A stretch of DNA of 26,485 nucleotides from a virus. The DNA lies in the IMG/VR virus record IMGVR_UViG_3300030106_000318, positions 1 to 26,485 of that record; one strand, 5' to 3'. Positions 1 through 26,485 of this stretch are shown in pieces. Position 1 is the stretch's first letter; each line of letters starts with the position of its first letter. The notes under the pieces were generated by a model, which was given only the letters and a program-made list of their open reading frames with translations, ran no database searches and had not been told where the DNA came from. Both the position numbers and the translations under genes were made by a program.

Positions 1-324
1 AAGAGTATTCATATGTATGGATTAAACCAGCAAATGAAACAACAAACGTATCAAAGGATAATTGTAATGAGCCAAGATAAACTAACAAGATTAGCAAAGA
101 GATATAGAGGACTAAGTAGAGTTACTAGTGCTATAAATGATTTGCCGATCTATGGTGTATACTGGGGTAACTTTCCAGATTTAGTAAAGACTTTAGAAGA
201 TGCTAAAGATGAAGTTAAAGAAGCTATAAGAGAAACTAAAAATGATTTAGCTTCTATAGAACAAAAAGAACCTTTAGATGTAGATACTATGTCAGCTTTA
301 GCTGATGATGATAATAGAGTTTAA
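1..324 (+). CDS. C-terminal end of a phage protein, 5' truncated
   Basis: The frame is open from the first base of the window; the first ATG is at 13 and has no Shine-Dalgarno in front of it, so this is most likely the tail of a longer gene that starts upstream. About 107 residues are visible: a basic stretch containing MSQDKLTRLAKRYRGLSR, a segment ITS-like with aromatic residues (YGVYWGNFPDL), a charged helix rich in K/E/D, and an acidic end (DADDDN-type). I do not recognise the family. Its stop TAA (322-324) overlaps the stop of the convergent gene on the other strand. It is read in the same direction as the replication genes at 1958-4821, so an early or replication role is possible but unproven. 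Confidence 0.55.
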   Translation, partial: KSIHMYGLNQQMKQQTYQRIIVMSQDKLTRLAKRYRGLSRVTSAINDLPIYGVYWGNFPDLVKTLEDAKDEVKEAIRETKNDLASIEQKEPLDVDTMSALADDDNRV

Positions 325-572
325 ATCCAATTTTTAGGAATACAAAGTACTTCACCAAACTCTATACCTTCTTCATCAACTGAGTATGTACCAAATGTTT
401 TGATATACTCATCAGTTTCTTCGTATATATAACCTGTTGTATAAGATTCAGATGGTTTTAATTCATCCATTTCTTTTTTAGTAAGCCATCCAGTTTTAGA
501 AACTGCATCAAGCCATTTAAGTTTAGTCTTAATTTTTTTGTAAGGTATTTTAGTGGATCGTTTTTTGCGCAT
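321..572 (-). CDS. Conserved small phage protein of unknown function
   Basis: This 83-residue protein is basic at its N-terminus (MRKKRSTKIPYKK) and then turns acidic. The pattern W-x-DA-x(4)-GW, then GYIYEETDEYI, then a C-terminal EVLCIPKNWI resembles small proteins in many phages that end in 'IPK-x-x-I'; I know no established function for them. It is the last gene of a minus-strand run from 1947 and overlaps the previous gene (550-816) by 23 nt. Its stop codon shares bases with the stop of the plus-strand gene ending at 324, leaving no room for a terminator between the convergent units. Confidence 0.6.
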   Translation of the reverse strand: MRKKRSTKIPYKKIKTKLKWLDAVSKTGWLTKKEMDELKPSESYTTGYIYEETDEYIKTFGTYSVDEEGIEFGEVLCIPKNWI

Positions 573-816
573 ATAAGTCTAATAAATTATCAATCTCTTT
601 ATCACTAGATAATATTTCTTCAGCTAAATAACCTTCTTCTTTGCAAACTAAAGCTAGATACTGAGAGTATATCATTGCAAGTGCTAGTGCATTTATTACC
701 TTATAAGGTACATCTGGGTGATGTAAAGTCAAAAAATCTGCAATTTTATTAGAATCTACTTTATTCATAAATTTTTCAGATTCTGATTTCTTTTTAAATT
801 TATATAATTTAGACAT
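550..816 (-). CDS. Small helical hypothetical protein
   Basis: I chose the ATG at 816 because GGAG (824-821) lies 4 nt upstream; an in-frame ATG at 828 exists but has no such site. The product has 88 residues. The first 25 are strongly basic (KLYKFKKKSESEKF), followed by predicted helices with a hydrophobic core (VINALALAMIYSQYLALVC) and an acidic stretch near the end. There are two cysteines only, and no nuclease or DNA-binding signature was recognised. It sits between the HNH gene (841-1215) and the 321-572 gene in a tight minus-strand operon, so it is probably an early accessory protein. Confidence 0.5.
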   Translation of the reverse strand: MSKLYKFKKKSESEKFMNKVDSNKIADFLTLHHPDVPYKVINALALAMIYSQYLALVCKEEGYLAEEILSSDKEIDNLLDLYAQKTIH

Positions 817-840
817 ACTTCTCCACATTAAATATAGATA

Positions 841-1215
841 TTATTTGAGATGCAATAGAAAGTCTAGGTGCTTTTGGACCTTATGTAAAACTTTTTTATG
901 TACTGTATTCCACAAATATCTATCATCTTCTTTATTATCACTATTGTATATACAGTATAATAAAAGCGCATAAAACTTAGGATTTATGCCAATTTTAGTC
1001 CAAAACTTAGCTTCTCCAGTCATATGTAATTGATGATGATGTGTATAGCATAATGGTACAGTATAGTAATCAGAGACTTTCATACCCATAGCTTTAGGTT
1101 CAGCTATTGTAATATGATGCGCTTGGCAGCAGTCGTAATAACAAAGTATACATGGTTTAGATGCTACCCATTTTAGGTATTTATCTGATCTGTATCTTTT
1201 GCTTTTTTGAAACAT
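841..1215 (-). CDS. HNH-family nuclease, DUF968/Ref/YbcO-like
   Basis: This 124-residue protein has the typical order of the DUF968/Ref-like family: KYLKWVASKPC-x2-C (C22, C25), then CQAHHI (C30, H33, H34), then a loop with KAMGMKVSDYYTVPLC (C56), then HHHQLH (H59-H64) and a following FW. The paired cysteines would bind a structural zinc and the His cluster forms the HNH active site. Known relatives are P1 Ref, a RecA-dependent nuclease, and YbcO-like recombination nucleases, which act on DNA structures such as D-loops. The full motif set is present and the length is normal for the family. It overlaps the upstream gene (1181-1663) by 35 nt. The neighbouring PD-(D/E)XK nuclease and SSB-like genes suggest a role in phage recombination. 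Confidence 0.8.
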   Translation of the reverse strand: MFQKSKRYRSDKYLKWVASKPCILCYYDCCQAHHITIAEPKAMGMKVSDYYTVPLCYTHHHQLHMTGEAKFWTKIGINPKFYALLLYCIYNSDNKEDDRYLWNTVHKKVLHKVQKHLDFLLHLK

Positions 1216-1663
1216 TATGACCTTTTATAGTATTGTATGTTTTTTTATAGCCAAAAAATATACAAAGTCTACTAAGACCTTCATGCACAAGACCACTAGA
1301 TTTACGCTGAGATATACCTAGATTTATAGATAGTTCCATAACACCGTAGTTTTCCCAACAAAATAACTTCATAATTTTATCATGTGGTTTACAGATATGT
1401 TTATCTATTTTAGCCAGGAACATCATAGCACCTATTTTACTACCCATGACATCTGAATTATCACCATCAACTTTAGGTTCTAGCTTTGCAGCTCTACCAC
1501 CTATTTGAGCTATCTCACAAAGTCTACGATACCTAGAACCTGCTTCATATTCTAATGGTGTAATAAGTTTACGATGCAGCATATACTCAAGTCTTGATTC
1601 TCTAACATTAAAGAATACTACTCGTTTATCTATAACTTTTCTTATTATTTCTTTTTTATCCAT
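1181..1663 (-). CDS. DUF6456-like helix-turn-helix protein
   Basis: The N-terminal half contains RESRLEYMLHRKLITPLEYEAG-type sequence (split here: RESRLEYMLHRKL, then ITPLEYEAGSRYRRL), followed by AQIGGRAA. This matches the 'SPL..l..+..It..ql.AG.+lR.l' pattern of DUF6456-like proteins of alphaproteobacteria and their phages. The second half (about residues 95-145: MKLFCWENYGVMELSINLGIS and on to LVHEGLSRL) reads like a sigma-region-4-type helix-turn-helix. A transcription regulator is the likely role, but this is inferred from residues seen by eye. It overlaps both neighbours (19 and 35 nt), so it is translated with the DnaA IV-like gene and the HNH gene. Confidence 0.55.
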   Translation of the reverse strand: MDKKEIIRKVIDKRVVFFNVRESRLEYMLHRKLITPLEYEAGSRYRRLCEIAQIGGRAAKLEPKVDGDNSDVMGSKIGAMMFLAKIDKHICKPHDKIMKLFCWENYGVMELSINLGISQRKSSGLVHEGLSRLCIFFGYKKTYNTIKGHNVSKKQKIQIR

Positions 1664-1947
1664 TCAGTATACAACTGTTTATATATATTAACTTTGAGAC
1701 GAAATGAAGTGTCTTTTGAATATTTATCCATTAGCCGTTGTATGCGATTAGTGGATTTACATCTATGTAAACGATGGATTGTACTTTTGATACCATACCT
1801 TTTGGTAGGTATCAACAAGTAAGAAATCAGCATACTAATATTATATGCAGTATACTCGTAATTATTTTTTATTTGTTGTTTTCCACAAATCACGTTAAAG
1901 TTAATCTTAAACTGATTTGCAATAAAGTGTTGTAAATTATTAATCAT
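1645..1947 (-). CDS. Small basic protein, possibly DnaA domain IV-like
   Basis: A 100-residue, very basic protein (many K/R, few acidic residues). Its middle has a run of helices (YEYTAYNISMLISYLL), then KSTIHRLHRCKSTNRIQRLM, followed by a short linker and a last helix. The layout (helix, short turn, second helix with paired basic residues and 'ST', then a tail helix) recalls the DNA-binding domain IV of DnaA, small copies of which occur in marine phages. However, the diagnostic DHS/TV signature is not intact, so the call is weak. The start lies only 10 nt from the divergent start at 1958 and lacks a Shine-Dalgarno; a TATAAT-like box sits 24 nt upstream. Confidence 0.45.
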   Translation of the reverse strand: MINNLQHFIANQFKINFNVICGKQQIKNNYEYTAYNISMLISYLLIPTKRYGIKSTIHRLHRCKSTNRIQRLMDKYSKDTSFRLKVNIYKQLYTEWIKKK

Positions 1948-1957
1948 AGGAGATGTT

Positions 1958-2722
1958 ATGTTAAGAATAGATTATAGGCATAGTGCTAGTAGAGGTAATG
2001 CCTTTATAGATAGTCCAGCTTATTGGATAATCACAGAATTATTTGGTTATGAAGATAAAGCAAATGATAGGATGATTATGGGTAATGCAGCAGAAGAAGC
2101 CGCATATGAAGGACTAAATGGATTGCATCCAGACCAAGTTATATCAGATGCAGAGTCAGCATTTGATAGAGAATCAGATAATAAAGAAGCTCCTGAAAGA
2201 GCTTGGTCAGGACTAATAGCTACAAGATTTGTAGATTCATTAAAAGAATTTGGTAAAGTTAAAGGATACCAAAGAGAAATAATTACAGAAAAATTTTATG
2301 GATTAACATATCCAATAAAATGCCTACTGGATTTTGAGTTTAAAGATATAATAGTTGATACTAAAGCAACAGCTTATCTTAAGAGATTAAAATCCGGTAG
2401 TCTAGATAGTAATTGGTATCCAAAAGATTCTGATGTAAGGCAACAGTTATTGTATCAAAAGGTTTTTGGTAAACCTACTATGTTACTATATGCTTCTGCT
2501 AAAGATCAAGAATGTGTTGATATGGTTGATAGAGATCCAATGTATCTACAACAATTAGTAGGTGCATTTAGAACTATTGAACATATAACTAAAATAGCCA
2601 AGACCAAAGATGATATTGTCAAAATGTATCCATTAACATTTGACAATTTCAGATGGGGAAAAGGCATGACAGAATCCAAGAAGTTTGCTAAAGATGTATG
2701 GCAAACTATATGGAAAATATAA
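1958..2722 (+). CDS. PD-(D/E)XK nuclease, RecB/Cas4-like exonuclease
   Basis: This 254-residue protein has the PD-(D/E)XK core in order: GNAAEEAA (42-49, supplying the motif I glutamate), PIKCLLDFEF with D125, IIVDTKAT with D134-x-K136 (the D-x-K catalytic pair), and a downstream RQQLLYQ (161-167), the conserved glutamine motif of RecB/Cas4-type enzymes. No four-cysteine cluster is visible, so it is not the iron-sulfur Cas4 type. The expected role is metal-dependent DNA exonuclease work in phage recombination or replication, and turnover of host DNA is also possible. AGGAGA at 1948-1953 sits 4 nt before the ATG. It is the first gene of a plus-strand operon and is followed by an SSB-like gene, a pairing common in phage recombination modules. 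Confidence 0.85.
   Translation: MLRIDYRHSASRGNAFIDSPAYWIITELFGYEDKANDRMIMGNAAEEAAYEGLNGLHPDQVISDAESAFDRESDNKEAPERAWSGLIATRFVDSLKEFGKVKGYQREIITEKFYGLTYPIKCLLDFEFKDIIVDTKATAYLKRLKSGSLDSNWYPKDSDVRQQLLYQKVFGKPTMLLYASAKDQECVDMVDRDPMYLQQLVGAFRTIEHITKIAKTKDDIVKMYPLTFDNFRWGKGMTESKKFAKDVWQTIWKI
1971..1998 (-). promoter_or_regulatory. Candidate minus-strand promoter inside the divergent gene
   Basis: On the minus strand, TATAAT (1976-1971) is preceded 16 nt upstream by TTACCT (1998-1993), a poor -35. Transcription would begin near 1964, giving a short leader before the ATG at 1947. Because the two divergent starts are 10 nt apart, a promoter for the minus operon must lie inside the plus-strand gene, which makes this box more credible. 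In AT-rich DNA such boxes also occur by chance. Confidence 0.3.
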
Positions 2723-2760
2723 AACAAATAATGAAACGTATAAACAAAAGGAGAACAAAT

Positions 2761-3243
2761 ATGGAACTAGAAACATATGATTGTACTATCAAAGGATTAA
2801 AAGATATTCATGATGCTGAGAATCCAGTTAAATACTGGTTAGCAGTAGATCTTGATGATGGTACAGAAAGAAGATTGTTTGTAGAACAAAGTTGCAGACA
2901 AATGAATAAAGGTGATCGTATTAAAGTACATGGTTATAAAATTCGCAAAGCAGGATCTATAAATCAAACTTGTACAAAGATAGATCATTTAACAGGTGAT
3001 AAGCATGTAGAAAGTATAAATAATTCACCTGCACCAAAGGTTTCTAATGGTCAAACTGTTAATAATATAAGTGCTTCAGTAGACCAATGGAAAGAAAAAT
3101 ACAGATTGACTATGTCTAATTTACTTAGTTCGGTTCTCCCTTCTAAGCAAATAGAAGAATATGATACTGTATTTGTTGAGATAGATAAGTTATCTAGAAA
3201 GATACTTAAAGCTCAATATGATGGGGATGAAGCCCCATTTTAA
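2761..3243 (+). CDS. OB-fold single-stranded DNA-binding protein candidate
   Basis: The open frame extends back to 2698, but AAGGAGA at 2748-2754 sits 6 nt before the ATG at 2761, giving 160 residues. The first half has strand-rich sequence compatible with an OB fold (YWLAVDLDDGTERRLFVEQ, then MNKGDRIKVHGYKI). The middle is a polar linker (KHVESINNSPAPKVSNG). The last half is helical and the protein ends in DGDEAPF, an acidic tip with terminal Pro-Phe like the DDDIPF tail by which bacterial SSB recruits partner enzymes. T7 gp2.5 also ends in an acidic Phe tail. I infer an SSB-like role with the nuclease just upstream. The family itself is not recognised with certainty. Confidence 0.6.
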   Translation: MELETYDCTIKGLKDIHDAENPVKYWLAVDLDDGTERRLFVEQSCRQMNKGDRIKVHGYKIRKAGSINQTCTKIDHLTGDKHVESINNSPAPKVSNGQTVNNISASVDQWKEKYRLTMSNLLSSVLPSKQIEEYDTVFVEIDKLSRKILKAQYDGDEAPF

Positions 3244-3251
3244 GCATGTTT

Positions 3252-3336
3252 AACCTATATTAGTTAGGTTCGACCCAAAAGCATCCCAGGTTTTAATGTT
3301 AAAGACATCTCCTACCTGGGGTGCTGAAAGAAAGGA
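3252..3336 (+). promoter_or_regulatory. Structured RNA leader with possible SD-sequestering pseudoknot
   Basis: The 102-nt gap between two plus-strand genes holds two stems. AACCTA (3252-3257) pairs with TAGGTT (3265-3270) across a 7-nt loop. GCATCCCAGG (3281-3290) pairs with CCTGGGGTGC (3315-3324), nine Watson-Crick pairs and one G-U. Inside the second loop, ATGT (3296-3299) can pair with ACAT (3305-3308). TCCT (3310-3313) in that loop is complementary to AGGA (3333-3336) of the Shine-Dalgarno for the gene at 3346. Neither stem has a following T-tract, so this is not a plain terminator. It matches no riboswitch consensus I could recall. A cis-acting translational switch or processed leader is inference. 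Confidence 0.4.
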
Positions 3337-3345
3337 TAAAATAAT

Positions 3346-3534
3346 ATGAAAAGATATAAAATATCAGTTATGGAAAAAGGATATGTTATTAAAGAAAATT
3401 ATATAATGGCAGAAGATGAAGATGATGCACATGAAAGATTTTATAATTATGAAGAATTAGACAATCCTGAATGGAAAATAGTGGAAAGTAAGATGAAAGA
3501 GGATAATGTAGAAATAACAGAGGAGAAGAAATAA
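3346..3534 (+). CDS. Small acidic protein, paralogue of the 4064-4252 product
   Basis: A 62-residue protein opening with MKRYKISVMEKG, a beta-like segment, then AEDEDDAHERF (a helix), then PEWKIVES, and a charged tail. This order (K-x-YK strand, 'AE-x-ED-x-A-x-E-x-F' helix, then 'W-x-(I/V)' strand) is repeated in the 62-residue product at 4064-4252, so the two look like duplicated copies. The fold resembles small DpnD/PcfM-like phage proteins, a comparison made only by eye. AAAGGA (3331-3336) is 9 nt upstream, and that site may be masked by the leader structure before it. Function unknown. Confidence 0.6.
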   Translation: MKRYKISVMEKGYVIKENYIMAEDEDDAHERFYNYEELDNPEWKIVESKMKEDNVEITEEKK

Positions 3535-3535
3535 T

Positions 3536-3739
3536 ATGAAAACAATATTAGTTATATTTACATTAATAAGACAAGATGGATATGTGGACATAAAAGTTCC
3601 AACAGTCTATCAAGATAATTGTATTAAAACGGCAGAGTCTTTGCTAATAAGTATGAATGAAAAAGTATTTATAAATAGTATGCCAGTATTAGCTTTTAGA
3701 TGTGTTAAATTAAATAATCATAAGGAGTATGTAAAATGA
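3536..3739 (+). CDS. Small protein with hydrophobic N-terminus and two cysteines
   Basis: 67 residues, starting MKTILVIFTLIRQDG. The first 11 residues could be a short beta strand or a weak export signal, but it is too short for a convincing signal peptide. The rest has DNCIKTAESLL and LAFRCVKL, so the two cysteines (about 29 and 55) could form a disulfide if the protein is exported. AGGAGA (about 3520-3525) precedes the ATG, which starts one base after the previous stop. It overlaps the next gene by 4 nt (ATGA). Function unknown. Confidence 0.55.
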   Translation: MKTILVIFTLIRQDGYVDIKVPTVYQDNCIKTAESLLISMNEKVFINSMPVLAFRCVKLNNHKEYVK

Positions 3740-4071
3740 TAACAGAAAAAAGATTACAAGAAGCATTAGAGTATTTAGCAACTACAGATGAAGAACATGC
3801 TAAGTTATCTGCAGGTATAGATTATCTTAAAGATAAACATAAAGCAGATAAAGCGCAATTTATTATGACTAATCCATCAGCACATTTACAAAAATCTGCT
3901 GCTATGAAAGAAACTGCATATTATAGTTCAAATGATTATATGAATTATATATCAGAAAAAAAAGATGTAGCTTATAAATTAAACTTACTAGAAAATAAAA
4001 GAGCCAAAGAAAATCTTGTCGTAGATGTTTGGCGTACACTAGAAGCGAGTAGAAGAAAAGCAAGTGTCTAA
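3736..4071 (+). CDS. Conserved coiled-coil phage protein of unknown function
   Basis: 111 residues, nearly all helical and charged. It begins MITEKRLQEALEYLATTDEE and ends VVDVWRTLEASRRKAS. This beginning ('I(T/S)E-x-RLE-x-AL-x-YLA-x-TD') and end ('VWRTLEA-x-RR') are typical of a small protein widespread in phages of alphaproteobacteria, usually near SSB/nuclease genes; it has no assigned function that I know. TAAGGAG (about 3721-3727) lies upstream of the start. The gene overlaps its left neighbour by 4 nt and its right neighbour by 8 nt. A coiled-coil adaptor in the replication/recombination module is possible. Confidence 0.65.
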   Translation: MITEKRLQEALEYLATTDEEHAKLSAGIDYLKDKHKADKAQFIMTNPSAHLQKSAAMKETAYYSSNDYMNYISEKKDVAYKLNLLENKRAKENLVVDVWRTLEASRRKASV

Positions 4072-4252
4072 GTATAAATTTAAAACTTACAGGTATATGT
4101 TGGGGGTCGTTACCATAGAAGCAGAGACAGAAGATAAAGCATTAGAGAAGTTTCAAAACTTAAAAGGAACTGATCTTGACTGGCAAGTCTGCAAAACCAA
4201 AGACGATCTCACAACATATGAAGTCAAGTTGGATAAAGACCTATCAAGATAG
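4064..4252 (+). CDS. Small protein, second copy of the 3346-3534 type
   Basis: A 62-residue frame that must start with GTG at 4064, inside the end of the preceding gene; no strong ribosome site is seen, so coupling to the upstream gene is likely. Sequence order is SKYKFKTYRYMLG, then IEAETEDKALEKF, then LDWQVCKTKDD. It mirrors the 3346-3534 product strand by strand at the same length, so a tandem duplication followed by divergence is the simplest explanation. It also overlaps the next gene by 77 nt if that gene starts at its TTG. Function unknown. Confidence 0.5.
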   Translation: MSKYKFKTYRYMLGVVTIEAETEDKALEKFQNLKGTDLDWQVCKTKDDLTTYEVKLDKDLSR

Positions 4253-4574
4253 TCATCATAGACTCAAAGAAAATATATTATTTCAAACAGTAATATTACA
4301 AGCAATATTAGATGCTCAGTATATGGGATTAGAAACATCATTATTAAATTTTAAGATAGATGCTATAGAGTGGCTAGTAACTAACTCTGATGATTTTAAT
4401 TTTATTGTAGATCTATCAGGATATAATCCTGAGTATATAAAACGTAAGATAGATTTACTTGTAGAAAAAAAAATTATTAAGTATACTAAAGCACAGCTTG
4501 AATTAATATATGGAGATAGACCTTACAAAAGAACAAAGTTTATGATAGAAGATATAGAACATGACCCATCCTGA
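4176..4574 (+). CDS. Conserved helical phage protein of unknown function
   Basis: The core (about residues 37-95) reads FQTVILQAILDAQYMG, IEWLVTNSDDFNFIVDLSG, NPEYIKRKIDLL. This 'LQA(I/L)LDA ... WL-x(3)-SDDF-x(2)-(V/I)C/D-x-(A/S)G-x-(D/N)P' pattern is shared by small phage and prophage proteins of alphaproteobacteria with no agreed function. The TTG at 4176 has AAAGGA 7 nt upstream and gives 132 residues. The ATG at 4218 has no ribosome site and would give 118, still keeping the whole core, so the true start is uncertain. It overlaps the 4064-4252 gene by 77 nt and DUF3310 by 14 nt. Confidence 0.6.
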   Translation: MTGKSAKPKTISQHMKSSWIKTYQDSHHRLKENILFQTVILQAILDAQYMGLETSLLNFKIDAIEWLVTNSDDFNFIVDLSGYNPEYIKRKIDLLVEKKIIKYTKAQLELIYGDRPYKRTKFMIEDIEHDPS

Positions 4575-4821
4575 TTTTTTTAAAAATATCTTATTAGAAC
4601 AAATAGGTGGTAATCATTATTTAGATTTTGATATTCAACCTGCTGAATTTATAAATAGAAACAAATTACTTTTTGCTGAAGGCAATGCTATAAAGTATAT
4701 TTGTAGACATTCTAAAAAGGGTGGTAAAGAAGATATACTAAAAGCTATTCATTATTTGGAGATGATTTTGGAGAGGGATTACTCTCACGATAACAAAGAT
4801 AACAAAGACGTTTACGAGTAG
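4561..4821 (+). CDS. DUF3310 family protein
   Basis: 86 residues carrying the full DUF3310 signature: EQIGGNHY, then IQPAEFINRNKL, then EGNAIKYICRH, then KGGKEDILKAIHYLEMILE. The family is common in phages, where members are often labelled nucleotide kinase-like, though a biochemical role is not firmly established. The length matches the single-domain form. It is the last gene of the plus-strand operon. Its final 77 nt are overlapped on the opposite strand by a likely zinc-ribbon gene (4745-4906), so the C-terminal tail (YSHDNKDNKDVYE), which lies outside the conserved domain, may be shaped by the other strand's coding needs. Confidence 0.85.
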   Translation: MTHPDFFKNILLEQIGGNHYLDFDIQPAEFINRNKLLFAEGNAIKYICRHSKKGGKEDILKAIHYLEMILERDYSHDNKDNKDVYE

Positions 4822-4906
4822 CAAATACTACAAAAGAATCATTTGTAAATAGTTCTCTCATACAATGATTGCATTTTCCCACATAATATATTTTTACTTT
4901 AGCCAA
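4745..4906 (-). CDS. Small two-CxxC zinc-ribbon protein, antisense to DUF3310
   Basis: I read this 53-codon frame by hand. It starts at TTG 4906, directly after an in-frame TAA, and stops at 4745-4747; GTG at 4882 and ATG at 4861 are later possible starts. The product contains KCNHCMRELF, then NDSFVVFATRKRLCYLCYRE: CxxC, 19 residues, CxxC, which is a zinc-ribbon or treble-clef layout. The sequence between the pairs ('DSFVVFA-x-(R/K)K-x-(L/F)CY') is what I would expect of small zinc proteins in marine phages. GGGGA lies about 8 nt before the TTG. It overlaps the upstream membrane-protein gene by 13 nt and the convergent DUF3310 gene by 77 nt. Likely a nucleic-acid or protein-binding accessory factor. 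Confidence 0.55.
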   Translation of the reverse strand: MAKVKIYYVGKCNHCMRELFTNDSFVVFATRKRLCYLCYRESNPSPKSSPNNE

Positions 4907-5115
4907 TTAACTATTCCCCATACAGACATACTTGCATACATGATCTCCATAAGCATTCTTGGATTATCTTTATCTTTGTAACCAAAATAAGCCCATGCTA
5001 AACATGAAGTTAAACTTAATGACCATCCTATAACTTGACCTATACTAGATTTAAAAGTAGTTAAAACTAATATAGAAATAAATGCTGTTGTAAAAAATAT
5101 CCAGCGATTTGTCAT
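4894..5115 (-). CDS. Small three-segment membrane protein
   Basis: 73 residues with three hydrophobic stretches: WIFFTTAFISILVLTTF (about 5-21), IGWSLSLTSCLAWAYFGY (about 29-46) and a last one from MLMEIMYASMSVWGIVNWL (about 54-72). Between the second and third there is a short charged loop (KDKDNPR). It looks like a compact inner-membrane protein and recalls small PnuC-like or holin-like phage proteins, but I cannot decide between them. No ribosome site is seen; the ATG follows the previous stop by 3 nt. It lies in a cluster of five small membrane or exported proteins next to the basic-protein genes. Confidence 0.55.
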   Translation of the reverse strand: MTNRWIFFTTAFISILVLTTFKSSIGQVIGWSLSLTSCLAWAYFGYKDKDNPRMLMEIMYASMSVWGIVNWLK

Positions 5116-5118
5116 TAG

Positions 5119-5319
5119 TTATTTGATTTTTTTAATTGATAATATTTTATTATCTTTAGATAGAGTGGCTAATACTTTAGAACACATAAAAGTAGCATTA
5201 GAGTTTCTAGTACTAATTCTACGTTTATTTAAACATTCATGAACGCTTTTCATGTAAGTATATTCCATTAGTTTTTGTGGTTCTCCAACAAACATTAATA
5301 GTGCTATAACCTCAACCAT
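5119..5319 (-). CDS. Small exported protein with a cysteine pair
   Basis: 66 residues. The first 11 (MVEVIALLMFV) are hydrophobic and could be a short signal or anchor. The rest carries TYMKSVHECLNKRR, then NATFMCSKVLATL, so the two cysteines (C29 and C46) could bond if exported. Small proteins with this 'MKS(V/M)-x-x-CL-x-x-(K/R)R ... F-x-C-x-KV' pattern occur in marine phages without known function. It overlaps the previous gene by 8 nt. AGGAG lies 16 nt upstream, rather far, so translation probably depends on coupling. A role in the envelope during lysis or superinfection control is only a guess. Confidence 0.5.
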   Translation of the reverse strand: MVEVIALLMFVGEPQKLMEYTYMKSVHECLNKRRISTRNSNATFMCSKVLATLSKDNKILSIKKIK

Positions 5320-5671
5320 TTTTTTTATGTTTTAACTCCTCAACATCTCTTTGTAATTTTTCTATTTTCTTTTCTGCTTCTCTTAATAAAACTTTAGTAT
5401 GTATATTATCATCTAATTGTTTTTGATGCTTATCTATTATACTTGCGTTATGCTCGATGAGCATCAGCATTTCAAGATTTTTGGGTGTCTGTTCTGCTTT
5501 TTTGAGTAGATCAGCAGATTGTAATTGATCTTGTGTTTCTAATTTATTTAATCTTTCTAATACACCAAAGTATGCCCAAGTGCCTACAGATATAGCACCA
5601 ATAATACCAATCATATTTTTTATTGGCATTGCTACTGATGTTTTATCGCTTATCTCCATCTTTTTTTCCAT
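5312..5671 (-). CDS. Membrane-anchored coiled-coil protein
   Basis: 119 residues. After a charged N-terminus comes one membrane segment (MIGIIGAISVGTWAYFGVLE, about 20-39), then LNKLETQDQLQSADLLKKA, AEQTPKNLEMLMLIEH and a long charged coiled coil to the end. The 'TWAYFG ... ERLN-x-LE ... LLKKAEQTPKNLE' block is one I recognise from marine phage hypothetical proteins. Topology resembles a spanin-like or holin-associated protein, but no partner pair is evident. AAAGGAGAG (about 5690-5682) lies upstream, inside the 58-residue gene that it overlaps by 29 nt. Confidence 0.6.
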   Translation of the reverse strand: MEKKMEISDKTSVAMPIKNMIGIIGAISVGTWAYFGVLERLNKLETQDQLQSADLLKKAEQTPKNLEMLMLIEHNASIIDKHQKQLDDNIHTKVLLREAEKKIEKLQRDVEELKHKKNG

Positions 5672-5819
5672 AAAACTTTTCTCTCCTTTTGTCTGCTTCT
5701 ATTTCTGCTAACCATTTCTTTGTGTTTAGATCATCAGTATCTTTTGATACAAAACTTTTATCCATATAATCAATAAATAAAATTAAAAAACAAAGAAAAA
5801 TTAGGGTATTGATAATCAT
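5643..5819 (-). CDS. 58-residue single-pass membrane protein
   Basis: Read by hand from a stretch otherwise without a gene. The ATG at 5819 overlaps the stop of the holin-like gene (ATGA). The product begins MIINTLIFLCFLILFIDYM, one clear membrane segment, followed by a soluble, highly charged tail (DTDDLNTKKWLAEIEADKRR, then EKFYGKKDGDKR). This is one TM and a basic/acidic cytoplasmic or periplasmic tail, as in small inner-membrane lysis or spanin-type proteins. The end overlaps the next gene by 29 nt and contains its ribosome site. Function unknown. Confidence 0.6.
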   Translation of the reverse strand: MIINTLIFLCFLILFIDYMDKSFVSKDTDDLNTKKWLAEIEADKRREKFYGKKDGDKR

Positions 5820-6184
5820 TTAAACTTTTTTCCAGTTAATAAATTTGTTACAGATATTCCATAGTTACCACCAACAACTATAAATATTAGCCAAAGATAT
5901 GCTTCTGGAATAGATTTTAAAAGATCAAAGTAAAACTTTGTTTTCTCAATCATTTCAGGATCACCCCAATATGTTGCATATGCTAATATTCCTAGTGGTG
6001 CTAATATAAAAGATCCTAAAATTAAATCTAAAAATAAAGATCCTTTTCTTCTAGCACGTTCACCACCATTTCTTATTTCTTCTATAGCCGCTTGTTGTCT
6101 AGCTATATCTCGTTCTTTTTTTCTATTAAAATAAGATCCAACAGCTTTAGATCCTACATTAAATAATAATTTATAAGGTATCAT
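5816..6184 (-). CDS. Holin-like membrane protein
   Basis: The longest frame begins at 6196, but GGAG (6194-6191) lies 6 nt before the ATG at 6184, which also forms a TAATG overlap with the previous gene, so I use 6184 (122 residues). The N-terminal part is amphipathic and basic (IPYKLLFNVGSKAVGSYFNRKK). Two strong membrane segments follow (FLDLILGSFILAPLGILAYA, and AYLWLIFIVVGGNYGIS). The end is basic (LTGKKFK). This resembles the three-segment GTA/phage holin family in order and size, which would permeabilise the inner membrane at lysis. No endolysin is recognisable nearby, so the call rests on topology only. Confidence 0.55.
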   Translation of the reverse strand: MIPYKLLFNVGSKAVGSYFNRKKERDIARQQAAIEEIRNGGERARRKGSLFLDLILGSFILAPLGILAYATYWGDPEMIEKTKFYFDLLKSIPEAYLWLIFIVVGGNYGISVTNLLTGKKFK

Positions 6185-6471
6185 TAACATCTCCATCTTC
6201 GTCTAGCTTGACGTAATCTAGAGTTAGGATCTCTAGCTGCTTTTGGAAACTTCTTCATTTGTCCTGCACTTCTTGCACAGAATGATTTTCTTCTAGCTTT
6301 TTCACGTTTAGTTAGACCTGATTTTTTAGTTACAGCAGTTTGTAGTTTAGATCCTGGATTTAATCTTCTATATGCAGCAACACCTGCTTTAGTCATTCCT
6401 GCGCCAGATTTAGTAGATCTAAAATTTCTTTTATTTCTTCTTGGCATTCTACTTCTACGTCTTTCTGCCAT
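6184..6471 (-). CDS. Small very basic protein, DUF6321-like
   Basis: 95 residues, about one third Lys/Arg. Blocks seen are MAERRRSRMPRRNKRNFRS, KSGAGMTKAGVAAYRRLNPG, KLQTAVTKKSGL, RRKSFCARSAGQMKKFPKA and DPNSRLRQARRRWRC. The 'GMT-x-AGV-x-AYRR-x-NPGSKL-x-TAV' and 'RRKSFCARSAGQM' motifs match what I recall of DUF6321, a family common in marine phages with no known role. It could bind nucleic acid, given its charge. It starts in a TAATG overlap with the previous basic gene and ends in another with the holin-like gene. Confidence 0.7.
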   Translation of the reverse strand: MAERRRSRMPRRNKRNFRSTKSGAGMTKAGVAAYRRLNPGSKLQTAVTKKSGLTKREKARRKSFCARSAGQMKKFPKAARDPNSRLRQARRRWRC

Positions 6472-6719
6472 TATGTAACTCTCCTATATCTTCTTACTTT
6501 TTTAGCTATACGTTTAGGTTGTTTACTAAATTGTTTACCTTTGCGTGTAGCTCTCCTTTTAGCTCTTGAAGTTGCAGCATATTCTGCTGGAGTAAGTGCT
6601 TTTATAGCTTTTTCAGGTAAGTATCTTTCACCTGTTTCAGATGATTTTTTACCTGATTTAGTTCTCCATTTTTGTTTAGTCCAAGATCTTAGACTTCTTT
6701 GTCTTTTACTTAGTGCCAC
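6471..6719 (-). CDS. Small very basic conserved protein
   Basis: 82 residues, strongly basic: SLRSWTKQKWRTKSGKKSS, ETGERYLPEKAIKALTPAEY, AATSRAKRRATRKGKQF, KQPKRIAKKVRRYR. The sequence 'W(T/S)KQ-x-WRTKSGK-x-S-x-x-TGERYLP-x-x-A' recurs in phages and some bacteria and is highly conserved despite its unknown role. Tryptophans and basic helices suggest it packs on DNA or RNA, by inference. It overlaps the next upstream gene by 14 nt and the downstream gene by 1 nt (TAATG). Confidence 0.65.
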   Translation of the reverse strand: MALSKRQRSLRSWTKQKWRTKSGKKSSETGERYLPEKAIKALTPAEYAATSRAKRRATRKGKQFSKQPKRIAKKVRRYRRVT

Positions 6720-6993
6720 GACTTCTCCTTATACTTTCTTTACCTTTTCTAAAAATTTTTACTACTTCAGTTTTACCCATAACTTTAGCTCTTTGCTCAC
6801 CTACAGTTAAAATCTGAATTTTTCTAGCAAACGGCTTTTTAATTTTTTTAACTTTAGCAACAGTTTTTCTCGCTGCAGTAGGATTCTTGAACGATATATT
6901 AACAGTATCTTTCGGATTTTCATCTGTGTAGAGTCGTCTACCATATTTCTTTCCTGGATGTTTGCCTGTTCCTTTTTTTGGATTTTTCTTCAT
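6706..6993 (-). CDS. Small basic conserved protein
   Basis: 95 residues. After a Lys/Gly-rich head (MKKNPKKGTGKHPGKKYGRR) comes LYTDENPKDTVNISFKNPTA, then ARKTVAKVKKIKKPFARKIQ and ILTVGEQRAKVMGKTEVVKI. The 'LYTDENPKDTV-x-I-x-F-x-(N/T)P' and 'FARKIQILTVGEQRA-x-VMGK' blocks are recognisable as a small family found in marine phages and marine microbes. The function is not known to me. The start lies directly after AGAG without good spacing. It is followed by two further basic genes, and the group of six looks like one functional set. Confidence 0.65.
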   Translation of the reverse strand: MKKNPKKGTGKHPGKKYGRRLYTDENPKDTVNISFKNPTAARKTVAKVKKIKKPFARKIQILTVGEQRAKVMGKTEVVKIFRKGKESIRRSRGTK

Positions 6994-7010
6994 CTCTATA
7001 TTTATATAAT

Positions 7011-7181
7011 TTAGTCCAACATAGGTTTGACAACCATGTTGCGAAAGTATCCAATTTTATCCAAATCTTTCTCATTATTTTTTATACAAATACATTCTGG
7101 ATCTTTCAAGCATCCATAATCTGTATAATAAAAACAATCATTAAGAGCTATGTTTTTTTTGTATTCTAAATTTTGCGACAC
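7011..7181 (-). CDS. 56-residue cysteine-rich protein with GTG start
   Basis: The frame is open back to an ATG at 7211, but the GTG at 7181 has a strong AAGGAG (7193-7188) 6 nt upstream, so I choose it. The product has a polar head (SQNLEYKKNIALND) and four cysteines (CFYYTDYGC, then PECICIK) followed by a charged tail (DLDKIGYFRNMV). C-x(7)-C-x(5)-C-x-C is a possible metal site, but the spacing is not that of a standard zinc ribbon. It overlaps the 7141-7281 gene by 41 nt in another frame. It stands out as non-basic among basic neighbours. Function unknown. Confidence 0.5.
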   Translation of the reverse strand: MSQNLEYKKNIALNDCFYYTDYGCLKDPECICIKNNEKDLDKIGYFRNMVVKPMLD

Positions 7182-7281
7182 GAACAGCTCCTTTATGTGG
7201 TGAGTATGCACCTTTCATAAGTTTATAGTTTTCACCTTTTTTCATCCAATGAAAACCTTTTGGTGCTTTAACTGATTTCAT
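7141..7281 (-). CDS. 46-residue basic protein
   Basis: Read by hand. The ATG at 7281 lies 2 nt after the stop of the previous basic gene, with GGGGTGG about 9 nt upstream. The product is MKSVKAPKGFHWMKKG, then ENYKLMKGAYSPHKG, then AVRVAKFRIQKKHSS. 'KAPKGFHWMK-x-G-x-x-(Y/F)-(K/R)LMK' followed by 'PHKGA' and a basic end is a pattern I recognise from small phage proteins of marine origin, with no known role. It overlaps the downstream gene (7011-7181) by 41 nt and carries that gene's ribosome site. Confidence 0.65.
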   Translation of the reverse strand: MKSVKAPKGFHWMKKGENYKLMKGAYSPHKGAVRVAKFRIQKKHSS

Positions 7282-7283
7282 CA

Positions 7284-7466
7284 TTATTTATATCCACCCC
7301 CTGCGGCTTTATATTGTTTAGCTAACATTTGTGCTTTTCTAGCACTCCATTGTCCAGGTTTTCCACCTTTAGACCCTGCCATTATTCTATTAAATATTCT
7401 TTTACGCATAGCAGGTTTGGTATAATTACCAGACTTATTAACTGTAGATTTTTTTTTACGTTTCAT
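7284..7466 (-). CDS. 60-residue very basic conserved protein
   Basis: AGGAGA sits 6 nt before the ATG at 7466, so that start is preferred to 7484. Blocks seen: MKRKKKSTVNKSGNYTKP, MRKRIFNRIMAGSKGG, PGQWSARKAQMLAKQYKA, ending AGGGYK. The 'NYTKP-x-MRK-x-(L/I)F-x-x-I-x-AG-x-KGG-x-PGQWSARKAQ' pattern is typical of small marine-phage proteins of unknown function. Its ATG overlaps the stop of the metallophosphoesterase (ATGA), so the two are coupled. It is the first of the basic-protein set. Confidence 0.65.
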   Translation of the reverse strand: MKRKKKSTVNKSGNYTKPAMRKRIFNRIMAGSKGGKPGQWSARKAQMLAKQYKAAGGGYK

Positions 7467-8158
7467 AATATTTCTCCTATCCAACGTCCACCTTTATTCA
7501 TAACTAATGGTATTAGTTTAGGGTGTCCATTTATTATAGCAGCAGCTCCTATTATAGGTCTAGCTCGTTGTGTTTTGTTATATCTAAAAGCTAAAGAGTC
7601 TTTGTCTACTAAGCATCCTACTTGCAAACCAAAGTATAGTCCCAAGCTATTGCCATAATATTTTATGTTGTACGAACTGTGATAGTGTCCTTGACAACAA
7701 CTCATACCCATAGATTGAGCTAACTTTAAAACATCAGCTACTTTACCATGACAGAAGTATACAGGACCAGCAGGTGTTTTTATAGTTAAATCATCATGCC
7801 ATTTCCATTTTTTTACTTTTAAAAAATCAGCATAGTTTTTAAGATATGCCTTAGGAATCCCATGTTTTACTGCCCTTCTAAATACTAAACTACCATGATT
7901 AGAGTCTAAAAGATCCATTTCTGGGAATAACTTTTCTATCTCTGCAATTATAGGTAGTGATTGTTTTAGCTCATCTCCTGCACTTGGTAAGTCAGGATCA
8001 TGGTCATGAAATGAGAGAGCATGTTTATCTAGTTCATCACCAATATGTATTACTTTATCAGGATTAACATACTTTTTTAGTTTAGTTAAAAAAGGTATTA
8101 AATCCTTATGGTGGTAAGGAACATGAGTGTCTGATATAATTAACACAGATTTATACAT
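7463..8158 (-). CDS. Calcineurin-like metallophosphoesterase
   Basis: I place the start at 8158 (231 residues), just before the first motif; the frame is open to 8239, but that would add an extension unlike the family. The metal and catalytic set is complete: SDTH (D10, H12), GDELD (D41), SNHGS (N87, H88), CHGK (H137) and GHYH (H158, H160). This binuclear metal site hydrolyses phosphomonoesters or phosphodiesters. The substrate is not evident. The fourth motif is NHG rather than the usual NHE, as in some phage members. It lies between virion genes and the basic-protein island, so it is expressed late. Roles could include nucleotide or cyclic-nucleotide hydrolysis (inference). Confidence 0.85.
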   Translation of the reverse strand: MYKSVLIISDTHVPYHHKDLIPFLTKLKKYVNPDKVIHIGDELDKHALSFHDHDPDLPSAGDELKQSLPIIAEIEKLFPEMDLLDSNHGSLVFRRAVKHGIPKAYLKNYADFLKVKKWKWHDDLTIKTPAGPVYFCHGKVADVLKLAQSMGMSCCQGHYHSSYNIKYYGNSLGLYFGLQVGCLVDKDSLAFRYNKTQRARPIIGAAAIINGHPKLIPLVMNKGGRWIGEIL

Positions 8159-8205
8159 ACTTATGTAATATTCTATTTTTAGTAGAAAGTCTATATCTTG
8201 TAAAA

Positions 8206-8436
8206 CTAAGCTGTAGGATCTCTCCATTCTGGCATACACCAGCTTATATGTTCATATACACGAATATTTTGTTTTTCAAATTCTAAATCTATTTTATAAC
8301 CTAATTTTTCTGCACTAATATCACAACTAGTTTTACTTCTGTAATATTTCATAGGATCTTCAAAATAGTTTAAACATTTCATATTACCCGGTGTTTCAGC
8401 AAAACATATTATTCCTATTATAGTAAACATTTTCAT
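8206..8436 (-). CDS. Small exported protein with four cysteines
   Basis: 76 residues. A short hydrophobic start (MKMFTIIGIICFAE) looks like a signal peptide or anchor. The rest has CLNYFEDPMKYYRSKTSC, then ISAEKLGYKIDLEFEKQ, then SWCMPEWRD. Four cysteines (11, 21, 38 and 67) suggest disulfides in the periplasm, or a lipoprotein at C11 if processed, though the sequence before C11 is not a good lipobox. It starts in a TAATG overlap with the 1075-residue gene. Envelope or lysis accessory function is a guess. Confidence 0.55.
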   Translation of the reverse strand: MKMFTIIGIICFAETPGNMKCLNYFEDPMKYYRSKTSCDISAEKLGYKIDLEFEKQNIRVYEHISWCMPEWRDPTA

Positions 8437-11400
8437 TAAAATAATGTTTCGTAAGGTGATCTTACGAGTCCTTTTAGTTTGTATTGAGTATATCTTGGTC
8501 CTTTATATCTAGGGTGTCCTGTCTGTCCAAGTACAAAGTCTACAGCTACATCTATAGCTAAATCAGGAGATAGATTGCCTTCTTTTTCTAATCTATCAGC
8601 TATAGTTCTTGCAGAAGTTTGTAACCAAATAGGTAAGAATTTTTCACCCACTTGACCACCAATTTTTTGAAATTTTTCAATAGCTGTATCATCTTTAGAT
8701 GTAATATTAGGAGACCATTTAGTTGTAAGATATTCTTTATTAGTAAGTACTTCAATAACAGCTTTAGGTAATGATCCAATTTTTTTTAATCCTGTAGCTT
8801 GTGGATCTGTTACCCAATGGAATGGTTCCATGAGTTGTTTACTGAATGTAAGTACTTGTCCGTTACCAAGATCTATTCTTGTTGGATCTTTATTTTCTAA
8901 TTGAGAGTGTCCGCTAAAAATATAATTCAATGCTGTACCTATTGTTGCATATGTCATAGCTGCACGAACAAAATAATATTGATACAAACGTCTAGTAGTA
9001 GGATCGCTTGTAAATCCAGGTAATGCTTTACCAATAATTCTTATATTAGATAAAGTCCAATCAGGAGCAAAAAATAATAATTGTAAATATCCTCTAGATG
9101 CAGGTTTAAATGTAGTTTGTGCTAATTTTTTATATGCAGGATTTGTAATACTTTGTGTTATACCTTCCCAGTTTTGTCCACCAAAAGCATCATTGGTAAA
9201 CAATGCAGCACCTCTAGCTTTAGCATATATAGTAGCTTGAGTATCACCAGGTTGTACAACATTATCTAATTGTCTTAAAAATACATAAAGTTTAGCTTGT
9301 GTAAATATTCTATCCCAAGTTATTCTATCAAACCATTTATATACTTTTTCTATTTTAGCCATTGGTTTGATTCCAAAGTGTGGTTTAAAAAAATCATTAT
9401 CTATTTTTTGTAGTATTGCATAAAATCTATCATAACCAACATCTTCTGGTGTAGATATTTCTAAACGTGATGCACGTGCAAAAGTTACAACATCTCCAAA
9501 ACCTAACTTTTCAGATGCTTCTTTAGCATATGTAAAATTTTTTAAAGTTAAACTAGGATTATCTACCATATTCATTATTTGATTTTTAGATCTAGGTTTA
9601 ATAAATTCTTTTATTACTTTAAAAGGTACACCTGCAAAAAACATAGACTCTACTAAAGCACCAGCATGAAAAAATGAAAAACCTACAGCAGATCGTTTCA
9701 TCATCAAGTTAGTATTAAATATAGCTCCTACTAATTCATTTTCAGATCTTGAATCAAATAACATATTTAATGATTTCATCATATCCTGATGAACAAAAAA
9801 TTTTTTATCATTATCTAATAATGGATGTCTAAATTCTTTAAAATAAGGTTTAAATTGTTCTGGTATTATTCTTTGATCTGCATACATAATACCATGAGAT
9901 AATGGTTGTCCTGTTTGTGTTTTACCATAAACATACCTATGATTTTTTAAATAATTTACGATGTTTCTATTAGCTAATGCTTTAGATGCTGCAAATGTAT
10001 AAACTTGTAATAGTTTAGCTGGATCATCCATTCCTGGTTTAAGTGTTCTACCAGCTTCAAATGCTTCATTAATATTATCAAATATTCTATCTCTAAAAAA
10101 TCTAGATGATTTTTGTGTAGATCCAAATATTTGTTCTCCAAATTCTTTAGCTGTGCCACCGGTAAAACCTTGAAATACTAAAGGTGTATAAGCTGATCTA
10201 TAATTTATTTGAAAGTTTAAATCACCTAATTCATTAGTTAAACTTTTATATATTGTATCAAAATATTTATTTATAACTCGTTTAACTTCTAATTGATCTG
10301 GTGTTAAATCAGAATCTTTAATTATATTACCTATTCTAGAGTATTGTAAATTTTGATCTACTTTAGTTTTATTAATATTATGAAATACTTTTATTCTATC
10401 AGAAGGATCTGGTAATTTATCTTTTATAAATGCAGCAACTTCTACAGCTTTAGAATTTACTTTAGAAGATGTAATTAAAATAGTATCAGACATTCTTTCA
10501 AATCCTAATTCAATAGGTGATAATTTTTTTGCTTGTCCAAATAATTTACTGATACCTTTAATAGCTCCGTAAGCTACAACACCTGCACCAAAACCTTTTA
10601 TAGTTTCAGGTATTTTATCTTTTTCTTCTGTTAAAAATTGTGCAGTTGCACCAATCGCACCAAATGTACCAGCTTTTACTAAAGATGATTTAATACTATC
10701 TCTACCATTTTCTAATACTTCTCTAACACCAGATGTAATCTGTGCTTTTACAGCATTTAATTTTTGAGGAGAAAACTCTTTAAGACTGTCTCTTAAATCT
10801 TTGTCAATAATATCATCAATTAATTTAACATTGCCTGTATTAGTTATTTTAATAGCTTCATCTACACTATCGTACTTATTTAATCTATTAATAATAGCTT
10901 GATTAATAGTTGATTGAGTTACAAATGTTTTTCTAGATGTTAATGCAGATATACCACCTAATGCAGTAGATATTAATATTCCTGCAGTAGCTCCTAATGT
11001 AGTTTCTACAGTAGTTCGTTTACCATCTATCTCACCTGTTTCACCTAATTGTAAACCTGTACTAAAAGCAAAAGGTAATAATGTAGATGCCATAGCTCCT
11101 GTTCTAATATCACGTTGAGCTTGTTGCATTATTTTGCCTTTTACTCTTGTAGGTAGTCTTTTGTATTTACCAGATAATTTAAGTCTAGATGTATTTACAA
11201 TACCTCTCCCTAGTTTAGCAAAGAGTGTTGATGGTAATAATAATAAATAAGGATCTGCGATAAGCATATTAACAAGTTCAGCTCCTGCAACACCAGGATA
11301 TTTTTTAATCATATTAACTACTTCTTTGCTATCAAAAGATTGATCACCTTTTTCTAATAAATATCCAAACTTATTATATATTCTTAGAGCTTCATTATAC

Positions 11401-11663
11401 TGACCTGTACCTTGTAAATTAGGATACATTTGTAAAAAACGTAAAGCATCTTCTGCTTGTACCTTTTTAGTATTACCTGTAGCGTATTGATATAATGATG
11501 CTGGTAATGACTCCTCAAATATAAGCTCTAAAGGATTCCGTAAAGACGAAAAAAATCCAGGTGGCTTTTGCTCCTGGATTCTCATATTGTCTTGTATTGG
11601 ATCGTTTAAATCTTTTATAGGGTCATTTAACTGTGTATCAAAAAGTCTAAATTCATTTGACAT
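8436..11663 (-). CDS. Large internal virion protein, DNA-ejection candidate
   Basis: 1075 residues, by far the longest gene here. The N-terminus is polar (DTQLNDPIKDLNDPIQ), followed by hydrophobic Ala/Gly/Leu-rich stretches near 130-152 (LIADPYLLLLPSTLF), 189-205 and 222-241 (LGATAGILISTALGGISAL), long charged helices, another hydrophobic block in MKRSAVGFSFFHAGALVESM, and a late one with AAMTYATIGTALNYIF. I see no lysozyme or protease motif. Size, amphipathic helices and position after the tail genes fit the T7 gp15/gp16 type of ejected internal protein that extends the tail through the cell envelope. Similar giant proteins in marine podoviruses are called internal virion proteins. The homology itself is not proven here. 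Confidence 0.65.
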   Translation of the reverse strand: MSNEFRLFDTQLNDPIKDLNDPIQDNMRIQEQKPPGFFSSLRNPLELIFEESLPASLYQYATGNTKKVQAEDALRFLQMYPNLQGTGQYNEALRIYNKFGYLLEKGDQSFDSKEVVNMIKKYPGVAGAELVNMLIADPYLLLLPSTLFAKLGRGIVNTSRLKLSGKYKRLPTRVKGKIMQQAQRDIRTGAMASTLLPFAFSTGLQLGETGEIDGKRTTVETTLGATAGILISTALGGISALTSRKTFVTQSTINQAIINRLNKYDSVDEAIKITNTGNVKLIDDIIDKDLRDSLKEFSPQKLNAVKAQITSGVREVLENGRDSIKSSLVKAGTFGAIGATAQFLTEEKDKIPETIKGFGAGVVAYGAIKGISKLFGQAKKLSPIELGFERMSDTILITSSKVNSKAVEVAAFIKDKLPDPSDRIKVFHNINKTKVDQNLQYSRIGNIIKDSDLTPDQLEVKRVINKYFDTIYKSLTNELGDLNFQINYRSAYTPLVFQGFTGGTAKEFGEQIFGSTQKSSRFFRDRIFDNINEAFEAGRTLKPGMDDPAKLLQVYTFAASKALANRNIVNYLKNHRYVYGKTQTGQPLSHGIMYADQRIIPEQFKPYFKEFRHPLLDNDKKFFVHQDMMKSLNMLFDSRSENELVGAIFNTNLMMKRSAVGFSFFHAGALVESMFFAGVPFKVIKEFIKPRSKNQIMNMVDNPSLTLKNFTYAKEASEKLGFGDVVTFARASRLEISTPEDVGYDRFYAILQKIDNDFFKPHFGIKPMAKIEKVYKWFDRITWDRIFTQAKLYVFLRQLDNVVQPGDTQATIYAKARGAALFTNDAFGGQNWEGITQSITNPAYKKLAQTTFKPASRGYLQLLFFAPDWTLSNIRIIGKALPGFTSDPTTRRLYQYYFVRAAMTYATIGTALNYIFSGHSQLENKDPTRIDLGNGQVLTFSKQLMEPFHWVTDPQATGLKKIGSLPKAVIEVLTNKEYLTTKWSPNITSKDDTAIEKFQKIGGQVGEKFLPIWLQTSARTIADRLEKEGNLSPDLAIDVAVDFVLGQTGHPRYKGPRYTQYKLKGLVRSPYETLF

Positions 11664-12256
11664 TAAAATCCCATATCTTTTCTTAATTTTTTAATAAACT
11701 CATCTTCACGTCTAGACTGTGCAGGAACATCAACTTTTCTTTGATAAAAAGAAGATGGTCTATCTTTAGGTCTACCAGTAGCTATGCCAAGTTTTTGTTC
11801 CATTCTTGCTGTAGCTTTAGCTCCTCTTTTATCAGCTAATACTACTGCTTTTGTTTGTAGCTTTTCTATTTTAGTTTTAACTTTTTTAGCAAAAGGTGTT
11901 TGTTTAATACCTTTATTAGTTCTTTGAAAAAATTTAGTTCTCTCTTTACCAAACTCTGATCTTCTTAATTTTATTCTTTGAGCTGCAGCTTTTCTAATTG
12001 TAGTTAATCTTTTTAAACCAGACTCTGTAACCCTTCTTCCAACTTTTTCTGCTCTTTCTTTAGCTACAGATAATACTGGTGGTCTTTCATAAAAAGACTT
12101 AGGCATACTTTCACCAAAAGTTGATCTAATTCTATCTACTCTTGTTTTTTTTAAAGCATCATCAAATGCAGATGTTTGTCTTGGAACTTTTTGAGGTTTA
12201 AATTTATACTCTTTAAACTTAGGTGATTTACCTGCAAACTTATAAAATTTAGCCAT
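11663..12256 (-). CDS. Highly basic virion-associated protein candidate
   Basis: 197 residues, very rich in Lys and Arg over the whole length, with Phe and Tyr (AKFYKFAGKSPKFKEYKFKP at the start). The middle is helical (ERAEKVGRRVTESGLKRL, RKAAAQRIKLRRSEFGKER, KKVKTKIEKLQTKAVVLADK). The end contains SSFYQRKVD and REDEFIKKLRKDMGF. No catalytic motif is seen. It lies between the TMP-motif protein and the giant internal protein, with TAATG overlaps at both ends, so it is probably an internal head or ejection protein that touches DNA or the acidic 13242-14012 product. Function unknown. Confidence 0.5.
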   Translation of the reverse strand: MAKFYKFAGKSPKFKEYKFKPQKVPRQTSAFDDALKKTRVDRIRSTFGESMPKSFYERPPVLSVAKERAEKVGRRVTESGLKRLTTIRKAAAQRIKLRRSEFGKERTKFFQRTNKGIKQTPFAKKVKTKIEKLQTKAVVLADKRGAKATARMEQKLGIATGRPKDRPSSFYQRKVDVPAQSRREDEFIKKLRKDMGF

Positions 12257-13242
12257 TAGAAATAATCAGGAAATCTTGACTTAAGAATTTTTTCAGCTCT
12301 TTGTCTTGATAAACCTTTTAGTTGTGGGTTAGAATCCATTAACATATTAAAAACTCTACTATCATCATTAGATGTAATTTTACCACTTTGTTGTGGTATC
12401 ATAACTTCTGGTCCTTTTTCTCCTACTAGATATGGTTTACCTGCTTTTACTGGACCACCCATTTCTCTAGCTTGAACAGTACCGCCAATAAGATTAAATA
12501 GTTTAGCTTCTGTAACATCAATCTTACCTTGAGCTTCTAATCTTTTCATAGCTCGTCTTACAGCTTCTCTATCAAATCTAACTGTTTTACCTTTAGCTTT
12601 CATAGCTCTAAGTTCTTTATCAGTTTCTGCTGCTATAAGATCTAATGCTTCTCTATATTTAGCTTTTTGATTACCAAGTTTTAATCCTCTAATAAATCCT
12701 GGTTTACCAATAAATTTTTCTTCTAATACAGATTCTATTTCAGATCTTTGAGCTTCTGTTACTGGACCTAATATAGTTCCTCTAGCTTTTATTCTATCAG
12801 CATATTGTTGTGAAATAGCACCTGCTTTTACTGCATTATCAAATAAACCTTCACCTACACTTTTACCTTGTGCAGATGACTGCATAATACCTAATCCTAA
12901 TAAGAATCCAGGATTAGCCATAAGTCCTTCAAATCCACCTTTATCTTTCCAATTAGCTTTTGCTTGGTCAGGTGTAATACCAAAGATACGTTGAAACATA
13001 CCTGGATCTTTTCCAATAGCTTCAATATCATTAGGTGGCATAGGACCTCTTTTACCCCCTAAAATATCTTGTGGTGTAAATGTGCCTGGTTTAGCACGTC
13101 TTACTAAAGTACCATCAGGATTTTTTATTTCTCCAGTCATAGGATTATACTGACCAGTTTTATCTGTTGATGGATTAAAATCTGGTGTTCTTGGATCTAA
13201 TAATCCTGTTGCTTGAAAATATAAATCATCAATTAAAGACAT
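12256..13242 (-). CDS. Virion protein with tape-measure-type C-terminal motif
   Basis: 328 residues. The N-terminal quarter is Pro/Gly/Asp-rich (TGLLDPRTPDFNPSTDKTG). A central Gly-rich hydrophobic patch (ANPGFLLGLGIM, about 109-120) is followed by charged helices to about 250. Residues 261-290 read MGGPVKAGKPYLVGEKGPEV plus the following IPQQSG: the 'GGPV-x-x-G-x-PY-x-VGE-x-GPE-x-x-x-P' motif known from the ends of tape-measure proteins of long-tailed phages. Here it sits in a short protein in a short-tailed context. It may be an ejection or tail-lumen protein. A GAGGAA-type ribosome site and a TAATG overlap support the start. Confidence 0.6.
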   Translation of the reverse strand: MSLIDDLYFQATGLLDPRTPDFNPSTDKTGQYNPMTGEIKNPDGTLVRRAKPGTFTPQDILGGKRGPMPPNDIEAIGKDPGMFQRIFGITPDQAKANWKDKGGFEGLMANPGFLLGLGIMQSSAQGKSVGEGLFDNAVKAGAISQQYADRIKARGTILGPVTEAQRSEIESVLEEKFIGKPGFIRGLKLGNQKAKYREALDLIAAETDKELRAMKAKGKTVRFDREAVRRAMKRLEAQGKIDVTEAKLFNLIGGTVQAREMGGPVKAGKPYLVGEKGPEVMIPQQSGKITSNDDSRVFNMLMDSNPQLKGLSRQRAEKILKSRFPDYF

Positions 13243-14012
13243 TATAATATTCCTCTATTTAAGTTGTTAATATTTAAAAAATTGTAAAATGGATTTTCAG
13301 TTGTTGCTGTTTGTCCTATTGAGCTAGGTGTATTTAATACAGCTTCAACTTTTGATTTAGCTTGTGCATATCTATCAGTAAAGGTTGTATTAGATCCTAA
13401 TAAACTTGGTGTATTATCTAAAAACCTTTGTGCTGATGATTGAGATACAGAGCTAGGTGGAGTAAAAACATTCTGTGATGCCATAGGAAAATAGTTTGTT
13501 TCAGAATCATCCATATCTCCTAAATTTGTACTACCAGAAGTTATATTACTTACACTTGTACTTGGACTTGGACTTTGATTTAATAAACCACTAACAGGTC
13601 TCATTCTATTATAAGCAGCAAAAACATTAAAAGCTAATCTTGCTCCATAAACTGGACCTACTGATGTTCTAGCTGCACCTGCAGGAACTGCTAATCTTCT
13701 TGCTTCACTTGCAGTTGGTGTAGCTGTACCTACATCGCCTTCATCTAAAGTTTCACCAAATAGTGCATCACCTCTTGAAGGATCTACATCACCTTCTGAA
13801 AGAGAGCTATCACCTTCACCTGCTGTGCCATAACCTCCATCTGCTGAAGTATCACTAAAACTATCACCCTCATCAAAAGTATCATCATCTTGTCCTACAC
13901 TACTCATACCTGCTGCAGGATCATCTGTAGAAAAATCTGCATCTGTGCTTGATGAATCAGTATCACCACCGCCACTACATAACATGCTATATGTTTTTTC
14001 TTCTATATCCAT
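13242..14012 (-). CDS. Low-complexity acidic virion protein candidate
   Basis: 256 residues. The first 90 are extremely rich in Asp, Ser, Gly, Thr and Glu (for example GGGDTDSSSTDADFSTDD and DDDTFDEGDSFSDTSADGG), with almost no hydrophobic core and a single Cys near the start. The rest is a Ser/Thr/Asn/Pro-rich segment (ARLAFNVFAAYNRMRPVSG and SASQ-type repeats) ending NINNLNRGIL. This looks intrinsically disordered. It overlaps the 36-residue membrane gene by 10 nt and is followed by the TMP-motif protein. It may neutralise or mimic DNA, or be held by the adjacent basic protein (inference). I do not recognise a family. Confidence 0.5.
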   Translation of the reverse strand: MDIEEKTYSMLCSGGGDTDSSSTDADFSTDDPAAGMSSVGQDDDTFDEGDSFSDTSADGGYGTAGEGDSSLSEGDVDPSRGDALFGETLDEGDVGTATPTASEARRLAVPAGAARTSVGPVYGARLAFNVFAAYNRMRPVSGLLNQSPSPSTSVSNITSGSTNLGDMDDSETNYFPMASQNVFTPPSSVSQSSAQRFLDNTPSLLGSNTTFTDRYAQAKSKVEAVLNTPSSIGQTATTENPFYNFLNINNLNRGIL

Positions 14013-14113
14013 ATTGCTAATAAAAATAAAATAAACATACCTATAAAGTATTTCATAGGATGTTCTTTGACTTTAGTTTCTAAATCAAAATATATTTTTT
14101 TAATTTTATTCAT
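14003..14113 (-). CDS. 36-residue single-pass membrane protein
   Basis: Read by hand in a gap. The ATG at 14113 forms a TAATG overlap with the stop of the previous gene and has AGGAGG 9 nt upstream, the best ribosome site in this block. Product: MNKIKKIYFDLETKVKEHPM, then KYFIGMFILFLLAIWI. A basic amphipathic head is followed by one membrane segment ending at the C-terminus, like tail-anchored small phage proteins. It overlaps the acidic gene by 10 nt and may mainly couple its translation. Function unknown. Confidence 0.6.
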   Translation of the reverse strand: MNKIKKIYFDLETKVKEHPMKYFIGMFILFLLAIWI

Positions 14114-14814
14114 TATAATAAACCTCCTAATGCTCCTAATACACCACCTACTGCTCCGCCTGTTGATCCAAAGATTTGATTACCAACTGTTGCACCAGCT
14201 ATAGCACCACCTGCTGCTTGACCAATTCTATTTGGTCTAGGTGCTTGTGTAGTAAATGTACTACCACCTCTAGCTACAGGATTAATTATATTAGAAAATC
14301 TTACTAATTCATCATAAGGCGCAGCTTGTCTTTGAAGTTCTAATCCTTCTAAAGTTTGCCCTACATTAAATAAACTTGGTACTGCTCTTGCAGTTTGTAA
14401 TTGTCTATCTCTTTCTCTTTCAAGTTGTTGAAAAGCTAATGGTAATGCTCTTTGTGCAACTTGTGATGTAACTTGTTGTTGTGCTAAAGGTGATGTTGGA
14501 GTTCTACCTGCACCACTAAATTGTGTAGCTACATTAGTATAAACATCTTCTGCTGCTTGTGCTATGATAGGAGATAAAAATGGATTATTAAATCTACCTG
14601 CAATCGTATCAGATATTTGTTGATTAGCTTGTCTAGCTATAGTTTCTTGTGCTGCTAAACCCTCTAGGGTTTGCGCAGTTGGAGCAACATACTGTGGTCC
14701 TGCTCCATAAATATTTTGTGCTTCAGACACAATCTGATTTAAAGCAGGTTGTGCTGGTGCATATGGTTCATTGCTTTGTACTGTTGTTTGTGTTCCACCA
14801 CCGCCAAAAGACAT
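14113..14814 (-). CDS. Gly/Gln/Ala-rich virion protein, ejection-protein candidate
   Basis: 233 residues. It begins SFGGGGTQTTVQSNEPYAPA, then QPALNQIVSEAQNIYGAGPQ, passes through a helical Gln/Ala-rich middle (RFNNPFLSPIIAQAAED; SQVAQRALPLAFQQLER) and ends with a Gly-zipper hydrophobic tail (AAGGAIAGATVGNQIF and GGAVGGVLGALGGLL). The 'P(Y/W)-x-PAQP-L-x-x-I ... G-x(2)-YP/V ... NPFL-x-P ... AGRTPTSPLAQQ' pattern is common in phage structural proteins near tail genes. The Gly-zipper end could insert in membranes, as in small ejection proteins. AAGGAGA precedes the ATG, which directly follows the GNAT gene's stop. Confidence 0.6.
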   Translation of the reverse strand: MSFGGGGTQTTVQSNEPYAPAQPALNQIVSEAQNIYGAGPQYVAPTAQTLEGLAAQETIARQANQQISDTIAGRFNNPFLSPIIAQAAEDVYTNVATQFSGAGRTPTSPLAQQQVTSQVAQRALPLAFQQLERERDRQLQTARAVPSLFNVGQTLEGLELQRQAAPYDELVRFSNIINPVARGGSTFTTQAPRPNRIGQAAGGAIAGATVGNQIFGSTGGAVGGVLGALGGLL

Positions 14815-15255
14815 TTATTTCTCCTTATTAAGTTTTTTTTCTAAAAGTACATGACTTTTAGTATATTTAAAGTTTCTAAGAACTCTTTCCCAACCTGGTC
14901 TAGCTACTAATTCCATACGATCACACTTTTCTTTTCTAGCAAAATCTTCAATATGTTTAATTAGATGTTGCCATTTTTCTCTATGTTTACCTGTCATTAT
15001 ACGAATATTTAGACATTTTTGTAAAGGTCTTTGTATAATTTCAGTAATAACTACACCGAAGTATTTATCATTAGTTTCTTTGTGTTCTTTATCCCAAAGA
15101 ATCCATAACTGAAAAATTTTTTTTAAACAGTTATCTTTAAAATGATTTGAGTTAGCATATCCACCAGATCTAATTAGTGCTTTAGTTATATCATTTTCAA
15201 CTTGAATCCATACTTTTTCAATATGGTCTGGTGGTATATAAACTAACTCTACCAT
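14815..15255 (-). CDS. GNAT-fold protein, T7 gp13-like internal protein candidate
   Basis: 146 residues. Features are YIPPDHIEKVWIQVENDI, then FQLWILWDKEHKETNDKYFG, VVITEII, and at the end EDFARKEKCDRMELVARPGW followed by ERVLRNFKYTKSHVLLEK. The 'A-x-x-x-(G/K)C-x-RMEL-x-ARPGWERVL-x-x-(F/Y)-x-x-x-H' end is a well-known GNAT-like block found in podovirus and siphovirus proteins beside ejection and tail genes, such as the T7 gp13 type. The acetyl-CoA loop is not obvious, so the fold may be structural rather than catalytic. It lies inside the late virion block with TAATG overlap upstream. Confidence 0.65.
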   Translation of the reverse strand: MVELVYIPPDHIEKVWIQVENDITKALIRSGGYANSNHFKDNCLKKIFQLWILWDKEHKETNDKYFGVVITEIIQRPLQKCLNIRIMTGKHREKWQHLIKHIEDFARKEKCDRMELVARPGWERVLRNFKYTKSHVLLEKKLNKEK

Positions 15256-15578
15256 TAAAAATCTATTTCTAATAAAGAAATAATAATATGTAATCTATTT
15301 CCAGTAGCTGCTTGAGCTTTTATTATTTCTTCAGATGCAACTATAATAGGTTGCGTAATTAATTCTGTTGTTCCATTTGCAGCAATAGACTTAGTTTTAA
15401 ATAAATTAAAGACATCAGATCCTGCTGTTAAAGTTATTGATATAGTATCAGCATTACCAGAATCTTCACATACTAAAATAGATTTAATAATAGCTGTGCT
15501 ATCAACAGGACAAGTATAGACAGTTGTATTATTAGTGGTTGTTAAATCTACTTTAGCATTTTTATAAACATTAGCCAT
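15255..15578 (-). CDS. Small beta-rich virion protein
   Basis: 107 residues, nearly all short strands: MANVYKNAKVDLTTTNNTT, VYTCPVDSTAIIKSILVCED, SGNADTISITLTAGSDVFN, FKTKSIAANGTTELI, ending NRLHIIISLLEIDF. The order 'A-x-x-YKNA-x-x-DLT ... VY-x-(C/V)P-x-x-(S/T)TAI(I/V)-(K/R)SI-x-V ... A-x-x-RLH' is common in phage structural genes of unknown exact place in the virion (spike, decoration or tail-tip). It is followed by the GNAT gene and preceded by the coiled-coil membrane protein, both with TAATG overlaps. Confidence 0.6.
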   Translation of the reverse strand: MANVYKNAKVDLTTTNNTTVYTCPVDSTAIIKSILVCEDSGNADTISITLTAGSDVFNLFKTKSIAANGTTELITQPIIVASEEIIKAQAATGNRLHIIISLLEIDF

Positions 15579-15778
15579 TATAATAAACTTCTAACTAACC
15601 CAAAAATCTGTGCAAGTCCAGTTGCTAAAACAATCCATAATATCTTATAAATTGAGTTTACTCTAGCATCTAAATGAGCAAGATGATTATCTTTTATTGT
15701 ATCAATCTTTTGATGTACTAATTTAAGTTCACCATTAATCTTAACTATTTCTATTTTATTTTCTTGTTCTATATTCAT
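15578..15778 (-). CDS. Small coiled-coil membrane protein
   Basis: 66 residues. A charged coiled-coil (MNIEQENKIEIVKINGELK, then LVHQKIDTIKDNHLAHLDA) leads to one membrane segment (IYKILWIVLATGLAQIFGL) near the C-terminus. The 'NHL-x-HL-x-x-(R/D)(V/I)-x-x-(I/L)-x-K-(I/V)LW' layout is a common phage arrangement of small proteins placed after spike genes, sometimes labelled holin-like. It is probably a tail-anchored inner-membrane protein. A TAATG overlap couples it to the next gene. Function not assigned. Confidence 0.55.
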   Translation of the reverse strand: MNIEQENKIEIVKINGELKLVHQKIDTIKDNHLAHLDARVNSIYKILWIVLATGLAQIFGLVRSLL

Positions 15779-15781
15779 AAT

Positions 15782-16891
15782 TTATTCCGCATTATTTGGT
15801 ATACCTTTGGAATTTACTTGTGGTGATTCTGCAAAAGCTATATAGAGATATTCAGTTCCATTAGCGTTGACTATACTATCATTTACTCTCCACTTAAAAC
15901 CGTTAGAATAAAAATCTATTCTAAAATTGCCATCATCTTCAGCAGCAGGTTCTCTAGCATCTAAACCAAAGTTATGATTGTTAAATCCATTTCTTCTGTT
16001 ATCATACATATACCAACCTTGATTTGTACCAGATAATCTTTTTGCCATAACCCATGCAGGTTTAAAACCAGTATATACAAAAGGTCCATTAACATCTCCT
16101 GCTGTGCCTGAAGTTCCATTACCAGTATATTTACCAAATTTTGAAAACCCTTGCACTTGTTTAAAAACATAACAAATATGAGCTTTGCCATCAGTTGTTG
16201 AGTTTGTTCTTCCATCTGCGCCAATTGTAATGACAGTTGAAGTTGGTGCTGTGTTATTTAATGAACCAGCATCAGTCTGGATATTATTAGTAGTGTTTAA
16301 ATTTAAGTGTTGGTTTGTTGCCAGTACACCTCTAGTCCATACTAACCAATTTTGAGTCTCAGTTAAATTTTTAAAAATTAAAAGATCAGGCTCTACCCCA
16401 AGCCCATGAGCAAATGTTTGGACAATCGATCCAGTTCTAAGTGAGTTATATGTAATAATCGCAAATCCAGCAGTAGTGTCTATACTACCAGAACTATCTA
16501 TACTTCCAACACTAGTTGCACTTGCATCATTACTAAATGATGTTCCAGCTTTCCAATTCCAAGCTACTTGTTTGTGTGTACTATTATCATAGTTACTTAG
16601 ATTTGATGATCCAGCAGTAATGACAAATCCATCACTATTAGCTGAACTTATAAAACCTGCCGCATGATTTGTTAATTGTGCAGCAGTTGTATCAGAGTTG
16701 TTAAATGTATTAAGACCTACAACACTATTGGCAAGAACATGATTAAAATCACTACTATCTCGGTTCTTAACCCAGATCCAGTCGGGCTGGAATCCCACTC
16801 CAGATATTGTTCTTGGTGATGAACCACTATTTGATGTGTATAGAACTGTGTTAAAATATAAACCTGGATCATCAATAGTTGTGTAAGCCAT
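15782..16891 (-). CDS. Tail-spike/fibre protein, DUF7483-like
   Basis: 369 residues, beta-rich with many Trp, Gly, Asn, Thr. It opens MAYTTIDDPGLYFNTVLYTS and repeats a unit of the type 'VGFQPDWIWVKNRD', seen again as GVEPDLLIFKNLT and as GFKPAWVMAKRLSG, giving three similar blades (about 33, 165, 275). The ends of the blades carry GFVI-like or NGFKW-like strands; the last is YLYIAFAESPQV. This matches the DUF7483-like domain of marine phage tail proteins, often fused behind LamG and SPRY domains. Here it begins one base after the LamG/SPRY stop. Likely a receptor-binding spike part. Confidence 0.7.
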   Translation of the reverse strand: MAYTTIDDPGLYFNTVLYTSNSGSSPRTISGVGFQPDWIWVKNRDSSDFNHVLANSVVGLNTFNNSDTTAAQLTNHAAGFISSANSDGFVITAGSSNLSNYDNSTHKQVAWNWKAGTSFSNDASATSVGSIDSSGSIDTTAGFAIITYNSLRTGSIVQTFAHGLGVEPDLLIFKNLTETQNWLVWTRGVLATNQHLNLNTTNNIQTDAGSLNNTAPTSTVITIGADGRTNSTTDGKAHICYVFKQVQGFSKFGKYTGNGTSGTAGDVNGPFVYTGFKPAWVMAKRLSGTNQGWYMYDNRRNGFNNHNFGLDAREPAAEDDGNFRIDFYSNGFKWRVNDSIVNANGTEYLYIAFAESPQVNSKGIPNNAE

Positions 16892-18361
16892 CTATCCCCC
16901 ATACTCCGCTAAGTTTTTAGTGCATATTGCAAAATATCCTGATGGTACAGCAAATTCAAAATTACCGAACCCTTCACTATCAGAATTACCTGATGAAATA
17001 GAAAAAGTAGGATTACCAAAATTATATTCTAATGTACTAGTACCAGAAACTCCAACAGAATGTCCTGCATAAGGTGTTACTGGTGCTGCTAAAACTGTTG
17101 TGCTATTTGTAACAAAACCACTTCCTGATGATGGATCTCCACCAGTATTTGATGAACTATAATTAAAAAAATCTCCATTTCTTCCAATATATAATCTTTG
17201 ATTGTCCATGTCTAAAGCAAATCTAATAATATCTCCTGTTGAATATCCATTAAATCCATCTATTTCATTATTTGATCCAGCAGTTACTATATTAAATCTT
17301 CCACCAGTAGTACAAGTAAATTCTAAACCAGAAAAATCACCTTGTATTGTGCTGTAATCAGATGAGGAATCAGGAGTTACACTTTCATAAGCTGCTACTC
17401 CAGCTCTTGTTCTATCTGAACCAGCATCAGCAGTAAATTTAACTTCCCAATACCATTTACCTTTTGAAAGCATTATATTAGTACCATAAAGTCCAAATGC
17501 ACCTGATCCACTTTTAGATACTTTACAATTACCTTCAGTCAAAGTAAAAGCACTTGCACTTGGATCAGTTGAAGTAAAGGTACAAAAATTATTTGTGCAG
17601 GTATCTGTAGTTTGATCTATTGCGGTTAAATTTACTGGTGTCCAATCATGATTGTTTCCAGAAATATCATTACCTAAAGATGAGCTATCTTCAAAATCTA
17701 AATAAAATCCATTAGTGCCAAAAGTTAAAGTTGATATATCTTTTGGTTTCCAATGTGTAGGACTATCTTCATCATATTCTCCGAATGAAGTTGGACTTAA
17801 TGCTTGACCATCTATAAAAGCTACTTCACATGCGTAACCATCAAAAAACTGTCCGTAAGAAGCACCAAACATGTGTTGTCCAGCAGTTCCATTCCATTGT
17901 AAATCTGCGTTTAAACTTGGTACTGTACCACCTGATAAAGTTTGTTGAACATTATTTACGAAAACTCTAAATCTATCTGTGCTACCATTAGAAATAGAAG
18001 AAGTTGATGATGTTGTGTCTACTACTAATACTAGGTGATACCAAGCAGAACCGTCTCTAAGTAAAGGAGTTGCTTCCCAACTTGATGTAGAACCAGCAGT
18101 AGCACCAACTTGTAATTTATCATTAATAATTGCAAAAACAAACCAGGGAGTAGTTCCATGACCAGCTTCAAGAATACTATAACTGGTTGATGAAGATATT
18201 GCTGATCTTTTTATCCAACAACTAAAAGTCCAAGTTTTTTGATTTCCAGCACTACTAAATGTTTTTGTTAATTCTGCTGAATCTCCTGAATTAAATCTTA
18301 ATGAATTAGCTACGTTATAACCTGTATCTCTAACTGAATTAGCTCCAAGTATTCCAGGCAT
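16892..18361 (-). CDS. LamG plus SPRY-domain tail-spike protein
   Basis: 489 residues with two recognisable domains. Residues about 20-215 are a LamG/concanavalin-like fold (NSLRFNSGDSAELTKTFS, then WTFSCWIKRSA, AWYHLVLVVDTT, RVFVNNVQQTL, GYACEVAFIDGQALSPTSFG). Residues about 290-475 are SPRY-like (SKGKWYWEVKF, then GDIIRFALDMDNQRLYIGRN). Such domains bind sugars or cell-surface protein, so a host-recognition spike is likely. The end (SGYFAICTKNL) is the sequence that usually runs into the DUF7483-like part in fused versions, but here a stop follows. It starts in a TAATG overlap with the 196-residue gene. Confidence 0.75.
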   Translation of the reverse strand: MPGILGANSVRDTGYNVANSLRFNSGDSAELTKTFSSAGNQKTWTFSCWIKRSAISSSTSYSILEAGHGTTPWFVFAIINDKLQVGATAGSTSSWEATPLLRDGSAWYHLVLVVDTTSSTSSISNGSTDRFRVFVNNVQQTLSGGTVPSLNADLQWNGTAGQHMFGASYGQFFDGYACEVAFIDGQALSPTSFGEYDEDSPTHWKPKDISTLTFGTNGFYLDFEDSSSLGNDISGNNHDWTPVNLTAIDQTTDTCTNNFCTFTSTDPSASAFTLTEGNCKVSKSGSGAFGLYGTNIMLSKGKWYWEVKFTADAGSDRTRAGVAAYESVTPDSSSDYSTIQGDFSGLEFTCTTGGRFNIVTAGSNNEIDGFNGYSTGDIIRFALDMDNQRLYIGRNGDFFNYSSSNTGGDPSSGSGFVTNSTTVLAAPVTPYAGHSVGVSGTSTLEYNFGNPTFSISSGNSDSEGFGNFEFAVPSGYFAICTKNLAEYGG

Positions 18362-18951
18362 TAAACTACCTCTTTTGGAAACTCACCTAATGGTCTTTCA
18401 ATAACAGGATTTTCTTCTGTGCCTGTATTAACATAAGTATAAAGAGTTGCTAAAGCATCTACGTCAGTAGCATTGTCAATTGCAGTTTCCATTTCATTAG
18501 ATTTGGCTCTTACATCTGCTCTATATTGTGTAATTTCTTCAGGAACAGAATATGATTCTACTTCACTTGCTTTGATAATATACCAATCAGTTTTATTTAA
18601 TAAACCTTGAGCTTGTTGTTTTATAATATTTTTCTTTTTAGATTTTAATCCGTAAGAAACTAGTTCATCATTATTATTATACTCATCATCTAGTTCTTTA
18701 GCAGTTGCTGTACCATATGTACCTACAACTGTATTGTTAGAATAAGAATAACTTATATCTGTATTAATATACCATTCATCATCTTTTTTATTTGAGTTAT
18801 CTATTACTATTGAATAAACTCCAATATTATTTCTTTGTTCTTCATTCCAAAGTGTAAATATAGTTTTTGGATATTGTATATCCCCAATAGTTATTCCTTT
18901 ATTACCTGCAAAATATTGTTTTATTTTTCTTGATTGAACTAGTGCAAACAT
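18361..18951 (-). CDS. Tail-fibre assembly chaperone-like protein
   Basis: 196 residues. The N-terminal 90 are beta-rich (FALVQSRKIKQYFAG, GITIGDIQYPKTIFTLW). The C-terminal half is helical: KKKNIIKQQAQGLLNKTDW, YIIKASEVESYSVPEEITQY, RADVRAKSNEMETAIDNATD, ending RPLGEFPKEVV. The 'LL-x-x-TDW-x-(I/V) ... P-x-x-I-x-x-YRA-x-(V/L)R' segment is the hallmark of phage tail-fibre assembly and DUF4376-like proteins, which fold or trim spikes. It lies between the fibre (18953-20929) and the LamG/SPRY spike, as expected. Confidence 0.65.
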   Translation of the reverse strand: MFALVQSRKIKQYFAGNKGITIGDIQYPKTIFTLWNEEQRNNIGVYSIVIDNSNKKDDEWYINTDISYSYSNNTVVGTYGTATAKELDDEYNNNDELVSYGLKSKKKNIIKQQAQGLLNKTDWYIIKASEVESYSVPEEITQYRADVRAKSNEMETAIDNATDVDALATLYTYVNTGTEENPVIERPLGEFPKEVV

Positions 18952-18952
18952 A

Positions 18953-20929
18953 TTATGATAGCGTAAGGTTTAGATTTCTACCTACTTCTAAAAATTTAGA
19001 ACCATTGTATCTAAACACAAACAAGTCTCCTTTATTAGCTGTTGTGGTTAATGTTGGTGCTGTATCTGCTGTAAATTCATATACAGCATTGAATGATAAT
19101 GTTCTTGATCCTGTACCATCTTGTATAACAAGCAATGAAACAAACTGACCTGCAACAGCATTAGTTCCTGCTCCTAAAGTTCTATTATCTCCTAATGTAA
19201 CTTTTGCTACTGGAGCTGCTTGTGTATCCCAGGATATTGTAGAAGCATCTGTTAAAGTAGCTTCTGGAAAATATGCTGCATCATTAAATTTAACTTTACC
19301 TGTACCATTATTAGTAAATTCAATATCTCCGTTAGCGGCATCTACTATTGTTATACTTGAAGAATCAGTACCTTTATTTGTATCTAATATTAAATTGTGA
19401 GAACCATTACTTGTAATTGTAGCATCTGCTGCACCAGTACCTACGACTATTTCGCCAGTACCTTTAGGTAAAATTTTTAGATCAACATTTGTTTCTCCAC
19501 TTGCACCAATAGAAGGTGCATTACCTGTAGCAGCATTTGTAACTTCTAATTCATTTACTGCTGAAGCTGTAGTTTGAAATATAATTTGTTCATTACCACT
19601 TTCATCACCAATAAAATGAGCATCGTCTATTAAAATATTATGTGAGTTAGTATCTAAATTAGCACCGAGTTGTGGTGAGCTATCGTTGACAACAGCATCA
19701 GTAATTTTTGAACCTGCTATAGAATTAACTGCTATTGTAATATTACCTGATGAGGTTACTGGTGTATTAGCAATAGTAAATTCAGAAGCTCCAGCATCAG
19801 CTAAACCAACACTTGATACAGTTCCAGTAAACTGTGGTTGAACTTGAGAAAAAGTAATAGTGCTACTTCCTAATGAAGCACTACTATCTGTTGTACATAA
19901 AAATATTTTATCTGCATTAGTAGATCCTTCTTGAACAATAGCTAATTGTCCTGCAAGTTCTCCTATAGCATCAAAGTCAGTATCTCTAGATGCAGTACCA
20001 CTTGCAACAACAGTATAAATACCATTTTGTGATCCAGTTGATTGATCTTTAACTAGAACTCTATTACCTGTCGCTAATGTAATACCATCTAATGTATCAC
20101 CATTTTGTAAGTCTGCGCTTAAATCAACATTAGCAGTTGTTGCTGCTCTACAAATTATTCTTGTTTTTAGACCTGCAACTAAATCATCAACATAAGTTTT
20201 AATGGCTACATCAGAACCTGATGAAGGACTTGACATACCAGTAATAGATCCACCAGTAATAGCTACATTATTAGCCGCTTGTGTTGCGATTGTTCCTAAT
20301 CCTAAATTAGTTCTTGCAGTAGATGCTGAAGCAACATCACTTAAATTATTTGCTTTAACATTTTTAGCATCTAATTGTGTTTGTATATTACTTGATACAC
20401 CATTTAGATGACCAAACTCTGTATTAGATATTGTGCCATCATGAATTTTAGTAGCATCTATTGCTGCACTACTAGCTACTTTAGCATTAGTAATAATTTC
20501 AGTTGGAATAGAATCATTTGTTTTAGAAAGTATTGCTACATGTATAGTTAGTGTTTCACTTTGTAATGATCCACTATCAAAGGTTACATTAACTGTAGTA
20601 TTAGTAGAAAAAGATGAAGAACTTATTGTTCCAAATATTGTACCTGTAGATGATCCTATTGCTTTAATTCTACGTCCTGCATGATAAAAACCTGTTACAT
20701 CAACACCAGCTATTGTAAATGATGTTGAACTTGCATAAGCTGCAGTAAATGCACCATCTCCATCTCCATATATTACCCATTGTGTATCGTTGTACCATTC
20801 TCTAATATCTGCAGCTATTGCTCTAAAAGCATTATTAATATTAGAAGGTAACATTCCTTCAGCAATACTTACACCACCTACTTCTGTATTACTTGATGCT
20901 GTAGTTGAATAATCTTTTATTCCTGCCAT
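18953..20929 (-). CDS. Tail fibre protein
   Basis: 658 residues. The N-terminal part (DYSTTASSNTEVGGVSIAEG, then MLPSNINNAFRAIAADIREW) is the usual anchor of podovirus fibres. The middle has ATKIHDGTISNTEFGHLNGV, IQTQLDAKNVKANNLSDVAS and TNLGLGTIATQAANNVAITGG: short repeats seen in fibre shafts. From about 240 come Ser/Thr/Asn-rich strands, with an NGIYTV-x-A motif. The end (GSRTLSFNAVYEF, then FRYNGSKFLEVGRNLNL) is a compact beta tip. No endosialidase or lyase motif is seen. AGGAGAATAAA precedes the ATG. Confidence 0.75.
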   Translation of the reverse strand: MAGIKDYSTTASSNTEVGGVSIAEGMLPSNINNAFRAIAADIREWYNDTQWVIYGDGDGAFTAAYASSTSFTIAGVDVTGFYHAGRRIKAIGSSTGTIFGTISSSSFSTNTTVNVTFDSGSLQSETLTIHVAILSKTNDSIPTEIITNAKVASSAAIDATKIHDGTISNTEFGHLNGVSSNIQTQLDAKNVKANNLSDVASASTARTNLGLGTIATQAANNVAITGGSITGMSSPSSGSDVAIKTYVDDLVAGLKTRIICRAATTANVDLSADLQNGDTLDGITLATGNRVLVKDQSTGSQNGIYTVVASGTASRDTDFDAIGELAGQLAIVQEGSTNADKIFLCTTDSSASLGSSTITFSQVQPQFTGTVSSVGLADAGASEFTIANTPVTSSGNITIAVNSIAGSKITDAVVNDSSPQLGANLDTNSHNILIDDAHFIGDESGNEQIIFQTTASAVNELEVTNAATGNAPSIGASGETNVDLKILPKGTGEIVVGTGAADATITSNGSHNLILDTNKGTDSSSITIVDAANGDIEFTNNGTGKVKFNDAAYFPEATLTDASTISWDTQAAPVAKVTLGDNRTLGAGTNAVAGQFVSLLVIQDGTGSRTLSFNAVYEFTADTAPTLTTTANKGDLFVFRYNGSKFLEVGRNLNLTLS

Positions 20930-20938
20930 TTTATTCTC

Positions 20939-21085
20939 CTATGATATAAAGAATGCAAAAACTTTATCTGTTTCTACATTGTTTTTATTAATTAAACTAT
21001 TTACAGATTCTTCAAGTTGTCTTTGAAAAAACTCTTGAGACTCAAATGAATATCTTACGTTATCTATATTTTCTTCTTTAGCCAT
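20939..21085 (-). CDS. 48-residue hypothetical protein between nozzle and fibre genes
   Basis: Read by hand. The ATG at 21085 overlaps the nozzle gene's stop (TAATG) and the frame ends at TAG 20939-20941. Product: MAKEENIDNVRYSFESQEFF, QRQLEESVNSLINKNN, VETDKVFAFFIS. It is acidic and helical with a hydrophobic end. The fibre gene's ribosome site (AGGAGA) lies right at its stop. Its size and place recall a small conserved gene between tail genes in marine podoviruses, of unknown function. Coupling to the nozzle suggests it is made in similar amounts. Confidence 0.6.
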   Translation of the reverse strand: MAKEENIDNVRYSFESQEFFQRQLEESVNSLINKNNVETDKVFAFFIS

Positions 21086-22551
21086 TATCTATATCCAGAT
21101 CTATTTGCTATTATATCAATACCTTGAGCATGTGTAAATAATGTGCCACTAGGCACTTTAACATTAGCTCTAACATATCTACCATTAGCTCTAACTGGGT
21201 TTAAACCTGAAGTATTAGTTGCTGATGCAGTCGTTTCTGTTAAACTATCTGCTAATTTATCTCTAAATTTAACAACAACATTAGTGCTACAATCTACTAT
21301 AGGTCTTACTGCAACTATATTAGATTTAGATCCTGGAAATACTTCCATTTCTTTAGTTTCTATTTCAGATATATTTTCTGATCCAGAATAAATAGCTGCT
21401 TTAAAATTATTATCTATAGCACCTAAAAATCTTTGCCCACCACTCCAAAAGTCTGTATCAAGTGCTGCATTAATATCTTCAAGATTTTGCGATATAATAT
21501 CCATAAGCTCTACAGTATATGCTCCAACAAATTGTGCAAATATAAAACTAGAGTTAGATTCTGCTAATGACCATTTTTTAGTTGCATAATTATAAATAAT
21601 AAGTCTATCACAAATTCCTGTTGTATTATTTACATTCTGTATTGATGGATATAGCCATAAAGCTAATTGATTAAATGGATCTACTGCTGCAACTATTTTA
21701 TCTGAGAATGCTTTATTAAGATCTGCATCAAAAAATCTATTAACTTTTTCAGCTCCTATAGGTATAATTTGATCTCCATTAATTTGAAAGAAGCCATCAT
21801 CTGCATAGAAAAATACTTGTCTATTATCTTGAGTAACTGTTTGTCCATAAACAGCTCCACGATTAGGTGATATTACAGAGAATCTAAATACTGTTGATCC
21901 ACCAACAAAGTCCATACGAACTATTTGATTTTGTCTAAATACATATCCAAACTCACCTGATGTTATGGCAACTATTTGTCCACCACTTCCTGCAAGATCT
22001 TGAAAGTCTGCATTCTTTGTTCCTGGATTCCAGGTTGTTAAATCATTTATACCTGACCATTGAACTCTATTACTATTGTTAGCTTGATTACCAGTAACAA
22101 AAAAATCTCTAATAACTCCACTAACTCTAAATGTAGGTAATGATCCTGATGTAACAATAGATGATAAGTTTGCAAAGTTTGTTGATGTACCCATTAAATA
22201 ATATTGAGGTGCATCTTTACCATTACTTGCAATAACATAATTACCAAACTGAGTGAATGTAAAAAAATCTGTACTTGTACTAGTTAATGATCCTTTACGA
22301 GATGTAAATGCACCACCACTAAGTTGAAATATATCTGTAGCAGTAGATACAAAATTAAATACATTATTAGATCCATCTCTAAATGATCCACCACCTGTAG
22401 CATTTGTAGATACAGTATTAGAACTATAACTAACTAAAGATGGAAATCTTTTATAAGAGTTAAGTGCATAATATACATTTGTTGCTACATTAGCTCCAGG
22501 ATTTAGATGTGGCGGTTGATCTGGTAGCCATTCTCCAAAAGGTATTTGCAT
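21085..22551 (-). CDS. Tail nozzle / stabilisation protein (P22 gp10, T7 gp12 type)
   Basis: 488 residues, beta-rich and Asn/Thr/Ser-rich. It begins MQIPFGEWLPDQPPHLNPGA, then NVATNVYYALNSYKRFPSL. Inside are FGNYVIASNGKDAPQYYLMG, VQWSGINDLTTWNPGTKNAD, FGYVFRQNQIVRMDFVGGS and FRFSVISPNRGAVYGQTVT. The order 'F-x-x-W-x-PD ... N-x-(Y/F) ... W-x-x-(P/G)G ... D-x-(Y/L)G-x(6)-G-x-G' is that of the P22 gp10-type tail protein, which forms the nozzle below the head-tail connector. It ends GIDIIANRSGYR. Position between adaptor and fibre fits a tail nozzle. Confidence 0.7.
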   Translation of the reverse strand: MQIPFGEWLPDQPPHLNPGANVATNVYYALNSYKRFPSLVSYSSNTVSTNATGGGSFRDGSNNVFNFVSTATDIFQLSGGAFTSRKGSLTSTSTDFFTFTQFGNYVIASNGKDAPQYYLMGTSTNFANLSSIVTSGSLPTFRVSGVIRDFFVTGNQANNSNRVQWSGINDLTTWNPGTKNADFQDLAGSGGQIVAITSGEFGYVFRQNQIVRMDFVGGSTVFRFSVISPNRGAVYGQTVTQDNRQVFFYADDGFFQINGDQIIPIGAEKVNRFFDADLNKAFSDKIVAAVDPFNQLALWLYPSIQNVNNTTGICDRLIIYNYATKKWSLAESNSSFIFAQFVGAYTVELMDIISQNLEDINAALDTDFWSGGQRFLGAIDNNFKAAIYSGSENISEIETKEMEVFPGSKSNIVAVRPIVDCSTNVVVKFRDKLADSLTETTASATNTSGLNPVRANGRYVRANVKVPSGTLFTHAQGIDIIANRSGYR

Positions 22552-22560
22552 AATAATCTC

Positions 22561-23235
22561 CTATGTAGATGCTGTCTTTCTTCTATAAAAAGATAAGTCT
22601 GTACTTACATCTGTTCTTTGTACTACTGGTGAACCACCATACGAATCTTGTCTATCATTATTTTCAGCTCTTTCTAAAGCTACTTGATACATCCCTGACC
22701 ATTGTTGTGTTTGAGCAGGGTCATAACCACCCAAGAAATTAGATGCGTGGTATAAACTACCATAAAGATAAATAGCAGGGTGAGTAGAAAGAATATAGTT
22801 ACTAGTTGTTGAATCAGATAAACTATCAAATGCTTTGTAGTATTGTAAAGACCCTGTATACGAAGTATCAGGTGCTGGTGCAAATCTAAATCTTTCTGTT
22901 CCATTATCAGACTCTATTGTATAAGTTCTTGGCATACCAGTTGTGCTGCCACCTTTAATTTTAAACATATTAGCTGGTGTAATATATTCTACATTATGTT
23001 TAGTTCCGCTTGAAGCTATATGTAAACTTCTTACTGCAATAAATCCTGTAGGAACTGTTACAGTCTCTGCATTAATAGTTAATGAATCTACTTGCTCCAT
23101 TTGTCTTATTCTTAACTTAGCATTTAAATCTGCTTCAGTTAATTTAATAAAATCAGCTATCTCATCTGTAAGATCAGATCTATTTAACCAATTAGCTATA
23201 GATGTTTTTAATTCTGAAAATGTACTTAATGCCAT
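22561..23235 (-). CDS. Head-tail adaptor protein (tail tube A / gp4-like)
   Basis: 224 residues. The helical N-terminus (FSELKTSIANWLNRSDLTDE, then IADFIKLTEADLNAKLRIRQ, MEQVDSL) is the typical start of T7 gp11 / P22 gp4-like adaptors. The middle is strand-rich (VTVPTGFIAVRSLHIASSG, MFKIKGGSTTGMPRTYTI). The C-terminal half is helical again (HPAIYLYGSLYHASNFLGG, then YDPAQTQQWSGMYQVALERA). These join the portal to the nozzle. A TAATG overlap couples it to the upstream LRTAPGR gene. Confidence 0.7.
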   Translation of the reverse strand: MALSTFSELKTSIANWLNRSDLTDEIADFIKLTEADLNAKLRIRQMEQVDSLTINAETVTVPTGFIAVRSLHIASSGTKHNVEYITPANMFKIKGGSTTGMPRTYTIESDNGTERFRFAPAPDTSYTGSLQYYKAFDSLSDSTTSNYILSTHPAIYLYGSLYHASNFLGGYDPAQTQQWSGMYQVALERAENNDRQDSYGGSPVVQRTDVSTDLSFYRRKTAST

Positions 23236-23561
23236 TAAAACCTTCCTGGTGCTGTTCTAAAATAACGATATTCGTTACTATTTAATTTTATTTTTAAAAT
23301 TTTTTTTCTTTCTTCTTGAGGTATAGCAAACCAATTATTAGTACCATTATATTCTTTAGCCCATATTTGTAATACTATAGGTGGTATACTAGCTACTCTT
23401 TTTAAATCTTTAGATTTTGAATAACCATTATCTTGGTTATATAATCTTTTATTATTTTCTAAAATAGGATTAGTATTTTCTGTTTTTTTTATTGTAAGTT
23501 TACCATCAGACTCAAAATAATATTTTGTGCCATCTGGATCAACAGATCTTAAAATACTCAT
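23235..23561 (-). CDS. Conserved small virion-module protein ('LRTAPGR'-type)
   Basis: 108 residues. The polar start (MSILRSVDPDGTKYYFESDG) and basic middle (NNKRLYNQDNGYSKSKDLKR) lead to VASIPPIVLQIWAKEYNG, then a PQEERKKILKIKLNSNEYRY segment and FRTAPGRF. The end is a variant of the 'KLND-x-(D/E)YR(Y/W)LRTAPGR' tail found in small phage proteins placed between capsid and tail-tube genes; the role is unknown and head completion is a guess. The gene overlaps both neighbours by 1 nt in TAATG junctions. Confidence 0.65.
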   Translation of the reverse strand: MSILRSVDPDGTKYYFESDGKLTIKKTENTNPILENNKRLYNQDNGYSKSKDLKRVASIPPIVLQIWAKEYNGTNNWFAIPQEERKKILKIKLNSNEYRYFRTAPGRF

Positions 23562-23830
23562 TACTCTGTTAGTTCAGTTACATATAAATTAACAGTACCT
23601 ATTACAGCTACTTTTTCACCTGCAGAAACTTTAAAATATTCATATGATTTAGATTCTAAAAATATCTTAGCATTAGTCGCTGTAGGTGCTACACCAAATT
23701 CGATATGACAGTCAGCATCTGCTATAACTCTAACATATTCTATATTATCTCCAAAAGCTGATGATGCTGCTGATGAACCAGATGAATTTACTTTTTGTGT
23801 AGTAACAGGTCTCATTGCAATATGAGTCAT
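23561..23830 (-). CDS. Small beta-rich capsid-associated protein
   Basis: AAGGAGAAATAC leads directly to the ATG at 23830, so I use this start rather than 23872 (89 residues). Blocks: MTHIAMRPVTTQKVNSSGSS, FGDNIEYVRVIADADCHIEF, GVAPTATNAKIFLESKS, YEYFKVSAGEKVAVIGTVN, ending LYVTELTE. The 'VRV-x-A-x-x-(D/A)CHI(E/R)FG ... A(T/S)-x-x-S-x-(Y/F)-(E/D)YF-x-V-x-x-G-x-KVAVI' layout is typical of minor decoration or head-fibre type proteins in phage structural modules. It sits between two small beta-rich genes near the capsid gene. Confidence 0.6.
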   Translation of the reverse strand: MTHIAMRPVTTQKVNSSGSSAASSAFGDNIEYVRVIADADCHIEFGVAPTATNAKIFLESKSYEYFKVSAGEKVAVIGTVNLYVTELTE

Positions 23831-23852
23831 GTATTTCTCCTTAAATTTGTTA

Positions 23853-23869
23853 GGGGGATATAATCCCCC
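23853..23869 (-). terminator. GC-rich hairpin between small capsid genes
   Basis: In the 47-nt gap, GGGGGAT (23853-23859) and ATCCCCC (23863-23869) form a perfect 7-bp stem with a 3-nt loop; the minus strand reads the same stem. No T-run follows on the minus strand (TAACAAATTT), so full intrinsic termination is doubtful. Pausing, partial attenuation or mRNA end protection is more likely. Its GC content stands out in this AT-rich genome. Confidence 0.4.
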
Positions 23870-23877
23870 CATGTTAA

Positions 23878-24225
23878 TTATCTTCTTATGATGAATGTTA
23901 CATCTAGTGCTTTAGCACCTGTAGAATTACCATCAGTAAGTATTTCGATTGTACCATCTTCTTCTACTCTATTTAATGCTGTTGGTAATGAACTATCTAA
24001 TGTGCCTACTGCTGAACCTGAATGTGCAACTGTAATTCCAGCACCAGTTACAGCAACTCCACCAATCTCAAAAGTGATTGCTGCGTTACCACCACTTATA
24101 GCTCCTTGAAGGCAAGTAATAATTTTAATTATTCTTCCGCCATCAGGTACTGCTACAAATGTTGAACCTGCTGTTGATATATCAGCAACACGTCCAGTAA
24201 TAAAATAGTCGTTTAATGTTCTCAT
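23878..24225 (-). CDS. Capsid decoration protein candidate
   Basis: 115 residues, all beta-like: MRTLNDYFITGRVADISTAG, TFVAVPDGGRIIKIITCLQ, GAISGGNAAITFEIGGVAV, TGAGITVAHSGSAVGTLDSS, ending AKALDVTFIIRR. A single compact domain without catalytic motifs, placed directly after the major capsid gene: the usual place of head decoration or trimer proteins. I recognise the 'DYF-x-T-(A/G)-x-(V/I) ... V-x-(V/S)PD-x-G' opening as common beside capsid genes. The gene is flanked on both sides by GC-rich hairpins, suggesting separate dosage control. Confidence 0.65.
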   Translation of the reverse strand: MRTLNDYFITGRVADISTAGSTFVAVPDGGRIIKIITCLQGAISGGNAAITFEIGGVAVTGAGITVAHSGSAVGTLDSSLPTALNRVEEDGTIEILTDGNSTGAKALDVTFIIRR

Positions 24226-24287
24226 GTTTTCTCCTTATACGTTCCGTATCATTGACCTCTTAATACTTCATATTTGGGGTTGATACA

Positions 24288-24314
24288 AGGGGAGTAGTTT
24301 GAGGTTACTCCCCT
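24288..24314 (-). terminator. Strong hairpin after the capsid gene
   Basis: AGGGGAGTA (24288-24296) and TACTCCCCT (24306-24314) form a perfect 9-bp stem (a tenth G-T pair is possible) with a 9-nt loop, 14 nt beyond the capsid stop on the minus strand. The bases after it (TTGTATC) are only weakly T-rich, so termination would be partial. T7-like phages place their main terminator in the same spot, after the capsid gene, which lets capsid mRNA exceed that of later genes. Confidence 0.5.
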
Positions 24315-24327
24315 ATGTATTTATATA

Positions 24328-25269
24328 TTATGATGTTGTTAAGTCGTAAACTCCACCTGATGCTGCTTCATTTCTAGAAACTAATGTAAATTCGACAAGC
24401 ATTTGTCTTTTTTCACTGTCTCCAGTTTTCGCAATTTCCATCATTGTAAAGTCTCTTAAGAAACCAAGTGAGAAGAAGTCCATGTCTAAAACATGAGCAT
24501 CTCTATCTCTTGAGAATCTATTAGGTACGATCTCTAGATCACCAAAATCAGAGCTATATACATCTATTGAAGTGTATAAAGTTTTGTCCTCAGACGCATC
24601 GAATCTAGTTGATCCACCAGTAAAACCAGAAATTTTCTGTTTATTGAATGGACCTACCATTATGATAGATGGATTTCCACCTGCATTCCATACGTTTTTG
24701 ATTACAGTTTTTAACTCTGCTTCAGTTAAAGCTCTTTGAGTTCCGTCTGTTCTTGCTGTGTTACCTACTCCGCCAGAACCACCATCACTTGCAAATGAAT
24801 CATTTGATGCGATCCAAGCATTGATGGAACCAAATTTTCTAGCTGTTGAAGCATTTCCTGCTACTTCAGCTTGATTGCCTAATAAAGTAGCTTCCATGTC
24901 TCTTTTTAGCTCTTTGGATTTCTTAGCGATTTGGTAAGCAAGTTCAGATGCTCTACCTGCTTTATCTACTGCTTCCTGCGTACCAGTGATTACAACACTT
25001 TTATCCATAATTTGGGTAGTGTTTGATAATCTAGTAGTTGCAGTAACAGCGTCTAATGTTACGTCATCACCTTCGATAACTGCATTTGAAGTAGAAGCTG
25101 ATGCTAAAGAATCAGTTTGCCATTCGTGCAAAGTGTTTTTAACCGCTTCCCTTGCTGCTGAACTCATAAATGGAGTATCAGTTGGTGCAATTGAGTAGAT
25201 TACATCTTGTAAATCTTCTCTAATACCAACAGCATCATAGGTGTCAAACGTGTTTGATGGTTGTGCCAT
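24328..25269 (-). CDS. Major capsid protein, SU10/DUF5309 type
   Basis: 313 residues. The N-terminus is diagnostic of the SU10 capsid family: NTFDTYDAVGIREDLQDVIY, then SIAPTDTPFMSSAAREAVKN and LHEWQTDSLASAS. Further landmarks are RLSNTTQIMDKSVVITGTQ, AYQIAKKSKELKRDMEATLL, PSIIMVGPFNKQKISGF, RFDASEDKTLYTSIDVYSSD, FGDLEIVPNRF and FFSLGFLRDFTM. The fold is HK97-type and forms the icosahedral head. The length is normal for the family, and the scaffold gene lies just upstream. The ribosome site AGGAGAACAA precedes the ATG. Confidence 0.9.
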   Translation of the reverse strand: MAQPSNTFDTYDAVGIREDLQDVIYSIAPTDTPFMSSAAREAVKNTLHEWQTDSLASASTSNAVIEGDDVTLDAVTATTRLSNTTQIMDKSVVITGTQEAVDKAGRASELAYQIAKKSKELKRDMEATLLGNQAEVAGNASTARKFGSINAWIASNDSFASDGGSGGVGNTARTDGTQRALTEAELKTVIKNVWNAGGNPSIIMVGPFNKQKISGFTGGSTRFDASEDKTLYTSIDVYSSDFGDLEIVPNRFSRDRDAHVLDMDFFSLGFLRDFTMMEIAKTGDSEKRQMLVEFTLVSRNEAASGGVYDLTTS

Positions 25270-25280
25270 TGTTTGTTCTC

Positions 25281-26258
25281 CTATTGTTTGGGTTGTATCA
25301 TATCAAGTATTGCAGACTGTGCATCCTTAAGATGTCCAGACTTACGCAACTTGCCGATTTTATTTCTTACCACCTGACGTTTAGAGTTTTCTGTTTTAGC
25401 TACACCTGACTTAATAACTTTTGGAGCATTTACTACCTTTTTTTGTACTACAGGTTTTGATGCTTTTATATCTTTATAAGCCATAGCATCCTTAAGTACC
25501 ATAAGAAATCTATAATCTGCTAGACTTCCTATTTCTTGATCGTTAAATCCATAACTAGATAATGTAGTTTTTACATTATTTTTAAAGTTAGTAGATTTAT
25601 TTGGATCAGCATACTCAGGGATAAACTGTTCTGCTAATTTTCTTTGTTCACTAAGATACTGATTATACTGAGTAGTTTGAACTTGCTCAGCTTTATCTCT
25701 TAACTTTTTAAGTTCATCCTGTCGCTGTCTAATTTTATAATCAACTTGAGCAGCTCTTGCTGGATCTTCTTCATAAAGTTTTTTAAGATTATCACCACCT
25801 TGTTCTTGTCTGATTAAAGATTCTGCAGAAGATATTGCTTCATTTAGATCTCTAACTCGTTGGTCGTATGATTGACGCAAACTATTTCTTTCATCATCAA
25901 ATGCTTTACGATCTAATGATAAAGAATGTGTTTTTTGTCTGTAATCGGAATCTCTTGAATACCCTGCTTTAAGTTCATCGAGAGTAACATCTAGCTCTTG
26001 ACCTTGTACTTTGACTCGGTGGAGATCTGGTTTCTCGACTTCTACTTCAGACGCAGTTTCATTTGTTTCCTCATTTTCAACAACTGGGGTTTCTTGTGTA
26101 GTTTCTTCAGACTGAGGTTGACTACTATTTGAAACTTCCTGTTCCACTTCAGGACTTGTTGATGGCTCTGCTTTAGGTTCTTGGGTTGCTTGACCTTCTG
26201 GTTGCAATAATCCAAGAATTTTATTAGCAGCACCTGATACTGTTTTATCAGTTTTCAT
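25281..26258 (-). CDS. Capsid scaffolding protein
   Basis: 325 residues, strongly acidic and helical. The first 75 are low complexity (PEGQATQEPKAEPSTSPEVE, then SEETTQETPVVENEETNE). Then comes KVQGQELDVTLDELKAGYSR, DSDYRQKTHSLS and a long coiled coil (FDDERNSLRQSYDQRV; EDPARAAQVDYKIRQRQDEL). The 'V-x-VDGEE-x-V(T/S)LDEL-x-(A/S)GY-x-R-x-x-DY-x-x-KT' motif is typical of phage scaffolds in this position. The last 60 residues are basic, with a helix-loop-helix-like end (GKLRKSGHLKDAQSAILDM), as expected for contacts with the capsid's inner face. AAAGGAG lies upstream. Confidence 0.85.
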   Translation of the reverse strand: MKTDKTVSGAANKILGLLQPEGQATQEPKAEPSTSPEVEQEVSNSSQPQSEETTQETPVVENEETNETASEVEVEKPDLHRVKVQGQELDVTLDELKAGYSRDSDYRQKTHSLSLDRKAFDDERNSLRQSYDQRVRDLNEAISSAESLIRQEQGGDNLKKLYEEDPARAAQVDYKIRQRQDELKKLRDKAEQVQTTQYNQYLSEQRKLAEQFIPEYADPNKSTNFKNNVKTTLSSYGFNDQEIGSLADYRFLMVLKDAMAYKDIKASKPVVQKKVVNAPKVIKSGVAKTENSKRQVVRNKIGKLRKSGHLKDAQSAILDMIQPKQ

Positions 26259-26281
26259 GGTTGCTCCTTTGTTAAACGCTT

Positions 26282-26485
26282 CTATTTTTTAGATTGGCGT
26301 GTTAGATTTTCTAGCTCTGTGGAAGCTAGTTTACCAGTTTCCATTACGCTGACTAGGTGTCCTTTAATTTTATCTAGAAGATTAAAAGCCATCCATAAGA
26401 CTTGGCGTTGTTCATGGTCTTTGTAATTCGTTTTAAATATTTCTGTTCTATATTGTTCGAACAGATATTCAAATCCTTCTTTTAA
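26282..26485 (-). CDS. C-terminal end of a head-module protein, truncated at right edge
   Basis: The minus-strand frame is open at 26485 and stops with TAG at 26282-26284, giving 67 residues. Visible are LKEGFEYLFEQYRTEIFKTN, HEQRQVLWMAFNLLDKIKGH, LVSVMETGKLASTELENL, then TRQSKK. It is all helical and resembles small acidic proteins commonly sitting between portal and scaffold genes in marine podoviruses ('E-x-(R/K)Q-x-(L/I)(W/Y) ... (I/V)E-x-GK(I/L)A'). The start lies outside the window. Function unknown; head assembly is inferred only from position. Confidence 0.6.
   Translation of the reverse strand, partial: LKEGFEYLFEQYRTEIFKTNYKDHEQRQVLWMAFNLLDKIKGHLVSVMETGKLASTELENLTRQSKK

Follow-up and report, generated by a model that had tools for sequence, protein, structure and literature searches.

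In phage lambda, the sib retroregulator is a hairpin that lies behind a gene and acts on the upstream message, and the CcsR small RNAs carry a C-rich loop motif resembling an anti-Shine–Dalgarno sequence; the ssb element described here can be likened to the former and, in its loop, to the latter. In phage T4, according to the accessible part of PMC3014915, the gene 32 message has a conserved RNase E site near its stop codon and is unusually stable, more so than any other T4 message, which makes it a precedent for a 3′-end role at ssb. Our analysis concerns a 26,485-nt stretch of viral DNA (positions 1 to 26,485 of IMG/VR record IMGVR_UViG_3300030106_000318; hereafter the window), in which a structure that is real, conserved, and outside any Rfam family follows an ssb gene. 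The best explanation, in which we place about even confidence, is that its hairpin is part of a structured 3′-end module of the phage ssb message, serving in termination or in 3′-end protection.

The upstream gene (2761–3243, plus strand) encodes a 160-aa protein with an OB-fold N-terminal domain, a helical C-terminal part, and an acidic tail, ...DGDEAPF. SSB proteins end in such an acidic ...PF tail. The AlphaFold model of the product has a pLDDT of 71.7 and a pTM of only 0.39; when its OB part was compared with solved structures, bacterial SSB/PriB chains scored best among the matches listed (Z 11.2 to 9.7), and the top match, 4dam_G (Z 11.2, rmsd 2.2 over 80 residues), places it within the OB fold. 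The Pfam SSB family, PF00436, matched neither the window protein nor the proteins of four related records, and the upstream gene had no Pfam match at all and no convincing PHROG match. We therefore name the gene ssb on the basis of an OB-type fold like that of SSB/PriB together with the acidic ...PF tail, and as modeled it is an OB-fold SSB. It is preceded by a gene at 1958–2722, for which a single query found no relatives and a profile found 192 (80 kept), and followed by an open reading frame (ORF) at 3346–3534 on the plus strand that encodes 62 aa of no family and is replaced by a different gene in relatives. The window also encodes an HNH/DUF968 protein, and its head genes lie on the opposite strand. 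In INPHARED, where near records may be omitted, there was no relative of ssb, of gene 1958–2722 (called a nuclease), or of a 1075-aa protein; the sole match was the capsid protein, closest to that of Pelagibacter phage HTVC106P (58% identical), a phage in which no ssb relative rose above chance (best E 0.16). Because relatives other than the capsid protein are absent from INPHARED, the host is only a guess. Following the gene for the major head protein, which is on the minus strand, an inverted repeat at 24290–24312, GGGGAGTA..TACTCCCC, gives one of the window's most stable folds, and HTVC106P carries GGGGGATTACTCCCCC near its head gene. The accessible part of a paper on freshwater SAR11 phages (PMC6811365) does not mention hairpins, and that of a paper on Pelagibacter RNAs (PMC2704228) does not mention phages.

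Two hairpins on the plus strand occupy the gap from the end of ssb at 3243 to the start of the next ORF at 3346. Hairpin 1 (3252–3270) is a 6-bp stem, AACCTA/TAGGTT, formed by 3252–3257 with 3265–3270, and was not seen as such in close relatives. The main hairpin (3280–3325) has a 12-bp stem, 3280–3291 with 3314–3325, which includes one G–U pair and encloses an inner 5-bp stem, ATGT(T)/(G)ACAT (3296–3300 with 3304–3308), and a C-rich bulge, CTCCT (3309–3313), that contains TCCT (3310–3313). Downstream, AGGA at 3333–3336 forms the Shine–Dalgarno sequence of ORF 3346, and ACCC (3273–3276) and GGGT (3319–3322) are candidate partners in an alternative pairing. Every pairing element listed in the earlier note is thus found in the sequence where it was placed, and the stem that it had described as 10 bp long (3281–3290 with 3315–3324) is present but is in fact 12 bp. 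Folding of 3244–3360 gave −32 kcal/mol, compared with −18.6 ± 3.3 for 200 shuffles (z −4.06), none of which equaled it, and the pairs of the main stem had probabilities of 0.96–1.0. In a scan of 85-nt stretches at 10-nt steps along both strands of the whole window, 3241–3325 on the plus strand was the second most stable (−31.0, versus −25.7 on the minus strand). The Rfam 15 covariance models, riboswitches included, gave no match in the window at gathering score; at E ≤ 5, the gap region gave TD-2 (26.4 of 48.7 bits, overlapping the end of ssb) and lesser matches, all below gathering. Nor did Rfam match in 13 relatives, or the element of lineage L120 at E ≤ 1. The covariance search thus agrees with the original suggestion that no known riboswitch consensus fits. 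The exact pattern AAAAGCATCCCAGGT occurred in 35 stretches of IMG/VR, in none of which was the hairpin found by eye, and the open-licence literature yielded no described element of this type.

Profile searches of IMG/VR gave 172 ssb loci, with some contigs contributing more than one. Two loci were of insufficient length, and the remaining 170 reduced to 84 distinct 3′UTRs and then to 27 clusters, which share ancestry, so that counts over clusters or lineages are not independent. Close relatives have one hairpin of 11–16 bp right after the ssb stop codon, with TCCCC, ATCC, or CTCCC in its loop. Larger groups have two, A and then B, where hairpin A combines a short stem with a loop containing ACTCCCT or TCTCCCTCGAGTTAG and hairpin B has a stem of 9–15 bp. 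The exception is L058–L060 (three distinct sequences), in which there is no gap behind ssb and no element. The gene after the element differs among lineages and is of many types, with ssb constant before it. The pattern CTCCC..GTTAG occurred 94 times inside ssb 3′UTRs and nowhere else in 981 kb of partly redundant loci, and an unrestricted IMG/VR scan for two such loop words put 82 of 124 matches behind ssb; the contexts of the remaining 42 are unlike each other and look like scattered chance, one being, by eye, a truncated ssb contig. In a short-pattern scan of genome contigs, the matches listed were scattered across many phyla. Across these loci, it is the upstream ssb gene, not the downstream gene, with which the element is associated, and to call it a leader of the downstream gene, as had been done, is misleading. 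Two side observations concern the same loci. Among the window protein (2761–3243) and those of L120, L135, and L168, the same C-terminal part, with EKYRLTMSNL, occurs, but in the big clade it is joined to clearly different N-terminal sequence, as in an SSB with an exchangeable N terminus. In addition, GTTAGTTA(A) or TTAGTTAG, which puts a stop codon in each of the three frames, is a recurrent part of the element in the window, L039, L052, L069, and L135; GTTAGTTA has 41 copies inside ssb 3′UTRs and 60 elsewhere in the same loci.

The pattern of change within the stems is that expected of a selected RNA. Among four alignable close relatives, 48 of 48 pair cells hold and three pairs have changed on both sides, and in the big clade (17 sequences) 99.3% of 306 cells are paired, with 10 double-changed cells as against a shuffled mean of 2.0. 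Compensatory changes, which the earlier note had proposed looking for, are therefore present in relatives, and outside the gapless lineage L058–L060 the stems are neither absent nor broken. The fold of the UTR has z ≤ −2 in 21 of the 27 clusters, the six above that value being L115, L133, L168, L172, L185, and L208. In the stems of 27 representatives, found by a procedure that treats G–U and A–C alike, there are 57 G–U and 7 A–C pairs, a count that takes in some weak second-choice stems and related lineages, so that its P is not a true probability. Since G–U lies far above A–C, the plus-strand RNA is indicated as the selected molecule, and by this comparison the element is selected as plus-strand RNA. 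The same imbalance, pointing as it does to one RNA strand, argues against an element acting at the DNA level, either a cruciform or a replication start site; the hairpins do stand beside a likely replication gene, and we nonetheless consider such a role barely credible.

A further hairpin, C (3221–3238, plus strand), is formed by ATGGGG/CCCCAT within the last ssb codons and is followed by TTTTAA, the U-run reaching the stop codon. Pairing holds in 98.8% of the 84 cells from 14 distinct homologous tails, and nine cells have changed on both sides, all of them at codon third positions. Hairpin C is found in lineages whose SSB ends in DG....F (in one, NG....F), with homologs in L115, L079, L168, L172, L134, L185, and others that are followed by TTTT or TTCT; L058 breaks one of its pairs. 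Judged by this covariation, the structured module extends into the ssb gene by way of hairpin C.

According to the earlier note, the element may be a cis-acting translational switch of ORF 3346, in which TCCT would mask the AGGA of the ribosome site through a pseudoknot and pairing of ACCC with GGGT would provide a competing state. The 4-nt TCCT/AGGA match does exist in the window, and L044 has a 7-nt match, ATCCTTT/AAAGGAT; when the 23-nt loop is shuffled by mononucleotides, TCCT still appears in 8% of cases. Duplexes between the loop and the downstream Shine–Dalgarno sequence were compared in 26 lineages (cluster L060 left out), with 12-nt, partly hand-chosen pieces around the motif as loop windows and the first ATG of an ORF of at least 40 codons behind the motif as the next start, which in L075, L175, and L162 falls inside hairpin B. 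Cognate pairing proved no better than mismatched pairing (−3.37 versus −3.55 kcal/mol, P 0.72), also in the nine closest types (−5.17 versus −5.25, P 0.54). Moreover, GG is missing from the 20 nt before the chosen ATG in 12 of the 26 lineages and the loop is nevertheless kept, and in the window the Shine–Dalgarno sequence of ORF 3346 is predicted to be mostly open (unpaired probability of AGGA, 0.56–0.99). The complementarity of TCCT and AGGA therefore stands, but the masking that it was thought to bring about does not. The ACCC:GGGT pairing is only a sequence match, and forcing it raises the fold from −29.0 to −15.9 kcal/mol, ~13 kcal/mol uphill, which removes the proposed pair of mutually exclusive states. 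Control of ORF 3346 by ribosome masking is thus not supported, and we regard it as highly improbable. As a separate observation, in L175, L163, L203, and L075 the likely start of the next gene (MITQCKNC.., MVTQCKIC.., MAAQCKLC.., and MVAQCIKC.., respectively) lies inside the loop or 3′ arm of hairpin B and has no Shine–Dalgarno sequence; with its start codon so placed, hairpin B may hide that start.

Nearly every lineage retains the C-rich loop. In 80 of 84 distinct UTRs, TCC[CT] occurs no more than 67 nt from the stop codon, and in 65 of 84 CTCCC occurs no more than 75 nt from it; L185 lacks TCC[CT] in its first 75 nt. Because shuffled UTRs contain TCC[CT] in 22–91% of cases, its presence alone means little; its presence inside a stem as long as that observed is rare (≤5% of shuffles) in 15 of the 27 clusters. 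The loop word is retained while stems are replaced between lineages, which makes a partner in trans likely, and the C-rich loop probably contacts something in trans, be it protein or RNA. Were the partner RNA, the hairpin might be freed from the ssb message as a 3′UTR-derived small RNA, whose anti-Shine–Dalgarno-like loop pairs with phage or host Shine–Dalgarno sequences. The near-universal loop and the occurrence of a hairpin with a terminator in one clade suit this idea, as does the window loop, TCTCCT, an exact complement of the AGGAGA present before several genes of the same phage, and there is an alphaproteobacterium in which RNase E is known to cut small RNAs from 3′UTRs (accessible part of PMC8625941). 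Yet AGGAG would be matched better by a sequence other than the family consensus CTCCC, TCC[CT] is the common word noted above, and the window lacks a terminator. Pairing of the loop with the Shine–Dalgarno sequence of ssb itself was rejected, as it shows no coevolution (cognate −6.53 versus mismatched −6.29 kcal/mol, P 0.17). A small RNA of this kind is accordingly possible but unlikely. A stronger proposition is more doubtful still: that the whole family encodes a viral regulatory RNA, released from the 3′ end of ssb, which presents an anti-Shine–Dalgarno loop on a changing stem and would lower translation of ssb or other messages in trans. Were the partner protein, it could by analogy be SSB, binding an autoregulatory operator as T4 gp32 does on its own message. 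The tight linkage of element and ssb and the T4 precedent (PMC3014915 and PMC535899, in their accessible parts) would fit, whereas in T4 the operator precedes gene 32 and sits at its start site, and the present element lies 3′ of ssb; we think such an operator improbable.

The two-hairpin layout raises the further alternative of transcription attenuation through competition between the folding of hairpins A and B. A terminator occurs in one clade of this layout, and cognate duplexes between loop A and the arm of B are strong in L115 and L162, but across 18 lineages loop A, again taken as a 12-nt, partly hand-chosen piece, paired with the 5′ arm of hairpin B no better in cognate than in mismatched combinations (−5.86 versus −6.12, P 0.76), and the window, with its single large hairpin, lacks a terminator. 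Attenuation is therefore very unlikely, and none of the proposed long-range pairings coevolves. The hairpin B loop of L133, L172, and L081 carries a Shine–Dalgarno-like AAAGGAG, AAGGA, or AAAGGA complementary to loop A (5–7 nt, by eye); kissing between the two loops was seen by eye in these three lineages but not generally.

We return to the preferred reading, that of a 3′-terminal module in the ssb message. In the L120-like clade, hairpin B has a 13-bp stem followed by U5 (TTTTT) and is by sequence an intrinsic terminator, and terminator-like text, GCC..TTTTT, occurs in 34 of 84 distinct UTRs. The main hairpin of the window (3280–3325) lacks a following U-tract and drew no terminator call, so it does not qualify as an intrinsic terminator. 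A 3′-end role is favored because ssb is followed by the element while the next gene changes and because one clade has a terminator. We propose that the module both defines where the ssb message ends and shields that end: in some lineages, transcription would terminate at the module, and in others, the window included, the message would have a processed end capped by the hairpin. For the window, with no U-tract behind its main hairpin, protection of a processed end is what we infer. SSB could thereby be produced abundantly, whichever of the small exchangeable genes comes next. The conserved C-rich loop is not explained by a pure terminator or stabilizer.

Thus, in uncultured aquatic phages forming a large group, the ssb message ends in a structured RNA that no Rfam family covers and that persists through changes in its stems, its second hairpins, and the genes downstream. 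Should the loop have a partner in trans, phages that are still beyond cultivation would provide an RNA contact that is well defined and open to testing; should it have none, the element is a clear illustration of how a phage can insulate a gene in high demand from exchangeable neighbors. As in the T4 gene 32 message (PMC3014915, accessible part), an SSB gene would have a message under posttranscriptional control, but the structured operator of T4 is a 5′ pseudoknot, whereas the structure conserved in these phages follows ssb, and its contact with protein or RNase is hypothetical. The 13-bp hairpin with U5 in the L120 clade is like the intrinsic terminators between phage genes, from which the window and many other lineages differ in having no U-tract, and the element differs further in the extra hairpin with a C-rich loop that precedes. 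The CcsR1–4 small RNAs of Rhodobacter, which derive from a 3′UTR, share the location behind a coding gene (PMC8625941, accessible part) but have a different loop sequence and four copies rather than one, and the present element is known from sequence alone. In contrast to lambda sib, neither RNase III cleavage nor a negative effect is indicated for the ssb element. Taken together, these comparisons place the element as a variant of known phage message-end structures.
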